From Campylobacter showae CSUNSWCD (GTDB taxonomy: Bacteria > Campylobacterota > Campylobacteria > Campylobacterales > Campylobacteraceae): DNA of 64,000 bases. Under the pieces are notes generated by a model. The model saw only the letters and a program-made list of their open reading frames with translations, ran no database searches and had not been told where the DNA came from. The first letter of the stretch is position 1. Each line of letters begins with the position of its first letter. The DNA lies in contig NZ_AMZQ01000008.1 of NCBI RefSeq assembly GCF_000313615.1, forward strand, positions 124,001 to 188,000, read 5' to 3'. The translations under genes were made by a program, and so were the position numbers. Below, in pieces: positions 1-64,000 of the stretch.

Positions 1-474
1 GCTTTCAAGGTCAAGTATAAGCAAAACTTCATCGTTTTCGATACGAGTTACGCCAGTTATCTTGCCTTTGTCTAGAGTTCCCGCGTTTGAGGCGAAAGTC
101 GCAGCCTCTATATCCGCCCAACTTATACGCCTGATACGTTTTGCCTCATGAACGATAAAACCTATCAGTATTCCGCTAAATTCGGCGATGATAACGCGAG
201 GCTTGATAACTCCGCCTTTGGGTTCTTTTATCTGCATCCATTTGGCTAAATTTATGACAGGTATCACGACGCCGCGTAGGTCAAAAATCCCCTCTATATA
301 CTCGGGTACTCCTGGAAGCTCGGTTAAATTTGGCATCTTGATGATCTCGCGCACCTTAGCGACATTGACGCCGTATATACCCTCATATACATTGTCTCCC
401 GACTGCTTAAAGATACGAAAATCAACAAGCTCCATCTCATTTGAACCGGTTTTTAATGTGCCATTTTTAAGCAT
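1..474 (-). CDS. cheV: Chemotaxis coupling protein CheV (N-terminal part, runs off the window)
   Basis: The 158 visible codons start at an ATG at 474 and stay open to base 1. They encode a CheW-like fold, with the segments DLRGVVIPVINLAKWM and GVTRIENDEVLLILDLE typical of CheW/CheV. CheV links chemoreceptors to the CheA kinase in the cytoplasm and carries a C-terminal receiver domain, which would lie to the left of the window. CheW itself would be shorter and would normally lack the extended N-terminus seen here, so CheV is preferred. The gene starts one base downstream of the stop of the phosphoesterase gene, so the two are probably co-transcribed. In C. jejuni, cheV sits beside greA and lpxB in the same way. 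Confidence 0.85.
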   Translation of the reverse strand, partial: MLKNGTLKTGSNEMELVDFRIFKQSGDNVYEGIYGVNVAKVREIIKMPNLTELPGVPEYIEGIFDLRGVVIPVINLAKWMQIKEPKGGVIKPRVIIAEFSGILIGFIVHEAKRIRRISWADIEAATFASNAGTLDKGKITGVTRIENDEVLLILDLES

Positions 475-475
475 T

Positions 476-1216
476 TTAAACCTTTACGCTCTTTCGAGCA
501 AACTTAATATTTTGGTCGTATTCTACTACAAAATAGCTTTGCTCGCATGCAAAAGATGGAATATTTATATATTTTTGTTTACCTATCGTGTACTGTTCGC
601 CCTGGTGATAGTGCCCTTCGATGACAACGTCAGCCTCGTAAAATGCGTTATATCGACGCATTTTTGCCTCGACTAAATTCTTAAAATTCGGTATTTTATA
701 ATCCAAAATTTTTCGTTTAAGTTTATTTAAAATCTGTTTTGAGAACTTAAATTTTAAAAATTTATCGAAAAAATTCATCGTTTTTAAAAACCATTTGACG
801 CGCAAAAATCTCAAAGCGTATTTTGAAACAAAAGGCAAAAATATATCTCCATGCGCGATAAGCACGCTTTGGTCGCACTCCGAGGCAAATTTAACCGGCT
901 GAGCGCCGATCGAATAGACTTTGACGTTTTTAAACAGAGGCGCGAGGTTAAAATCGTGATTTCCTTCGAAATAGTAAATTTCCATTTCCTCGCCCAACTC
1001 GTCGATCGCGCGGACGTATCGCTCGTAAAATTTGACGAAAAACTCGCACTCGCCCGCCAAAAAATCAAACATATCGCCCATCAAAAACAGCTGCGGCGTC
1101 TTTATCTCGCCGCTTTTTAGCGCGCATAAAAAATGCCAGAAATTTTCGCGATTTTCGTTTTCGTGCGAGTCGGCGATAAAGATCGCACTGCTTTTTACGA
1201 CGATTTGCTCAGGCAT
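476..1216 (-). CDS. Metallophosphoesterase, probable UDP-2,3-diacylglucosamine hydrolase (LpxH-like)
   Basis: The protein has about 246 residues, close to E. coli LpxH (240). It carries the calcineurin-like metal motifs in order: ADSH near residue 16, GDMFD near 47, GNHD near 85, HGD near 120 and GHYH in the C-terminal third. LpxH removes UMP from UDP-diacylglucosamine to give lipid X at the inner membrane face. The next enzyme in that pathway, LpxB, is encoded two genes upstream in the same direction, which supports the role. A TTG directly precedes the chosen ATG, and neither has a clear Shine-Dalgarno. The family is broad, so the substrate is inferred from context. Confidence 0.7.
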   Translation of the reverse strand: MPEQIVVKSSAIFIADSHENENRENFWHFLCALKSGEIKTPQLFLMGDMFDFLAGECEFFVKFYERYVRAIDELGEEMEIYYFEGNHDFNLAPLFKNVKVYSIGAQPVKFASECDQSVLIAHGDIFLPFVSKYALRFLRVKWFLKTMNFFDKFLKFKFSKQILNKLKRKILDYKIPNFKNLVEAKMRRYNAFYEADVVIEGHYHQGEQYTIGKQKYINIPSFACEQSYFVVEYDQNIKFARKSVKV

Positions 1217-1337
1217 CAAATTTTACTTTTTGTAGCGCCGAATTTGAAAGACTCGGCAAACGCCATAGTTAAATTTAATGGCTCAAATTTAACGGCCGAG
1301 CTCATAAATTTAACGGCTTTAAACGCGCGCATCGGCT

Positions 1338-1820
1338 CTAGAATTTGATCGGCTTATAGCTAACAGAGACGATCTCGACGTCGCTTCTGCCGTTTGGCAA
1401 ATTTAGCGCGACCTCGTCGCCCTCGCTCTTACCAATTAGCTGCTTAGCTAAAGGCGAGTTAATCGAGATGAGTCCGCGCTCTAGGTTGCTCTCAGGCGTA
1501 CCCACTAGCGTATAGGTCTTTTCTAGCTCGGTTTCTACGTCCATGATGACGACCGTGGAGCCAAATTTTACTTTATCGTGCTCGTACTGGGCGGGGTCGA
1601 TTACCTTGGCGCGGCTTATTATGTCGCTAAGCTCGGCTATGCGGCTCTCGATAAACGCCTGCTTTTCGCGCGCGGCGTGGTATTCGGCGTTTTCTTTTAG
1701 GTCGCCGTGACTGCGCGCGATGTCGATCTCCTCGACGATATTGGGGCGCTCGACGGTTTTTAAATTTTTTAGTTCGTTTGTGATTTTTTCATATCCAAAA
1801 AGCGTCATCGGTTCGGTCAT
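1338..1820 (-). CDS. greA: Transcription elongation factor GreA
   Basis: At 160 residues it has full GreA length. The N-terminal coiled coil includes the conserved stretch [20 protein letters not shown] with the acidic tip residues that reach the RNA polymerase active site. The C-terminal FKBP-like domain includes the [10 protein letters not shown] and GDEVAL motifs. GreA stimulates cleavage of backtracked RNA and so rescues stalled polymerase. It begins three bases after the stop of lpxB, indicating co-transcription. The assignment is secure. Confidence 0.97.
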
Positions 1821-1823
1821 TTT

Positions 1824-2858
1824 TTATCCTTTGTTTGTTATTAAAATTTGCGCTACGCTGGCTGCAGAGCCGTGCTCTAAGTATTTTCGTAGCTTCTCGC
1901 AGCCTTTGATAAATTTCTCTTTATCGCAGCTCTCGTAGGCTTTTATTAGATTATTTGGCGTTACTTCATCTTGCAATAGCTCCTCATGTAGCGCCGCTTC
2001 TCCCATAAAATCAAACATAATATTTGCAAGCCCGATGTGGCGCAGCTTCACAAACATCCGCGCTATCATTATGTCGATGGCTTTGGCTTTATAGGCTAGT
2101 ACAAACGGCGTGCCCACGAGCGCAGCCTGCAGCGTCGCGGTACCCGAGCAGATAAAGGCAAACTCGCTTTGCAAAAGCGCGCGCGGCGCGTCCGTAACCA
2201 CGCTAAAGTCGCTAACGTCGCCGTAAATTTGCATATCGTTTGCTAAAAACGGCGGCACAACGAGCAGTTTTTCTTTGTCTTTTATCTGGCTCGCCACTTC
2301 GCGAAAAATCGGCATCAGTCGTGAAATTTCGGCGCGGCGGGATCCGGGCATAAAAGCGATCTTACCGCTTTGCAAAAGCTCGTTTTTTCGTACTCGTAGT
2401 TCGTCAAGCAGCGGGTGTCCGACATAGCGCGAGCGATTGTAGTACATCCCGTCAAACGGCAAAATCGAAGCCAAATGATCGCAGTACGCCTCGACTTTCG
2501 CCACGCGTCCGGCCTTCCACGCCCACACCTGCGGCAAGATGTAGTAGGTCACGGGCGTTTTGATCCCGGCTTCTTTGATCGCTTTAGCTAGCGGCAGGTT
2601 AAAGGCTGGGCTATCGATGAGTAGCACGGCGTCACACTGCGCAGCTAGGCGCGTCATCTCTTTTATAGCTCGTTTTGCCTTAAAATAAAGCGGCAAAACC
2701 TCCACGAAACCCATCGCGGAAAACTCCGAGCTTCGCATAAAAGGTTCGCCAAATTTCTCGTCGAAAATGCCTTTTAGCTCGCACTTTGGCAGGTACTCTA
2801 AAACCTGCTCGAAGTGCAAATTTGCAGAAGCCTCTAAACAAGAGACAAGTAGCTTCAC
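1824..2858 (-). CDS. lpxB: Lipid-A-disaccharide synthase
   Basis: This 344-residue protein is a GT19 glycosyltransferase. It joins UDP-diacylglucosamine and lipid X to form the lipid A disaccharide at the inner membrane. Family marks are VLLIDSPAFNLPLAKAIKE near residue 80, YYILPQVWAWK near 107, LPFDGMYY, YVGHPLLDE near 165, LPGSR near 195 and the donor-binding ICSGTATLQAAL near 236. It overlaps the upstream LprI-like gene by 4 bases and is followed after 3 bases by greA. The LpxH-like gene lies in the same run, forming a lipid A cluster. Confidence 0.96.
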   Translation of the reverse strand: MKLLVSCLEASANLHFEQVLEYLPKCELKGIFDEKFGEPFMRSSEFSAMGFVEVLPLYFKAKRAIKEMTRLAAQCDAVLLIDSPAFNLPLAKAIKEAGIKTPVTYYILPQVWAWKAGRVAKVEAYCDHLASILPFDGMYYNRSRYVGHPLLDELRVRKNELLQSGKIAFMPGSRRAEISRLMPIFREVASQIKDKEKLLVVPPFLANDMQIYGDVSDFSVVTDAPRALLQSEFAFICSGTATLQAALVGTPFVLAYKAKAIDIMIARMFVKLRHIGLANIMFDFMGEAALHEELLQDEVTPNNLIKAYESCDKEKFIKGCEKLRKYLEHGSAASVAQILITNKG

Positions 2859-3310
2859 TGATTACCCTCAAATTCCTCGGCTACGTACGCAAGCTCAGCC
2901 GCGCGCCCTTTAGTCATCTGCAAATAGCAATCGGCCGCTATTACGAGATAAATCGTTCCTTGCGGAGGATAAAAAGCGCATTTGGCCTCTTTATAAGCAA
3001 CCCACTTACGCTGTATATCTTTTAGGATTTTTTTATTTTCTTCGTTTAGTACGCTCATAGCCTTTTTATAGTTTTCGTTTAAAATTTTATCTTGGACGGC
3101 GAATTCAGCTTTTATACACCCTACCATACCGGCGGTAGAGCTATCTTTTTGCATGCACTCGTCTACGCGCCTTTGCGATTCGTCCCTTTCTTCCAGATTC
3201 GTCTCTAAATTCGACGGCGAATTTGACGAAGGCTTTGTCTTTATCGCAAGTTCTTGCGCGCCAAAAACGAGGCTCGCCGCAAACGCCGCAAAAATAAATT
3301 TTTTAAGCAT
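2855..3310 (-). CDS. Secreted LprI/DUF1311-like protein
   Basis: The first 18 residues form a cleavable signal peptide ending in VFGA, so the 151-residue product should be periplasmic. The mature part has the DUF1311 (lysozyme inhibitor LprI-type) pattern: four cysteines near CMQKD, GCIKAE, KCAFY and DCYLQ, with the core RKWVAYKEAKCAF and the end MTKGRAAELAYVAEEF. Some family members inhibit lysozyme; others have no known role. A good Shine-Dalgarno (AAAGGG) precedes the ATG. It overlaps lpxB by 4 bases, which suggests an envelope-related operon. Confidence 0.75.
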   Translation of the reverse strand: MLKKFIFAAFAASLVFGAQELAIKTKPSSNSPSNLETNLEERDESQRRVDECMQKDSSTAGMVGCIKAEFAVQDKILNENYKKAMSVLNEENKKILKDIQRKWVAYKEAKCAFYPPQGTIYLVIAADCYLQMTKGRAAELAYVAEEFEGNQ

Positions 3311-3427
3311 ATTTTACCCTTTAAATTTAACGGGAATTATCGCCTAAAACGGCTAAATAAACAATAAAATTTAAATTTATAAGAAAAATTCAGGTTTAAA
3401 AATTTGAAAGATAAATGCGTAAATTTA

Positions 3428-3457
3428 AAAACCCAAAGCCCGCAGGCCTTGGGTTTT
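3428..3457 (-). terminator. Rho-independent terminator of nrfHA
   Basis: The arms AAAACCCAA and TTGGGTTTT, with an inner GCC/GGC pairing and a CGCA loop, form a hairpin just past the nrfA stop. Read on the minus strand it is followed by a run of T. Confidence 0.75.
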
Positions 3458-3462
3458 GGGGT

Positions 3463-5169
3463 TTATTTAAAATTTAGATTCTTAACGTCTTCGTCGGCTT
3501 TTTTCATAGCTTCGGTAGGCGCTACGCCGATAGGATATTTATGTCCTAAAGAAGCAGGCGCAGGAACCGGAGTAGCCTCTTGAGTTAGCTTGATGCTGAT
3601 GCCGTAAGGCGCAAGCTCGTTAACTAGCTCGGTTTGTCCTTGGCGAGCAAATTCTTTACATTGACCTAGGATCCTAGCCGACTCTTCGTCTCCGTGGAAG
3701 CCGTAGCTGTTTTCGCTAAATGCGAAGTCCCAGCGGATGTGAGTTTTGCGGTGTAAGTAAAGAGTCTTTTCAAGAGCCTTACTGATAGCTTCTTTTCTCT
3801 CTTTTTCATCGGCGATCGAGGCAAATTTCTCGTGCTTAGCTAGCTCGGCTCTGGCCGTTTTTATGTCTTGGATCAAAGAAAGTAGCGCATTTTCGCAGTT
3901 TCTTAGCTCGTAAGCGTGGCGATTTTGTACGAATGAAATTCTATCTTTTAGCACTTGTTCGCTTTGCGGGTGGCAAGTTTTGCAAGCCGCGTTTATATCG
4001 GCAAGCGGAGTTAAAATTTCATGCTCGGTGATCTTTTGAGCTCCGGCGCGTTTATACGGCATGTGGCAGTCTGCGCACGTTACGCCGCTTCTTCCGTGGA
4101 TACCGGTTGAGCTTAGCTCAGCTTCTGAGTGCTGCATCTTGATGATTTTAGCGCCGGTATCTTTGTGGATGTAGTCAAATTTAAACCCGTCCTCTTTGGC
4201 TAACTGATCGTCATAGTATTGGTCGAAATTCTCGATCTTAAACGGCTCGTCTTTCTTCCAGAAATTCCAAGGGAAGGTTAAAACGGATTCTTTGCCTGCA
4301 GGATAGTATTCTACGTGGCACTGCATACAAACGTAGCTTCTCATCTCTTGTCTGGTGGCCTTTATACCGCTTTTTGCGTCGGCTTGGTAGCCTCTAGCGA
4401 CCATTGCGTTTACGAATGCGGGTCTTGTTACTCTTAGGCTCATATCATCTGGCGAGTGGCAGTCTGCACAGGTGCTGCCTAGATGCGATCCGTGGATACT
4501 CTCGCCGTGTTTAGCCGCGATTTTTTTCATGACGTCAAAATACGGGATAGAGTTCATCTTCGTCCACGCGGCTTTTCTCTTTTCGCCTTCCTCTTTAGGC
4601 ATTACGTCGAAAAACGGCATAGGCTTAGTTGCAGCAGGCGTAGGATCGGCAGTTAGGTTATAATCGCCATCAACTTGAAGCGCGGTTAAATATCCGGTGT
4701 GGCAATTGACGCAATATCCTGGCTGACCCTTAAATGCAGGAAGCCCGTGAGCGTTTAGATACTCTTTATCGTTTCTTTTGGTTTCGATCTGATCTATCTG
4801 CGAATAGTAGTGGGTTCGCGGTTTGCTGTAATCCACGCCGAACGCATAACCGTTCCAAAACACCGTAGCCGCAGGCCAGCGAATAATCTTGCTATAAGGT
4901 AAATCACCGCCGAAAGCCGTTTCTACAAATTCGCTTCCTTTTGGATTTGCGTCGCTTTTATGCTCCATTTTTTTGTAAGCATCGAGCTGATTTGGGAAAT
5001 TTGCGCCCCATTTTTCAAAATCAGGCTCAAGTTCGCTCACTTTATTGAGCATTAGCGGGTAAGTTTTTGACTCTTCTTTTTTATGAGCTATGTCATTATA
5101 AAGAGCAAGTACGCCCGCACCAAGTGCGATAGCTACTAGAAAAGTAACTATATATGACAGTTTTTTCAT
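3463..5169 (-). CDS. nrfA: Ammonia-forming cytochrome c nitrite reductase (pentahaem)
   Basis: NrfA reduces nitrite to ammonia with six electrons in the periplasm. The 568-residue protein has an N-terminal signal anchor and five haem motifs: CVNCH at 153-157, CADCH at 234-238, CMQCH at 281-285, CADCH at 365-369 and CKTCH at 396-400. The CMQCHVEYYP stretch carries the calcium ligand and active-site tyrosine. KMQHSEAE near 344-351 carries the distal histidine. The first motif, which binds the catalytic haem, normally ends in lysine (CXXCK) but ends in histidine here. I recall the same variant from C. jejuni NrfA. It lies 21 bases downstream of nrfH, its membrane electron donor. Confidence 0.96.
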   Translation of the reverse strand: MKKLSYIVTFLVAIALGAGVLALYNDIAHKKEESKTYPLMLNKVSELEPDFEKWGANFPNQLDAYKKMEHKSDANPKGSEFVETAFGGDLPYSKIIRWPAATVFWNGYAFGVDYSKPRTHYYSQIDQIETKRNDKEYLNAHGLPAFKGQPGYCVNCHTGYLTALQVDGDYNLTADPTPAATKPMPFFDVMPKEEGEKRKAAWTKMNSIPYFDVMKKIAAKHGESIHGSHLGSTCADCHSPDDMSLRVTRPAFVNAMVARGYQADAKSGIKATRQEMRSYVCMQCHVEYYPAGKESVLTFPWNFWKKDEPFKIENFDQYYDDQLAKEDGFKFDYIHKDTGAKIIKMQHSEAELSSTGIHGRSGVTCADCHMPYKRAGAQKITEHEILTPLADINAACKTCHPQSEQVLKDRISFVQNRHAYELRNCENALLSLIQDIKTARAELAKHEKFASIADEKERKEAISKALEKTLYLHRKTHIRWDFAFSENSYGFHGDEESARILGQCKEFARQGQTELVNELAPYGISIKLTQEATPVPAPASLGHKYPIGVAPTEAMKKADEDVKNLNFK

Positions 5170-5190
5170 TATTCTCCTCCTAGAATTATT

Positions 5191-5703
5191 TTAAAAGTTA
5201 TGTGCGTGTCCGGCTTGTCTGTGACAAGATACGCATTTTAACGGCTCGTTGGCATTAGCATACTGCCCGTGTTTGCCTGGCAAGCTATCGCCTATAGCTC
5301 TTGGATCGACTGAATTTCTAGCATAATCCTTATGGCACTCTATACAATTGTTTTGTATGATTTCCTTTTGCTCATCGCTTGCGGTAAACGATACGGGATT
5401 ATCCAAGAAAGTAAACGCATAACCGTGCAAGAAGCCGTATTTAGCTTTCGCCAGCCATTTGCTTACGAATTCTTTAGGCATGTGGCAATCTATACACGTC
5501 GTAACGTGTTGATGTCCGCCCTTAGACCAGCCTTCATAGACTTGGTTCATGACGTGGCAGTTTATACAGGCTTCGGGATCGTGAGTAAGATGCTGAGGAC
5601 CGTTAGCAAAAAAGAATGTGAAAATTCCAAATCCGCCAGTAAGTCCGATAACCGCCAGCAAAGCTATGACCCATTTAGACGCTTTTTCCTTTGCGTTTTC
5701 CAT
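5191..5703 (-). CDS. nrfH: NrfH, tetrahaem quinol dehydrogenase of nitrite reductase
   Basis: NrfH is a NapC/NirT-type cytochrome that takes electrons from menaquinol and passes them to NrfA. The 170-residue protein has one N-terminal membrane helix (residues 11-33) and four haem motifs: CINCH at 46-50, CIDCH at 70-74, CIECH at 120-124 and CVSCH at 157-161. The first is followed by VMNQVYEGW, as expected for the family. It is the first gene of nrfHA. An AGGAGG box lies about 13 bases before the ATG, which is rather far, but no better start is visible. Confidence 0.95.
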   Translation of the reverse strand: MENAKEKASKWVIALLAVIGLTGGFGIFTFFFANGPQHLTHDPEACINCHVMNQVYEGWSKGGHQHVTTCIDCHMPKEFVSKWLAKAKYGFLHGYAFTFLDNPVSFTASDEQKEIIQNNCIECHKDYARNSVDPRAIGDSLPGKHGQYANANEPLKCVSCHRQAGHAHNF

Positions 5704-6095
5704 AATCGGCTTTCTAACCTCCTTTGTAAATTTAAATAAAACTTAACTTTATTTATAAGCCGGTATTTTATTATTAGTTCGCTTAAATTCTCATTTATTT
5801 TTCTAATATAATTAAAATTAAATCTAAAGCTTATTTTTATACTGTGTAAATATAACAGTAGTTGTTATCAGTTTATTATGATTGATTTCAATCTATTTCG
5901 GTATTATATAATAAAATATATTTACTACCTTAAATTTGAATAAAATTTAAAAACTAAAATATAAAGTAAACAATATCCAATATAGGCCAAAACTTTAAAT
6001 TTAAATAATAAAAGCTGTGCTAAAATCTTTTCTTTAAAAATTTGAAAGCTATGGGCTCGTCAAATTTGAGCTAATCGTGATAAAAAGGAATAAAT
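5704..6095. promoter_or_regulatory. AT-rich divergent promoter region between nrfH and surE
   Basis: This 392-base gap is very AT-rich and contains no convincing gene. It must hold the promoters of nrfHA (leftward) and surE (rightward). Two palindromes stand out as possible operators: ATAACA-N5-TGTTAT at 5852-5868 and GATTGA-TT-TCAATC at 5880-5893. Their spacing is reminiscent of dimeric CRP/FNR-type sites, but no exact consensus is present. Confidence 0.4.
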
Positions 6096-6878
6096 TTGAA
6101 AGAAATTTTAATCACAAACGACGACGGATTCGAGGCTAACGGCCTGCACGCTTTAGCTAGCGCACTAAGGGAGCTACCTGATACCCGCGTTACGATCGTC
6201 GCTCCAAGTACCGAAAAATCAGCCTGCGCACACTCTCTAACGCTTACTAGACCCCTTCGCTTTATCAAGCTTGATGATGATTTTTACAAACTCGACGACG
6301 CTACGCCCGCAGACTGCGTCTATCTCGCGCTTCATGCGCTTTATAAAAGACTGCCCGACCTCGTAATCAGCGGCATAAACCACGGCGCAAACGTGGGCGA
6401 AGATATCACCTACTCGGGTACGTGCGGAGCGGCTATGGAGGGCGTTTTGCAGGGCGTGCCTAGCATCGCGTTTTCGCAGTTTTACAAAAACGACAGTATC
6501 GAAAAACTTGGCTTTTCGCTCGCGCAGCAAGCCGTCAAATTTATCGTTCCGCGCGTATTAAACCGCGAAATCTCCCTACCGCCGCGCCAGTTTTTAAACG
6601 TAAATATCCCGGCCGTCTCCGTCCGCGAATTTAGAGGCTACCGCATAGTTCCCGCAGGCAGGCGCAGCTACGCCACGCACGCGATGCTCCACCGCAACCC
6701 GCGCGGCATCGAGTACTACTGGCTCGGACAACCGTCGAATTTAGACTACGAGCAAAACGGAGAGTCCGATATCAGCGTACTTAGCGAGAGTTTCGCCTCG
6801 CTCACTCCAATCATGCTCGATATGACCGCGCACGCGAGCTTGCAGGGCCTAAAAACCGCGCTAAAGGATCAAATTTGA
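6096..6878 (+). CDS. surE: 5'/3'-nucleotidase SurE
   Basis: SurE removes the phosphate from nucleoside monophosphates in the cytoplasm. The start is a TTG at 6096 behind AAGGA, and the product is 260 residues. Family motifs are ILITNDDGFEANG at the N-terminus (metal-binding DD), APSTEKSACAHSLT near residue 36, PADCVYLALHAL near 70 and VISGINHGANVGEDITYSGT near 90. It is translationally coupled to the next gene, whose TTG start overlaps its TGA. This pair matches the C. jejuni arrangement. Confidence 0.96.
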   Translation: MKEILITNDDGFEANGLHALASALRELPDTRVTIVAPSTEKSACAHSLTLTRPLRFIKLDDDFYKLDDATPADCVYLALHALYKRLPDLVISGINHGANVGEDITYSGTCGAAMEGVLQGVPSIAFSQFYKNDSIEKLGFSLAQQAVKFIVPRVLNREISLPPRQFLNVNIPAVSVREFRGYRIVPAGRRSYATHAMLHRNPRGIEYYWLGQPSNLDYEQNGESDISVLSESFASLTPIMLDMTAHASLQGLKTALKDQI

Positions 6879-7540
6879 GCGAGGAAATTTTGGATCAAAA
6901 CGACCGATTTACGAGATCTCGCTGGCTGTTTGGCGATGATTTTAAAAAGCTTCAAAACGCAAACGTCCTAATCTGCGGCGTAGGCGGCGTGGGCGGAGTC
7001 TGTGCGGACGCGCTGGCTCGCTCCGGAGTGGGCAAAATCACCGTTATCGACAAGGATATTTTTGATATAACCAATCAAAACCGTCAAATTTACAGCGAAG
7101 CGGTCGGTGCCGTTAAAGTCGGAGAATTTGGCAAGAGATACGAGTGCATAACGGCGCTGCAAGAACTTATGACGCCGGAGTTTATCGCAAATTTCGACTT
7201 TTCGCCCTTTGATCTCGTGATCGACGCTATCGACGACGTACCCGCCAAGATCGCGCTCGCGCTAAAAACGCACGAAAAGCTAATTAGCTCGATGGGCGGA
7301 GCAAAGCGCATCGACCCGACGCAGATCAAGGTCGCCTCCGTCTGGCAAACCTGCAACGATCCGTTTGCTAAAAAAATACGCACCGAGCTTAAAAAAGCGG
7401 GCTTTAAAGGTAAATTTGACGTCGTGTTTTCGACCGAACCGCCAAGGTGCGTGAAACTGGGAAGCTTCATGGGTGTAACGGCGTGTTTTGGGCTAAATTT
7501 AGCAGCTTTAGCGGTGAGAAAAATCATCAGCGAAAAATAG
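6875..7540 (+). CDS. tcdA: ThiF/E1-like protein, probable tRNA threonylcarbamoyladenosine dehydratase
   Basis: The 221-residue product has the nucleotide-binding glycine-rich loop VLICGVGGVGGVCADALARS at about residues 31-50, the acidic and arginine signature DKDIFDITNQNRQIY near 60-75, and DLVIDAIDDVPAKIAL near 110. These define the adenylating ThiF/MoeB superfamily. The RF.R...L start and the small size fit TcdA/CsdL, which cyclises t6A at tRNA position 37. It is somewhat shorter than E. coli TcdA, so the C-terminus is reduced. The TTG start overlaps the surE stop. The exact substrate is inferred. Confidence 0.8.
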   Translation: MSEEILDQNDRFTRSRWLFGDDFKKLQNANVLICGVGGVGGVCADALARSGVGKITVIDKDIFDITNQNRQIYSEAVGAVKVGEFGKRYECITALQELMTPEFIANFDFSPFDLVIDAIDDVPAKIALALKTHEKLISSMGGAKRIDPTQIKVASVWQTCNDPFAKKIRTELKKAGFKGKFDVVFSTEPPRCVKLGSFMGVTACFGLNLAALAVRKIISEK

Positions 7541-7610
7541 CTGCAACGACTTTAACCGCTCGCTTAAAACAAATTTATGCTATTATACCGCACTTAAATT
7601 AAGGAAAAAA

Positions 7611-8276
7611 ATGAAAACATGCGTCATCCTTGCCGGCGGTAAAAGCTCGCGAATGGGCCGCGACAAAACGCTACTGCCTTTTGGCGGATTTGCGACGCTC
7701 ACGCACTACGGAGCGCATAAATTCGGGCGGATTTTCGAGCGCGTATTCATTAGCTCCAAATTTGAAAAATTTAACCCACCCCTGCCGCTCATCAAAGACG
7801 CCGACGCAGAGGAGATCTCGCGGTCAAATTTGACCGAGGCGAGCGACAAAGAGGGTGCGCCAAAAAGCTCAGCTCAAATTTCCGCGCAAGATACGTCAAA
7901 TTTGAGCGAGCCAACCTTTTCTCCGATGCTAGCGCTTTACAGTATCCTTAAGAACTTCCCAAACGAAAGCGTCTTTATCGTTCCCGCCGATATGCCGTTT
8001 GTTAGCGAAAACTGCGTGCGCGAACTATATAAATTTACCGGCGAATACGACATGGTCATCGCCGCGGACGAGTCGCATACGCACTCGCTTTGCGGGTTTT
8101 TTAGCGGGGATTTAGCGGATGCGGCGGGCGAGCTTTTTGCCGCGGGCGAGCACAAGATCGGGCTTTTGCGCGACCGTTGCCGCTGCAAGATCGTAAAATT
8201 CGCAAACGCGGACGAGTTTTTTAACATCAACTATCAGGCAGATTACGAACAAGCCTTAAAAGAAGGAAAAATATGA
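7611..8276 (+). CDS. mobA: Molybdenum cofactor guanylyltransferase
   Basis: MobA transfers GMP from GTP to molybdopterin. The N-terminal motif ILAGGKSSRMGRDKTLLPFGG is diagnostic, and PADMPFVS near residue 125 carries the metal-binding aspartate. At 221 residues it is about 25-30 longer than usual. The excess lies at about residues 70-102, a low-complexity stretch rich in S, N, T and E whose DNA contains repeated TCAAATTTGA-type words. The protein should still fold because that region is a surface loop. It overlaps pldA by four bases. Confidence 0.93.
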   Translation: MKTCVILAGGKSSRMGRDKTLLPFGGFATLTHYGAHKFGRIFERVFISSKFEKFNPPLPLIKDADAEEISRSNLTEASDKEGAPKSSAQISAQDTSNLSEPTFSPMLALYSILKNFPNESVFIVPADMPFVSENCVRELYKFTGEYDMVIAADESHTHSLCGFFSGDLADAAGELFAAGEHKIGLLRDRCRCKIVKFANADEFFNINYQADYEQALKEGKI

Positions 8277-9367
8277 AAAAAATTATCGTTTTACTGGCGA
8301 TTTTGTTAAATTTAACCGTAGCTGGCGAGACGGAAACGGCGAAGCAAAATTTAGCCGGCCAGTCCGAAAATACGGCTGAAAATTTAACCGAGCCGACCGC
8401 CAAAGACGAAGCCAAGCGCCTCTACGAAGCCGCCGCAAAGCTCGAATACGAAGGCGACAAAACAAGAGCCCTTCAGCTTTATAAACTAGCGGCTAAAAAA
8501 GCGATATTTACGGACGAAGACGGCGAAACGGCTGCGATGGAACGCTCCGTGATCGCGCCCTCAGATAGCGTAGCGGACGCGCCCGTAGAGGAGCAAAAGA
8601 TCGCCTCCAAAGAGCGCCCGAAAGCGAAATTTGAAAGCGGTGAGGCATACGATGTGGATGAAATTTTGGGCTTAAAAATGCACCACCTAAACTACCTCTT
8701 GCCGGCAACCTACGCATTTAACGACGTCGAGGGCAGGCGTAGATTTGAGACCGCTTTTCAAATCAGCCTGCAAAAGCCGCTGTTTTACGACGTGTTTGAT
8801 ATGAATGAAACGATCTCGGCAGGCTACTCGCAAAGCTCGTGGTGGCAGACGGCTAAGAGCTCTACGCCGTTTCGCGAGACCAACTACCGCCCCGAGATTT
8901 TCATAACCGTTCCGATGAGATTTGAGGCGCTGCCGAGTCTTGATTATCTACGCGCGGGACTTTTGCATGAGAGTAACGGCCAGGGCGGCGAGAAGTCGCG
9001 CTCATGGAACCGCGTCTATCTCGAGGCTAAACTTTACGCCGGTAGCCTCGTCGTGATCCCGCGAGCGTGGGCGCGCATCCCTGAGAGCAAAGGCAGCGAC
9101 GACAATCCCGACATCGAAAAATACATCGGCAATATGGATATAAATTTCGCTCTGCCTTTCCGCGGCCACGTCTTTACGGCTATGGTGCGAAACAACCTGC
9201 ATTTTGATAAAACCAACCGCGGCGCGGGCGAGCTTGGGTGGCTATTTCCGTTTGGCAAGAGCGGCGTTTACGGCTACGTGAAGTACTTCACCGGATACGG
9301 CGAGAGCCTCATCGACTACAACCGCCACACCGATAAGGTCGGCATCGGCTTTGCGATTTTAAAATAA
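8273..9367 (+). CDS. pldA: Outer-membrane phospholipase A
   Basis: A signal peptide (residues 1-18) is followed by a charged alanine/glutamate-rich region up to about residue 125 and then the OMPLA beta-barrel. The catalytic triad is visible: H232 and S234 in LLHESNGQ, and N246 in SRSWNRVY. The spacing is identical to H142/S144/N156 of E. coli. The enzyme hydrolyses outer-membrane phospholipids and has been linked to haemolysis in Campylobacter. The N-terminal extension of about 100 residues is unusual for the family and may sit in the periplasm. The start overlaps the mobA stop (ATGA). Confidence 0.92.
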   Translation: MKKIIVLLAILLNLTVAGETETAKQNLAGQSENTAENLTEPTAKDEAKRLYEAAAKLEYEGDKTRALQLYKLAAKKAIFTDEDGETAAMERSVIAPSDSVADAPVEEQKIASKERPKAKFESGEAYDVDEILGLKMHHLNYLLPATYAFNDVEGRRRFETAFQISLQKPLFYDVFDMNETISAGYSQSSWWQTAKSSTPFRETNYRPEIFITVPMRFEALPSLDYLRAGLLHESNGQGGEKSRSWNRVYLEAKLYAGSLVVIPRAWARIPESKGSDDNPDIEKYIGNMDINFALPFRGHVFTAMVRNNLHFDKTNRGAGELGWLFPFGKSGVYGYVKYFTGYGESLIDYNRHTDKVGIGFAILK

Positions 9368-9379
9368 TTTGTAGACTTG

Positions 9380-9399
9380 CCGCCTAAAGACCTAGGCGG
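9380..9399 (+). terminator. Hairpin after pldA
   Basis: The perfect 7-bp stem CCGCCTA/TAGGCGG with a 6-base loop lies 12 bases after the pldA stop. Only a short T run follows, so it is a weak but plausible terminator. Confidence 0.45.
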
Positions 9400-9713
9400 T
9401 TTAAGTCATTATCGTAGCCGGTAAGCCGATTAGCTTTGATTTATTTTTACATAAGAATTTGCAAGCATAGGCGATTTCACTAATTTATGGATCGCTATTG
9501 CTTGTGGATTGCATTTTTATTATTTTTATACAGTTTACGGAGATTTTATTGCTTAAATTTCACTAGATTTATACTACTGATCGGTAAAATTTTGCGAGAG
9601 GTTTTAGCGTCGTTAGATAAATTTCCGCTTTTAACTTTTAACCGCTCCCTACATAAAAATTTGATAAAATCCATGCGATTTTTCCGCATAAAAATTAAAT
9701 TTTAAGGATACAA
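9400..9713. other. Intergenic stretch without a recognised gene
   Basis: This AT-rich stretch holds one open frame of 72 codons (9487-9705) without a ribosome binding site or family resemblance. I see no convincing gene. The bases just before 9714 provide an AAGGA box for the next gene. Confidence 0.5.
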
Positions 9714-10301
9714 ATGTTTTTGCAATTAGACGAGATCCGACAAAGACTCGACGTGATATTCTTGCCTTTAGAGCAAGAGGGCGTAACAGGTATGAGGCTG
9801 CTAGCACAAAGCGATGCCGACGCGTCCATGCGGGCGCTAGAAAATGCGCAAGAGGCTCTAGACGTCAAATTTCCGCTTGCGTTTTTGCACCTAGTTTGCA
9901 AATTTGACTTTGGCGAATTTGAGGTTTGCAACGTATGCTTTGGCACCGGCGGCGACTACGCTAGCGAGCTAGTGCGGCTAAACAGCACCGACGAATACGG
10001 CGGCAAATGGTGGCAAGGCAAGACTCGTCCTGCAAATTTGATAGTTTTTGCCGTCGGCGATCCGTGGATATTTCTGATTGATTGCGCGGACGGCGCGATT
10101 TATGCGTGGCTGCTCGGAGACGAAGAGCTTTGCGGTAGGCGCGTTGCGAGCGATTTTGAGAGATTTTTTAGAGCGCTTGCCGGTATCGGTATCGCGCGAC
10201 TAAGCAAAAAGGGCGTACCGAGCGCGGAAGAAATCGTCAAATTCGTCCAAGCAAGCGATGATAAGGCGATTGAGTTTTGGCGAGAAATGGCGGAAATTTG
10301 A
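9714..10301 (+). CDS. SMI1/KNR4 (SUKH)-like protein
   Basis: The 195-residue cytoplasmic protein shows the SUKH pattern: an N-terminal helix followed by AQEALDVKFPLAFLHLVCKFDFGEFEV (shown here as separate motifs ALDVKFP and FLHLVCKFDFG), then a beta-rich core with IVFAVGDPWIFLIDCADGAI and LLGDEE. In other bacteria, SUKH proteins are often immunity partners of polymorphic or contact-dependent toxins. No toxin gene lies nearby, so it may be an orphan immunity gene or have a household role. An AAGGA box lies 7 bases before the ATG. The family call rests on pattern only. Confidence 0.55.
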   Translation: MFLQLDEIRQRLDVIFLPLEQEGVTGMRLLAQSDADASMRALENAQEALDVKFPLAFLHLVCKFDFGEFEVCNVCFGTGGDYASELVRLNSTDEYGGKWWQGKTRPANLIVFAVGDPWIFLIDCADGAIYAWLLGDEELCGRRVASDFERFFRALAGIGIARLSKKGVPSAEEIVKFVQASDDKAIEFWREMAEI

Positions 10302-10526
10302 TAAATTTAATGCTGAAACTGGACTTTTACGCTAGCTTTGGCGGCAAATTTGACTGATTTCAAAACTCTAAATTTGGTGACAACCGCCGTCAAATTTTAA
10401 TCCCAAATTTATAAATTTTGTCCGCAGATCCGCTCAAATTTATATTATTTTTTGCATTCTGGTGCTAAATTTGAGCTCAAATTTGCCATAAATTCGGCGT
10501 ATAAATTTAACAACAAAAGGTAAAAA

Positions 10527-11429
10527 ATGATAACCGCAAAGGCTCTTTACGCATCCGCTCGCCTTAGATCTCTGCCGCTTAGCGTCTCGGGCGTACTGCT
10601 CGGTAGCGGCGCGGCATACGGCGCGGGAGTATTTAGAGCGGATATTTTCGCACTGGCGCTGCTTACGACGCTGCTGTTTCAGATACTCAGCGACTACGCT
10701 AACGACTATGGCGACGCGGTAAAAGGCACCGACGACGATGGCAGGCTGGGGCCGCGCCGCGCGATACAAACGGGGCAGATGAGCGCGGCCGAGATGAAGC
10801 GCGTCATCGTAGCTACGGCGCTGCTTTCGGCATTTTCGAGCCTCGCGCTAAGCGTTTTGGCGTTTGGCGAGCGGTTTTATCTCATACTGCTATTTTTGGC
10901 ACTAGGTAGCGCGTCGATATACGCTGCAATCCGCTATACCGTGGGTGTCGGTGCATACGGATATAAGGGGCTTGGCGACGTTTTCGTGTTTTTGTTTTTT
11001 GGGTTACTTAGCGTGCTGGGTTCGTACTTTTTATACGCACGATCGCTTGATGCGGCGCTGCTGTTACCTGCGTGCGCGTGCGGGATGCTAAGCACGGCGG
11101 TGCTAAATCTAAACAACATGCGCGACGTGCAAAACGACGCGCTCAAAGGCAAGCGCACGATCCCCGTGCGTATCGGGCTGCTCGCGGCCAAGCTCTATCA
11201 CTATGCGCTGATCGCTGGCGGTGCGGGATTAATGCTTTGCTACTCGCTTTTGCGCGGCGAGCCTGGCGCAAAACTACTCTACATAGCGAGCTTTGCGCCG
11301 CTTGTTTGGCACCTATTTTTCGTTTCGCAGGTGCGGGATTGTCGCGATTTCGACGGACAGCTAAAGGTCGTCGCGCTCAGCACGTTTGCGATGTCGGCGC
11401 TGTTTTTCGTCGGGGAAATTTTGGGCTAA
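10527..11429 (+). CDS. menA: MenA-like 1,4-dihydroxy-2-naphthoate prenyltransferase
   Basis: MenA attaches the polyprenyl tail to dihydroxynaphthoate in the inner membrane. The 300-residue protein has about eight membrane helices and the family motif NDYGDAVKGTDDDGRLGPRR near residues 56-73, with Asp residues that bind Mg-diphosphate. The second acidic motif is NLNNMRDVQNDALKGKRT near 191-208. A second, MqnP/UbiA-type prenyltransferase is encoded at 30606-31472, so two enzymes for the same kind of step exist in one genome. The start is supported by AAAGG before the ATG. Confidence 0.85.
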   Translation: MITAKALYASARLRSLPLSVSGVLLGSGAAYGAGVFRADIFALALLTTLLFQILSDYANDYGDAVKGTDDDGRLGPRRAIQTGQMSAAEMKRVIVATALLSAFSSLALSVLAFGERFYLILLFLALGSASIYAAIRYTVGVGAYGYKGLGDVFVFLFFGLLSVLGSYFLYARSLDAALLLPACACGMLSTAVLNLNNMRDVQNDALKGKRTIPVRIGLLAAKLYHYALIAGGAGLMLCYSLLRGEPGAKLLYIASFAPLVWHLFFVSQVRDCRDFDGQLKVVALSTFAMSALFFVGEILG

Positions 11430-11564
11430 ATTTAGCCTGATTTTTTATCACACGATCTTGGGGTGGCAAGCCAAACAATTCAAATTTATATCAAAATGTT
11501 GCGAAAAAGTTATATATTTACTTTTTTAAAATACACTTTCAAACCAAAATCGCAAGGAGAAAAA

Positions 11565-12134
11565 ATGAAAAAACTAATCAAATTTTCGCTAGTCGCAGCG
11601 CTAGTAGCGAGCTTCGCAAACGCAGCAGTCTATGAGATCGACCCAGCGCACAGCAGCGTCGGCTTTAAGATCAAGCACCTAAGCATCTCAAAAGTAAGCG
11701 GAAATTTCGGCAAATTTGACGCCGTGATTGACTACGACAAGGACGCCAAAGAGCTCAAAGCGCTCGAGGCCACCATCGAAACCGCCTCGGTAAATACGCA
11801 AAACGAGAAGCGCGACGAACACCTAAGAAGCGCGGATTTTTTCAACGCGGCCAAATTTGACAAAATCACCTACAAAATGGTCAAATTTGAGAAAGAAAGC
11901 GACACGGAAGGCAAGGTCGTGGGCACGCTCACGATGCACGGCGTAACTAAGCCCGTGGTGCTAAAATTCGAGCTTGGCGGCTTTACTGCAGATAAAAACG
12001 GTAAGGAAAAAATCGGCTTTAGCCTAGAGGGCGAAACCAAACGCAAGCTCTTTGAGATCGGGTTAGATACCCCGGAGATCACGCTATCTGACAAAGTCGA
12101 GCTAGAGATCGAAGTCGAAGCCAAAGAAAAATAA
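11565..12134 (+). CDS. YceI-family periplasmic lipid-binding protein
   Basis: The ATG at 11565 behind AAGGAG starts a signal peptide (KKLIKFSLVAALVASFANAA), so this start is better than the open frame further upstream. The mature protein of about 170 residues has the YceI barrel signature: YEIDPAHSSVGFKIKHL at the N-terminus, EKRDEHLRSADFFNAAKF in the middle and GTLTMHGVTKPV, ending with the polyene-binding barrel strands. YceI proteins bind long isoprenoid or amphiphilic molecules in the periplasm. The gene stands alone and is followed by a strong terminator. Confidence 0.92.
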   Translation: MKKLIKFSLVAALVASFANAAVYEIDPAHSSVGFKIKHLSISKVSGNFGKFDAVIDYDKDAKELKALEATIETASVNTQNEKRDEHLRSADFFNAAKFDKITYKMVKFEKESDTEGKVVGTLTMHGVTKPVVLKFELGGFTADKNGKEKIGFSLEGETKRKLFEIGLDTPEITLSDKVELEIEVEAKEK

Positions 12135-12140
12135 ACCCAA

Positions 12141-12181
12141 AATAAGCCTAAAGCCTTTTTTCGGGCTTTAGGCTTATTTTT
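12141..12181 (+). terminator. Strong rho-independent terminator after the YceI gene
   Basis: A perfect 15-bp inverted repeat (AATAAGCCTAAAGCC and its complement) encloses an 8-base loop and is followed by T residues. Confidence 0.9.
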
Positions 12182-12397
12182 AAATTTTAAGTTTTCGTAA
12201 ATTTGATAAACCGCGTGGCATAAAAACCTGAACGGCAAAAACCAAAACTAAAAGACGCGTCAAAGCATGATGTCAAAATTCGAAAAATCCGCCAAACTGC
12301 CGCACTGAAAGGCAAATTTGCGGCAAAATACAAAGCACCCGCTCAAGCCGGCAAACCGATAAACTCGCCAACCAAATCACCGCAACAAAGAGTAAAT

Positions 12398-13540
12398 TTA
12401 CCCCTTACGCCCTAGCAAATATAGCCTCAAAGCCTGCTCTGCCGTCATTTTGAGATTGCGCATTGCGGTTTGCTTATCCATCGCCTCCTCTAGGCTCACA
12501 GGCTCGTTTAATACGCTAAAAAACGCGTCGATGCCGTTTTCGTTACAGCCGCCGGCACACGGCGACACGCTGCCCGCTAGCGCGATGATCGGTTTGCCGT
12601 ATTTTTTGGCGATTTTTGCCACTCCGGTAGGGGTCTTGCCCATCGAGCTTTGAAAGTCCAGTCGCCCCTCGCCGGTGATGATTAGATCGGAGTTTTTCAC
12701 GTCCTCTTCGAGGCGGATTTCCTCCATGATGATGTCGATGCCGGGCTTTAGTTTGGCGTTTAGGTAGCTAACAAACCCGTATCCTAGCCCGCCTGCCGCG
12801 CCCGCGCCCTTAAAGTTCCAAAATTCGCTCGAAAAGTGCTCGCTAGTCGCGCTCGCAAAGCTTATAAGCCCAGCGTCTAGATCCTTTACCATCTGCTCGT
12901 CCGCACCCTTTTGCGGGCCGTAAACGTAGGCCGCGCCGTTTTTGCCAAAGAGTGGGTTATCCACGTCGCAAGCCACGAGGAATTCGCACTCTTGCAGCTC
13001 TGGTGCTACGTTTTTGTTTGAAATTTTGGTGATTTTTATGAGGTTTTCGCCTTTGCCCTCGAGCAGCTCGCCGTTTTCGTCAAAAAACTCGTATCCCAGT
13101 GCGCTTAGCATGCCCGTGCCTGCGTCGTTCGTCGCGCTACCGCCGATACCCACGATAAATTTACGCGCACCTTTGCTAATAGCGTGCAAAATCATCTGTC
13201 CAAAGCCGTAAGTGCTCGTTTTCATCGGGTTTCGGCGCTCTTTTTCCACCAGCATGAGCCCGCTAGAAGACGCCATCTCAAGGATACCCAGTTCGCCCGC
13301 TAGCGCGTATCTGGCGGGGATCTTTTCGCCGAGAGGATTTTGCACGATGACGTCGATAAACTCGCCCTCTAGCGCGTCCGCTAACGCCACCACGCTACCC
13401 TCACCGCCGTCCGCAATGGGCTTAACCACCACCTCATCTATCTCGCCGGCTAGGGCTTCAATACCCTCTTTTACGGCATTGCCGGCCTCGAGGGAGCTCA
13501 AAGAGCCCTTGAAAGAGTCGATTGCTATTAGTATTTTCAT
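12398..13540 (-). CDS. garK: Glycerate kinase (GarK/GlxK family)
   Basis: This 380-residue enzyme phosphorylates glycerate to 2-phosphoglycerate, feeding lower glycolysis. Family marks are ILIAIDSFKGSLSSLEAG at the N-terminus, PIADGGEGS near residue 41, LEMASSSGL near 87, VGIGGSATNDAGTGML near 126 and DLIITGEGRLDFQSSMGKTP near 280. The next gene upstream on the same strand is a GntP-type permease, suggesting glycerate uptake followed by phosphorylation. One end of an intergenic repeat element lies directly before the ATG and contains the AAAAGG ribosome binding site. Confidence 0.95.
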   Translation of the reverse strand: MKILIAIDSFKGSLSSLEAGNAVKEGIEALAGEIDEVVVKPIADGGEGSVVALADALEGEFIDVIVQNPLGEKIPARYALAGELGILEMASSSGLMLVEKERRNPMKTSTYGFGQMILHAISKGARKFIVGIGGSATNDAGTGMLSALGYEFFDENGELLEGKGENLIKITKISNKNVAPELQECEFLVACDVDNPLFGKNGAAYVYGPQKGADEQMVKDLDAGLISFASATSEHFSSEFWNFKGAGAAGGLGYGFVSYLNAKLKPGIDIIMEEIRLEEDVKNSDLIITGEGRLDFQSSMGKTPTGVAKIAKKYGKPIIALAGSVSPCAGGCNENGIDAFFSVLNEPVSLEEAMDKQTAMRNLKMTAEQALRLYLLGRKG

Positions 13541-13552
13541 CTGTTTTCCTTT

Positions 13553-13803
13553 TTTGGTAAGGCTTGTATTTTGAGCGCTTTTTCAGTTGCGCTTCGCTCA
13601 CTGCTTTGCAAGAAGCGGAGCTGGCTAAAATTTAGCTCGGCAGACTATTTTTGCTTCGTTGCACTCGCAACTGCAAGCAGAAGTCCAGCCTACGCTAAAT
13701 TTTATCTGCGCAACCCCAAAAATCATCTCAAAATACTTCGCCTTGATTTCTTATAATCAAATTTTAAATTTGCAAATTTTACCCACCGAGACCCGTATCT
13801 TGA
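13553..13803 (-). repeat. Intergenic element, copy A (sense orientation to garK)
   Basis: Read on the minus strand it shows the order seen in the other copies: AAGTATTTTGAGATGATTTT, GGGGTTGCGCAG, an arm TAAAATTTAGC, CGTAGGCTGGAC, TAGTCTGCCGAG, a complementary arm GCTAAATTTTAGC, CTCCGC and AAAGCGCTC, ending before the garK ribosome binding site. Compared with other copies it has two extra inserts, one in the hairpin loop (about 13648-13682) and one after CTCCGC (about 13582-13615). Both resemble each other (TTGC, AAGC and GCAAC words). Confidence 0.7.
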
Positions 13804-13840
13804 AAATGCAAATTTAACTCTACTAAAATTTATAAAACCC

Positions 13841-14100
13841 GGCGACGCTTTGTTCGAAGAGCAAAGCTATGTCGCCACATCTCACGTGCAGTGGGGATGG
13901 TGGGGTTTCTGCGTCGCTGCACTAGTAGCTACAAGCAGACGGGGGCGGGTTTACCTTCGGCAGTTGCGAGTGCGTAGTTCGACGCAAAGGAAAAGGGCGC
14001 TCTACTTAGCTTCACTATGTTCGCTACCGTCGCCATATGGGCTTGAGACCGCTTCGCTCGTAGCTGCGCAGGCGTAAGTAGACCACCCCCCTTCCGCCAC
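13841..14100 (+). repeat. GC-rich repeat block, probable degenerate partner of copy A
   Basis: The block is more GC-rich than the surrounding gaps. It begins with a hairpin (GGCGAC at 13841 pairing with GTCGCC at 13871). It then shows GGTGGGGTTTCTGC and, near its right end, GCGCAGGCGTAAGTAGACC, which resembles the core of the intergenic element in plus orientation. In between are several imperfect units similar to the inserts of copy A (GCAGTTGCGAGTGC and GCTTCGCTCGTAGCTGC). A 75-codon frame inside it looks accidental. Confidence 0.4.
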
Positions 14101-14172
14101 CCAAGAAAAGCTAGAATTTACCATTCCACTGCCCCGCAATAGCAAATTCAACCCCAAATTTAGTCGTCAAAT

Positions 14173-15600
14173 TTATAGCAAAATAAGCGACGCTACCCAA
14201 ACCGTCACCATGCCTACGATACCCATTATAAATGTAAGCATCGTCTGAGTCTTGTAGCCCTGCTCCGGCGACATCTTGCTAAAGTTCGTAACGACCCAGA
14301 AATAGCTATCGTTAGCGTGCGAAACCGTCATCGCGCCCGCAGCGATCGCCATCACCGTTAGCACCGCGCCCATCTCGCTAGTTAGCCCCAGCGCGCTCAT
14401 CATCGAGCCGCTATCGGTGAAAAGCCCCATGATAGAGGCCGTCGTCGTAAGCGCCACGGTCGAGCTGCCCTGAGCGGTCTTGATGATAGCCGAGATAACA
14501 AACGGGAAAAATATACCAACGGTGCCGATAAGATGGGCGTTTGCCTTCATAAACTCGACAAAGCCCGCTTTAGCGATGACGTTGCCTAGCACGCCGCCCG
14601 CAGCCGTGATGAAAAGGATCGGTCCGACGATCTTTAGCGTTTCATTGGTCATGAGGTTAAATTCGCCCAGCTTGCCCGTTTTAGCCAGCAAGATAACGGC
14701 AAATAGCACGCCAACTCCAAGCGCGATTACGGGATCTCCCATAAATAATATAACCTTTACGAACCATGCCGTCGCCGATGGATCTTTTTCTAAAATGTCC
14801 GGAGCGACGAAGGCGACGAAAAACCCCTTTTTATTTAAAATATTAAAAAGAGAACCGCAAGCCATCAGCAAAATCGGCATAAAAATCGGCGCCAAGCTCA
14901 AGAACGCACAAGGCAGCTTGCCGTGCTCTTTGATGATCTCGTCGTAGCTCTTGCCCACATCGGCAAGATCTTCCTTTAGGCTCACTTTTGCGCCGATAGT
15001 TTTAGCAAAAAGATAGCCAGCGATGAGAACCGGTATCGAAACGACCGCGCCCACGGCGATGACTAGTAGCAGGTTGTGCCCTACGCCCACGAGTCCGGCA
15101 GCCGCTATCGGGCCCGGCGTTGGCGGTATAAACACGTGCGAGGTGTATAGGCCGCACGAGAGCGCGACGGCCATAGCTACGGGGTTGGCGCCGATTTTTT
15201 CCTTTATCGCGCGGCGGATCGGATCGAGTACGACAAAACCACTATCGCAAAAGACCGGGATGCCCACGATCCAACCCATGATGAGCATCGCTAGCTCGGG
15301 GCGCTTGTAGCCTACACAACGCACGACCATATCGGCCAGCTTTAGCGCCGCGCCCGTCTTTTCCAGCGCCATACCGATGAGCGCGCCCAGGATGATGACG
15401 ATGCCTATGCTTTTAAATATCCCGCTAAATCCCTCTCCGATGATCACGGGAACCTTGACCAGGTCGATGCCAGCGACGACGGCTAGAGCTAGCGAAACGA
15501 GCATGATCGCTATAAAGGGGTGAACCCCCAACTTTGAAATCAACACGATCATAACGACGACCGCGATGACGAAGCAGACGATGAGAGCAATACCGCTCAT
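14173..15600 (-). CDS. GntP-family permease, probable glycerate/gluconate:H+ symporter
   Basis: The 475-residue membrane protein has about 12-14 hydrophobic segments. GntP family marks include GEGFSGIFKSIGIVIILGAL near residue 55, FCDSGFVVLDPI near 117, FIPPTPGPIAAA near 157, TAQGSSTVALTT near 372 and SHANDSYFWVV near 430. GntP transporters import gluconate or related sugar acids with protons. The neighbouring glycerate kinase and the absence of a gluconate kinase in the window point to glycerate as substrate; this is inference. Confidence 0.87.
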   Translation of the reverse strand: MSGIALIVCFVIAVVVMIVLISKLGVHPFIAIMLVSLALAVVAGIDLVKVPVIIGEGFSGIFKSIGIVIILGALIGMALEKTGAALKLADMVVRCVGYKRPELAMLIMGWIVGIPVFCDSGFVVLDPIRRAIKEKIGANPVAMAVALSCGLYTSHVFIPPTPGPIAAAGLVGVGHNLLLVIAVGAVVSIPVLIAGYLFAKTIGAKVSLKEDLADVGKSYDEIIKEHGKLPCAFLSLAPIFMPILLMACGSLFNILNKKGFFVAFVAPDILEKDPSATAWFVKVILFMGDPVIALGVGVLFAVILLAKTGKLGEFNLMTNETLKIVGPILFITAAGGVLGNVIAKAGFVEFMKANAHLIGTVGIFFPFVISAIIKTAQGSSTVALTTTASIMGLFTDSGSMMSALGLTSEMGAVLTVMAIAAGAMTVSHANDSYFWVVTNFSKMSPEQGYKTQTMLTFIMGIVGMVTVWVASLILL

Positions 15601-16061
15601 AACAGCTCCTTTCGGATAAATTTTTGTCTAGCGCAATATTACCGAAATTTGTTTTTAAAATATCTAAATTAGATTTGAAATTTTAGTTTCATTTTATAAA
15701 ATAAGTGAATTTGACGGCCGATTACTTTTGCGGTAAATATGCGGGCAGCTTTGGTGCGATTAAATTTTGTTTTGAATTTAGGTTCGAATTTGGAGCAAAT
15801 TTATCACAAAAAATAACTTGTGAGGTTAAAATTTGCAATATGATAATTCGTAAAACAAGCGTCAAATTCGACTACTAGCGCTTGCCGAAGCTCAAATTTA
15901 ACTCCGCCCTAAGCCTTACGGCACTATCATTTTATCAATGATTTGCAAAAGATGCGAAGCGGTCAAATTTAAAACAGTTGCGGGTTTTATTGGCCCGCAT
16001 ATTTTAGGCACGAGGCAAAACGTACCGTCTCCGTTTTGCCGACAACTAAAAAGGATACGCT
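15601..16061. other. Intergenic region with two hairpins
   Basis: No gene is supported in this 461-base gap. Two clear hairpins precede the next gene: TGCGGG/CCCGCA at 15979-15999, and GGCAAAACG/CGTTTTGCC (perfect 9-bp stem, 9-base loop) at 16014-16040. They could be a terminator for leftover upstream transcription and a leader structure; nothing more can be said. Confidence 0.45.
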
Positions 16062-16277
16062 ATGGATATGATAATCTTACTTTTTTACGTTATTCCTTAT
16101 ATGGCGGTTAGCGCCATAGTGATGGTCATCACTGCAAAATACACTAAGAGAATTTGGATCAGAGGCATTGTAGCGGCCGCACTATTTCTAATCCCTACTT
16201 ACGACATCATCATCACAAATATTCTTGAAGTGTATTACTGCGCTACCACTCCAAAGGCCTTTATAAAAAAACGGTAG
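16062..16277 (+). CDS. Membrane-anchored protein, N-terminal part before a frameshift
   Basis: The 71 codons after an AAAAGGA box encode two hydrophobic segments (about residues 2-25 and 32-55) and end at a TAG directly after seven A residues (16265-16271). Shifting the frame by -1 at that tract continues without a stop (TVEYPQSIYFEDNVFNGFNE) straight into the 177-codon frame downstream. The two parts are therefore very probably one gene of about 272 codons. The tract could be a mutation, a phase-variable site or a slippery site. I recognise no family. Confidence 0.6.
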   Translation: MDMIILLFYVIPYMAVSAIVMVITAKYTKRIWIRGIVAAALFLIPTYDIIITNILEVYYCATTPKAFIKKR

Positions 16278-16345
16278 AGTATCCGCAGAGTATTTATTTT
16301 GAGGATAATGTTTTTAACGGCTTTAACGAGCAGGATATAGAATAT

Positions 16346-16879
16346 ATGATGAATAACTACCTTGACGACATTCATCTAAAAACTTTAGCTTTAAATTTAC
16401 CCGACGGAAACGTAGCCATATATCATTACGAAAAAAATCAAGACGAATACGACAAGATAGCAAAAGAGGTAAAGCAAGAGCTAGGGGATAAGACGTCGCA
16501 CTATGATGATATCAGAGCTAGAATCATAAAAATAATCGACTCGAATAAAATCATAACTACGAAAGACAAGATGCCTAAGATGAACTATACAGTCCTATAT
16601 GACAAGGTAAGTTTAAATCGGTTCGCTTCTAAATACTTTCACTCCGACACAATGAGAATCATAGACAATAAAACAAATGAAACTATTGCTTTTCAACAGA
16701 GATGTTTTATGTTTAAGAGGTTAACCGATTATAGTGCTGGCGAGTATAGCGGAAAGTATATATGTGATGATAAAAGAATTTCTTTAGTTATGAACACTTT
16801 TCCAAAAATAGATTTGAATATAGGATACGTGTTACTAAATTTTGATGCGAGATTTAAAAATTACTTTAAAGGAGAGTAA
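16346..16879 (+). CDS. Hypothetical protein, C-terminal part of the frameshifted gene
   Basis: This 177-residue frame has no ribosome binding site at its first ATG. Its frame is open further upstream to the A tract at 16265, so it is better read as the soluble C-terminal domain of the membrane protein encoded from 16062. The product is charged, mainly helical then beta-rich, with no signal peptide and no recognised motif. It ends just before an AAAGGAG box serving a mini-ORF. Confidence 0.55.
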   Translation: MMNNYLDDIHLKTLALNLPDGNVAIYHYEKNQDEYDKIAKEVKQELGDKTSHYDDIRARIIKIIDSNKIITTKDKMPKMNYTVLYDKVSLNRFASKYFHSDTMRIIDNKTNETIAFQQRCFMFKRLTDYSAGEYSGKYICDDKRISLVMNTFPKIDLNIGYVLLNFDARFKNYFKGE

Positions 16880-16880
16880 A

Positions 16881-16949
16881 ATGAGAGTAGAAGAGAAAAT
16901 ATTACGCTCGCCACAAAAGACTCAAGAAGCGCCACAAACAGACGATTAA
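16881..16949 (+). CDS. 22-residue mini-ORF behind a good ribosome binding site
   Basis: An AAAGGAG box spaced 7 bases from the ATG drives a frame encoding MRVEEKILRSPQKTQEAPQT plus two residues. A hairpin follows. It may be a small protein, or the surviving start of a longer gene that has been lost. A similar arrangement follows the ankyrin gene at 46271. Confidence 0.3.
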   Translation: MRVEEKILRSPQKTQEAPQTDD

Positions 16950-16965
16950 AATAAACATCCAACTC

Positions 16966-16999
16966 TCGACTCGAAATTTATTTGGCAAAGCCGAGTCGA
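16966..16999. terminator. Hairpin serving converging transcripts
   Basis: TCGACTCG and CGAGTCGA form a perfect 8-bp stem 16 bases after the mini-ORF and just past the stop of the small minus-strand frame. AT-rich sequence flanks both sides. Confidence 0.5.
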
Positions 17000-17004
17000 T
17001 AAAT

Positions 17005-17112
17005 TTAATTGATAAATTTAGCAAACAGTCCGTACTTATCCGCCAAAAGATAAAGTCCTAAAAATAGCGCGGCGTATAAAACTGTTTTAAATATTTTTAG
17101 CAAGGCGTGCAA
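17005..17112 (-). CDS. Possible 35-residue membrane peptide with a TTG start
   Basis: A TTG at 17112 follows AAAGGATCAAA, the same initiation context used by several real genes here. The peptide has one hydrophobic helix (about residues 8-24) and ends DKYGLFAKFIN. The 50 bases at 17134-17183, just upstream, are almost identical to the sequence just upstream of the ankyrin gene, so it may have a genuine promoter. A longer frame to 17256 is also open. There is no family evidence. Confidence 0.35.
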   Translation of the reverse strand: MHALLKIFKTVLYAALFLGLYLLADKYGLFAKFIN

Positions 17113-17133
17113 ATTTGATCCTTTTGCTTCGTT

Positions 17134-17183
17134 AAATTTGCGAAATCTTAGCCAAAGGACGGTTAAATTTGAGTGAAATTTGG
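17134..17183 (-). repeat. 50-base duplicated leader sequence, copy 1
   Basis: On the minus strand this reads CCAAATTTCACTCAAATTTA and onward to ATTTCGCAAATTT. It matches 44888-44937 on the plus strand with one mismatch in 50. Both copies lie just upstream of a TTG-initiated frame. Confidence 0.8.
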
Positions 17184-17283
17184 GGTGAGGGATTTGGAAA
17201 ATGCGGGAGAAATTTAAATCAAGGCAAATTTGACTAAATTTGAAAGAATAAGGCAAAACTCGGTAAATTTGGGAAAATTTGAA

Positions 17284-17323
17284 GTAAAAAGAGGAAATTT
17301 AGCCGAAAAGCTCGGCTAAATTT
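17284..17323 (-). terminator. Rho-independent terminator of the trx cluster
   Basis: An 11-bp stem (AAATTTAGCCG and its complement) with a 7-base loop lies just past the trxB stop. On the minus strand a TTTTTAC tract follows. Confidence 0.8.
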
Positions 17324-17331
17324 GAGAAATC

Positions 17332-18270
17332 TTAGTGTAGGCTCTCGATATAGCTAAGTGCGCTAAGGGCCGCTACTGCGCCGTCTCCTGCGGCTACGAT
17401 GACTTGTTTTGGCGCGTCTTTTCTGATGTCACCCGCGGCAAATAACCCCGGCACGCTAGTTTGCATCTTTAGATCGACGCTTACTTGGCCGCCGTCCTCG
17501 GTTTTGCATACGAATTCGCCGTTTTCTTGACGGAGAACGTCGTTGTTTACGTTAAGCCCGACAAATACGAAAACGCCAGGCACTTTTAGGTCGCGCTCAC
17601 CCTCTTTTGTGTTTATGATTAGACCGGCAAGTCCTGCTTTGTCGCCGTAAGCTTGCTTTATCGTGGCGCTCGTGATAAACTCGATCTTGGCGTTAGCGCG
17701 GGCCTTTTCTAGCGTGACGGGAGCGGCGCGAAACTCGTCTCTGCGGTGGATGATGTAGACGCGAGAGCAGATGTTGGCTAGATACAGAGCCTCCTCGATC
17801 GCCGTGTCGCCGCCGCCTAGAACCGCGACCTCTTTGTTTTTATAGAAAAATCCGTCGCAAGTCGCGCACGTGCTCACGCCTCTGCCGAAAAACTCGTCCT
17901 CGCCCGCAAAGCCTGCGCGGCGCGGAGTGGAGCCGGTGGCTACGATGACTGCTTTGGCATGCTCTTCTTTGCCGCCTTCAAGCTTGACCGTGAAGCTGCC
18001 GTCGGCGTTTTTCATAACGCGCTCAACGCCCGCCATCTCGTGCTTTAGTCCAAAATGCGTGCACTGCGCGACCCACGTACTCATGAAGTCTATGCCGCTC
18101 TCGCCAGGAGCCTTTTGGCCGGGATAGTTTTCTATCTCAGAGCTGCCCGTTATCTGGCCGCCTGGCATGCCTTTTTCAAACATTACGACGTTTTTTAGTC
18201 CGCCGCGAGTGGCGTAAAGTCCCGCGCTAAGTCCTGCAGGACCGCCTCCGATGATTGCTAAATCTAACAT
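17332..18270 (-). CDS. trxB: Thioredoxin reductase
   Basis: This 312-residue FAD flavoprotein reduces thioredoxin with NADPH. It has the FAD-binding [15 protein letters not shown] at residues 6-20, the redox pair CATC at 135-138, the NADPH-binding [16 protein letters not shown] near 152 and the C-terminal [11 protein letters not shown]. It is the last gene of the trxA-hypothetical-trxB run. The length and motifs are standard. Confidence 0.97.
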
Positions 18271-18281
18271 ATTTCTTCCTT

Positions 18282-18731
18282 TTAAATTTTATTTATTTTT
18301 GAATCTTGTTTATAAACGCCGCCCTTTTGCGCCTTTAGCTCCACGCTAGCGGGCAAAGACGTGATATTTAGGACGTGCATCAGCTTTAAAATCGTATTTA
18401 TATCCGACGCGACGAAATTCATATTTCCCTCGCTAGGAGCGCGTTTTTGGAGCAAGTCCACGGCGACGATTTTTAAATCCTTGCTTGAAGTTTTTAAAAT
18501 TTCCTTCCAATCTGATTGGTTGGAGCTAAAAACCACGAGTAAAAATTTATCATCCTGCGGCGCGAAAATTTGAGCTTGTTCGTAAAAAACCAACTCGCTA
18601 AAATTTACGAATTTATACTGCGAAAATCTGTAATTATTGTAAGCAAATACGCCTGCTACCAGCGCTGCACCGATAAAAGACGCAAAAACGGAGGTGAGAG
18701 GAAGCAGGCTTCCTCCTCGTCTAAAAACCAT
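18282..18731 (-). CDS. Membrane-anchored hypothetical protein between trxA and trxB
   Basis: The 149-residue protein has one membrane helix (about residues 13-31) and a soluble domain with alternating beta strands and helices: [43 protein letters not shown]. The pattern recalls a thioredoxin-like fold that lacks the CXXC motif, with the ...LPASV... in the place of the cis-proline. Its start codon shares a base with the trxA stop, so it is co-transcribed with trxA and trxB. The fold is an inference. Confidence 0.6.
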
Positions 18732-19045
18732 TAAAGAAGCGAATTTATCTTATCGGCGATGGCTTGTTTTGATTGTGCGCCGACCATTTGCTCTACGACT
18801 TCACCGTTTTTGAAAAATAGAAGCGTAGGGATCGAGCGGATACCAAATTCTACGGCTAGGTCTTGCACTTCGTCGGTGTTTACTTTACAAATTTTAGCTT
18901 TGCCCTCAAACTCCTCGGCTAGCTCGTCGATGACTGGAGCAAGCATACGGCAAGGTCCGCACCAAGGCGCCCAAAAATCTACTAGCGCAACGCCTTCTTT
19001 AGCGACGTCGAAATTCGCAGTCGTTAGTTCTACGTATTTTCCCAT
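18731..19045 (-). CDS. trxA: Thioredoxin
   Basis: The classical 104-residue thioredoxin has the active site WCGPC at 28-32, the cis-proline in SIPTLLFF, and the conserved FWAPWCGPCRMLAPVIDELA region. It is a cytoplasmic disulfide reductant regenerated by TrxB, which is encoded in the same run. A clear AAGGAG box precedes the ATG. Confidence 0.98.
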   Translation of the reverse strand: MGKYVELTTANFDVAKEGVALVDFWAPWCGPCRMLAPVIDELAEEFEGKAKICKVNTDEVQDLAVEFGIRSIPTLLFFKNGEVVEQMVGAQSKQAIADKINSLL

Positions 19046-19115
19046 TTTATTCTCCTTTTTAAAGATAGTTGTAATTATACACGAAAGTATTTAAATTTTA
19101 GCTAAATAAGAATTT

Positions 19116-19454
19116 TTACAAACTAATATTTTCTATCCACTTTATTTCGCCCTTTTTTATCGCGATTAAATCAACCTGAAAATCGGTATTTGCGCCGTTT
19201 TGTAACAGATAAAAATCGATAGTTTTTAAAATTTTATTAAATTTAGCGGGCGTGAGGCGATACTCTGCCTCGTAGTCGCCCTGCGTAGCTTTGATTTCAA
19301 CAAAGCGCAAGATGCCGTCTTTTTTAGCGACGACGTCGATCTCACCAAATTTGGAGCTAAAATTTCTAGCGAGAATCTCGCAGCCGTTTTTTAGCAAAAA
19401 CTCGCAAGCCAGATTCTCCGAGCTTTTGCCGAAAAGATACGCCCTAAGTCCCAA
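19116..19454 (-). CDS. yraN: UPF0102 family protein YraN
   Basis: At 112 residues it matches the YraN family, a restriction-endonuclease-like fold. The N-terminal G..GE..A.. stretch appears as GKSSENLACEFLLKNGCEIL, followed by the catalytic-type GEIDVVAKKDGILRFVEIKA (D and the EXK motif). No substrate is established for the family. It begins four bases after the stop of hom. Confidence 0.88.
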   Translation of the reverse strand: MGLRAYLFGKSSENLACEFLLKNGCEILARNFSSKFGEIDVVAKKDGILRFVEIKATQGDYEAEYRLTPAKFNKILKTIDFYLLQNGANTDFQVDLIAIKKGEIKWIENISL

Positions 19455-19457
19455 ATT

Positions 19458-20720
19458 TTACTCTTCTATCCTCATCATAAAAGGTTTTTCTTTTACAAAC
19501 TCTTGCTCTTGCAAAATTTCCATAGTGCGTCTGACGTCCTTTTCCACGCTCGTGTGCGTCGTGAAAAATAGCGTCGCATACGGACTTTCGTCCTTTGGTT
19601 TTTGTAGCAAACTATCGATAGAGAGGTTGTTTTCGCTCATTAAATTCGTGATTTTAGCCAGCACGCCGACCTTGTCCTCGACCCTGAGTCTAAAATAATA
19701 TTTCGTGCGAATTTCGCTCGGATCTAAAAGCTCGAGCGCATTTAACTCAAACGGCGCCTTGTAGCCTAGCATTGGGGATTTGCCGTCTCTGGCGATGTCG
19801 ATCAGGTCGCTGATGACCGAGCTTGCCGTCGCCGGACCGCCCGCACCCGGACCGTAAAACATCGTCTCGCCGACCGCGTCGCCCACTACGCTCACGGCAT
19901 TTGTCACGCCGTCTGTTTTAGCTATCATTTTGTCTTTTGGTACGAGTGCGGGATGCACGCGCAACTCGACCTTGTCGCCCGTTTTTTTAGCGATGGCAAG
20001 CAGTTTGATGACGTACTCGAAATCGTTAGCGAAAAAGATATCCTCGGGCGTGATGCCTTCGATGCCCTCTATCAGGATGTCTTCGGGGTTGCCGTGTACG
20101 CCGTATGCGATGCTGGCTAGGATCAGTAGCTTGTGCGCCGCGTCAAAGCCTCCGACGTCAAAGGTCGGATCGGCCTCGGCATAGCCTAGTTCTTGGGCTT
20201 TTTTTAGCGCGTCCGTGAAATTTGACCCCTTGCTCATCATCGAGGTTAAGATATAGTTGCTCGTGCCGTTTAAAATCCCGTTGATGCTTAGGATGTGGTT
20301 TGCGCTAAGGCCCTCGCGAAGGGCTCTGATGATAGGTATGCCGCCCGCGACGCTAGCCTCGAAGCCAAACGGCGTGTTTTGCGCTAAATTTTGCAAGGCG
20401 TAGCGGTGATAGGCTAGTAGCGCCTTGTTTGCAGTTACGACAGCTTTTTTGCGCTCTAAAATTTTGCTGACGACCCTAAAAGGCTCCCCTACGCCGCCCA
20501 TAAGCTCGACGAAAACATCGATATCGTCGCGTTTTATGACGCTATCTATATCGTCCGTGAGTGGGATGGCGACATCTCTTTTTTTGCTTAAATTTCTAAC
20601 GACGCCGATGACTGGAACTATCTCCTCGCCGCATCTTGCCGCGATCAGTTTTTTGTTTTGGAGTAAAATTTTAGCTACGGCTTCTCCGACCGTGCCGACG
20701 CCTAAAATGGCTATATTCAT
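19458..20720 (-). CDS. hom: Homoserine dehydrogenase
   Basis: This 420-residue enzyme reduces aspartate semialdehyde to homoserine for threonine and methionine synthesis. It shows the NAD-binding ILGVGTVGEAVAKIL, the substrate motif VTANKALLA near residue 95, the hallmark GILNGTSNYILTSM near 150 and GGFDAAHKLLILA near 192. A C-terminal ACT domain (KVGVLAKITNLMSENNLSI) suggests feedback control by threonine. The start overlaps the preceding aminotransferase gene by four bases. Confidence 0.97.
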   Translation of the reverse strand: MNIAILGVGTVGEAVAKILLQNKKLIAARCGEEIVPVIGVVRNLSKKRDVAIPLTDDIDSVIKRDDIDVFVELMGGVGEPFRVVSKILERKKAVVTANKALLAYHRYALQNLAQNTPFGFEASVAGGIPIIRALREGLSANHILSINGILNGTSNYILTSMMSKGSNFTDALKKAQELGYAEADPTFDVGGFDAAHKLLILASIAYGVHGNPEDILIEGIEGITPEDIFFANDFEYVIKLLAIAKKTGDKVELRVHPALVPKDKMIAKTDGVTNAVSVVGDAVGETMFYGPGAGGPATASSVISDLIDIARDGKSPMLGYKAPFELNALELLDPSEIRTKYYFRLRVEDKVGVLAKITNLMSENNLSIDSLLQKPKDESPYATLFFTTHTSVEKDVRRTMEILQEQEFVKEKPFMMRIEE

Positions 20721-21925
20721 GCAAATTCTTTCAGATATTTTTTGACGTTTCGCGCCGCTTGGCGGATGCGGTTTTCGTTCTCGATGAGAGCAAGGCGCAC
20801 ATAGTCGTTGCCGCCCTCGCCAAAACCGATACCTGGGCTCACCGCGACGCTAGCTTTTGTTAAAAGCTGCTTTGAAAACTCAAGGCTACCGATGTTTCCG
20901 ACTTGCGGCGGGATTTTTGCCCAGATGAACATACTCGAGCTTGGCTTATGCATCTCCCAGCCCGCGCTTGCAAAGGCTTCTAGCATCACGTCGCGGCGTT
21001 TTTCGTAAATTTGGCGGATCTCCTCGACGCAGCTTTGATCGCCGTCTAGCGCAACTGTGGCGGAGACTTGGATCGGAGTAAACATGCCGTAATCGACCCA
21101 TGATTTTATCTTTTTAAGAGCTGCGCAAAGGCGCTTGTTCCCGCATAAAAATCCTACGCGCCAGCCCGCCATATTGTAGCTTTTTGATAGCGTGTAGCAC
21201 TCTACGGCGACGTCTTTTGCGCCTTCAACCTCAAAGATGCTTGGCGTCTTGTATCCGTCAAACGTGAGGTCGGCGTAGGCGATGTCGGAGATCACGTAAA
21301 AGCGCTCTTGTTTACTCATCGCCACTAGCCGCTCATAGAAGCTCTTTTGCACGGTTACGGTCGTCGGGTTGTGCGGGAAATTTACGACGACGTATTTAGG
21401 TTTCGGCGAGCTTGAGCGGATTGTGTGAAGTAGGTCTTCGAAAAATTTATTTTCGTCAAGCTCAAATTTGTCGTTGTATTTTAGCGGCATCTTCGCCACG
21501 CTACCTCCGGCGAATAAAAACGCCTGCGTGTGAATCGGATATGCAGGATCTGGCACCACGGCGACGTCTCCCAGGTTTATCACGGCCTGAGCTAGATGCA
21601 CGAAGCCCTCCTTGCTACCCATAACTGCGACGGCTTCGGTGTCGGGATCTAAATTTACGCCGTATTTACGCTTGTACCAGTTGCAGATGGCTAGGCGCAG
21701 TTTGTAGATACCCGCACTCGCCGAGTAGCCGTGGGTTTTGTCTTTTTGCACGCTTTCGCAGAGCTTATCGACGATGTGCTGAGGCGTGCGACCTTCCGGG
21801 TTTCCCATCGAAAAGTCGATGATATCTTCGCCAGCTCGGCGCGCCGCCATTTTTATCGCGTTCACCTCAGCAAATACGTAGTTTGGAAGTCGTTCTATGG
21901 TATTAAATCTAATCTCGTCAAACAT
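20717..21925 (-). CDS. PLP-dependent class I aminotransferase (alanine/LL-DAP aminotransferase-like)
   Basis: The 402-residue fold-type I aminotransferase has IDFSMGNPEG near residue 36, YSASAGIYKLR near 74, NFPHNPTT near 182, YVISDIAYADL near 209 and the PLP lysine in TLSKSYNMAGWRVG near 250. Relatives are annotated as alanine transaminase or LL-diaminopimelate aminotransferase; a role in amino acid synthesis is supported by coupling to hom. The precise substrate cannot be read from the sequence. Confidence 0.85.
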   Translation of the reverse strand: MFDEIRFNTIERLPNYVFAEVNAIKMAARRAGEDIIDFSMGNPEGRTPQHIVDKLCESVQKDKTHGYSASAGIYKLRLAICNWYKRKYGVNLDPDTEAVAVMGSKEGFVHLAQAVINLGDVAVVPDPAYPIHTQAFLFAGGSVAKMPLKYNDKFELDENKFFEDLLHTIRSSSPKPKYVVVNFPHNPTTVTVQKSFYERLVAMSKQERFYVISDIAYADLTFDGYKTPSIFEVEGAKDVAVECYTLSKSYNMAGWRVGFLCGNKRLCAALKKIKSWVDYGMFTPIQVSATVALDGDQSCVEEIRQIYEKRRDVMLEAFASAGWEMHKPSSSMFIWAKIPPQVGNIGSLEFSKQLLTKASVAVSPGIGFGEGGNDYVRLALIENENRIRQAARNVKKYLKEFA

Positions 21926-21935
21926 AAATTTCTCC

Positions 21936-22733
21936 TTATTCTAGGTAGATTTTGAGTCCTCGTTTGATATTTTCTAGACTGACGGCATCGTCGATCATTA
22001 TGTATTTTGCATTTTGAGGAAGCGAGACTTTTAGGCTATTTACGGCCTTGTTGCTTTGCTTTTCGTCGATCAAATTTAGATTTTTATCCAAAATTCTCAC
22101 GACGGCGGACCAGCGATCTTCTGCGCTAGCGCTTATCGTCGCGCTCTTTGCACCGCTAACGTCGATGAGATATGGCTCGAGCGGCTTTGAGAGCTGGACT
22201 TCTTGCGAAAACTGCACTGGAGTTTGGTTTATAGAGGAATTTGACGCGTCGATGACGTACTCGTAAGATAGCTCGCCGGGTCTGTTGATGTCCGTTATCT
22301 CGGTGCCGCTTTCTTTAAGCGCAGCGTAGAGCGAGCCGGGATCGGGGATAAATTTGGTATCGATCGTCACGCCCCAGAGCGCACCGCCGGCGTTAGAAAA
22401 TTCGCTCGTTAGGATATTGTTGTATCCAAGGCCGTTGAGAGCGTCTTTTGCGATTTTCATAATTAGTAGCGGGTTGTTTTGGCGCGAGATAAATTTGATA
22501 TTTACCTTGACGTTTTGCTTGTAGGATAGTCGCAGGAGCGAATTTGACTTTAAAACATTTGAAATTTTAGCAATGTCGGGCTTGCCGTTTGCGTTTAGAT
22601 ATGCAGAGCCGTCGCCAAAGAGCTGAGTCGCTTTTGCACTATTTTGACCAAGCAAGCCGCCTGCTATATCCACCACGCTAGCCGCAAGGCAAAAAGCCGC
22701 GCTAGCAGCTAAAAGTAAAAGTTTTTTTACCAC
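21936..22733 (-). CDS. Periplasmic hypothetical protein
   Basis: A signal peptide ending CLAA (residues 1-18) precedes a 247-residue mature domain rich in beta strands. It contains SYKQNVKVNIKFISRQNNPLL and a PGELSYEYVIDA motif but nothing I recognise as catalytic. It overlaps the upstream RodZ-like gene by 7 bases and would be made with it, suggesting a shared envelope function. The same gene order is present in C. jejuni as I recall it. Confidence 0.65.
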   Translation of the reverse strand: MVKKLLLLAASAAFCLAASVVDIAGGLLGQNSAKATQLFGDGSAYLNANGKPDIAKISNVLKSNSLLRLSYKQNVKVNIKFISRQNNPLLIMKIAKDALNGLGYNNILTSEFSNAGGALWGVTIDTKFIPDPGSLYAALKESGTEITDINRPGELSYEYVIDASNSSINQTPVQFSQEVQLSKPLEPYLIDVSGAKSATISASAEDRWSAVVRILDKNLNLIDEKQSNKAVNSLKVSLPQNAKYIMIDDAVSLENIKRGLKIYLE

Positions 22734-23752
22734 GATTTGCCCTTGTTTAGAGCTACGAATTCGTCGTATGTGAGCGGCGTAACTTTATCTTTTTCGACCA
22801 AAAAGCGCTTTGGATTATCACCGCTAAATTTGATGTTTTGATCGCCGATTTCTAAATTTATCTCTCCGTGTCCTGTGACGATGAGTTGTTTTTTGCCTAT
22901 TTCGATAGAAACAGCATTTGAGGCATTTTGAGATTTCTTTTTATTGTCGTCCAAATTTATCACGCCGAGCCAAACTTTTCTGCGCGGGACTACTTTTATC
23001 TCGCTTAGTCCGTTTAGTTGGTATACATCACCGCTTTTAGGCGTTACTTGGACTGCAACAGATGCATTTTCATCGGTCAAATTTGAAACTTGCTCGCTTT
23101 GCAAATTTTGACTAACGTTTTGCTCTGCGGGTTTTGATTGCGTGCTTGTAGAAACCGTCACGTTAAACTCCGGCAAGGGTTGCTCTACTTGGGCGGCGGC
23201 AAAATTTGAAGCGCTCTCTTCGATTTTATTTATCTCGTCTTCTTGTTTAGGGGCAGAGGAGACATTTATCGTGATATTTGCGTCTTTGATGGAGTCTAAA
23301 TTTTTAGTCGCCTGTTGCACTATATTTGTATCGGAGTAAGTCACGCTTTTGTTTTTGTCCTCAAAGAAACTCGAGAGGTCGCCGATGTATTTTTGAGGTT
23401 CGAAAAAATAAATTAAAGCGCCGATCGCACAAATAGTAATTATGCCGCCTAGCATACCGCCATAGGACGATTTTTCGCTTGCAGTATAGGCCGGTATTTT
23501 AGGAGATATAGTTATTGTTTTGTGTTTTAACTCGCTCTCGTGCTCGGCTATAAACGCCTCATATTCGCTCATCCACTGCGCAAAGTCGATATCCAGCTCG
23601 CGCTCCAGAATTTTAATAAAACCTTTAACGTTAAAGCGCGCCAATTTTTCAAAATTTTTATCGGCGATGTAGCCTAGATATTCTATCTCAATGTGTGTTT
23701 TTCTTGCAACTTCGCTAAGCCCTAGCTCTTTTAGCAAACTTATATCATTCAT
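22727..23752 (-). CDS. RodZ-like membrane protein
   Basis: The 341-residue protein has a helical N-terminal domain (KELGLSEVARKTHIEIEYL; helix-turn-helix of the RodZ type), a single membrane helix at about residues 98-117, a long S/T/Q/E-rich periplasmic linker and a C-terminal beta domain (VVPRRKVWLGVINLDDN...TGHGEINLEIGDQN) like DUF4115 of RodZ. RodZ links MreB to the cell wall machinery; mreB is encoded elsewhere in this window. The similarity is architectural, and sequence identity to known RodZ would need a profile search. Confidence 0.6.
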   Translation of the reverse strand: MNDISLLKELGLSEVARKTHIEIEYLGYIADKNFEKLARFNVKGFIKILERELDIDFAQWMSEYEAFIAEHESELKHKTITISPKIPAYTASEKSSYGGMLGGIITICAIGALIYFFEPQKYIGDLSSFFEDKNKSVTYSDTNIVQQATKNLDSIKDANITINVSSAPKQEDEINKIEESASNFAAAQVEQPLPEFNVTVSTSTQSKPAEQNVSQNLQSEQVSNLTDENASVAVQVTPKSGDVYQLNGLSEIKVVPRRKVWLGVINLDDNKKKSQNASNAVSIEIGKKQLIVTGHGEINLEIGDQNIKFSGDNPKRFLVEKDKVTPLTYDEFVALNKGKSW

Positions 23753-24425
23753 TTATAATCCTATCGCAAAATATGGCAAACGCAGCCGAGACATTTAGGC
23801 TGTCCCAGTCGTTTTTCATTTTTATTCCTACTATTTCGTCGCTTTTGGCAAGGACTTTTTTGTGCAATCCTTCGCCCTCGCTACCCATGACGAGCGCGAC
23901 TTTTTGGTTAAATTTGACCTCATGAGCGTTTTTGCCGCCGCTTGCCGTGGCGTAAATTTTAAAGCCGACCTGTTTTAGTTCGTTTAGCAAGCTAAGACCG
24001 TCTTCGACGAGAGCGATATTTGCCTCGTAGGCCGCTCCGCTACTAGCTCGCAATACGCCTTCCATCGCTAAATTTTTAGCGACTACGACGATGCCTCCGC
24101 AACCTAGCGCATGCGCCGTTCGGACGATGGCGCCGATGTTTCCCACGTCGCTAAGTCCGTATAAAACTGCTATAAAATTTTGTTTTTTTATCTCGTCGAT
24201 ACTTTTAAACTCAAACTCTTCGACATCGGCTAAAAAGCCTTGGTGATTGCCGCCGTGTGCGAGAGCTTGGGCTTTTTGATTATCCACGCGCTTTATCGGC
24301 GCGCCGACGCCTACGATCTGTGAAAATAGCGCCTTGTCGCACTCTTTGGCGAGATAGACCGTTTTGACGCTTTTTTTATAGTTTTTTATGATGTGCAAAA
24401 ATAGCTGTTTTCCGTATATTATCAT
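23745..24425 (-). CDS. rlmB: SpoU/TrmH-family rRNA 2'-O-methyltransferase (RlmB-like)
   Basis: At 226 residues it has the alpha/beta-knot motifs of the SpoU family: GLSDVGNIGAIVRTAHALG near residue 90, VALVMGSEGEGLHKKVL near 178 and the SAM-binding VGIKMKNDWDSLNVSAAFAI at the C-terminus. RlmB methylates G2251 of 23S rRNA. Other SpoU substrates cannot be excluded. It overlaps the RodZ-like gene by 8 bases and clusters with rsmI and rsmE. Confidence 0.85.
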   Translation of the reverse strand: MIIYGKQLFLHIIKNYKKSVKTVYLAKECDKALFSQIVGVGAPIKRVDNQKAQALAHGGNHQGFLADVEEFEFKSIDEIKKQNFIAVLYGLSDVGNIGAIVRTAHALGCGGIVVVAKNLAMEGVLRASSGAAYEANIALVEDGLSLLNELKQVGFKIYATASGGKNAHEVKFNQKVALVMGSEGEGLHKKVLAKSDEIVGIKMKNDWDSLNVSAAFAIFCDRIINE

Positions 24426-24507
24426 CGTCTGATGATAGCTAAAAATCGGTAAAATTTAGCTAAATTTTCGGATGAATTCGCTGTTTGTTTGAGTCTGCGA
24501 GCAAGTT

Positions 24508-25320
24508 TTAGCGGGTGAGCTCGGAGTAAATTTCTTTGGCGTTTCGACCTGTGATTTTGGCTAGCAATTTAGACTTGGCTTTGGGTGAAATTTCAAGTTC
24601 TAAAATATCGTTTTGGGTGATTTTCTCAAAGGTAAAATTTGGATTTTTCTGCACAACGACGCACCACTCACCGCTCAAATTTGCCTCTTGTAATTTTTGC
24701 GCCAACTCACTTGCCGTGGCTCTAAATTTGGTTTCAAATTTCTTTGTTGCTTCTTTTATGGCAAACATTTCTCTATCCGGCTCAAGCTCGGCAAAGTCTA
24801 ATATGAGCGAAAGTATGCGTTTTGGGCTTTCGTAAATGACTGCCGGGAAAGGCGAATTTAGCGCATTTTGGATAGCTGTGGCTCGCTCTTTGCCTTTGTT
24901 TGGTAAAAATCCCAGAAAGCAAAATTCTTTCTCGCAAAGTCCGCTGGCGACGACGGCCAATATCGCGGCATTTGAGCCGCTTAATACTTCATACGCGATA
25001 CTGTTTTTTATAGCAAAATTTACGAGCGCAGCTCCCGGATCGCTGATACCGGGCATGCCTGCATCGCTTAAAAACGCTACGTTTTTATCAAAAATTTCAA
25101 GCTCGATTTTGGATAAAATTTCATCTTCATTATGCGTGTGTAGCGAGATAAATTTTTGTATATTTATATTTGCGTCAAAACGCGTATTTAACAGGTTTAT
25201 GAGGGATTTTGCGACTCTGGTATCTTCGCAAAAGAGTATCTCGCATTCGTGCAAAACGCTCAAAGCGCGAAGCGAGATATCGCTTAAATTTCCTATCGGC
25301 GTAGGAACGAAATATAGCAA
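24508..25320 (-). CDS. rsmI: 16S rRNA (cytidine-1402-2'-O)-methyltransferase
   Basis: This 270-residue tetrapyrrole-methylase-fold enzyme has LYFVPTPIGNLSDISLRAL at the N-terminus, CEDTRVAKSLI near residue 31, HTHNED near 61, VAFLSDAGMPGISDPGAALV near 78 and YESPKRI near 159. All are typical of RsmI. It acts in the decoding centre of the 30S subunit. Five bases separate it from the upstream rpmE gene. Confidence 0.95.
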   Translation of the reverse strand: MLYFVPTPIGNLSDISLRALSVLHECEILFCEDTRVAKSLINLLNTRFDANINIQKFISLHTHNEDEILSKIELEIFDKNVAFLSDAGMPGISDPGAALVNFAIKNSIAYEVLSGSNAAILAVVASGLCEKEFCFLGFLPNKGKERATAIQNALNSPFPAVIYESPKRILSLILDFAELEPDREMFAIKEATKKFETKFRATASELAQKLQEANLSGEWCVVVQKNPNFTFEKITQNDILELEISPKAKSKLLAKITGRNAKEIYSELTR

Positions 25321-25324
25321 AGGA

Positions 25325-25525
25325 TTATTTTAAGTTATATTTTTTCTTAAATTTATCAACGCGGCCTGCGCTATCTACGATCTTTTCGCTGCCCGTGAAA
25401 AACGGATGGCACTCTGAGCAGATATCCACTCTGATTTCGCTTTTGTTTGACTTCGTAGTGAAGGTGTTGCCGCAAGCGCAAGTTACTTTGCACTCAACAA
25501 ATTCCGGATGAATTTCTTTTTTCAT
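25325..25525 (-). CDS. rpmE: 50S ribosomal protein L31 (zinc-binding form)
   Basis: The 66-residue protein has the L31 pattern [18 protein letters not shown] and [10 protein letters not shown]. It keeps the cysteines CAC near residue 16-18 and CSEC near 36-39, so it is the zinc-containing C+ type. AAGGAC precedes the ATG. Confidence 0.97.
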
Positions 25526-25608
25526 TTTTTGTCCTTTTATCGTCTGATTTTTTAATTTTCATTTAAAGTAAGGCGAGATTATACAAAAAACTTCGTAAAA
25601 AATCAAAT

Positions 25609-26265
25609 TTAAATCAAAATTTTAGCCGCTATGCCTAAAATCGCAGTTTGCGAGCGCAAAATATTTTTTGCTCTTAGTCCGTATTTTTTAGCGACTGCTT
25701 CTCGCTCGCTCTGGCTAAATCCACCTTCTGGCCCGATCGCTAAAATTTCCTTGCCCGCGTAACCGTCCAAATTTTCACCGTCAAAGTCTATAAGAGCGAC
25801 GTTTGGATAAAATTTAACTAGCTCATCCAGGCTTTTGTAAATTTCAAATTTCATCAAGTCGTTTCGTCCGCACTGCTCGCACGAGCTTATCAAAATACGC
25901 TCTAGCCGCGAAAAATCGAGTTTAAAGTTTTTTTGCGAAAACTCGGCGTAAAAAAATATGATTTTAGCTACGCCCATTTCGTTTAGGCTTGGCAAGGTTT
26001 TTTCAACCGTTTTTGGATCGACGACGGCCCAAGATAGCGTAAGATCGCTATCTTGCACCTCCACATCGTGCGAAAATATCAAATTTAGCTCCGCGCCCCT
26101 TTTGTCTAAATTTACGATTTCATAGATGTGGTTTTGCCCGTCGGTCAAATTTCGCACGTCGATGCGCTCGCCAAGTTTAGCGCGCCGCGCCTTCAGGTGT
26201 AAAAACGCCTCGCCTTCAAGCCTGATTTGCTCGTTTTTGGCCTCTTTTGAATATAAAAATTTCAT
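25609..26265 (-). CDS. rsmE: 16S rRNA (uracil-1498-N3)-methyltransferase
   Basis: The 218-residue SPOUT-class enzyme has an N-terminal PUA-like domain (HLKARRAKLGERIDV) and the knot motifs ILISSCEQCGRNDL near residue 117, EILAIGPEGGFSQSERE near 172 and ILRSQTAILG at the C-terminus. It methylates U1498 of 16S rRNA. It overlaps the downstream membrane protein gene by 4 bases. Confidence 0.94.
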   Translation of the reverse strand: MKFLYSKEAKNEQIRLEGEAFLHLKARRAKLGERIDVRNLTDGQNHIYEIVNLDKRGAELNLIFSHDVEVQDSDLTLSWAVVDPKTVEKTLPSLNEMGVAKIIFFYAEFSQKNFKLDFSRLERILISSCEQCGRNDLMKFEIYKSLDELVKFYPNVALIDFDGENLDGYAGKEILAIGPEGGFSQSEREAVAKKYGLRAKNILRSQTAILGIAAKILI

Positions 26266-26675
26266 CTCACCCCGCTTGCAATAAGTATCAAAACAAAATC
26301 AGCCGCGATTTTTAGGCGCATTTTGGCTCTAAAATCGGCAAAATTTTTCGTTTTTATCGCCTTTTTTAGCCGCTTAAACTCCATTGCTCCAAGCCCGATA
26401 AGTAGCGCCCAAACCGCGATCATCACGAGAGCTTTGAGACTCGGATAAAAGTAAAAAACGCTCATCAAAAGTAGCCCCGTAAGCATCATCGCTGCTAAAA
26501 ACGCATAGTATGTGGGCAAAAATAGCCTAATGCGCTTAGCGTAGGCTGGCGAATTTACGCCGAAATTTATCAGGCAAAAGTGCGCCGCGACGAGCGCTAA
26601 AAGCGTAAAGGCAAGGCCGATGTGGATGGAGCGCGCTAGCTCGTAGAGTTCTGAGAGATGCTCGTTAAATTTCAT
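26262..26675 (-). CDS. Four-helix integral membrane protein
   Basis: The 137-residue protein has four hydrophobic helices (about 17-35, 50-72, 80-100 and 120-136) with the histidines H18 and H31 near the first helix. The pattern is compatible with a small haem or copper membrane protein, but no motif proves it. It overlaps rsmE and the lipoprotein gene by 4 bases each, so it is in an operon. A homologue sits at the same place in C. jejuni as I recall. Confidence 0.65.
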   Translation of the reverse strand: MKFNEHLSELYELARSIHIGLAFTLLALVAAHFCLINFGVNSPAYAKRIRLFLPTYYAFLAAMMLTGLLLMSVFYFYPSLKALVMIAVWALLIGLGAMEFKRLKKAIKTKNFADFRAKMRLKIAADFVLILIASGVR

Positions 26676-26854
26676 TTTTCAGGCACCGGCTCAGGCGGCA
26701 TATTTTCGTCGATACTTACGTTTGCGTCGCTCTGCGCGATAGGTACGTCGCTAGGCACCGTGCTGCCAAGATCCAGCGACGCGGGCTCTTTTTTCTCCTC
26801 GCAGCCGCTAAAAAACAGCGCTGCCAGCGTCAAAATCGCAAAAATTTTCCTCAT
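26672..26854 (-). CDS. Small lipoprotein
   Basis: The 60-residue product has a lipoprotein signal peptide with the lipobox FFSGC, so Cys18 would be acylated. The remaining 42 residues are acidic and proline-rich, with no domain. It lies between queD and the membrane protein gene and overlaps the latter by four bases. It may be a shortened remnant of a longer lipoprotein found at this position in relatives. Confidence 0.6.
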   Translation of the reverse strand: MRKIFAILTLAALFFSGCEEKKEPASLDLGSTVPSDVPIAQSDANVSIDENMPPEPVPEK

Positions 26855-26859
26855 TTGCG

Positions 26860-27441
26860 CTAGACCTCCTTTGGATTTACTATTTTTTTGCCTAGCTTGA
26901 TCTTCTCAAACAACTCCGCGTCCTCCCACTCGGCTCTCACGCCATCAGAAAAGACGATCTCGTTTAAATTTACCTCACCCATTTTTGCGTTGTACGCATC
27001 CTCTCTAAAGCACTGCGCATAGCCCGTGTCGGTCTCGTGGATGATGACGCTGTGTAGCTTCACTTCGCGCTCGCCGTTTTGCATCTGAGTAGTTTTCAAA
27101 AGCCTATCGATCATCACGAAAAATATCCTGCAAAACTGCTCTGCGGAGGGATTTAGCGGGATCTCGATCCAGCGCGCAGAGTGTTTTTTGAGATCGTTTT
27201 TATACTCGGCACTATCTCCGCTAAATATCGTCGTACAGTGATCGAAGCTATCGATGATGCAGCCTATTTCGCGCTTCATCAGGCCAAAATCATACACCAT
27301 TCCCGCATTATCGAGAAAATTTGATTCAAGTAAAATTTCAGCCCTATAAGAGTGCCCGTGGATACTGGTTTTGCAGCGTTTCGAGCTACAAAATCTAACG
27401 ATATGGGCATTTTCAAATTTAAACATTTTTCTTATTATCAT
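26860..27441 (-). CDS. queD: 6-carboxytetrahydropterin synthase
   Basis: QueD makes 6-carboxytetrahydropterin from dihydroneopterin triphosphate, the second step of queuosine synthesis. The 193-residue protein has FKFENAHIVRFC, the zinc-binding SIHGHSYRAE near residue 27, MVYDFGLMKREI near 48 and the C-terminal VIIHETDTGYAQC with the catalytic His/Asp pair. It follows queE by 62 bases on the same strand. Confidence 0.95.
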   Translation of the reverse strand: MIIRKMFKFENAHIVRFCSSKRCKTSIHGHSYRAEILLESNFLDNAGMVYDFGLMKREIGCIIDSFDHCTTIFSGDSAEYKNDLKKHSARWIEIPLNPSAEQFCRIFFVMIDRLLKTTQMQNGEREVKLHSVIIHETDTGYAQCFREDAYNAKMGEVNLNEIVFSDGVRAEWEDAELFEKIKLGKKIVNPKEV

Positions 27442-27503
27442 CTTAGCTCCGTTTATTAAATTTTATCATTTCGCGCCGTAAAGTTGCGGGTTAAATTTAC
27501 GCC

Positions 27504-28268
27504 CTAAACCCCTTCTTTCGCGCCCCAAAGCCTGATATGTAGGCGATCGGAGTAGTTAAAGCCGTGCGTGATCGCAAACTGCGCGACGGATAGGGCGTTT
27601 TGCTCAAGGCTTATTTTATCATAACCTTGCGGCATACAAAAGACTTCCGCGTCGCAAAGCTCTAAAATACGCGAAATTTGCGCTATCGCCGACCCGTTTT
27701 CTACGCTTTTTTTATCAAGGACGAATTTATAAAAACTGCCCGCGGCATTTTGCTTTATCGCTTTTAGCGCGGCGGGATTTATGCGCTTAGCTTCGCTTTC
27801 GCCGCTATTTTCGAGTTTGACGCTGACGGCAAAACGGCATTTTTTATAAATTTCAAATTTGGCAAAATCCACCTCAATCGTGCCGTTCGTCTCAAAATGC
27901 GGCTCGTAGCACTCGCTGATCGCAAAATTTAAAAAATCTAGCAAAATTGGGTTTTTGTGATGTAGTAGCGGTTCGCCACCCGTGATGACGACGATAGGTT
28001 TGCGGCGTAAATTTGCGCTCAAATTTTGAGTGATTTTTATGAGTTCGTCATCACGGGTGATTTTTTGATACGAAAAATGTCCTGTAAAAACCGCGCGGAT
28101 CGTGTCGCAGCCAGTTAACGTCTTGCCGGTTTTGGGCGAGACGGCTCGCACGCCAAAGCCCGCGCAGTTTAGATTGCAACCCGCAAACCGCAAGAAAATC
28201 GCCAAACTGCCGCTGCTTGCGCCTTCGCCTTGGATGCTTAGAAAACTCTCGACTAGGTTTAAACTCAA
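27504..28268 (-). CDS. queE: 7-carboxy-7-deazaguanine synthase (radical SAM)
   Basis: QueE builds the deazaguanine ring from carboxytetrahydropterin. The 254-residue protein starts NLVESFLSIQGEGASSGSLA and has the GGEPLLH motif near residue 98. The cluster-binding cysteines are unusual: FAGCNLNC is followed by 18 residues before the GCDT cysteine, instead of the usual two. The C-D-T of the standard motif is kept, so the loop was expanded rather than lost. The expanded spacing is known from some QueE proteins, and as far as I recall from Campylobacter. Confidence 0.93.
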   Translation of the reverse strand: MSLNLVESFLSIQGEGASSGSLAIFLRFAGCNLNCAGFGVRAVSPKTGKTLTGCDTIRAVFTGHFSYQKITRDDELIKITQNLSANLRRKPIVVITGGEPLLHHKNPILLDFLNFAISECYEPHFETNGTIEVDFAKFEIYKKCRFAVSVKLENSGESEAKRINPAALKAIKQNAAGSFYKFVLDKKSVENGSAIAQISRILELCDAEVFCMPQGYDKISLEQNALSVAQFAITHGFNYSDRLHIRLWGAKEGV

Positions 28269-28473
28269 ATTTTGCCTTTTAAATTTTGGACGATTATATC
28301 AAAATTTGAAGGGTGATTTCATTTGACAAGACGGTTTTTGCGCCAAATTTGAGCGGATTTTGTTAGAAAAACGGCGGTAAATTTATGGGTAAAAAATAAA
28401 ATTTGTATGTAGTGAAATTTAATAAAAAGCAGGCTAAATTTACGTCAAATCTAGCGTAAATTTAACCCTAATT

Positions 28474-29442
28474 TCAGCCACCCGTTTGGTAAAAGGCGCG
28501 GCTTGAGGTTTCGTTTTGAGCGCCGATCGCCCATTTGTTTTCTTTGGGCTTATTTTGCAACACCTGGCGCAATATCTCGCTAGCGCCCGCGATATCGCCC
28601 TTTCTCACTGCGTCTTTTATGCTCATCGCATCCTCGAAATACAGGCACGGAATGAGATGTCCCTCGGCCGTGAGGCGTATGCGGTTACAGCTCTCGCAAA
28701 AGTCGTGTTTGTGCGGGTCGATGACGCCAAATGTGTAGCCGTCCTCTAATCGGTAGATGCTGGCTGGACTGGTCGGGATCTTTTCGGCGGCTTCAAAGCG
28801 ATATTTTTGCGCGATGATGTCTAAAATTTCAGCCGATTTCATGCCTTTTAGCTCGTCATTTGCGTGGATGTTTTCCATATATTCGATAAAGCGAATTTGA
28901 CAACCCATAGAGCGTGCAAACTCTAGCAAAGATACGATCTCGTCGTCGTTTACGCCTCTTAGCGCGACGGTGTTTAGCTTGACTTTTAGCCCGGCTTCAA
29001 GCGCAGCGTCAAGGCCCGCTAAAACCTCGTGCAAGACGCTTTTTTGCGCGAGAAATTTGGCTTTTTCTGTTTTTAAGCTGTCAAGCGACATATTTATGCG
29101 CTTTAAACCCGCGTTTTTTAGGGCTTTTGCGTAGTGTTTGAGCATAAAGCCGTTTGTCGTGATGGCTAGATCGACATCGGGGCTGTGCTCGTTTATCATC
29201 GCGATAAATTTGTCCAAGTCCTTGCGCAGTAGCGGTTCGCCGCCCGTTATGCGGATCTTTTTTACGCCTTCGTCTAGGCAGACTTTGACAAATAAAAACA
29301 GTTCCTCAAAGCTCAGTAAATTTTCCCTCGGTTCCCAGCTAAACGGAGTTTTAGGCATGCAGTATTTGCATCTAAAGTTGCATCTTTGCGTGACCGAAAT
29401 ACGCAGATAATCAACCGTCCGTCCGTGCCCGTCTATTAACAT
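28474..29442 (-). CDS. moaA: GTP 3',8-cyclase MoaA
   Basis: MoaA is the radical SAM enzyme that starts molybdenum cofactor synthesis. The 322-residue protein has the N-terminal cluster motif [10 protein letters not shown] near residue 20 and [12 protein letters not shown] near 65. The second cluster shows as [20 protein letters not shown] near 245. The usual C-terminal GG is kept as the last two residues (TGG). It fits with mobA elsewhere in the window and with molybdoenzyme use. Confidence 0.97.
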
Positions 29443-29582
29443 TTTTCGCCCCTAAATTTTATCAAAACCATTTAATTTTGATTTGGTTAGAAGGCATTAT
29501 AGGAAGTTAAGCTTTAAATTTTTTTAAAATTCGCGTATGAAAATAATGTTATTTTTTTATATTTCGCGCCTTAGTTTTAACA

Positions 29583-30098
29583 CTAAATCAGCTCCCGCAG
29601 TTTTAGCGTCAGCTCGACCTTGCCGACGCCAACGCACAGCTCTTTTGCGATGCTTTCGACGCTTTTGCCTTCGCTATACATCTGCACGATGCGCTTTTCG
29701 TCGTCCTCGCCGTTTGGAGCCGAGATCTTGCTGATGCTTTTGGTGCGCTCTTCAAGCGTAAATAGCCTATCTTGCTGCTGGCTTTGGAAGCTATCTATCG
29801 AGCTTTCGATGCCTTGGAGGGTGTTTATTATCGGAGTTATTTTTTGATTTATTTTTTCGTTTAGGCGCTGTTCGAGGTTGCTTTCTAGTTGCACTACGTC
29901 AAATTCGGCCGGCTCGCTGTGTTGATTAAAATTCGCAACCTGTTTTTTTACCGCGTGAAGCTCTTGTATTAGGCTTTCGATAGCTTTTTCGTATCTTGAA
30001 AATTTCCTTGAGGCCTCTAAATCTTTTATAAAAACCAGCACGAAAAGCACCGTTAAAATCAGCCCGAAAATTACAAATATTATCAAGTCGTTACTCAT
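29583..30098 (-). CDS. Membrane-anchored coiled-coil protein with a C-terminal helix-turn-helix
   Basis: The 171-residue protein has an N-terminal membrane helix (about 4-24), a long coiled coil (about 30-118) and a C-terminal segment EKRIVQMYSEGKSVESIAKE followed by GKVELTLKLREL that looks like a small DNA-binding-type helix-turn-helix (DUF6115-like). It overlaps the following gene by 8 bases. The role is unknown. Confidence 0.6.
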   Translation of the reverse strand: MSNDLIIFVIFGLILTVLFVLVFIKDLEASRKFSRYEKAIESLIQELHAVKKQVANFNQHSEPAEFDVVQLESNLEQRLNEKINQKITPIINTLQGIESSIDSFQSQQQDRLFTLEERTKSISKISAPNGEDDEKRIVQMYSEGKSVESIAKELCVGVGKVELTLKLRELI

Positions 30099-30609
30099 CG
30101 TTCATCTCCTTTAGTTCTCTTATCATAGCGCGCTCCCTGGCTGTCACGTAGCCGTTGTAGTCGCTCTCGTCGCTCTCGTTTATGCGCGTGATTTTGGCGG
30201 TTTTTTCATCTAGCGCTTCAAAAAATATCGCCACGTCTCGCTTTGGAAAAATAGGCATAAAAATGCGTCCGTAGTAGCCCACACCTTCTTTAAATTTAGC
30301 CTCTTTTATCCTAAAATTTTCAAAATTTATCCCGTCAAGCGCGCTAGATTGAGCAAGCTCTAGTTTTATAAATTTTTCATTTTTTATATAGGCGTTTAGC
30401 TCGTCAAATTTGCGGTGAAGCTCGACAAGTAGCGTTAGTATCACCTGATCGCTTTCTTTCGTGTCGCCCTTTGCTTTGGCGCGCTTCATCCATGCTCCCA
30501 GCGGATCGTCCTCGTTGCCGCTTAGTTTGTCGAATTCGCGCAAAAAATCACTCTCTCGCTCGCCGATTTCCTCAAAAACTATGTCTAAATTTGCTGGAAC
30601 CAGTCTCAT
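30091..30609 (-). CDS. Conserved Campylobacter hypothetical protein
   Basis: The 172-residue cytoplasmic protein has a helical acidic first half (FEEIGERESDFLREFDKLSG) and a beta-rich second half (YYGRIFMPIFPKRDVAIFFEA). The second half has the look of a PilZ-like barrel, but the RXXXR and D/NXSXXG binding motifs are not clear. It is coupled to mqnP (4-base overlap) and to the coiled-coil gene. Confidence 0.55.
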   Translation of the reverse strand: MRLVPANLDIVFEEIGERESDFLREFDKLSGNEDDPLGAWMKRAKAKGDTKESDQVILTLLVELHRKFDELNAYIKNEKFIKLELAQSSALDGINFENFRIKEAKFKEGVGYYGRIFMPIFPKRDVAIFFEALDEKTAKITRINESDESDYNGYVTARERAMIRELKEMNDE

Positions 30610-31472
30610 AGGCTAGCCCAAACGAAAACGAAAAAAAGTATGCCCAGATAGCCGTTTAGCGTGAAAAACGCGCGGTCGATCTTGCTAAAATCTCGCCTAA
30701 CGATGCGGTGTTCGGCAACTAAGATGCCACCGCAGAGCAAAATGCCAGCATACGCCGCCGCGCCAAGCCCTCCCGCCCACGCAAAAAGCAACCAAAATAT
30801 CACGGCCGTGGCGTGAAAGATCGCCGAGATAAACATCGTAGCCTTTTCGCCGTAAACACTAGGGATGCTAAAAAGCCCGTGCTCGCGGTCAAATTCGATA
30901 TCCTGAAGCGAATAAAGCAGGTCAAATCCCGCCACCCAAAACATCACGCCAAGGCAGAGCAGCACGCTAAAAAGCGGTATCTCGCCCGCAACGGCGACGG
31001 CTCCAGCTATCGGCGCAAGACCTAGCGAGAGGCCTAAAACTAGGTGCGCTAGCTCGCTAAAACGCTTAAAAAGCGAATATCCGCCAAGTACGGCTAGGAT
31101 CGGAAAGCTCAGCCAAAACGCAAGATCGTTTACGAGATAGGCGACAAGCACGAAGATGGCGGCGTTTGCGGCGATAAAAATTTGCAAATTCGTCCTGCCG
31201 ATACGCCCGTCTACGCTCGGGCGATTTGCCGTGCGCGGGTTTAGTTTGTCGATGTCCTCGTCCTTGTAGCGGTTAAACGCCATCGCGAAATTTCGCGCCG
31301 AAACTGCGCAAAGAACGCCCAAAATAAGCAGCTTCCAGCCAAACCAAGCCGTGCCGTTTACCTGCGCGCTCGCCGTTATCATCGCGGTAAAGATAAAAGG
31401 TAGCGCGAAAATCGAGTGTTTAAAGACGATCAGTTCGTTAATATCTTTTAAAATATTTATAAATTTTTGCAT
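30606..31472 (-). CDS. mqnP: UbiA-type prenyltransferase of menaquinone synthesis (MqnP)
   Basis: The 288-residue membrane protein has about eight helices and two aspartate-rich motifs: NRYKDEDIDKLNPRTANRP near residue 67 and DLLYSLQDIEFDREHGLFSI near 184. These bind Mg-prenyl diphosphate. It resembles 4-hydroxybenzoate prenyltransferases. In organisms that use the futalosine route and lack ubiquinone, as Campylobacter does, this protein is MqnP and makes menaquinone precursors. A MenA-type enzyme is also encoded at 10527. Confidence 0.88.
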   Translation of the reverse strand: MQKFINILKDINELIVFKHSIFALPFIFTAMITASAQVNGTAWFGWKLLILGVLCAVSARNFAMAFNRYKDEDIDKLNPRTANRPSVDGRIGRTNLQIFIAANAAIFVLVAYLVNDLAFWLSFPILAVLGGYSLFKRFSELAHLVLGLSLGLAPIAGAVAVAGEIPLFSVLLCLGVMFWVAGFDLLYSLQDIEFDREHGLFSIPSVYGEKATMFISAIFHATAVIFWLLFAWAGGLGAAAYAGILLCGGILVAEHRIVRRDFSKIDRAFFTLNGYLGILFFVFVWASL

Positions 31473-31562
31473 AATCTTCCTGAAATTTTTGCTTTATTTT
31501 ATCTTATAAAAGCGTAAATTGTGATAAAATTTGAGTAGATTCACGAATTTTAAGGCATTTTT

Positions 31563-32453
31563 ATGAAAGAACTCGCCATCATCGGCACCACGGCTAGCGG
31601 TAAAACGGCGCTCGCGCTAAAGCTTGCAAGCGAATTTAACGGAGTGATTCTGAGTCTTGATTCACTTTGCGTTTATAAATTTATCGATATCGCTAGCGCT
31701 AAACCCAGCGCGGACGAGCTAGCCTCAGTGCCGCATTTTGGGGTAAATTTGCTGATGCCCGATGAACATTTTGACGTCGGGATGTTTTTTGATATTTATA
31801 AAACGGCTCGCGAATTTGCGCAAAAAAACGGCAAAAATTTATTTATAACCGGCGGCAGCGGATTTTATCTAAAGGCGCTTTTATCGGGTCTCACGCCCAA
31901 ATTTGAGCGCGTAGAAAGCGGCCTATCAAACTCTCAAATTTACGAGCTAGTTTCAAGCCTCGATCCCGAATTTGCCGCCAAATTTAGCGCAAACGACACC
32001 TACCGACTGCAAAAGTGGTTTGATATCCACTCCTTTTTGCGCTCTAGCGGGCGAGACGAGGCCGTGAGCGCGTATCTGCGCAAAAACACCCTAGCCCCCG
32101 TCGCGTCAAATTTGGCGATTTTCGAGCTTAGCTGGGATAGGGACGAGCTAAGAGGACGCATTAAAGAACGCACTAGGGCGATGTTTGAGCAGGGTTTACT
32201 GGATGAGGCGCGCGGGCTGTTTGCGAGATATCCGCAGCGACCAAAGCCGCTAAACTCGGTCGGACTAAAAGAGTGCGGCGAGTTTTTGCGAGGCGAGATC
32301 AAAACCGAGGCTGAGCTAGAAGAGCTCATCTGTACGCACACGGCACAGCTGGCTAAGCGTCAGCGGACGTTTAATAGATCGCAGTTTGAGAGTAAATTTA
32401 GCGGCAGCGTCGGGGAGTGTGAAGAGAAAATCACAGAATTTTTAAGTGATTAA
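31563..32453 (+). CDS. miaA: tRNA dimethylallyltransferase
   Basis: MiaA adds an isopentenyl group to A37 of tRNAs reading UNN codons. The 296-residue protein has the P-loop GTTASGKTALAL at the N-terminus, SLDSLCVYKFIDIASAKPS near residue 32, GGSGFYLKALLSGL near 98 and the C-terminal KRQRTFNRSQF. An upstream TTTTATG start context with a weak ribosome site is accepted because the N-terminus aligns with the family. Confidence 0.96.
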   Translation: MKELAIIGTTASGKTALALKLASEFNGVILSLDSLCVYKFIDIASAKPSADELASVPHFGVNLLMPDEHFDVGMFFDIYKTAREFAQKNGKNLFITGGSGFYLKALLSGLTPKFERVESGLSNSQIYELVSSLDPEFAAKFSANDTYRLQKWFDIHSFLRSSGRDEAVSAYLRKNTLAPVASNLAIFELSWDRDELRGRIKERTRAMFEQGLLDEARGLFARYPQRPKPLNSVGLKECGEFLRGEIKTEAELEELICTHTAQLAKRQRTFNRSQFESKFSGSVGECEEKITEFLSD

Positions 32454-32467
32454 ATTTGCAAATTTGG

Positions 32468-32651
32468 CGGCTCGTCTTTTGAGCGTCTTTGAATGAGTTT
32501 GAAATTTTAAGTCTGCGGCAGACTACTTGTCTAGCCTTGACTTAAAATTTCTGCACAACATTCAAATCCATCTCAAAATACTTCGCCTTGACTTTACGCT
32601 CAAATTTGCAAATTTAACTCGAAATTTTACGCACCGAGACCTGCATCTTGA
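32468..32651 (-). repeat. Intergenic element, copy B1 (antisense to miaA)
   Basis: On the minus strand the copy reads GGCGAAGTATTTTGAGATGG, TTGTGCAG, arm GAAATTTTAAGTC, AAGGCTAGACAAGTAGTCTG, CCGCA, arm GACTTAAAATTTC (perfect 13-bp pairing), GACGCTC and GACGAGCC. Its outer end lies 14 bases after the miaA stop. It forms an inverted pair with copy B2. Confidence 0.75.
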
Positions 32652-32840
32652 CGGCGCTAAATTTGGTTTAGTCAAAATTTAGCACGCTGCGCGTTTTTAA
32701 ATTTAAGCTGCTAGCTTTAATGAAATTTGCAGTTAAATTTAGTAAAATCGGCAAAATATTCAAGACAAAATAGTATATTTGGATAATTTTTTATTGGGTG
32801 CGACCGTGTCGGGTTGCGGCATCATAAATTTAAAATAAAA

Positions 32841-32970
32841 AGGCGCGGTATCGCGAGATAATTTTTGAGGTTGTGAAGCTAAAAATTTTGCGTAGGCTGG
32901 ACAAGTAGTCCGCCGAGCTAAATTTTAGCAAACTCCGCAAAAAGTATCCGCGAGACAAGCCGTAGAAAGG
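32841..32970 (+). repeat. Intergenic element, copy B2 (directly before queH)
   Basis: The copy reads GGTATCGCGAGATAATTTTT, GAGGTTGTG, arm GCTAAAAATTTT, GCGTAGGCTGGACAAGTAGT, CCGCCGAG, arm CTAAATTTTAG, CTCCGCAAAAAGTATCCGCG, AGACAAGCC and AGAAAGG. The last bases act as the queH ribosome binding site. Between B1 and B2 lie about 190 bases with no gene. Confidence 0.75.
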
Positions 32971-32974
32971 TAAA

Positions 32975-34051
32975 ATGTTAGTTCACATCTGCTGCTCCGT
33001 CGACAGCCACTATTTCCTGCAACGCCTGCGCGCCGACCGTCCGCACGAGCGTCTAGTTGGCTATTTCTACGATCCCAACATCCACCCGTACAGCGAGTTT
33101 ATGATGAGGTTTCGCGACGTAAAAAGGAGCTGCGAAAAGCTAGGGGTCGAGCTCATCTGCGGCGAATACGAATACGAGGCGTGGCTAGATGGCGCAAAGG
33201 GGCTTGAAAACGAGCCTGAAAAGGGCAAGCGCTGCGCGTACTGCTTTGATTTTCGCGTGGGAAATTCGGCTAAAAAAGCGCTCGAGCTGGGCGAAAAATC
33301 TATCACCACAACGCTGCTGATGAGTCCGAAAAAGGACTTCTCGCAGCTAAAAAGCGCACTAGATAAGGCCGCTAGCGAATACGGCCTCGAAACATTTGCC
33401 GTGGACTACCGCGCGGGCGGCGGCACGAACACGCAGTTTGAGCTCGCTAAAAAAGATAAACTCTATCATCAAAACTATTGCGGCTGTATTTTCGGGCTTA
33501 GCAAGCAGCGCGAGGCGCAAAAACTGCCGCTTAGCGAGCTGATGAGCGAGGTGGGCGGGCGAGTGATGCCAGGAGGCATCGAAGAGCGTCTGGAGCTTTA
33601 TGAAAAGGTGCGCGAGTGCGAGGCTGCTGGCGTGAAATTTCATCTGTCGCGCAAATATTTTCTAAACTACCGCCTGCTACGCGCCTACGTCAAATTTGGC
33701 GGCTCGGTCGTGCCGTCGTATTTTCTACTTTACTCGCATTTTAAGCGCGAAAACGTCAAATTTAGCGTGAGCGAGACAGCGCAAATTTGCGACGAGCTGC
33801 GAGACGGCGTGATGCTGCTAAATTTAGCCAAATTTAACGAGCTCTCGGGCGAAAATTTCGCTAGCGTAAACGAGCTTTGCCGCCGGCCTATCGCCGTACC
33901 TCGCGAGCTAGAAATCCGCCGTGAGCTGTGCGGAGAATTTAGCCAAAATCCTATAATCGTGCTGGACAAAATTCGCGCGGGCAGGTACGAAATCTACGCT
34001 AAAGACGAGCTTTATAACGATAGTCGCGAGGTTTTGGTGGCGCAAATTTGA
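32975..34051 (+). CDS. queH: Epoxyqueuosine reductase QueH
   Basis: QueH (former DUF208) performs the last step of queuosine synthesis, reducing epoxyqueuosine in tRNA. The 358-residue protein has the family cysteine pairs: HICCSVDS at the N-terminus, KRCAYCFDFRVG near residue 87 and NYCGCIFGLSKQRE near 168, which hold an iron-sulfur cluster and a second metal. QueD and QueE are encoded 5 kb upstream. At about 130 residues longer than many QueH proteins, it has a C-terminal extension seen in epsilonproteobacteria. The intergenic element immediately upstream supplies AAAGG. Confidence 0.92.
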   Translation: MLVHICCSVDSHYFLQRLRADRPHERLVGYFYDPNIHPYSEFMMRFRDVKRSCEKLGVELICGEYEYEAWLDGAKGLENEPEKGKRCAYCFDFRVGNSAKKALELGEKSITTTLLMSPKKDFSQLKSALDKAASEYGLETFAVDYRAGGGTNTQFELAKKDKLYHQNYCGCIFGLSKQREAQKLPLSELMSEVGGRVMPGGIEERLELYEKVRECEAAGVKFHLSRKYFLNYRLLRAYVKFGGSVVPSYFLLYSHFKRENVKFSVSETAQICDELRDGVMLLNLAKFNELSGENFASVNELCRRPIAVPRELEIRRELCGEFSQNPIIVLDKIRAGRYEIYAKDELYNDSREVLVAQI

Positions 34052-34187
34052 GCCAAATTTAGCGTGCTCGAGATAAAAAACGGGCGCGGAAATTTAGAGG
34101 CTAAATTTTGCCACGGCCAAATCAATAATCTTTTTCTTAGCAAAATTTGGCTAAAATCGGCTTTAAATTTTACTCACAAGGTTTAAA

Positions 34188-34634
34188 GTGATCGACATCG
34201 TTGAAATCCAAAAAATACTCCCGCACAGATATCCATTTCTGCTAATCGACCGAGTTACCGAGCTTGAGCCCGCCAAACACATCGTTGCGTACAAAAACGT
34301 AACGATCGGCGAGCCCGTATTTCAGGGGCATTTCCCGGGCCACCCGATATATCCCGGCGTCATGATCATCGAGGGTATGGCGCAAGCAGGCGGCGTACTC
34401 GCGTTTAAGAGCATGAGCGACGAACATCAAGCGGGTATCGAAAATAAAGTCGTTTATTTTATGAGCATCGACGGAGCGAAATTTCGCCATCCTATACGCC
34501 CCGGCGACAGGCTCGAGTACCGCCTCGAAGTGCTAAAACACAAAGGCAACATCTGGGTGCTAAAAGGCGAAGCCTACGTGGACGGCACGCTATCGTGCGA
34601 AGCCGAGCTAAAAGCTATGATCGTAGATAAATAA
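34188..34634 (+). CDS. fabZ: 3-hydroxyacyl-ACP dehydratase FabZ
   Basis: The 148-residue hot-dog fold enzyme has [14 protein letters not shown] at the N-terminus, the catalytic [20 protein letters not shown] near residue 46 (His and Glu) and [12 protein letters not shown] near 100. It dehydrates hydroxyacyl-ACP in fatty acid and lipid A precursor synthesis. The start is GTG at 34188, followed by the conserved IDIVEIQKI. lpxA follows after 10 bases, as in many Gram-negative genomes. Confidence 0.97.
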
Positions 34635-34644
34635 GCGAGCCAAA

Positions 34645-35433
34645 ATGAGAAATATCCATCCGCAAGCCGTCGTCGAGGACGGTGCCAAGATCGGCGAGGA
34701 CGTAACGATCGAGGCCTATGCCTACGTCGGCAAAGACGCCGTGCTAGGCGACGGCGTACTCGTAAAACAAGGCGCTAGGATCGTGGGCGATACGCATATC
34801 GGCGAGGGCGGTAAAATTTACAGCTACGCCATCGTGGGCGACATCCCGCAGGACGTGAGCTACCGCGCCGAGGAAAACACTGGCGTTCGTATCGGTAAAA
34901 ACGCGACGATCCGCGAGTTTTGCACGATAAACTCAGGCACGCACAAAGGCGACGGGATCACGCGTATCGGCGATAACGCATTTATCATGGCCTACTGCCA
35001 CGTAGCGCACGATTGCATCATAGGAAACAGCGTCATCCTAGCAAACAACGCGACTCTAGCCGGTCACGTGGAGCTAGGAGACTATAGCGTCGTGGGCGGT
35101 ATGACGCCGATACATCAGTTCGTGAGAGTGGGCGAGAGCTGCATGATCGCGGGTGCTAGCGCGCTATCTCAGGACGTCGTGCCGTTTTGCCTAGCAGAGG
35201 GCAACCGAGCCTATATCAGAAGCTTAAATTTAGTCGGTATCAGGCGCAGGTTCGATAAAGACGCAGTCGAAGAGATAAATAGGGCGTATAAATTTTTATT
35301 TAGAAAAAGCGGGGATTTAAAAGCCGCGGCTAGCGAGCTTTTAGCGGGCGCGCAAATAGAACAGGTGCGAAAAATGTGTGAATTTATCCTAAGCACCAAG
35401 CGCGGTATCCCATTAGCAAAAGGAAGAGAATAA
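34645..35433 (+). CDS. lpxA: UDP-N-acetylglucosamine O-acyltransferase
   Basis: LpxA transfers a hydroxyacyl chain to UDP-GlcNAc, the first step of lipid A synthesis. The 262-residue protein is a left-handed beta helix with many hexapeptide repeats, followed by a helical C-terminus. Marks are [17 protein letters not shown], the [16 protein letters not shown] stretch, the catalytic His region [13 protein letters not shown] near residue 114-126 and GLSL-like LNLVGIRRR near 190. Its stop overlaps the clpX start (TAATG). Confidence 0.97.
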
Positions 35434-36665
35434 TGGCGAGAAAATGTAATTTTTGCAGCGAGGTAGAGTCTGCCGATAGGAGGCTACTGGCCGATATAAA
35501 CGGGACTGCGTTTATATGCGAGCACTGCATCACTGCCGCTTACAAGGTGCTTTACGGCGAAGAAAACCGCGAGCAGGAAAAAGAAGAGCGAACTAGAGAC
35601 TATCAAAATTTGACGCCAAAAGAGCTAAAGGCGGTGCTGGATAACTACGTAATTGGCCAAGATAAAGCTAAAAAGGTCTTTAGTGTCGGCGTTTATAATC
35701 ACTACAAAAGAATTTTTAGAAAAGGCGAGATCGAGGATGATACGGAGATCTCAAAATCAAATATCTTGCTAGTCGGTCCTACCGGTAGCGGCAAGACGCT
35801 GATGGCGCAGACTCTGGCTAAATTTCTAGACGTGCCTATCGCTATCTGCGACGCGACGAGCCTAACGGAGGCTGGCTACGTCGGCGAAGACGTGGAAAAT
35901 ATCCTGACCCGCCTTTTGCAGGCCGCGGACGGCGACGTAAAGCGCGCCGAGCAGGGCATAGTTTTCGTCGATGAGATAGATAAGATCGCCAGAATGAGCG
36001 AAAACCGCTCGATCACGCGCGACGTGAGCGGCGAGGGCGTGCAGCAGGCGCTTTTAAAAATCATCGAGGGTAGCCTCGTAAATATCCCTCCAAAAGGCGG
36101 CAGAAAGCACCCTAATCAGGAATTTATCCAGATAGATACTTCAAACATCCTCTTTGTCTGCGGCGGCGCGTTTGACGGCCTGGCTGACATCATCGAGCGC
36201 AGGATCGGAAAAAACGTGCTGGGATTTGGTCAAGATAAACGCTCTAAAGACGATAGGGAAAATTTGCTAGACGCACTAGAGAGCGACGATCTGGTGCATT
36301 TTGGACTGATTCCTGAGCTTATCGGTAGGTTACACGTTGTCGCTACGTTAAATAAAATCACCGAGGATGATATGGTGCGAATTTTAACCGAGCCCAAAAA
36401 CGCGATCTTGAAGCAATACCAAAAGCTTTTCGCGATAGATAGGGCGAATTTGAAATTTGACGACGAAGCACTAAAAGAGATCGCAAGGCTAGCTATCGAG
36501 CGAAAAACGGGCGCTAGGGGGCTGCGAAGTATAATGGAAGAGGTGATGACAGATATAATGTACGAACTGCCGGAGCTTGCGGGCTACGACGTGGTGATCA
36601 CCAAAGAGGTTGTAAACGGCAAAGAAAAGCCGATTTTCGTAAAAAATAATAAAATAAGCGCATAA
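35433..36665 (+). CDS. clpX: ATP-dependent Clp protease ATP-binding subunit ClpX
   Basis: ClpX unfolds tagged proteins for ClpP. The 410-residue protein has the N-terminal zinc finger (C5, C8, C29, C32), the Walker A GPTGSGKT near residue 115, Walker [10 protein letters not shown] near 182, the pore-loop [10 protein letters not shown] near 148, the ClpP-binding IGF-like loop [10 protein letters not shown] near 263 and sensor 2 [12 protein letters not shown] near 356. It is coupled to lpxA and followed by mreB after 8 bases. Confidence 0.98.
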
Positions 36666-36673
36666 GGATACAG

Positions 36674-37711
36674 ATGATTTTAGACCAACTAATAGGATTT
36701 TTTTCAAGCGATATGGGTATCGACCTAGGCACGGCAAATACGCTAGTTCTAGTAAAAGATAAAGGCATCATCATAAACGAGCCGTCGGTCGTTGCAGTAC
36801 AACGCGAAAAATACGGCAAGCAAAAAATATTAGCCGTCGGACACGAAGCAAAAGAGATGGTGGGTAAAACTCCGGGCGACATCGAGGCGATCCGTCCGAT
36901 GAGAGACGGCGTTATCGCGGATTTTGATATGACAGAAAAGATGATCCGATATTTCATCGAAAAAACTCACCGCAGAAAGAGCTTCCTGCGCCCTCGCATC
37001 ATCATCTCAGTGCCTTACGGTCTAACTCAAGTCGAGCGTAAAGCCGTGCGCGAGAGCGCGCTAAGCGCCGGGGCTAGAGAAGTATTTTTGATAGAAGAGC
37101 CGATGGCTGCGGCTATCGGAGCAAATTTACCCGTGCGCGAACCGCAAGGTAATTTAGTCGTCGATATCGGCGGCGGTACGACTGAGATCGGCGTTGTATC
37201 TCTTGGCGGTCTAGTCATCAGCAAGTCTATCCGCACAGCGGGCGATAAGATCGATATGAGTATCGTAAACTATATAAAAGAAAAATACAACCTCCTAATC
37301 GGCGAGCGCGCGGGCGAAGATATCAAAATCTCGGTCGGTTCGGCGATCCAGCTTCCTGAGGAGCTTAGCATCGTAGTAAAAGGTCGCGACCAAATCAGCG
37401 GTCTGCTAAGCCGCGTGGAGCTAACTAGCGAAGACGTGCGCGAGGCCATGCGCGAACCGCTAAAAGAGATCGCCGACGCCCTAAAAACCGTGCTTGAGAT
37501 GATGCCACCCGATCTTGCCGGCGATATCGTAGAAAACGGTATTGTGCTAACCGGAGGCGGAGCGCTGATTCGCGGGCTTGATAAGTATCTAAGCGATATC
37601 GTAAAACTTCCAGTTTTCGTTGCGGACGATCCGTTGCTAGCCGTAGCCAGAGGCACCGGCAAGGCTCTTGAGGAGATTAAATTTTTACAACAACTCGTAA
37701 ATGAAGAGTAA
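36674..37711 (+). CDS. mreB: Rod shape-determining protein MreB
   Basis: The 345-residue actin homologue has the phosphate-1 motif [11 protein letters not shown] near residue 15, [20 protein letters not shown] near 110, phosphate-2 [14 protein letters not shown] near 157 and [18 protein letters not shown] near 289. MreB filaments guide cell-wall synthesis under the inner membrane. mreC follows with an 11-base overlap. Confidence 0.98.
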
Positions 37712-38456
37712 AATTTTATTCGTCGCTCTTGTCGGTGCATTGATATTTTTTTCGCTTGACAAGGGCGCACTCGTTTCTAGCTACATCGTAAATTTAAATA
37801 GTCGCATTGTTGCCGCCTACGACGATGCCGTCAAATTTGTAAAAGATACCGTAAACGAGCATTTTAGGCAGAGCGAGGAGATAAAGCAACTTCGCGCTCA
37901 AAATGCTGAGCTAGAAAAATCGGCAGCATTGCTTTCAAGCTTCGCAAAGGAGCTAAATGAAATTTTGCTTGACAAAAACTCGACCGCATACGAGCCTAGA
38001 GTCCAGCTCGTACGGGCTCTTAGCTACGTAAATATCAGCGACTACGACAAGGTCTGGCTGGATAAATTTGACGGCTACGACGAGTCTAAAATTTACGGAC
38101 TAATTTATCAAGGCAAGAGTGCGGGTATCGTCGTGAACAAGGACGGAAATCCATTAGCTTTGCTTCAAAACGATCCAAAAAGTATATTCGCCGTCTCTAT
38201 CGGCGATGAAAAGATCCCTGGCATTGCGCACGGGAGCAAAGATGGAATAACGGTGAAATTTATCCCCCAGTGGCTTAATCCAAAAGAGGGCGACGAAGTC
38301 GTAACGAGCGGGCTTGACGGGATATTTTTCAGCGGAATTTCAGTAGGTAAGGTCACTGGCGTGATCCAAGAGAGCCTATATAAAAGCGCGGCCGTAAAGC
38401 CCTACGTAAACATAACAATACCCTCGTATCTATACGTCGTAACAAAGGAAAAATAA
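37701..38456 (+). CDS. mreC: Rod shape-determining protein MreC
   Basis: The 251-residue protein has an N-terminal membrane helix (about 4-20), a coiled coil (about 45-85) and the two-barrel periplasmic domain with [20 protein letters not shown] and [20 protein letters not shown], the MreC hallmark. It couples MreB to the cell-wall synthases. It overlaps mreB by 11 bases, and its TAA shares a base with the carB ATG. No mreD follows; carB comes next, as in C. jejuni. Confidence 0.95.
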
Positions 38457-41400
38457 TGCCAAAAAGAACCGACATCAACACCGTTTTACTCATCGGCAGT
38501 GGCCCTATCGTCATAGGCCAAGCGTGCGAATTTGACTACAGTGGCACGCAAGCTGCAAAGACGCTAAAGCAGCTTGGCTACCGCGTCGTACTCATAAACT
38601 CAAACCCGGCCACCATCATGACCGATCCTGATTTCGCCGACGCGACCTACGTCGAACCGATAACCAAAGAGAGCATCAAGCGCATCATAGATAAAGAAAA
38701 AGTCGATGCCATACTGCCTACGATGGGCGGTCAGGTCGCGCTAAACGTCGCGATGCAGCTATACGAAGCGGATATGCTAGGCGGCGTCAAATTTCTAGGC
38801 GCCAACCCGCAAGCGATCAAAAAGGGCGAGGATAGGCAGGAGTTTAAAAAGGCGATGCAAAAGATCGGTATGGACCTGCCGCAAAGCCAGTACGCCTACG
38901 ACATGGATGAGGCGCTAGCCGCAGCCGCAAACATCGGCTTTCCGCTCATCATCCGCGCTAGCTATACTCTTGGCGGTGCAGGTAGCGGCGTAGCGTATAA
39001 TATCGACGAATTTAAAGAACTAGCCCAAACCGGCCTGGATGCCAGTCCGATACATGAAATTTTGGTCGAGGAGAGCTTGCTAGGCTGGAAAGAGTACGAG
39101 ATGGAGGTCATCCGCGACCGCAACGACAACTGCATTATCGTCTGCTCGATCGAAAACTTCGATCCTATGGGCGTGCATACGGGCGACAGCATCACGGTTG
39201 CGCCGGCTCTTACGCTAACTGATAAAGAGTATCAGGCAATGCGCGACGCTAGCTTTAAAATTTTACGCGAGATCGGCGTGGATACGGGCGGCAGCAACGT
39301 GCAGTTTGCTATAAATCCAAAAACAGGCCGCATGATCGTGATCGAGATGAACCCGCGCGTGAGCCGTAGCTCGGCGCTAGCAAGCAAGGCCACGGGCTAC
39401 CCGATTGCCAAGGTCGCTACGATGCTGGCGGTGGGCTTTAGTCTGGATGAGATCAAAAACGACATCACCGGCACGCCTGCTAGCTTTGAGCCCGTCATCG
39501 ACTACATCGTGACCAAGATCCCGCGCTTTACGTTTGAGAAATTCCCAGGCGCTAACCCGTATCTAGGCACCGCGATGAAGAGCGTGGGCGAGGTGATGGC
39601 GATCGGTAGGACGTTTAAGGAAAGCATCCAAAAAGCGCTTTGCGGGATGGAAAAGGATTATTACGGATTTAACTTCGTAAATTTGGAGAAAAACGCGCTT
39701 GTTTACGGACTTAGAAACGCGAATGAAAGCCGCATTTTATACGTCGCGCAGGCGTTTCGCGACGGCCTTAGCGTGGCTGAAGTGCACGAGATGAGCAAGA
39801 TCGATCCGTGGTTTTTGGATCAAATTTGGCAGATCGTTAAATTTGAAGAGCGCATCGATATGGACATCCTAAACGACGAACCGCTGCTAAGAGAGGCCAA
39901 AACGATGGGCTTTTCGGACAAGATGATCGCGCATCTAATAAATTTAAAAGACAACCTTGATCTGGGTCAAAACGATATTTATTTTGCGCGCGAGAAAATG
40001 GGCATAAACCTAGAATACAACGAGGTTGATACCTGCGCGGGCGAATTTAAGGCACTCACGCCGTACCTCTACTCGACGACGAATATCACCAAGCTGCCGC
40101 ATCTTGCGTCAAATTTTGCAGAGTCAAATTTAAGTTCAAATTCGGCGCAAAAAGAGAAAAAAGTGATGATCATCGGCGGCGGTCCAAACCGCATAGGCCA
40201 GGGCATAGAGTTTGACTACTGCTGCGTGCACGCTAGCTACGCGCTACGCGACATGGGCGTAAAAACCATAATGTACAACTGCAACCCCGAAACCGTCAGC
40301 ACCGACTACGATACGAGCGATATTTTGTACTTTGAGCCGATTGATTTCGAGCACGTTAGAGCCGTGATCGAGCACGAGAACCCAGACGGCGTGATCGTGC
40401 ACTTTGGCGGCCAGACTCCGCTAAAATTTGCTAAACGCCTGAGCATAGCCGGCGCAAAAATCATCGGCACCAGCGCGCGCACGATCGACGTCGCCGAGGA
40501 TAGAAAGAAATTTAGCGAATTTATCTCTAAAATCGGCGTCAAACAGCCGCGAAACGACACCGCTACAAGCGAAAAAGAGGCGCTAGAAAAGGCCGCGGCC
40601 ATCGGCTATCCCGTACTTGTGCGCCCTAGCTACGTGCTAGGCGGCCGCGCGATGAGACGGGTGCATAGCGACGAGGAGCTGCGCCTATATATGAGCGAGG
40701 CGGTCAAGGTCAGCAACCACTCGCCCGTGCTGATCGATAAATTTTTACAAGACGCCGTAGAGCTCGACGTGGACGCGATCAGCGACGGCAAGGACGTCTA
40801 TATCGGCGCCGTGATGCAGCACATCGAGGAGGCGGGCATCCATAGCGGCGACAGCGCGTGCATACTGCCTCCGCTAAATTTGACCGCGCAGATGATCGAA
40901 AAGGTAGAAAACCAAACCCGCGACATCGCGCTAAATTTGGGCGTCGTAGGGCTCATGAATATCCAGTTTGCCATCTACAAGAACGAGCTTTTCATGATCG
41001 AGGTAAACCCGCGCGCCAGCCGCACCGTGCCGTTTGTTAGCAAGGCGACGGGCGTGCCGATGGCAAAGGTCGCCACGCGCGTGATGTGGCAGGGCGATTT
41101 GCGCGAGGCACTTAAATTTTACGACAACTACGGCGCAGTTTACGAGGAGCGCGGCATACTCAAGCCTCGAGTGAAAAATCACGTCTGCGTAAAAGAGGCG
41201 GTGTTTCCGTTTAACAAGCTCTCTGGCGCGGATCTAATCCTGGGGCCTGAGATGAAAAGCACAGGCGAGGTCATGGGCATATCAAGTGATTTTGCAAAGA
41301 GCTTTGCAAAAAGCCAGATCGCCGCTAGCAACTCGCTTCCTACTAGCGGGCTAGTCTTTTTGACCCTTGCCGACGCAGACAAAAAATACGCCGCAAATTT

Positions 41401-41749
41401 GGCGCGCGAGCTAATAAATCTCGGCTTTAAAATCATCGCCACGGGCGGAACGTATAAAATTTTAAATGACGCAGGCGTAGAAAGCGAGTTTGTCTATAAG
41501 ATCAGTGAAGGTCGCCCAAACGTCGAGGACAAGCTCAAAAACGGCGACATCGCGCTTGTCATCAACACCAGCGACAGCAAGTCAAACAGCGAGGACGGCA
41601 AGAAAATCAGGCAGAACATCATGCGGTTTAAGATTCCGTATTTCACTACGATGTCGGCGGCTCTAGCGGCGGCTAAATCGCTAAAAAGCGTGCAGGACGG
41701 CAGCGCGCTTGAAGTTAAGAGCCTGCAGGAGTATCTGGGCGGCGAGTGA
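38456..41749 (+). CDS. carB: Carbamoyl-phosphate synthase large subunit
   Basis: CarB makes carbamoyl phosphate from bicarbonate, ammonia and ATP for arginine and pyrimidine synthesis. The 1097-residue protein contains two homologous ATP-grasp halves. The first begins [20 protein letters not shown] and has [13 protein letters not shown]; the second begins [17 protein letters not shown] and has [12 protein letters not shown]. An allosteric MGS-like domain forms the C-terminus ([13 protein letters not shown]). Between the halves (residues about 550-567) is an S/N/E-rich stretch whose DNA carries CAAATTT words; standard CarB is shorter there. Confidence 0.98.
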
Positions 41750-41965
41750 GGCTAAAAACTAAAATCGTCAAATTTGCGCGTCAAATTTAGCCGCCAAATT
41801 TGACATCTGTAAAATTAGCTAAATTTAGGGGCAAAATTTACGTTCTAAATTTAGCTGAATGCTACTTCAGATGCCAACTGCAAAATCACACTGAAACGTG
41901 CACGGAATTAAATTTTCTTTAGATTCCCGCTTGCGCCGTTTGCGATCAAAATATAAAGCAAGAAA

Positions 41966-42607
41966 ATGATAAGACTAAAAGCAAGATTAAGATTGGCCGC
42001 AAGGAAGATTGAAATCGCCTTTTTTGTTAGCCTGATCGCTTATGTTTTGGCAGCTCTTAGCCTATTTATCGTGCCCGAAGACATCTTGTCCGTTCACGCG
42101 GTTTTTAGAGACTTTACGACGTTTATGGCGGATTTTTATCCTGCTATAAGCGTAGCGCAGACTAAAACCGCCTTTGGCGATGTAGCGGCGTTTCATCTTA
42201 GCTATTTATGCTTTTTTATGCCCGTTTGTTTGCTGTTTGCGGGACTTTACGGCGTGGCAAAAGGAGCCACTGGCAGGCTCAAAGGAAACAAAAGTGACGC
42301 CCAAGCGCTTTCGCAAGGCATTATTTTATTTGCGCTTATCGTGTGCTTTTTTATTTTCGGCGGACTGGATGTTTTTTTCTCGGGTTATAGCATATGGCAC
42401 ACTTATCGGCCGGCGTGGGAGTTTATAATGCAGACGAGATTAGGTCTATTTTTGCGTTATGAGATAATCGGCTTTGGCTTTGCGAGCGCTTGCGTGATGA
42501 TGTCGGCATATCTTATTATGCAGATTTGTAGGCAGCTGCTGGCGTTTGTTTTGCTTAGGGCTCGCCAAACGGCTGCGTTTTTCGGGCGAATTTTCGGGCG
42601 TCGCTAG
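41966..42607 (+). CDS. Four-helix membrane protein of unknown function
   Basis: The 213-residue protein has hydrophobic helices at about 17-37, 72-97, 113-133 and 155-195, with positively charged ends (KARLRLAARK at the N-terminus, RIFGRR at the C-terminus). It stands alone between carB and converging small genes. I recognise no family. The start has AAGAAAATG, a weak ribosome site. Confidence 0.5.
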   Translation: MIRLKARLRLAARKIEIAFFVSLIAYVLAALSLFIVPEDILSVHAVFRDFTTFMADFYPAISVAQTKTAFGDVAAFHLSYLCFFMPVCLLFAGLYGVAKGATGRLKGNKSDAQALSQGIILFALIVCFFIFGGLDVFFSGYSIWHTYRPAWEFIMQTRLGLFLRYEIIGFGFASACVMMSAYLIMQICRQLLAFVLLRARQTAAFFGRIFGRR

Positions 42608-42717
42608 CCGACTCGTTAAAGCTTGTTTAAATTTGACCGCACTCGTCAATAAATGAGCCAAATTTAGCTCAAATTTGACGCGTGAAACGCTAAATTTAAA
42701 CGGCTAATACCATAAAT

Positions 42718-43107
42718 TTAAGCCACCCGTCGTATCTGCCTTAGTTTTATGCGGATGAGGTTTGCTTTTAGTAGCGCTTCTTCTTTATTTGGCGAGTTTG
42801 CGAGCCGCTCTAGCGCCTCTTTGGCGAGTTTTTCTGACTCGCTTAAGTCCTTTTTCGTGCTTAACTCTTCTAGCAGCTTTGCATTTGCTTTCGCCGCGCT
42901 TAGGCACAAAAAATCAAAACATACGCAAAATACGAGTAGAATCTGCGCGCACGGGACGTAAATGCTAAAAATATCCCTCGAAATTATCGCCGTGATAAGC
43001 CCGCAAAGCAGCTCCAAAAGCGCCAAACGAAACGAAAAAACGTAAAAATATTGCTCTTCTAGCTTCGCAATCATCGAAAATGCAAAAAGTAGCACATCTA
43101 AAAACAA
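42718..43107 (-). CDS. Small membrane protein, second of a coupled pair
   Basis: The 129-residue protein has three hydrophobic segments in the first 75 residues and then a charged helical tail (ELSTKKDLSESEKLAKEALE). The start appears to be TTG inside the end of the upstream gene, so the two are translationally coupled. No family is recognised. Confidence 0.45.
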   Translation of the reverse strand: MFLDVLLFAFSMIAKLEEQYFYVFSFRLALLELLCGLITAIISRDIFSIYVPCAQILLVFCVCFDFLCLSAAKANAKLLEELSTKKDLSESEKLAKEALERLANSPNKEEALLKANLIRIKLRQIRRVA

Positions 43108-43376
43108 CCCGGAAGCTGGCCTGCCGAAAACATTTGCCGAGGCACTCCAAGTAAAATCAAAACCAAATTTTGCGAAACTAGCGCGATGTAAAGCGACAAA
43201 ATGAACGCGGGCGCAAACACGGCGAGGCTAAATTTAGGCTCTTGCAAGCAAAAGCGGACGGCAAATTTGATAAACGCGTAAAATTTCGCCAAAATGCCGA
43301 AAGCAAAGTATCCAACCGCCGATAAAAATAGCACGCAAGCGCAGAAAAATACAATCGCAAAAGTCGTTTCGCCCAA
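43098..43376 (-). CDS. Small membrane protein, first of a coupled pair
   Basis: A TTG start follows AGGGAGAAAA, the same AAATTTG initiation context seen at other genes here. The 92-residue product has two hydrophobic helices (about 6-28 and 49-72). It overlaps the next gene by 10 bases. No family is recognised. Confidence 0.45.
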   Translation of the reverse strand: MGETTFAIVFFCACVLFLSAVGYFAFGILAKFYAFIKFAVRFCLQEPKFSLAVFAPAFILSLYIALVSQNLVLILLGVPRQMFSAGQLPGCF

Positions 43377-43525
43377 ATTTTCTCCCTTTTGTTTTTAAAT
43401 TTTATAGTTTTCATCGTTTAACACGGCTTAATCAAAATTTAGCTTCGCTCCGCCAGCTCTCGCCCAAATTTAACCCCAGCTTAAGCATAAGATTATATAC
43501 TTTGGCTTTAAATTTAAGGCGGCAA

Positions 43526-44425
43526 ATGAGATCTCAGAGTGAATTTTTCGGTGTTTTCGTCACGCTTCTTGGCGGCGTATTATGGGGATTTAGCAGTGTT
43601 TGCGGGCAGTATCTGTTCACGCAAAAGGGCGTCAGCGCCGACTGGCTCGTGCCCTACCGCCTAGGCCTCGCCGGGCTTGCGATGGTAGCGTATTACATCG
43701 CTCGCTCGCCGCGCCTAGCCCTCGCTCCGCTAAAAGATCGCGTGCTTTTGCCGCAGCTGCTCATCTACGCGTTTTTTGGGCTTATGATGACACAGTATTC
43801 GTACTTTTGCGGTGTCGAGCTCTCAAACGCCGCCGTCGCGACCGTGATCCAGTACTCCGCGCCCGCGCTCATCCTTGCCGTCGTTTGCTTTTTAGAGCGG
43901 CGCGCGCCTAAAAAGGTCGAGCTCATCGCGCTCATTTTCGCGGTGCTGGGCGTCGTGTTGCTCGCCACTCACGGCGATCTTGGCTCGCTCGTTATCAGCG
44001 CAGAGGCGCTGGTTTGGTGCCTCATTAGCGCGCTTGGCGTCGTGATCTACAGCCTCATCCCGACTAAGCTAAATCAAAAATACCCCGTCGCGTTAAATTT
44101 AGGCTGGGGCATGGTCATCGGCGGCGGCGCGCTTGCGCTTTACACGCGGGTTTGGCAGCTGGGCGGCGTGAGCGACGCAGACGGCTTTGCGGCGCTTGTC
44201 GTGGTGGTGATTTTAGGCACGATATGCGCGTTTAGCTTTTACATGACGGGGCTAAAGATAATAGGCGCGAGCAGGGCGAGCATGATAGCGTGCATCGAGC
44301 CCGTTAGCGCCGCGGCGTTTGCTTATTTTTGGCTGGGGACGGAGTTTGTATTTCTTGATTTTGCGGGCTTTACGCTCATTATCTCGTGCATATTTTTGCT
44401 GGCTAAAGATAGGAAAAAGGCGTAA
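43526..44425 (+). CDS. EamA/DMT-family transporter
   Basis: Ten hydrophobic segments and an internal repeat identify a drug/metabolite exporter of the EamA type. The first half starts with FVTLLGGVLWGFSSVCGQYL and ends ATVIQYSAPALILAVVCFLE; the second half ends MIACIEPVSAAAFAYFWLGT. I chose the ATG at 43526 because AAGG lies 8 bases before it; the product is then 299 residues. The substrate is unknown; relatives export amino acids or metabolites. Confidence 0.85.
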   Translation: MRSQSEFFGVFVTLLGGVLWGFSSVCGQYLFTQKGVSADWLVPYRLGLAGLAMVAYYIARSPRLALAPLKDRVLLPQLLIYAFFGLMMTQYSYFCGVELSNAAVATVIQYSAPALILAVVCFLERRAPKKVELIALIFAVLGVVLLATHGDLGSLVISAEALVWCLISALGVVIYSLIPTKLNQKYPVALNLGWGMVIGGGALALYTRVWQLGGVSDADGFAALVVVVILGTICAFSFYMTGLKIIGASRASMIACIEPVSAAAFAYFWLGTEFVFLDFAGFTLIISCIFLLAKDRKKA

Positions 44426-44438
44426 ATTTGGAGGAGAG

Positions 44439-44861
44439 ATGATCTATTTGGCGCAGACCGATACGACGGCCGGGTTTTTGAGCAAGGATTTTCGCGAGAT
44501 AAACGCGCTCAAAGGCCGAGCGGCGGACAAACCCTGCCTCATAACGACGGCGAAATTTAGCGAGCTAAAAAATCTCGCTCGCGTACCTGCTAAATTTAAA
44601 AATTTAGTGCGCCGCGCGAGGAAAACGACTTTTTTATACCCGAATGGCACCGCCGTGCGCGTCGTAAAAGAGTGCGCCCATGAGGAGTTTTTGAGGCAAT
44701 TTGACTGGCTCTACTCTAGCAGCGCAAATTTAAACGGACAAAATTTCGACGAAGTCTGGGCGAAAGCGGCGGCGGATCAGGTCGTGGATCAAAATTTCAG
44801 CCAAAACGCAAGCTCGAAAATTTATAAAATTTCAAAAACTCGACTAAAAAGATTGAGGTAA
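44439..44861 (+). CDS. Short Sua5/YciO/YrdC-like protein
   Basis: The ATG at 44439 follows GGAGGAGAG. The 140-residue product starts IYLAQTDTTAGFLSKD, matching the T-D-T-x-x-G-L entry of the Sua5/YrdC fold, and has the late motif DWLYSSSANLNGQNFDEVW, equivalent to the SAN motif. It is shorter than the t6A synthesis enzyme (about 200), so it is probably the reduced paralogue seen in Campylobacter and may not catalyse threonylcarbamoyl-AMP formation. Confidence 0.7.
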   Translation: MIYLAQTDTTAGFLSKDFREINALKGRAADKPCLITTAKFSELKNLARVPAKFKNLVRRARKTTFLYPNGTAVRVVKECAHEEFLRQFDWLYSSSANLNGQNFDEVWAKAAADQVVDQNFSQNASSKIYKISKTRLKRLR

Positions 44862-44887
44862 CCCGCCCAAATTTACCCCTACATTTT

Positions 44888-44937
44888 CCAAATTTCACTC
44901 AAATTTAACCGCCCTTTGGCTAAGATTTCGCAAATTT
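44888..44937 (+). repeat. 50-base duplicated leader sequence, copy 2
   Basis: This matches 17134-17183 (minus strand) in 49 of 50 positions. It ends 16 bases before the TTG start of the ankyrin gene and probably carries its promoter. Confidence 0.8.
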
Positions 44938-44953
44938 GAATTAAGGGATAAAT

Positions 44954-46255
44954 TTGAACAAACTCGCACTTAGCCTCGCCGCTCTTTGCCTCATCGTTTT
45001 CGTAAATTTTATTTACGAAAAGCTATCCGGCCCCACTCGCTTTGTAGTCACTGCCGATACTAAGATAATCCCCGGTTCGGAGCTAAGCAAATACGTAACG
45101 CAAGAGGAGATAGACGATTTTGCTTTTAGATACTGGGATATAGATAAGCAGATACAAGACAACGCATTTGCGGAAAATTTCCGCAAGCTTTTAAAATCAA
45201 AGCAAACGGATCAAATTTTAAAATTTATGCAAGATAATAACATTAGCATAGATTCTCCACTAATAGACGGCGTTACTCCTTTGATGTACGCTAGCTTTTA
45301 CGACGACGAAGCCACGGCAAAAAGACTTATAGATATGGGCGCAAACGCTCATGCGCAAGATAACTACAAACTCTCACCCCTGGCCTACGCCATAGAAAAC
45401 AACTCCACAAAGACCGCTAAGCTACTGCTTGATAGCGGGGTTAAATTTGATGAAGTAAAGGCGGTACAGTGGTATAGAAAAACTCCTTTTTACTACAATA
45501 TCGAAAAACTTATCATAGACGGAGACGACGTAAAGATAGTATATCGAGATAATTACCAAGTCAATAAAGAATCCAAAGACGTAAACGATCCGATAGGATA
45601 TATAGTAACCCATAACTACGTAGAGATGACCGAACTTGCCCTTGCTAGCGGGTATAGACCAAAACTAGACGATCATCCAAATACGTTTTTTCACGGACTA
45701 AGAGACGATTCCGAATTTATGCGATCTTTATATATCTTGCTAGATACTATCCCAAACTACGAACCTATGCTAAAGCTTCTTTTAAAATACGACGTCGTAG
45801 GGCAACCTACGAAAGAGGAACTAAAGAAGGCGTATGAGGAGTGCTATAAAAAGCGCAAGGGATGGATTGATTATAAAGAAAACTATATCTATAAAATGAA
45901 TCAAGGTAGAGACGAAGAGGCCGAAGAAAAGATACAAAGGACCAATAATAAATACAAACATGCTCCTTACTGGCACATATATCAAGACGGCCTTTTACAA
46001 TACAAACCAAAGCCGATAGACCCGAAAAAGATAGAAGAATTTGACAAAGAAATAAATTTCTATAATCCGCATTGCCCTGATCAAAATGCTACGTTTAAAG
46101 ACATTAGAACTTTCATAAAATGGGCAAATGAAATGGAAAAACGAGACGGGATAAATAGCGCTATAGGTAGAGCCGAAAGCGGTATGGCTCAGGTGATTTA
46201 CGTAGATAGCAACCGAAGCAAATCAGACTCAAACTCAAATTTACAAAGCAAATAG
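44954..46255 (+). CDS. Membrane-anchored ankyrin-repeat protein
   Basis: The start is TTG at 44954 behind AAGGGATAAA. The 433-residue protein has an N-terminal signal anchor (NKLALSLAALCLIVFVNFIY) and two or three ankyrin repeats: DGVTPLMYASFYDDEATAKR and LIDMGANAHAQDNYKLSPLA are the clearest, followed by YAIENNSTKTAKLLLDSG. The C-terminal half is charged and unrecognised. The ankyrin part probably binds another protein in the periplasm. The coding region is more AT-rich than its neighbours, hinting at transfer. A mini-ORF with its own ribosome site follows. Confidence 0.75.
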   Translation: MNKLALSLAALCLIVFVNFIYEKLSGPTRFVVTADTKIIPGSELSKYVTQEEIDDFAFRYWDIDKQIQDNAFAENFRKLLKSKQTDQILKFMQDNNISIDSPLIDGVTPLMYASFYDDEATAKRLIDMGANAHAQDNYKLSPLAYAIENNSTKTAKLLLDSGVKFDEVKAVQWYRKTPFYYNIEKLIIDGDDVKIVYRDNYQVNKESKDVNDPIGYIVTHNYVEMTELALASGYRPKLDDHPNTFFHGLRDDSEFMRSLYILLDTIPNYEPMLKLLLKYDVVGQPTKEELKKAYEECYKKRKGWIDYKENYIYKMNQGRDEEAEEKIQRTNNKYKHAPYWHIYQDGLLQYKPKPIDPKKIEEFDKEINFYNPHCPDQNATFKDIRTFIKWANEMEKRDGINSAIGRAESGMAQVIYVDSNRSKSDSNSNLQSK

Positions 46256-46270
46256 ATAAAAGGAGATAAA

Positions 46271-46303
46271 ATGTCAGGGGAATTTGAGTTAAATTTGAGA
46301 TGA
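46271..46303 (+). CDS. 10-residue mini-ORF behind a good ribosome binding site
   Basis: AAAGGAGATAAA precedes an ATG that encodes only MSGEFELNLR. Most of the frame lies in a terminator-like hairpin. It looks like the leftover start of a lost downstream gene; the same arrangement follows the broken gene at 16062. Confidence 0.2.
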   Translation: MSGEFELNLR

Positions 46304-46316
46304 TTTAACTCAAATT
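46281..46316 (+). terminator. Hairpin after the ankyrin gene
   Basis: The perfect 14-bp stem AATTTGAGTTAAAT/ATTTAACTCAAATT has an 8-base loop. The T run after it is short. Confidence 0.55.
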
Positions 46317-46428
46317 TCGTTTGGCGAGAGGTAAATTTAGCTTCAAATTTAACAGCCCTCAGCCAACTAAAGCCAAATTTTACTCGTCGCCCGGGCAGCA
46401 AATCAAATTTACCGCCAGGGCTTAAATT

Positions 46429-49272
46429 TTACTTCGCCGAGGCGGGATTATTTACGCTTATCACGACGTTTTTCTCGTTTAGATAGAGCTTCGCCGCGTC
46501 TTTTACGTCCTGCTCGGTGAGCGCATTTACCGCCTTTTCGTACTCGTCCAGGCTCAAAACCTCATCGCCAAAAACCAGCTCGCGCATGACCGCGCGCGTC
46601 CAAAACTCGCCCTGAACGTAGGATTGGCGCATTTTTACGAGCGCTGATTTTTTGAAATTTTGCAGATAGCGCTGGATGTCCGCGCCGCCTTTTAGCTCGG
46701 CGACGTTTGATTTTATCTCGCCTAGCACGGCATTTACGTTATCAGGCGCAGCCGTAAAGCCAAAATGCGCGGTGAAGCTTTCGTACGGGTATTTTGCGAG
46801 ATTCATATGCACGCCCAAGCCGTAGACCTGCCCGCGGTCCTCGCGCACGTCCTCGCGCAGCATCATCGAAAGCACTGCAGATAGGGCGTTTACGCGCAGT
46901 AACTCTGGGCGCGAATACTTCACGTTTTCGTTTTTCAGTATCATCGCGGCGTCGCTTCGCTGCGTGGTTTGGTAATTACGCTTAAACTCCCGTTCGCCCG
47001 CGATCGTCCTTACGCCGTCATCGACAAAATTTTCGCGTTCCGCGCGCGCTGGCAAATTTGCCAGATATTTTTGTAAAAGCGGCTCGGCTGCGGTCAAATT
47101 TAGATCGCCGACTACGATAAAATCATACGAAGCCGCGTTGGTAAATTTCTCCTTCACTATCTTTTTTACGTCGTTCATCTGCAGCTCGTTTATGTCCGCG
47201 GCCTCGAGCGGGTTCGTTCGCGGGTTGTTTTCGTAGAAAAATCTCGCAAATTCGTCGCGAAATTTACGCTCAGGCAGATTTTTGGTCTTTTCCAACTTTT
47301 CAAGCTCATTGATTTTTGTCTTTTTTAGCGCGTTTTCGTCAAATCTAGGCTCACTAAACTCCAAAAACAGCGCGCGCAAAAGCCACTCAAAGTCCGCGCT
47401 AGCCGAGCTTGCGCTGTATCCTTGCGAAAGCTGATCGATAAATTTGCTATAGCTTAGCTGCTTGCCGCTTAGGATTTTAGCCAGGTCGTAGTTGCTAAAC
47501 TCCCCCGCCCCGCTCTCGTTTGAGACCTCTACGGCTAGCGCTCCCTGCTTTGGTTTGGCCAAATTTGACGTGCCGCCGCGACTAACCGCGCTTAGCCAGA
47601 CGACGTCTTTTTTGGTTTTTACCTCCTTAAATGCCACGCGCGCGCCGTTTGGTAGCTCGTAAAGGTAAAAATCAAGCTTTTCGTTATGCTTTTTTGATAC
47701 GAAATTTTTAGGCTTTAGCGCGTCGTAGTCGAAAAGCTCGCTCTTTGCCTGATTTGCGGCTAGCGTGTCGTACGGCTTTGCCTCCGCCCAAATTTGATCA
47801 AATTTAGCCTCGTTTAGCTTCGCTCCTTTGGCGCTAATTACGTTTAGATTTTTTGCGTCGATGGCCAGTATCCGCCTAAATTCGGCGTTTACCTCCTCAA
47901 GGTTGATCTCATCAAGCAGCGCCAAAGTGACGTCGCGCAAGTCCTTGTCGCCTAGCAGCACGCCGCCGATCCTAGTCGTATCCTCGATATTTGCCGCGAC
48001 CGCGCTCGAGCGCTTGTTGCCCGCTTGCAAATAGGCATTTTTAGCCGAGTTTATAAAATCTTTTTTTGCGCTTTCAAAGTCAGCCTGGCTAAAGCCAAAT
48101 TTCTCCACTCCCTTTAAAACACTCGCCAGATCGCTAAGCGCGCCGCTAAAATCATCATCCACGGCGTTTATCTCAAAGGCGTAAAGCACGTTTTGATCCT
48201 CGATGATCGGCGAGTAAAATCGCCCGCGCAGGGCTAAATTTCGCTGCTCGTATATCATGGCGACCAGGTCTGAGATGTAGTTTACTAGCAAATTTTGCCT
48301 AAGCCTTTGGATCTCGTCGTCAAATTTGTACTTTTGCGTAAAGATCAAATTTATCGAGTTTAGCCCGATCTCGGCGGAGTCGTAGTTATTTACGCTAAAG
48401 CCGCTTTTTATAGGGATAGTTTTATCCGGACTCACGTAGTCGTTTGTGTTTTTAGCGGGGCCAAAGCTTTGCTTTATCAGCTCCTCTATGCGCTTTTTAT
48501 CAAAGTCGCCGACTGCGATAAATTTCATAAATCTAGGCTGATACGTCCTGCCGTAAAAGCCCTTTATGGTCGCCACGTCGACGTTTTTTACGATATTCAT
48601 ATCGCCGATGGGCGACCTTTTGGCGTAGATGCTATCGCCGTATAGCTCGGGCACGCGGTTTTTGATGTAAAATCTATACGCAGGCGTGTTTCTGGCGCGC
48701 TCCTCCTCGACGATGATGCCCCGCTCTTTATCCAGCTCGGCCGCGTCAAAGCTCACACCGTCGATCCAGTCGCGAAAGACGCGGAAAACGTCCTTTAAAT
48801 TTTGCTCGTTTACGTGGATTTCTAGCAGATAGCTAGTCTGATCGTAGCTAGTCTGCGCGTTTAGATCCGCGCCAAAGGCCACTCCGAGGCTCTCTAGCTT
48901 TTTAACTAGCTCGTTTTTGCTAAACTCGCGGCTGCCGTTAAAGGCCATGTGCTCGGTAAAGTGCGCCAGTCCCAGCTCGTTTTCGCGCTCGTCGGTCGAG
49001 CCGATGTTTACGACTAGATAAAAATATGCCGAATTTGCGGGTTGCTTGTTTTCCTTGACATAGTATTTTAGCCCGTTTGCTAGCTCTCCGCTCGCAATAG
49101 TCGGATCCTGGGTCAAATTTAGCTTTTGCGCGGTTTTATCCTTCGCCGTCAAATTTGACGCGCTCAAATTTGCGTCCAGCTGCCGCGTTTTAGTCGCCTG
49201 CGCGACCGGCGCTTGTTTAGCCAAAACGCTCGCCGCAAAAACGGCTAGAAATAAAAATAAAATTTTCCTCAT
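46429..49272 (-). CDS. M16-family zinc metallopeptidase
   Basis: The 947-residue protein is a secreted (signal peptide 1-18) pitrilysin-type peptidase of the PqqL-like group. The inverted zinc motif HFTEH is at 104-108, with the third ligand in RGIIVEEERA about 75 residues later. Two M16 halves are present: an active N-terminal half and an inactive C-terminal half, each with an R/Y substrate-pocket domain. It probably degrades peptides in the periplasm. The mature N-terminus (residues 20-60) is a low-complexity stretch rich in NLT words. Confidence 0.92.
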   Translation of the reverse strand: MRKILFLFLAVFAASVLAKQAPVAQATKTRQLDANLSASNLTAKDKTAQKLNLTQDPTIASGELANGLKYYVKENKQPANSAYFYLVVNIGSTDERENELGLAHFTEHMAFNGSREFSKNELVKKLESLGVAFGADLNAQTSYDQTSYLLEIHVNEQNLKDVFRVFRDWIDGVSFDAAELDKERGIIVEEERARNTPAYRFYIKNRVPELYGDSIYAKRSPIGDMNIVKNVDVATIKGFYGRTYQPRFMKFIAVGDFDKKRIEELIKQSFGPAKNTNDYVSPDKTIPIKSGFSVNNYDSAEIGLNSINLIFTQKYKFDDEIQRLRQNLLVNYISDLVAMIYEQRNLALRGRFYSPIIEDQNVLYAFEINAVDDDFSGALSDLASVLKGVEKFGFSQADFESAKKDFINSAKNAYLQAGNKRSSAVAANIEDTTRIGGVLLGDKDLRDVTLALLDEINLEEVNAEFRRILAIDAKNLNVISAKGAKLNEAKFDQIWAEAKPYDTLAANQAKSELFDYDALKPKNFVSKKHNEKLDFYLYELPNGARVAFKEVKTKKDVVWLSAVSRGGTSNLAKPKQGALAVEVSNESGAGEFSNYDLAKILSGKQLSYSKFIDQLSQGYSASSASADFEWLLRALFLEFSEPRFDENALKKTKINELEKLEKTKNLPERKFRDEFARFFYENNPRTNPLEAADINELQMNDVKKIVKEKFTNAASYDFIVVGDLNLTAAEPLLQKYLANLPARAERENFVDDGVRTIAGEREFKRNYQTTQRSDAAMILKNENVKYSRPELLRVNALSAVLSMMLREDVREDRGQVYGLGVHMNLAKYPYESFTAHFGFTAAPDNVNAVLGEIKSNVAELKGGADIQRYLQNFKKSALVKMRQSYVQGEFWTRAVMRELVFGDEVLSLDEYEKAVNALTEQDVKDAAKLYLNEKNVVISVNNPASAK

Positions 49273-49414
49273 CGTCGTCCTTTAAATTTAAAAAGTCGAT
49301 TATATAGCGCGATTTTTAATATTTTTGCCCGCGTGCGGCGGAAACGGCGGCCGTGCTAAATTTATTTTTTATAAAATTTATGCTAAATTTAGCCCAAATT
49401 TTAAAGGATAAATT

Positions 49415-50182
49415 TTGGTAAAAATAGGAATCCACGGCGCAAGCGGCAAAATGGGACGCATGATCATCGAGTGCCTAAAAAACGAGCCAAACGCGAAACT
49501 CAGCGCGGCTTATACGATAGAGCCGCTTGATTTTGCGTTGCCTGACGGTGTCGTTCTCACAGATAAATTTGACGAGCTTTTTGCAAACTGCGACGTCGTT
49601 ATCGACTTTACGATCAAAGATGGCGCGATAAACCTGCTAAACTACGCCCGCACTGACCCAAAACCGCTAGTTATCGGCACGACAGGTCTTGGCGAGGACG
49701 GAGCAAGCCTGCTAAAGCTCGCAAGCGCGGCGATGCCGATACTTTACGCTACCAATATGAGCCTTGGCGTCGCGGTTTTAAATCGTTTGGCGGCGCTAGC
49801 GTCAAAGGCATTGCGTGAATTTGACGCCGAGATCGTCGAGCAGCACCACAGACACAAAAAAGACGCTCCAAGCGGCACGGCGTTGACGCTTGGCGAACGC
49901 GTGGCGGCGGCTAGAGGTTTAAATCTAAAAGACGTTTTAGTAACGGGCAGAGACGGGCTAGTCGGAGCTCGCAGCAAGGACGAGATCGCGATCCTAGCCG
50001 TGCGAGGCGGCGACGTCGTGGGCAGGCATACGGTCGGATTTTACAACGAGGGCGAGTTTATCGAGCTAAATCACACCGCGACTAGCCGCGCGACCTTTGC
50101 CAAGGGTGCTATAAAGGCGGCTATTTGGGTTGCCGGACAGCAAAGCGGGCTGTACGGGATAGATGATTGCTTGGGGTTGTAA
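49415..50182 (+). CDS. dapB: 4-hydroxy-tetrahydrodipicolinate reductase
   Basis: DapB reduces the ring precursor of diaminopimelate and lysine. The 255-residue protein has the NAD(P) motif [14 protein letters not shown] at the N-terminus, [15 protein letters not shown] near residue 62, [11 protein letters not shown] near 88, [15 protein letters not shown] near 110 and the signature [18 protein letters not shown] near 142. The start is a TTG at 49415 behind AAAGGATAAA. Confidence 0.96.
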
Positions 50183-50187
50183 AATAG

Positions 50188-50310
50188 GCGGCTTGGCTTT
50201 TTCTACTTACTTTGCGTTGAAATTTGATTTTCAAGCTCGGCAACCCGCACGGTTAGCCTACGCTTGGAAATCAAATTTCGCCTTAATTAAGCGAAAAGTC
50301 CTGCGCCTTA
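50188..50310 (-). repeat. Intergenic element, copy C1 (antisense to dapB)
   Basis: The plus strand shows GGCTTGGCTTTTTCTAC and ACTTTGCG, an arm GAAATTTGATTTTCAAG, CTCGGCA, TAGCCTACG and a complementary arm CTTGGAAATCAAATTTC (16 of 17 paired). Then come AAAGTCCTGCGCCTTAT, the counterpart of AAATACTTCGCCTTGA in other copies. It starts 5 bases after the dapB stop. Confidence 0.7.
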
Positions 50311-50344
50311 TCATTTTACGTTCAAATTTTGATAATTAAATTTT

Positions 50345-50491
50345 AGTATGAGAGGCAAAGTATCGCGAGATGATTTTTGGGGTTGCGCAGAAATTTTCGT
50401 CCAAGACTAGGCATGTAGTCTGTCGCAGGGCGGAAATTTCAAGCTCCGCAAAAAGCGCTCGCGAGACGAGCCTCAAAAAGGAAAAATTAAA
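50345..50491 (+). repeat. Intergenic element, copy C2 (directly before purF)
   Basis: The copy reads AAAGTATCGCGAGATGATTT, GGGGTTGCG, arm AGAAATTTTCGTCC, AAGACTAGGCATGTAGTCTG, TCGCAG, arm GGGCGGAAATTTC, AAGCTCCGCAAAAAGCGCTC, GCGAGACGAGCC and AAAAAGG. The last bases form the purF ribosome binding site. Confidence 0.75.
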
Positions 50492-51829
50492 ATGTGTGCG
50501 ATAGTTGGAGTAATAAATTCTAAAGATGCGGCAAAAACGGTATATTATGCGCTATTTGCCATGCAACACCGAGGCCAGGAAGCAAGCGGCATCAGCGCAT
50601 GCGACGAGGGACACATAGAAACCGTCAAGGGTCGCGGACTCGTGACCGAGGTATTTGATAAAAAGAGCTTTGAAGTGCTAAAAGGCGATATGGCGATCGG
50701 GCACAACCGCTACGCCACCGCGGGCAAAAACTCCGCCGCCGACGCGCAGCCAATCGCGGCAAACTACGCGCTAGGCTCGATCTCGGTCGCACATAACGGC
50801 AACCTCGTAAACAAAGACGAAGTCCGCGAAGCGCTGATCGCCGAGGGAGCGATATTTCAAAGCAACATGGACACCGAAAACATCGTCCATCTCATCGCTA
50901 GAAGCCGCAGCGAACACCTACAAGACCGCATAGTCGCGGCGCTAAAACAGATCAAAGGCGCCTACTGCCTACTCATCCAGTCCCGCCATAAAATTTTCGC
51001 CATCCGCGACCGCTGGGGCGTGAGACCGCTCTCGCTGGGACGCCTAAAAGACGGCGGATACATCGTAGCTAGCGAAACGTGCGCGTTTGATTTGGTGGGC
51101 GCGAGCTTCGTCCGCGACGTGGAGCCGGGCGAGATGCTGGTTTTTGAACAGGGCAAAAGTGAGTTTGAGAGCGTGCGCCTTTTTGAGCCAGAGCCTAGAG
51201 TTTGTGCGTTTGAGTATATTTATTTCGCGCGCCCCGATAGCGTCATAGAGGGCAAAAGCGTCTACGAAGTACGCAAAAAAATGGGCGAAACGCTAGCCAA
51301 AAAAAGCAAGATCGACGCGGACTTCGTCGTGCCGGTGCCAGACAGCGGAACGCCAGCGGCACTGGGCTACGCAAACGCCAGCGGGATACCGTTTGAGCTA
51401 GCCATCGTGCGAAATCACTACGTCGGCCGCACCTTTATCGAGCCGACGCAAGAGATGCGCAACCTCAAAGTCAAACTCAAGCTAAACCCAATGGCAAGCC
51501 TGCTCAAGGGCAAAAGTGTAGTCGTAGTGGACGACAGCATCGTGCGCGGCACGACCTCCAAAAAGATCGTCGAGCTACTTCGCCACGCGGGCGCGAGAGA
51601 GATACACTTTAAAGTCGCCTGCCCCGAGCTAAAGTACCCCGAGCGCTACGGCATCGACACTCCAAGCTTCGAGGAGCTAATCAGCGCAAACAAAACGCCT
51701 GAAGAGGTGCGCAAATATATCGGCGCGGACAGTCTCGAGTTTTTGGACGTGGACGAGCTAGTTAGCAGTATCGGCAGCGAACGCAAATACTCGCTGGTTA
51801 GCTTTGACGGAGATTATTTTATTAAATAA
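50492..51829 (+). CDS. purF: Amidophosphoribosyltransferase
   Basis: PurF makes phosphoribosylamine from PRPP and glutamine, the first step of purine synthesis. The 445-residue protein starts MCAIVGV, with Cys2 as the N-terminal glutamine nucleophile. It has the glutaminase motifs GHNRYATAG near residue 70 and AHNGNLVN near 98. The PRPP loop VVVVDDSIVRGTTSKKIVE is near 343. The start is certain because Cys2 must be exposed. Confidence 0.97.
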   Translation: MCAIVGVINSKDAAKTVYYALFAMQHRGQEASGISACDEGHIETVKGRGLVTEVFDKKSFEVLKGDMAIGHNRYATAGKNSAADAQPIAANYALGSISVAHNGNLVNKDEVREALIAEGAIFQSNMDTENIVHLIARSRSEHLQDRIVAALKQIKGAYCLLIQSRHKIFAIRDRWGVRPLSLGRLKDGGYIVASETCAFDLVGASFVRDVEPGEMLVFEQGKSEFESVRLFEPEPRVCAFEYIYFARPDSVIEGKSVYEVRKKMGETLAKKSKIDADFVVPVPDSGTPAALGYANASGIPFELAIVRNHYVGRTFIEPTQEMRNLKVKLKLNPMASLLKGKSVVVVDDSIVRGTTSKKIVELLRHAGAREIHFKVACPELKYPERYGIDTPSFEELISANKTPEEVRKYIGADSLEFLDVDELVSSIGSERKYSLVSFDGDYFIK

Positions 51830-51852
51830 TTTTAGTTCCGAGTTTTATACCG

Positions 51853-51882
51853 ACGGAGTCAAATTTACAAATTTGACTCCGT
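51853..51882 (+). terminator. Terminator after purF
   Basis: The inverted repeat ACGGAGTCAAATTT / AAATTTGACTCCGT is perfect over 14 bases with a very short centre. It lies 24 bases after the purF stop. Confidence 0.65.
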
Positions 51883-52042
51883 TCTTGGTTGCGATAAAAT
51901 TTTTGGTTGCAAAACTGCATCTTGAAAGTATAATTTTTATTTTTAATGCCCTTTATCTCAAATTTAGATTTTAGTGATTTGAATTTGAGAAATTTATATC
52001 AAAAAATGAAAATATTTTATCAATATATAAGCAAACGTTGAA

Positions 52043-52048
52043 TATAAT
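52043..52048 (+). promoter_or_regulatory. Probable -10 box of the tRNA gene
   Basis: A perfect TATAAT lies 13 bases before the tRNA, in AT-rich sequence without a clear -35 box, as is common for Campylobacter sigma-70 promoters. Confidence 0.55.
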
Positions 52049-52061
52049 TGCGAACTTTAAT

Positions 52062-52138
52062 GTCACGGTAGCTCAGCTGGTTAGAGCGCTGGTCTCATAA
52101 GCCGGAGGTCGGGAGTTCAAGTCTCCCCCGTGACACCA
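52062..52138 (+). tRNA. tRNA-Met (anticodon CAT)
   Basis: The cloverleaf is complete: acceptor GTCACGG pairs with CCGTGAC, then discriminator A and an encoded CCA. The anticodon stem CTGGT/GCCGG holds the loop CTCATAA, so the anticodon is CAT. Position 1 is G paired to C, so it is not the initiator tRNA. A lysidine-modified tRNA-Ile(CAT) cannot be ruled out. The AT-rich gene cluster begins right after it. Confidence 0.93.
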
Positions 52139-52354
52139 TAGATGTCCTACTTATCGATACTTTAACTGCCCTTTTTGCAGTTTCCCTTTCTTTAAAATTT
52201 CCTAAAAGTATGGTACAGTTTTTATAAAAAGCGGTACATTTTTTTAGGATTGATTTATTTTACAAGATGCTTTCTATAAATTTGCTTTTATTTTTGCCCA
52301 TAGGTAAAATTTTATTTCAAAGCGAGCAAACATAAATTTATCTCGCTTAAATTT

Positions 52355-52371
52355 TCGGCACAACTTTTGCT
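52355..52371 (+). promoter_or_regulatory. Sigma-54 promoter before the first cluster gene
   Basis: The sequence CGGCACAACTTTTGCT has the invariant GG-N10-GC of RpoN promoters and matches TGGCAC-N5-TTGC at nearly all positions. The expected start of transcription is about 20 bases before the ATG at 52405. In Campylobacter, sigma-54 drives mid-class flagellar genes. Confidence 0.7.
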
Positions 52372-52404
52372 TACTCTTTGAAGCTAAATTTCAAGGAGTA
52401 AGCT

Positions 52405-53556
52405 ATGAAAGTCTCTTATAACTCCATCTTAACAAAACAGCACTACCAAAAACAGACAAAAAGCGAAGGCTTTGCAAATTTCTTGCCTAACACTCCAAAT
52501 ATAAATTCGATCAGCCAAACCACTACTCCCAAGAATGACTTTGTTTCATCTAGTAGTATCGACTCTCTTTATCAGGCTAAATTTACTTCACAAGAGGGCT
52601 ATGGGTATAGTGTAGATACTAAAGGATTTATGGGGGCTGATTTTAACAAAGCTGCAGGTCTGCCACAGGACTTTAAAATACACAAAAGCACGCTTGATGC
52701 GATAGTGCTGCACAATCAAAAGCACCCAAACTTTACAAATTTTTCAATGGAAACAAAGAAAGATAACCAACTCTTTGGAGAGGATAGCTTTGCAAATATC
52801 GATCTAGCAAATACCATAAAGCAATACTATAAAATTTTTGATCAAATTTCAGCTGGAGTTATTAGCAAGGGTAAAGAGTTTTACTCAAATGAAGATCTAG
52901 CAAAGATGCCAAAGGGCTACTTTTCAAAAGATAAAAAAATAGAGCATGTTGAATACCTAATGGGTAGGATGACTAGCGATGAGCTAGATGGGCTAACTGA
53001 TAGGAGTAATGAGAAGGTAACTCATATCTTTAGGACGACTCAAGACGCAGAATATGCACATAGGTTATGGGATGATCTAAGCGATATAAATGTAGAAGTC
53101 AATGGAAATTTCCTTGACTTTTCTCCAGAAGTGATGACAACTGAGCATACTATCCCTTATATGTGGGTTAGTAGTGCTGGATATGACTTTAAGCCTGATA
53201 TGTCTGTATATGACAATGAACAAGGCTATACAAAGGAGCAAATTTTTGTAGCATTTTTAAAAAACGAGCAAGGTCTTGTGCTGCAAGGCGGCACAACAAG
53301 AATAACTGACGAGGCTCTTAATGTGTATAAAAGTTCATTAATACTTACAAAACAAGATAGAAGTGAGATAGGCATACCAAAGGCTTATTATGATGAGATA
53401 CTATCTGGCAAGAAAGATCTAAAAGATATACTAGCCAGGATTTTAAAGCTTAGAAATTTAGAGCTTAAAAAAGATCAAACGCTTGAGGGACTAGCAAGCA
53501 AGATAATGGACGTTTTAAAAGAATTTGATGAGAGGACGAAGACAAGAGAGCTTTAA
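52405..53556 (+). CDS. Family A protein 1, unknown function
   Basis: The 383-residue protein has no signal peptide and starts with a disordered S/T/Q/N-rich stretch (about 1-60). Then comes the family A box at residues 66-98: GYGYSVDTKGFMGADFNKAA followed by GLPQDFKIHKSTLDA. Later shared elements are FANIDLANTIKQYYKIFDQI, LAKMPKGYFSK and DFKPDMSVYDNEQGYTKEQI. It is most similar to the truncated protein at 60360-61355. An AAGGAG box and a sigma-54 promoter precede it. The disordered N-terminus and flagellar-type promoter fit export through the flagellar apparatus, which is inference. The family is not one I recognise. Confidence 0.8.
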   Translation: MKVSYNSILTKQHYQKQTKSEGFANFLPNTPNINSISQTTTPKNDFVSSSSIDSLYQAKFTSQEGYGYSVDTKGFMGADFNKAAGLPQDFKIHKSTLDAIVLHNQKHPNFTNFSMETKKDNQLFGEDSFANIDLANTIKQYYKIFDQISAGVISKGKEFYSNEDLAKMPKGYFSKDKKIEHVEYLMGRMTSDELDGLTDRSNEKVTHIFRTTQDAEYAHRLWDDLSDINVEVNGNFLDFSPEVMTTEHTIPYMWVSSAGYDFKPDMSVYDNEQGYTKEQIFVAFLKNEQGLVLQGGTTRITDEALNVYKSSLILTKQDRSEIGIPKAYYDEILSGKKDLKDILARILKLRNLELKKDQTLEGLASKIMDVLKEFDERTKTREL

Positions 53557-53608
53557 AAAATATAACATAGTAGACATTCGCTCTAAGCCCTTTTAGACTA
53601 TAAACTAC

Positions 53609-53634
53609 TAAACATTTTTTATATTTGCCGATAT
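53609..53634 (+). promoter_or_regulatory. Sigma-28 (FliA) promoter before the EF-hand gene
   Basis: TAAACATT, then 10 bases, then GCCGATAT. This matches the FliA consensus TAAAGTTT-N11-GCCGATAA well, with spacing one base short. It ends 27 bases before the ATG. Confidence 0.7.
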
Positions 53635-53661
53635 AAGATATATATTTTAAAAGGATTTAGA

Positions 53662-55416
53662 ATGAATATATCACCAAATTTAGAGCCCATAAATATAAAT
53701 TTACCCAAAGATATGATCTATTCAAGGGTCCTTCTTGGCGTAGATAGAGTGCAAACTTTAGACAATACAAATTTAAAGTCTGAGCTTAAAGACATCGCTA
53801 CTAAGCTTATCTCAAATAGCACTTACTCTATCATCCAAAGCGCCAGCACCAGTGGCGTGAAGTCAGAGTATGCTAAAGCAGATAGTGGGACAAACGATGC
53901 TTTTTCTTATGTGGATATACAAAGAAGAAACTGGGACAAAAAAGACTTTGAGAACAAATATCTCTTTGGCGAAGATGCCTCAGCGCTAAGGAAAGTGGAT
54001 CAAACTAGCACCTATTTCTCATCTATAAATTCAAAAACTCCCATTAAGCCCATTGCGGCAGCAGATACTAAATTTACAAATTTAAATGACTATGCCTATG
54101 AAAAAACGATAAAAACCTCACTGGGTGATGTGGAGGTCTTTTTGGATCTTTATGACGATAACGACAAACTAGGCATAGGCAAGCTAGATGCAAATGGATT
54201 TTTATTTAACTTTGATAGCAACAAGGACGGAGTGATAAATTCTGGTGATAAATACTTTGATAAGCTAAAGGTTAGAGGCTACGACAAAGACGGAAATGAG
54301 AAAATTTTCAAACTAAGCGAAGTCGTAAGCGAGATAAACCTTAACGACTTTATTAAAAAAGATATTAGAAATTTAAGCCATGAGGCTATGGACTTTGCTA
54401 GCAAAAACACAGTTGATTACAGAGTTAGTTTAAACAACTCAAACCCTTATACTCTATTTTCGGCCGAGTATCGCTACCAAAAGATAGGCAAAGAAGAGAC
54501 TAATAAATTTTTTAAAGACCATGCAGACCAAGATGGCTGGGTAGATCTTAGGGATAATAAGATATTTAACGAAGAGAGTGGCTTAAACAACTTTGCCTAT
54601 GAGAAAGTTGGCTTTGACGGCAAGAAAAGGCTTAGCGAGTTTAACCCTATCATAAAACCTGCTGGATCCAAACAAGATGAGAGCTTTTCATACGCAGGCT
54701 ATCAAAAAGATAGCTTTATGAAATTTTATAACGACTACCAAAAAGAGTCTAGCGCTCACAGCAAAGATGTAGAGTGGATAAGCAAAAATTTAAAAGAAAA
54801 TGATGTAGAAGACGCAGATGATCTCATCTCAAAGCTAAAAGCCACAAAGTCATCTTATATGATCGCTATGGAGAGTGAGTTTGAAAAAGCAACTGGGCTT
54901 GATTTTAGCCTAGAAAATTTAGAAAGAGTAAAGCATGCTTTTGAGAGTGATACGAGCAAGGCAGCAGCTGCACTAAAAGACACAGACAGCGTAATAGCTA
55001 TGAAGCTAAATAAAAATGGCACGATCACACTTAAATTTGACAGCGGAAGAGAGCTAGAGGTAAAAGAAATTTATAACGACACTGGCAAGCTAATCAGCAA
55101 AGATGACAAGGATAGCAAAAGAGCAAGTATAAATTTAGACGCTAAAGCTATGAATGATGTAGAGCTAAATAGACTTGACTTTAAAGATATAGGTATAAAG
55201 CAAGATGAGAAGATATCTAGCCTAAAAGAGCTTGGAGCAAAGCTCGTTAAAAACCTCACTGATAAATTTACAAGTAAATTCCTAATCGGACTTGAAAACG
55301 GCAAAAGCATCACCACTAAAGAAATTTACAACATCACTTATCTTGAAAACGACCTAAAATTTAAAGAGCTATCTAGCAAAGATAGGCTTTATAAAAAGGT
55401 AGATACGAGAGTTTAG
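53662..55416 (+). CDS. Large EF-hand-like protein in the cluster, unknown function
   Basis: The 584-residue protein has no signal peptide. At residues 185-196 it has a calcium loop DSNKDGVINSGD, which fits the EF-hand or dockerin-type rule (D, N, D, G, I, acidic at 12). A second, degenerate loop HADQDGWVDLRD lies at 287-298. Between them is a YDKDGNEKIF segment. The C-terminal half is helical and charged. It is preceded by its own sigma-28 promoter and AAAAGGA. It follows a family A gene but is not of family B. Binding of calcium is inferred from the loop pattern. Confidence 0.78.
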   Translation: MNISPNLEPININLPKDMIYSRVLLGVDRVQTLDNTNLKSELKDIATKLISNSTYSIIQSASTSGVKSEYAKADSGTNDAFSYVDIQRRNWDKKDFENKYLFGEDASALRKVDQTSTYFSSINSKTPIKPIAAADTKFTNLNDYAYEKTIKTSLGDVEVFLDLYDDNDKLGIGKLDANGFLFNFDSNKDGVINSGDKYFDKLKVRGYDKDGNEKIFKLSEVVSEINLNDFIKKDIRNLSHEAMDFASKNTVDYRVSLNNSNPYTLFSAEYRYQKIGKEETNKFFKDHADQDGWVDLRDNKIFNEESGLNNFAYEKVGFDGKKRLSEFNPIIKPAGSKQDESFSYAGYQKDSFMKFYNDYQKESSAHSKDVEWISKNLKENDVEDADDLISKLKATKSSYMIAMESEFEKATGLDFSLENLERVKHAFESDTSKAAAALKDTDSVIAMKLNKNGTITLKFDSGRELEVKEIYNDTGKLISKDDKDSKRASINLDAKAMNDVELNRLDFKDIGIKQDEKISSLKELGAKLVKNLTDKFTSKFLIGLENGKSITTKEIYNITYLENDLKFKELSSKDRLYKKVDTRV

Positions 55417-55451
55417 GAGTAAATTTATGCAAACTAAAAACCTTTGTAAAA

Positions 55452-55478
55452 TAAATCTTTTCACAAAAAAGACGATAT
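55452..55478 (+). promoter_or_regulatory. Sigma-28 (FliA) promoter before the duplicated A-B operon
   Basis: TAAATCTT, exactly 11 bases, then GACGATAT. Spacing and both boxes agree with the FliA consensus. It ends 28 bases before the start of the first tandem A gene. Confidence 0.75.
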
Positions 55479-55506
55479 CTTTGGTATGAAGCTAAAAGGA
55501 TATTAG

Positions 55507-56688
55507 ATGATAAACGCACTTGGTAGCTACCCATTAAATTTAGAACAGAACATAAAGGTATCAACCAAAGTTGCCACCAAACAAACGAGCTCAGAGCTTT
55601 TAGGCTACAAGGTAGATAAGGATGGCTACTTTACAGATGAGTTTAATAAACAAGCTGGCATACCAAGTAATTATAAAATCCACTCAAGTACGCTGGAGTC
55701 GTTAGTAAGGATAGAGACGCAGTCTGACTATATGCAAAGGACTTTTGACAGCATCGATATACTAAAAACCGTAAATAATGCCTATAAAATCCTCTCACAA
55801 GTAGTTGGCGAAGACACGCTAAATTCAAAAGATAGCTTTAGCTTAGATGAGATAAGAAATTTCCCTCAAGGCTTTTCTTATAACCGCCAAAGTATGCAAG
55901 TAACCAAAATCCATAACTCCATTCATGAATTTGGCTCGGCTGCGGCTGATTTTAACGGCAAAGAGTCAAATAAGCAGATGATAAGCACGCTCTTTTTCAA
56001 TCCAAGCTTTGATGGCGGAGATGGTAGGCAGCCACTAAAGCCAACAACAGATATCTTTAACAACAACAATGGTGGCAAAGAAAACACGGTCATTGGTGTA
56101 TTTATGGATCCGCACGGAGAGAAATACACAAATAAAGACGGCTCAATAACCAAAGGCGGACTTATAGCAGCCGTTATAAACAATAACCTTGATGTGAGAG
56201 AGGGCGAGACAACCGCAAGAGGCAAAAGAGAAGGCTATGATAAGAGCGTAGATAGCAAAGAATTTAATAGAGCATTTGAGCTGTTTGAACTTATGGGCGA
56301 GATGAAATTTGGACCTGGCTTTATAAATGCTACCGATAACGATATAGCAGGTATGCCTAAATATATGCAAGATCACATTAGATCTAAAAGAGACTTTGTC
56401 TATATCGACTTAGAAAGTGGCTTTGTCAGCACTCCTGAAGATAGACGTAGGGGATATGAAGAAGACGAACTATCATTTAAAAAGATGATGGAGCGTAATC
56501 TAAAAATGCTAAAGCTACTCTTTGGTGAGATAGACAAGGACGGCAAAAAGAGCAAGGACTTTATGGATAGCTTTTTGAAATTTAGCATGCCACCTTTAAA
56601 TTTAGTAAAAGAGCTAAATGAAAACCCAGCTGGAAAATACCTAGTAGATATGCTTGGTATAAAAAGAGATGTTGATATAAAGGTGTAG
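55507..56688 (+). CDS. Family A protein 2, first tandem copy
   Basis: The 393-residue protein lacks a signal peptide and starts MINALGSYPLNLEQNIKVST. The family A box is at about 33-60: GYKVDKDGYFTDEFNKQAGI then YKIHSSTLESLV. A long C-terminal block (KKMMERNLKMLKLLFGEIDK onward, with an acidic DKDGKKSKD segment) is almost identical in the next copy. The middle (about residues 60-330) differs more. It is the first gene of an operon read from a sigma-28 promoter and is followed after 12 bases by a family B gene. Confidence 0.8.
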   Translation: MINALGSYPLNLEQNIKVSTKVATKQTSSELLGYKVDKDGYFTDEFNKQAGIPSNYKIHSSTLESLVRIETQSDYMQRTFDSIDILKTVNNAYKILSQVVGEDTLNSKDSFSLDEIRNFPQGFSYNRQSMQVTKIHNSIHEFGSAAADFNGKESNKQMISTLFFNPSFDGGDGRQPLKPTTDIFNNNNGGKENTVIGVFMDPHGEKYTNKDGSITKGGLIAAVINNNLDVREGETTARGKREGYDKSVDSKEFNRAFELFELMGEMKFGPGFINATDNDIAGMPKYMQDHIRSKRDFVYIDLESGFVSTPEDRRRGYEEDELSFKKMMERNLKMLKLLFGEIDKDGKKSKDFMDSFLKFSMPPLNLVKELNENPAGKYLVDMLGIKRDVDIKV

Positions 56689-56700
56689 GGGGGAGTTAAA

Positions 56701-57492
56701 ATGATAACTAGCATAAACGGACTTAGCAACACACCGATACAAGACAACACTATCCAAAAAGAAAATATACCTAAAGATACCAAAGATGATGAAAAGGCCA
56801 AAATAGAAGCTTTATGGTATAGTCCAGTTGGAAAGAGCATAAAAGAGATTATTGACATAGACGAAAATGAAGATAATTGGGTTGCAAAAACGATAAGCAA
56901 AATAGATAATATGCTTTCTAAGCGTTACAATACCGAACAAGATCGCAACGCCATGTCGATGAAACAGCCAAAAACTTTAGAAGAAGCAAAAGATCAAGTC
57001 CTTATAATGTATTCTGATATATTAAAGGAAAACTCTGTTGATGGCAAGCCAACCATGATGGGCAAACTAATAGGTCTTGGCACAAAAGAAGAGGAGGCTG
57101 ACTTAAGAGCATTTATGGACAGCATGTCTTCTCTTTACCCAAATGAAAACAAGGAGTCGCTTAGCCTTTTAAGTAGAACCGATCTAAGCATAGATGAATT
57201 TAAAACATTATTTGCCAAAGCAAGAGAGAAAGCAACAAAGGATGTTGCAGAACAAAGAAAGCAAATAATCAAAGAAGAGCAAGAATACAATGCAAATTTT
57301 GCTAAAGAGCAGTCTGAGAAAAAATTTAAACCTATGCAGGTTAAGAAGAAGTATGAGACATATGATATAAATAAGGATCAAAAATTTCTCTATGCAAGAG
57401 AGCTTTTAAATTTCAAAGAAAAAAGAGGCATAGATGTCTTAGAGCTTATGCAAAAGATAGATAAGAAGCAAATTTTAAATAAGATGGCTTAA
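56701..57492 (+). CDS. Family B protein 1, first tandem copy
   Basis: The 263-residue helical, charged protein starts MITSINGLSNTPIQDNTIQK. It ends with a conserved block: AKEQSEKKFKPMQVKKKYET, YDINKDQKFLYARELLNFKE and VLELMQKIDKKQILNKMA. The centre has little similarity to the second copy. A GGGGGAG box precedes the ATG. Its constant position directly after an A gene suggests a partner (chaperone, co-effector or immunity-like), but no function is recognised. Confidence 0.78.
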   Translation: MITSINGLSNTPIQDNTIQKENIPKDTKDDEKAKIEALWYSPVGKSIKEIIDIDENEDNWVAKTISKIDNMLSKRYNTEQDRNAMSMKQPKTLEEAKDQVLIMYSDILKENSVDGKPTMMGKLIGLGTKEEEADLRAFMDSMSSLYPNENKESLSLLSRTDLSIDEFKTLFAKAREKATKDVAEQRKQIIKEEQEYNANFAKEQSEKKFKPMQVKKKYETYDINKDQKFLYARELLNFKEKRGIDVLELMQKIDKKQILNKMA

Positions 57493-57508
57493 ATTTAAAG
57501 GATATTAG

Positions 57509-58675
57509 ATGATAAACGCACTTGGTAGCTACCCCTTAAATTTAGAGCAGAACATAAAGGTATCAACCAAAGTTGCCACCAAACAAACCAGCTCAGAGGT
57601 TTTAGGCTACAAGGTAGATAAGGATGGCTACTTTACAGATGAGTTTAATAAACAAGCTGGCATCCCAAGTGAATATAAAATTCACTCAAGCACGCTGGAG
57701 TCTTTAGTCAATGTTGCAGAGGGGACATCATTTTTTAGTCGCACCTTTAAAAGCATAGATATAGCAAAGACTGCTGGCAATGCCTACAAAATTCTCTGCC
57801 AAGTCGTTGGCGAAGACACGCTAAATTCAAAAGATAGCTTTAGCATTGACGAGATAAGAAATTTCCCACAAGGCTTTTCTTATAACCGCCAAAGTATGCA
57901 AGTAACTAAGATCCATAACTCCATTTATGACTTTGATGCAGCTGCTTCTAGCTTTAACTACAAAGAGTCAAACAAGCAGATGATAAGCACGCTCTTTTTC
58001 AACCCAAGCTTTGATGGCGGAGATGGCATGCAGCCACTAAAGCCAACAACAGATATCTTTAACAACAATAATGGTGGCAAAGAGAGTGTGGGAAGTGGTG
58101 TTTTTATCGATCCACACGGCGAAAGATACACAAACAAAGATGGCTCTATAACTAGAGGCGGACTTTTAGCAGCCGTCATAAACAGCAACCTTGACGTCAA
58201 AGAAGGTGAAACCACTGTTTTTGGAAAGAAGCAAGGCTTTGATAAGAGCGTAGATAGTAAAGAATTTAGTAGGGCATTTGAGCTATTTGAACTTATGGGC
58301 GAGATGAAATTTGGAGCAAATTTCAACAAAGCAAGCGACTCTGATCTAGCTGGTATGCCTGCATATATGCAAGAGTATGCTAAGTATAAAAGAGACCTTG
58401 TCTATGTAGATCTAACGACTGGGTTTGTCGGTAAGTATTCAGATGAAGAAGACGAACCCTCATTTAAAAAGATGATGGAGCATAATCTAAAAATGCTAAA
58501 GCTACTCTTTGGTGAGATAGACAAAGACGGCAAAAAGAGCAAAGACTTTATGGATAGCTTTTTAAAATTTAGCATGCCACCTTTAAATTTAGTAAAAGAG
58601 CTAAATGAAAACCCAGCTGGAAAATACCTAGTAGATATGCTTGGCATAAAAAGAGATATTGATATAAAGGCGTAG
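57509..58675 (+). CDS. Family A protein 3, second tandem copy
   Basis: The 388-residue protein is a close paralogue of the preceding A protein. The first 56 residues and the last 70 are nearly the same in both, including FLKFSMPPLNLVKELNENPA near the end. The region after the A box differs (NVAEGTSFFSRTFKSIDIAK here), as does the segment before the C-terminal block. It has its own AAAGGA box but no separate promoter is visible, so it is probably transcribed with the upstream pair. Confidence 0.8.
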   Translation: MINALGSYPLNLEQNIKVSTKVATKQTSSEVLGYKVDKDGYFTDEFNKQAGIPSEYKIHSSTLESLVNVAEGTSFFSRTFKSIDIAKTAGNAYKILCQVVGEDTLNSKDSFSIDEIRNFPQGFSYNRQSMQVTKIHNSIYDFDAAASSFNYKESNKQMISTLFFNPSFDGGDGMQPLKPTTDIFNNNNGGKESVGSGVFIDPHGERYTNKDGSITRGGLLAAVINSNLDVKEGETTVFGKKQGFDKSVDSKEFSRAFELFELMGEMKFGANFNKASDSDLAGMPAYMQEYAKYKRDLVYVDLTTGFVGKYSDEEDEPSFKKMMEHNLKMLKLLFGEIDKDGKKSKDFMDSFLKFSMPPLNLVKELNENPAGKYLVDMLGIKRDIDIKA

Positions 58676-58687
58676 GGGGGAGTTGAA

Positions 58688-59476
58688 ATGATAACTAGCA
58701 TAAACGGACTTAGCAATACACCGATACAAGAAACAACTATCCAAAAAGAAAATGCAAAAATGTCAAAGGAGCAAGAAAAGGCTTTAATTGATTCATATAT
58801 GCAAAATTTAATAATTGATAATGTTGAAAAATACATCAAAGAAGACAGAAGTAGTGAAAACTGGATAACAGAAACCATAGAGAAGATAGACAATATGCTT
58901 TCAAAAAAGTATAGCTATACCATTGATGAAAGGCGAGCTTTATTATCAAAATATCCAGAGAACTTAGAAGAATTTGAGATCAATGTATTACAATCTCACA
59001 TGGACTGGTTGCTTTCTAACTCAGTAGATGGCAAGCCAACAATATCTGGGCTAATGGTTGGTATCGGCACAGCAGAACAAGAGGCTGAGCTAGAATATTT
59101 TATGAAATCATTTTCTGAAGATACAATGATGAGTAATGATGGTGCTAGATTGTTTGCTAGAGCTGATCTAAGTATAGAAGAGTTTAAAAAGCTTTATAGA
59201 AAAGATGTAGAAAAAACTACAAAAGAGCATAAAGAATTTCTAGCCAAACTACATAAAGAAGAACAAGAATACAATGCAAATTTCGCTAAAGAGCAAAGCG
59301 AGAAGAAATTTAAACCTATGCAGGTTAAAAAGAAGTATGAGACCTATGATATAAACAAGGATCAAAAATTTATCTATGCAAGAGAGCTTTTAAATTTCAA
59401 AGAAAAAAGAGACATAGACGTCTTAGAGCTTATGCAAAAGATAGATAAGAAGCAAATTTTAAATAAGATGGCTTGA
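58688..59476 (+). CDS. Family B protein 2, second tandem copy
   Basis: The 262-residue protein shares the first 15 residues and about the last 70 with the first B copy. The central 170 residues are rewritten (KMSKEQEKALIDSYMQNLII and on). It begins 12 bases after the A gene, exactly as in unit 1. No terminator with a strong stem follows, though the next genes are on the opposite strand. Confidence 0.78.
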   Translation: MITSINGLSNTPIQETTIQKENAKMSKEQEKALIDSYMQNLIIDNVEKYIKEDRSSENWITETIEKIDNMLSKKYSYTIDERRALLSKYPENLEEFEINVLQSHMDWLLSNSVDGKPTISGLMVGIGTAEQEAELEYFMKSFSEDTMMSNDGARLFARADLSIEEFKKLYRKDVEKTTKEHKEFLAKLHKEEQEYNANFAKEQSEKKFKPMQVKKKYETYDINKDQKFIYARELLNFKEKRDIDVLELMQKIDKKQILNKMA

Positions 59477-59539
59477 TGAATAAAAAATAGCTACTTTGTT
59501 TTATTGTAGAAAGCAATGATTGCTCTAAATTTAGTCCTT

Positions 59540-60193
59540 TTATACGGTTTTATCCACTTTTTTATTTGCGACTTTTTCTAAAATTTCGAATATACTTTCG
59601 CCATTATCAAATTCAGTTTTTATAAATTTGTAAAATTCTTTAAATTTTTCATCGGCTTGCATATCATAAGTTTTAAATTTTTTAGTTACTTGCATAGGTT
59701 TAAAGGCTTCTTGTTTTTGCGTGTCAGTTTGATTGTCTTGTTCTTCATGATCGCTTTTTTGATCCATTAGCCCATAGTCACCAACCTCTTGCGGCATACC
59801 CCTATTTATAACCTTAGAATATCTCTCAATAAATTCATCCACACTTATATTAGACGATTCAAGGAGCTCGCGACCCTCATTACTAAAAGACACACCAAAT
59901 CTTTCTAAAGTTTGACGTATCTTTTGTCCTTCTAGATCATTATCTGATTTTTTGCCCCAAATGGTTTGTTTATCATCATTGTAGGATTTAAAAGCTCCAG
60001 TAAAGTTTGTGCTATTGCCCATCACTTTCTTATAATTAACTCTACTTGCGAATTCTTTTCCTTCAAATAGTGAGTTGTTATTTAGATTTGGCGAATAGGT
60101 TATATTATTAAGCATTGCTAAGGTCTCACTTTGTTTAGGTATTCCAGCATCTCTTTCATAGGTTTTAATTCTTTTTATGGTATTAATTTGCAT
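59540..60193 (-). CDS. Family B protein 3, divergent, opposite strand
   Basis: The 217-residue protein belongs to family B by its C-terminus: KQEAFKPMQVTKKFKTYDMQ, ADEKFKEFYKF and IFEILEKVANKK match the FKPMQVKKKYETYDI block of the other B proteins. The N-terminal two-thirds is unrelated in sequence. It follows the truncated A gene (60360-61355) on the same strand after 166 bases, repeating the A-then-B order. The ribosome site is weak. Confidence 0.7.
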   Translation of the reverse strand: MQINTIKRIKTYERDAGIPKQSETLAMLNNITYSPNLNNNSLFEGKEFASRVNYKKVMGNSTNFTGAFKSYNDDKQTIWGKKSDNDLEGQKIRQTLERFGVSFSNEGRELLESSNISVDEFIERYSKVINRGMPQEVGDYGLMDQKSDHEEQDNQTDTQKQEAFKPMQVTKKFKTYDMQADEKFKEFYKFIKTEFDNGESIFEILEKVANKKVDKTV

Positions 60194-60314
60194 TAGAGCA
60201 TCTTGCTACCACCTATCCAGCAATGCTGTTTTATACACTAACACACATTCAGCTAAAGAATATAAATTCAACCTACTTAGGTTTAATGCTTTTATGGGCT
60301 AGAGTATAATCAAT

Positions 60315-60343
60315 AACTAAATCGACCTTTTAGCGATTTAGTT
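60315..60343 (-). terminator. Hairpin between the opposite-strand A and B genes
   Basis: AACTAAATCG and CGATTTAGTT pair perfectly over 10 bases around a 9-base loop, 16 bases past the stop of the A gene. No long T run follows, so it may only attenuate. Confidence 0.4.
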
Positions 60344-60359
60344 TATATATAACTTATCT

Positions 60360-61355
60360 CTACACAAAAGTCTTACTGATAGAGCTTATCCTCTCACTCC
60401 AAGAATTTGCTAGAGAATTTATATCCTCGCCAGCTGGCTTAAATTTCTCATATTCGTTTGAGGTGACACTTTCTGCGTTAATGTTCTTTGATCTTGCATA
60501 CATTAAAAGTGTTAGCTCTTTAAGTCTTTCTTTTATGAGCGCTTTTATGCTCTCACTATCCTTACCCACTTTTTCAAAATCCACAAAATACTCTTTATGC
60601 TCTCCAGTGCTTGAGATATCATTTAAGGCAGCACTGCTAAGCTTAGTCTTTGCACTATCACTTGGTAGCGGTCTAGAGCTGCGCAAAAATCCCATAAAAA
60701 GAGCCTCTTTGCTGTAACCTTCATCTGCTTGATATACCGACATATCAGGGTTAAAACTAAACTCATCACCTGCTTCGCTCATCGTAAAATCAACCTCTTT
60801 TACTATGAGCCTAACGCCTGCACTTGATAGTTCTTTACTTAGAGACTTAGCGCTATTTAGCTCATCGGTGCTAGAGTAGATGTTTGAGATAGTAGAGTTT
60901 GATAGATCTTTTAGCAAATGTCCTTTGGCGTCATAGTGAGTGCCTTTTGTGCTGTAACCTTTTGGTAGTTTGTCTATATCTGCAAGGGTGTAACTCTTTT
61001 TATCATCACCTAAAGCAGAGGTCATTTGATCAAATAGTCTGTAGTAGTGCTTTATGGTGTCGGCCATATCGATGTTGTCAAAGATCTTTATCTGCTCGTC
61101 TTTGCTTTTGATGCGGTTTAGCACATGGTTGCGCTCGGCAAATCTACTAAGCTCATCAAGTGTGCTTTTATGGATTTTAAAGTCCTTTGGCAAGCCTGCG
61201 GCTTTGTTAAAATCAGCTCCCATAAAACCTGCTTTATCCACTGTGTAGCCATAAGCTTGAAGGTCATTAAAATTTAAAGAGACGAGACTGTTTTGAGAGG
61301 GAATAGTATAAGTAAATTTAGCTGGCTCTTGGAGTAATAGAATTAAGGAGAACAC
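60360..61355 (-). pseudogene. Family A protein 4, 5' end cut by the mobile element
   Basis: The 331 codons are clearly of family A and closest to protein 1: GYTVDKAGFMGADFNKAAGL then FKIHKSTLDEL at residues 36-66, FDNIDMADTIKHYYRLFDQM, and FSFNPDMSVYQADEGYSKEA. The frame begins at a GTG (61355) directly after an in-frame stop, has no ribosome site, and its first 8 residues (MFSLILLL) do not look like family N-termini, which are disordered and polar. The neighbouring bases at about 61340-61430 belong to the recombinase element. I read this as a gene that lost its start at the insertion point. Confidence 0.6.
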
Positions 61356-61405
61356 TTAATCACTATATTAGTGAAATATGTACTTCTTAATTCTTTTTTA
61401 TTTAA

Positions 61406-62614
<1,209 letters not shown>

Positions 62615-62620
62615 AATGAA

Positions 62621-63277
62621 ATGGAAGAAAAGGAAAAAGTAGAGATAGAAAAGAAAAAAATAAGATTAATGGAAAGTAAAAACAGGCTTCAGGAACTTGA
62701 ACGATTGATGTGCCGTATTTACGAAGATATGATACTTGAAAAAATACCAAGTAATAGATATGAGATACTTAACAGTCAATATGAAACAGAGCAAATAGCT
62801 TTAAGCAAAGAAATTAAAGACTTAGAGTTTGCAATATCAAGATATGAAAAAGAAACAGATAAGGCGAAAAAGTTTATATCTCTAATAAGCCGATATGAAA
62901 ATTTTGATGAACTTACAACTACAATGATAAATGAGTTTGTAGAAAAGATTATTGTTCATGAAAGGAATAGAAAAGGTAGTCAAACATCAAAGCAAAAAAT
63001 AGAGATATATTTTAATTTTATCGGTAACTATGAGCCACCAAAAGAAGAATTGACTGAAGAAGAAGAAGAAGAAAGATTAAAAATTGAGGAAGAAGAGAGA
63101 AAAATCAAGGAAAGAAAAGATAGACTTCATCAAAACTACTTAAAGCGTAAAGTAAATGGAAAACAACAGGAATATGAGGAAAGGTATAAGGCAAGGAGAG
63201 AACAGAGAAAACAAGAAAAATTAAAGGTTCTGAAAAGGGCAGGTATACAAGTTAATAAGTTAGAAAAAAGAGATTGA
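62621..63277 (+). pseudogene. Large serine recombinase, C-terminal part
   Basis: Only two codons (AAT GAA) separate the TAA from this frame, and both are in the same phase. The 218 residues form the long coiled coil (EKKKIRLMESKNRLQELERL and on) and the DUF4368-type end with FVEKIIVHERNRKG and KIEIYFNFIGNY. In intact relatives the two parts are one protein. An ATG at 62621 could start a separate fragment, but it lacks a ribosome site. Confidence 0.88.
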
Positions 63278-63297
63278 AGTTAGTCAATCTCTTTTTT
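63264..63297. terminator. Bidirectional terminator between recombinase and methyltransferase
   Basis: A perfect 14-bp stem (AAAAAAGAGATTGA and its complement) with a 6-base loop has A/T runs on both sides and includes the final codons of both convergent genes. Confidence 0.85.
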
Positions 63298-64000
63298 AGT
63301 ACAGGTATCAAGTATATCAATTATGTTATTTGCAATTGCATGGATAACAGTAACGGCAACAGAATTACCAAACTGTTTGTAACTTTGAGTATCACTTACA
63401 GGAATGATATAGTTTTCGGGGAAGCCTTGAAGTCTTGCAGCTTCACGAGGTGTTAGTTTTCGTGGATTTTTTCCTTTTTGCTCAATAAGTATTTCACTCC
63501 CGTCTTTATAATATCTTGCAGATAATGTATTTGTATAAGGACTGTTTTCATTGAACAATGTGTAACCAAATCCATTTCCCTTTATTTTATGTTCTTTCTT
63601 TCGTCGTTGATGACCTTGCCAAAGTGCATTTGAAATGGTGTATTTAGTATCAACATTTTGCTCTAAAATATTTCCCACAGAAACATCTGGGCAGGGAGGA
63701 ATTGGAAAAGAAAAATCTTTATAGTTATCTATTTTATCCTTATCAAATCCAACAATGTAAATACGCTCTCTATTTTGTGGAACACCGAAGTCTTTTGCTT
63801 TAAGTATAATAGAATGAACATCGTAGTTTAAATCCTTTAATGTTTTTTCTATTGTTTTATAGGTACGACCTTTATCGTGAGATTTTAGGTTTTTGACATT
63901 TTCAAGAAGAAATGCCTTAGGTCGTTTCTCTTTAATAATTCTTGCAATTTCAAAAAATAATGTTCCACGAGTATCTTCAAAACCAAGCTTTTTACCGGCT
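63280..64000 (-). CDS. DNA (cytosine-5) methyltransferase, C-terminal part (runs off the window)
   Basis: The 239 visible residues lack the N-terminus, which lies to the right of the window. Motif IV appears as FLLENVKNLKSHDKG, then VPQNRERIYIVGF (motif VIII region), a variable target-recognition stretch, motif IX RKLTPREAARLQGFPENY and motif X YKQFGNSVAVTVIHAIA. It methylates cytosine C5 in DNA and may belong to a restriction-modification system or act alone as an anti-restriction cargo gene of the element. A GTG at 63678 could look like a start but is internal. Codon use is AT-rich like the recombinase. Confidence 0.92.
   Translation of the reverse strand, partial: AGKKLGFEDTRGTLFFEIARIIKEKRPKAFLLENVKNLKSHDKGRTYKTIEKTLKDLNYDVHSIILKAKDFGVPQNRERIYIVGFDKDKIDNYKDFSFPIPPCPDVSVGNILEQNVDTKYTISNALWQGHQRRKKEHKIKGNGFGYTLFNENSPYTNTLSARYYKDGSEILIEQKGKNPRKLTPREAARLQGFPENYIIPVSDTQSYKQFGNSVAVTVIHAIANNIIDILDTCTKKEID

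What the first reader, a model, noticed from the sequence alone, without database searches (positions are those of the whole stretch)
52405..61355. Unrecognised paralogous A-B gene system in a flagellar-type regulon
Eight genes in AT-rich DNA form two families that I cannot place: family A (52405, 55507, 57509, 60360) shares the box GY.VD..GF...FN..AG.P..(F/Y)KIH.STL, and family B (56701, 58688, 59540) shares FKPMQV.KK..TYD near the C-terminus. B follows A three times, once on the opposite strand. None has a signal peptide, and the first 40-60 residues of the intact A proteins and the start of the B proteins are polar and rich in S, T, N and Q. The promoters are of sigma-54 and sigma-28 type. 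I infer secreted proteins co-expressed with flagella (similar in regulation to the Fed/Cia proteins of C. jejuni), with B as partner.
Basis: partly seen in the sequence, partly recalled or inferred. Interest (0 to 1): 0.74.

Follow-up and report, generated by a model that had tools for sequence, protein, structure and literature searches.

The report
Mobile island carrying flagellum-export protein genes
A stretch of mobile DNA, recently passed between Campylobacter species, carries three families of genes whose switches and protein make-up look tailored to being made and exported with the host's flagellum; one family is already on file as flagellum-dependent secreted proteins, the other two match no known family.

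Summary
The genes are real. Family A is not unplaced: all four proteins pass the NCBIfam cut-off for NF046095, 'Cj0814 family flagellar-dependent secreted protein'. Family B and an overlooked third gene (C, 53662-55416) reach no Pfam or NCBIfam cut-off. Signs of flagellar export: sigma-54 or sigma-28 boxes enriched upstream of homologues; near-absence of cysteine (A 0.30, B 0.04, C 0.17 per 1000 residues against 12.2 in neighbouring proteins); presence almost only with FlhA (A 91 of 118 genomes against 1 of 35); polar N-termini. A splits into class I (sigma-54) and class II (sigma-28). Class II, B and C share a C-terminal tail, about [VLI]D[ITVKM][KRTN][VA]-stop, seen in 0 of 210 other proteins, though not exclusive genome-wide. 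B is related to the C-terminal half of class II A; in relatives both modules are fused. The genes are cargo of a 22.6-kb island with integrase and mobilisation genes in tRNA-Met, 97-99.5% identical to one in a C. concisus-like genome whose purF is only 73% identical; two relatives show the empty site. Export itself is inferred.

The parts
52062..52138 (+). tRNA-Met (CAT), integration site; its last 45 bp (52094-52138) are attL
   Evidence: ARAGORN; 45-bp 100% direct repeat at L069 14657-14701 = G000:C8:198656-198700; empty sites in L151 and L152
52357..52370 (+). sigma-54-type promoter box GGCACAACTTTTGC upstream of A1
   Evidence: only exact match in window; box recurs upstream of class I A genes
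52405..53556 (+). A1, class I member of NF046095 (383 aa)
   Evidence: 169.6 bits, cut-off 80
53609..53634 (+). sigma-28-type promoter (TAAA..GCCGATAT) upstream of C
   Evidence: CGATWW in 4 of 5 dedup C upstreams
53662..55416 (+). C, 584 aa, third family; no Pfam or NCBIfam cut-off reached, no PHROG hit; tail VDTRV
   Evidence: relatives in 52 of 153 family genomes
55473..55478 (+). sigma-28-type -10 box CGATAT, putative promoter of the A2-B1-A3-B2 operon (a TAAA lies 17 bp upstream, outside the spacing searched)
   Evidence: sequence
55507..56688 (+). A2, class II member of NF046095 (393 aa), tail VDIKV
   Evidence: 254.7 bits
56701..57492 (+). B1, 263 aa; disordered leader, helical core, C-box FKPMQVKKKYETYD
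57509..58675 (+). A3, class II member of NF046095 (388 aa), tail IDIKA
   Evidence: 237.3 bits
58688..59476 (+). B2, 262 aa
   Evidence: codon comparison with B1
59540..60193 (-). B3, divergent B (217 aa), tail VDKTV; no box within 110 bp upstream (a CGATTT lies at 60319-60324, 126 bp upstream); matches in G279, G285 and G176 contain a stop
60360..61355 (-). A4, class I member of NF046095 whose 5' end is displaced by an inserted element (homology to an uninterrupted copy ends at 61332)
   Evidence: 222.9 bits
61430..62614 (+). serine recombinase of the nested element (with DUF4368 protein 62621-63277 and a C5 methyltransferase from 63280 on the - strand)

Best explanation
The region is the cargo half of a mobilisable genomic island integrated in tRNA-Met. 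The cargo is a set of proteins made in step with flagellum building and exported through the host's flagellar type III apparatus. Class I A proteins (here A1; A4 is interrupted) are made early from sigma-54 promoters with hook and basal-body genes; class II A, B and C are made late from sigma-28 promoters with the filament and FlgM genes. Export relies on an unfolded polar N-terminus; the proteins are nearly cysteine-free, as exported flagellar proteins usually are (recalled). The common C-terminal tail of the late proteins may be an export, chaperone or anchoring signal. A2-B1 and A3-B2 are two diversified copies of one cassette with constant ends and variable middles; A and B probably act together outside the cell, most likely at the surface of host cells, as the C. 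jejuni protein that I take to be a relative does. Shown here: family of A, promoter boxes in homologues, cysteine depletion, tail, relation of A and B, island structure and recent spread between species. Inferred: export, timing, role of the tail, A-B contact, role at host cells.
For: A in NF046095. Boxes after removing near-identical upstream regions: A 28/50 sigma-54, 12/50 CGATWW; B 1/50 and 23/50; C 0/5 and 4/5; other genes 3/148 and 14/148. Promoter class follows a 100/100-supported split of A (30 sequences): sigma-54 with tail 1, without 39; sigma-28 with tail 18, without 4 (two truncated, two started inside the gene); neither box 18. Tail: A 28/86, B 40/80 (looser pattern 65/80), C 19/22, others 0/210; over distinct C-terminal contexts 4/26, 10/24, 3/5, 0/151. 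DNA pattern for the tail: 74 matches in 15 hand-picked flagellated genomes (26 for the reversed pattern) against 12 in 7 FlhA-lacking genomes (reversed 26). Cysteine-free proteins: 78/86, 79/80, 21/22 against 22/210. FlhA: A 91/118 against 1/35, wide B 84/118 against 1/35, C 52/118 against 0/35. FlgM genes of four of these genomes begin MI and have a GCCGAT box. A-B fusions. B1 model: residues 1-24 and 254-263 under pLDDT 50, helical core mostly 82-96. Island. Literature: Scanlan 2017 (PMC5223770, Results and Discussion read): CJM1_0791 (48.9 kDa) depends on the flagellum for its presence in the supernatant and its mutant adheres to and invades CACO-2 cells less; NF046095 members of three genomes of genus g2, which I take to be the C. 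jejuni group, are 47.3, 47.5 and 49.1 kDa.
Against: No expression or secretion data for this genome. Scanlan et al. call CJM1_0791 a putative lipoprotein and allow an indirect effect of losing the flagellum; that CJM1_0791 is Cj0814 is my inference from family name and size. Of the 35 FlhA-lacking genomes 14 are one genus, so the co-occurrence rests on few independent events, and 27 of 118 FlhA-bearing genomes have no A match, 12 of them in the window's own genus. In the window itself the boxes are not or only modestly above chance, and CGATAT also lies inside the genes. L072 has a class II protein with a sigma-54 box. The B1/B2 tail is LNKMA, off the strict pattern. Tail matches also occur in FlhA-lacking genomes (12 in 7). 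The tree tool warned that long branches meet in this tree and that only 12 of 27 inner branches are well supported. 'Other' proteins are predicted ORFs of 200 aa or more, not curated genes.
Confidence: 0.72

Rival explanations
1. B is a cytoplasmic partner (export chaperone) of A that stays in the cell.
For: 12-bp spacing A2-B1 and A3-B2 with no box of its own; B core is helical, as many type III chaperones are (recalled); B directly follows A in 11 of 21 cases.
Against: B has a polar leader and mostly a tail like that of class II A, is cysteine-free in 79 of 80 cases, is fused to A in one chain in relatives, and 23 of 50 B upstream regions carry a CGATWW box; at 217-263 aa in the window it is large for a chaperone (recalled).
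Confidence: 0.12
2. A, B and C are minor structural or accessory parts of the flagellum (hook or filament cap, coat, junction), not released proteins.
For: Two promoter classes match early and late structural genes; the shared tail could be an assembly signal.
Against: Patchy, multi-copy and partly mobile distribution (0 to 19 A matches per genome; 27 of 118 FlhA-bearing genomes without A); the CJM1_0791 mutant of Scanlan 2017 had wild-type motility.
Confidence: 0.15
3. The cargo serves the mobile island or competition between bacteria (for example exported proteins acting on neighbouring cells) and not contact with host tissue.
For: Carriage beside a relaxase homologue, NikA/MobC, ParE toxin and integrase; constant ends with variable middles, as in polymorphic exported proteins (recalled).
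Against: No toxin, immunity or enzyme domain found in A, B or C (for C only a weak FrpC-module match); A matches are widespread in genus g2, where no island was looked for.
Confidence: 0.15
4. Ordinary AT-rich island genes without flagellar link; boxes and tail are chance.
For: Window-level counts: sigma-28 pattern 11 against 5.35 expected, sigma-54 pattern below chance with one mismatch.
Against: Homologue-level promoter enrichment, cysteine depletion, FlhA co-occurrence and NF046095 membership.
Confidence: 0.04

Closest known systems
NCBIfam NF046095, Cj0814 family flagellar-dependent secreted protein
   Same: All four A proteins score 2 to 3 times the curated cut-off.
   Different: The 224-position model takes in both class I (sigma-54) and class II (sigma-28, tail) proteins and does not cover B or C.
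CJM1_0791 / CJJ81176_0835 of C. jejuni (Scanlan 2017, PMC5223770; Results and Discussion read, rest as passages)
   Same: Flagellum-dependent in supernatant; 48.9 kDa, the size of three NF046095 members measured.
   Different: Its sequence was not compared here; identity with Cj0814 is inferred; no mobile island is mentioned in the sections read.
Fed and Cia proteins, FspA, FlaC of C. jejuni
   Same: Non-structural proteins of the flagellar regulon, some exported by the flagellum (PMC9856085 passages; PMC6196472 passages; PMC5223770).
   Different: No sequence relation tested; here there are paralogous cassettes on an island and sigma-54 as well as sigma-28 boxes.
CON_PiiB island of C. concisus (Chung 2016, PMC5133609, passages seen)
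   Same: Integrated at a tRNA-Met-CAT with an integrase.
   Different: 38,653 bp, type IV secretion genes, different att sequence; 'flagell' does not occur in that text.
Csep1 of C. concisus (PMC12904459, passages seen)
   Same: Secreted, plasmid-encoded C. concisus protein.
   Different: Helical solenoid with disulfides; A and B have almost no cysteine and found no PDB sequence match.

Membership tests
NF046095 (Cj0814 family) | profile score above the curated cut-off of 80 bits | tested here: met
   A1 169.6, A2 254.7, A3 237.3, A4 222.9
NF046095 (Cj0814 family) | flagellum-dependent appearance in the supernatant | not testable with these tools
   only a C. jejuni protein that I take to be a member was tested in print
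NF046095 (Cj0814 family) | B and C are members | tested here: not met
   no NF046095 hit for B1, B2, B3 or C; only unrelated hits far below cut-off for B2 and C
Flagellar type III export substrates (general kind) | promoters of the flagellar sigma factors | tested here: inconclusive
   sequence boxes enriched in homologues, weak in the window alone; no expression data
Flagellar type III export substrates (general kind) | unfolded, polar N-terminus without cleaved signal | tested here: inconclusive
   S/T/N/Q-rich first 40 residues, B1 residues 1-24 pLDDT under 50; no signal-peptide predictor run
Flagellar type III export substrates (general kind) | occurs only with the flagellar export gate | tested here: met
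   A 91/118 FlhA+ against 1/35 FlhA- (the one is 89% complete)
Flagellar type III export substrates (general kind) | measured export | not testable with these tools
   needs culture supernatants
Fed / Cia proteins | sequence relation to Fed or Cia proteins | not tested
   no Fed or Cia sequence was fetched
Integrative mobilisable island in a tRNA gene | integrase next to att direct repeats at a tRNA 3' end | tested here: met
   45-bp 100% repeat, Phage_integrase protein of 653 aa beside attR
Integrative mobilisable island in a tRNA gene | empty site in relatives | tested here: met
   G335 (L151) and G338 (L152); G339 has related DNA at the site, G340's locus ends there
Integrative mobilisable island in a tRNA gene | relaxase and accessory protein | tested here: inconclusive
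   NikA-like/MobC over cut-off in this genome; the neighbouring 543-aa protein itself has no Pfam hit at E 0.001, its G244 homologue is a Relaxase over cut-off
Integrative mobilisable island in a tRNA gene | excision and transfer observed | not testable with these tools
   only inferred from 97-99.5% identity across species
CON_PiiB island | att sequence AGTCCTGGTGAACCCACCA | tested here: not met
   att here is the 45-bp end of another tRNA-Met sequence; published att

The most novel reading that the evidence does not exclude
A mobile island has plugged its cargo into the host's flagellar assembly programme: an early (sigma-54) and a late (sigma-28) set of exported proteins, the late set of three families marked by one common C-terminal tail that acts as a late-export or surface-anchoring signal not described before, with A-B cassettes diversifying in their middles while leader, C-box and tail stay fixed.
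Probability: 0.3. Interest if true: 0.78.

Novelty: new variant of a known kind. Interest (0 to 1): 0.56.

Why it matters
How Campylobacter uses the flagellum as a secretion system, and which signals mark its cargo, is an open question with few confirmed substrates. This set adds two families without a name in the libraries searched to a curated one, offers simple marks (promoter class, cysteine absence, C-terminal tail, FlhA co-occurrence) to find more, and shows that such genes move between species on an integrative island. The tail is a directly testable candidate signal.
Full report
What is there. The finding covers eight ORFs on AT-rich DNA (34-37% G+C against 44-50% in the 10 kb before it). 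With a small correction the A box is GY.VD..G[FY]....FN..AG.P..[FY]KIH.STL; it and the B box FKPMQV.KK..TYD occur only in these genes in the six frames of the window.

Family A is known. All four A proteins pass the cut-off of NCBIfam NF046095, 'Cj0814 family flagellar-dependent secreted protein'. Scanlan et al. 2017 (PMC5223770; Results and Discussion read in full, other parts as outline and passages) found that CJM1_0791 = CJJ81176_0835 (48.9 kDa) depends on the flagellum for its presence in C. jejuni supernatants and that its mutant adheres to and invades CACO-2 cells less, with motility like the wild type; they also call it a putative lipoprotein and warn that the effect may be indirect. 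NF046095 members of three genomes of genus g2 are 47.3, 47.5 and 49.1 kDa. That g2 is the C. jejuni group, and that this protein is Cj0814, are my inferences. B and C reached no Pfam or NCBIfam cut-off, nor did the wider B relatives scanned, except the two A-B fused ones.

B and its relation to A. A wide B family emerged: polar leader, a module (T/S)(I/V)WGK..G(Y/L)D...S..E...L..F, then LLDSDLSIDEFK..W, the C-box FKPIQA.SK..TY, and a short tail (alignment A3, 17 rows). A profile of B built without the fused rows finds the C-terminal part of five long proteins (378-515 aa; four from G291 in g2, one from G013 of another family) at 2.5e-13 to 8e-24, and class II A proteins at 2e-4 and 2e-3. All five places also have NF046095 matches over the cut-off in the same open frame (two of them re-scanned: 83.0 and 180.7 bits). 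So A and B modules occur in one chain elsewhere, which argues that separate A and B act together; but B is also a paralogue, not only a partner. A mixed A profile against B gave no signal. Unique 'MITSING' B genes lie directly behind an A gene in 11 of 21 cases, behind another B in 3, behind another gene in 1, and have no complete ORF within 60 bp in 6, some perhaps at locus edges. Of 153 family genomes 72 have both A and wide B matches, 20 A alone, 13 wide B alone (one mistyped genome taken out).

Two classes of A. On a tree of 30 A and fused sequences a branch with 100/100 support parts class I (17 rows) from class II (13 rows, five of them fused); the tool warned that long branches meet in this tree, and 12 of 27 inner branches are well supported. 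Among A proteins of 200 aa or more, a sigma-54 box goes with no tail in 39 and with tail in 1; a sigma-28 box goes with tail in 18 and without in 4, of which two are truncated and two were started inside the gene; 18 had neither box (8 with tail, six of them second genes of an operon; 10 without, six of them interrupted A4 copies). In the window A1 has the sigma-54 box (52357-52370), C and A2 have CGATAT boxes (53629, 55473); A3, B1 and B2 have none and follow A2 in an operon with gaps of 12-16 bp; none was found within the range searched for B3 and A4. After removal of near-identical upstream regions the boxes stand in A 28/50 (sigma-54) and 12/50 (CGATWW), B 1/50 and 23/50, C 0/5 and 4/5, other genes 3/148 and 14/148. 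In the window alone these patterns are weak (11 against 5.35 expected, reached by 3 of 100 shuffles; 15 against 26 with one mismatch).

A shared C-terminal tail. The tail [VLI]D[ITVKM][KRTN][VA]-stop ends 28 of 86 A proteins (those placed on the tree are all class II), 40 of 80 B (65 of 80 with a looser pattern), 19 of 22 C and none of 210 other predicted proteins of 200 aa or more from the same loci; counted over distinct C-terminal contexts 4/26, 10/24, 3/5 and 0/151. No test here relates C to A or B. A DNA pattern for the tail gave 74 matches in 15 flagellated genomes against 26 for the reversed pattern, and 12 against 26 in 7 genomes of an FlhA-lacking genus; I chose these 22 genomes by hand, most of the 15 because they carry A or B. 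In the window's own genome it gave 3 matches, two of them A2 and A3. Some matches (FDIKA) recur in flagellated and FlhA-lacking genomes and look like one unrelated protein, so the tail is not exclusive.

Signs of flagellar export. Cysteine: A 0.30, B 0.04, C 0.17 per 1000 residues against 12.16; cysteine-free 78/86, 79/80, 21/22 against 22/210. That exported flagellar proteins avoid cysteine is recalled. Genomes: in 153 genomes of the family, FlhA is in 118. A is in 92, of which 91 have FlhA; wide B in 85, of which 84; C in 52, all with FlhA. The one exception for A and B is the same 89%-complete genome, G385. Of the 35 FlhA-lacking genomes 14 are one genus, so these are few independent events; and 27 of the 118 have no A, 12 of them in the window's own genus. 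Short ORFs that I take to be FlgM in four of these genomes begin MIGTLG, MINPIQ, MIRPLN and MINPIH and carry a GCCGAT box, resembling class II leaders such as MINALG; this is a likeness by eye. The model of B1 has a confident helical core (residues about 31-205, block means mostly 82-96) and unfolded ends, leader (1-24) and tail (254-263) included; no solved structure matches it well.

Cassette evolution. A2-B1 and A3-B2 are two copies of one cassette, 79% identical over 2013 aligned bases. In both pairs the ends are nearly constant and the middle varies; over B codons 201-225, which hold the C-box, there are 7 synonymous and no non-synonymous differences, which speaks for selection on the box and not merely recent copying.

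The island. The last 45 bp of tRNA-Met (52094-52138) recur exactly at G000:C8:198656-198700, 22.6 kb away and outside the window. Next to that repeat lies a 653-aa tyrosine integrase; further in are a ParE toxin, a NikA/MobC-like protein and a 543-aa protein in DNA 91% identical to that of a Pfam-recognised relaxase gene of G244. In G335 and G338, whose purF is 92% and 91% identical, the two outer flanks are contiguous at the tRNA: the empty site. The island is 97-99.5% identical from end to end to one in G285, whose purF is only 73% identical to that of the window genome. The island has therefore moved between species recently.

A nested element. A serine recombinase element with DUF4368 protein, C5 methyltransferase and EcoRII-C-type endonuclease sits in the 5' region of A4 (from about 61332; the A4-side homology resumes near L069 9000) in this genome, and the alignment runs unbroken through the left junction in G285, G279 and one island of G267. 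Uninterrupted copies of 366-368 aa with a sigma-54 box are in L054, L142, L099 and L103. It is described only.

Judgement. New, as far as the searches here go, are family B in detail, family C, the two promoter classes, the common tail and the mobile island. Export, the role of the tail and A-B contact remain to be shown.

Noticed in passing
window 61332-64000 and L069 1334-9000: Nested element with serine recombinase, DUF4368 protein, C5 methyltransferase and EcoRII-C-type endonuclease inserted in the 5' region of A4, with the same left junction in G285, G279 and G267, so island and insert seem to travel together.
   Followed up: partly
window 53662-55416: C holds a loop that looks dockerin-like (DSNKDGVINSGD; likeness recalled) and a weak match to the FrpC self-processing module (E 0.022).
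   Followed up: no
L051 158-2407 and L057 10724-12974: In G279 and G244 a 713-aa ORF (Phage_integrase in L057) lies beside the left end of the island, and the shared DNA starts in mid-tRNA, as if islands sit in tandem at this tRNA-Met.
   Followed up: no
G360, G361, G364, G365, G389: Some g2 genomes have 13 to 19 A matches: strong copy-number expansion.
   Followed up: no
L146 9518-11121 and L055 4849-6478: B genes in pairs (MQIS type followed by MITSING type) without a class II A gene in front.
   Followed up: partly
G285:C2:207673, G244:C1:525663, G351:C2:279668, G208:C1:824179: Match ending FDIKA in flagellated and FlhA-lacking genomes, probably one unrelated housekeeping protein.
   Followed up: no
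L149 (IMG/VR contig), 8001-8667: One viral-collection contig encodes a B relative, perhaps host DNA in a predicted virus contig.
   Followed up: no
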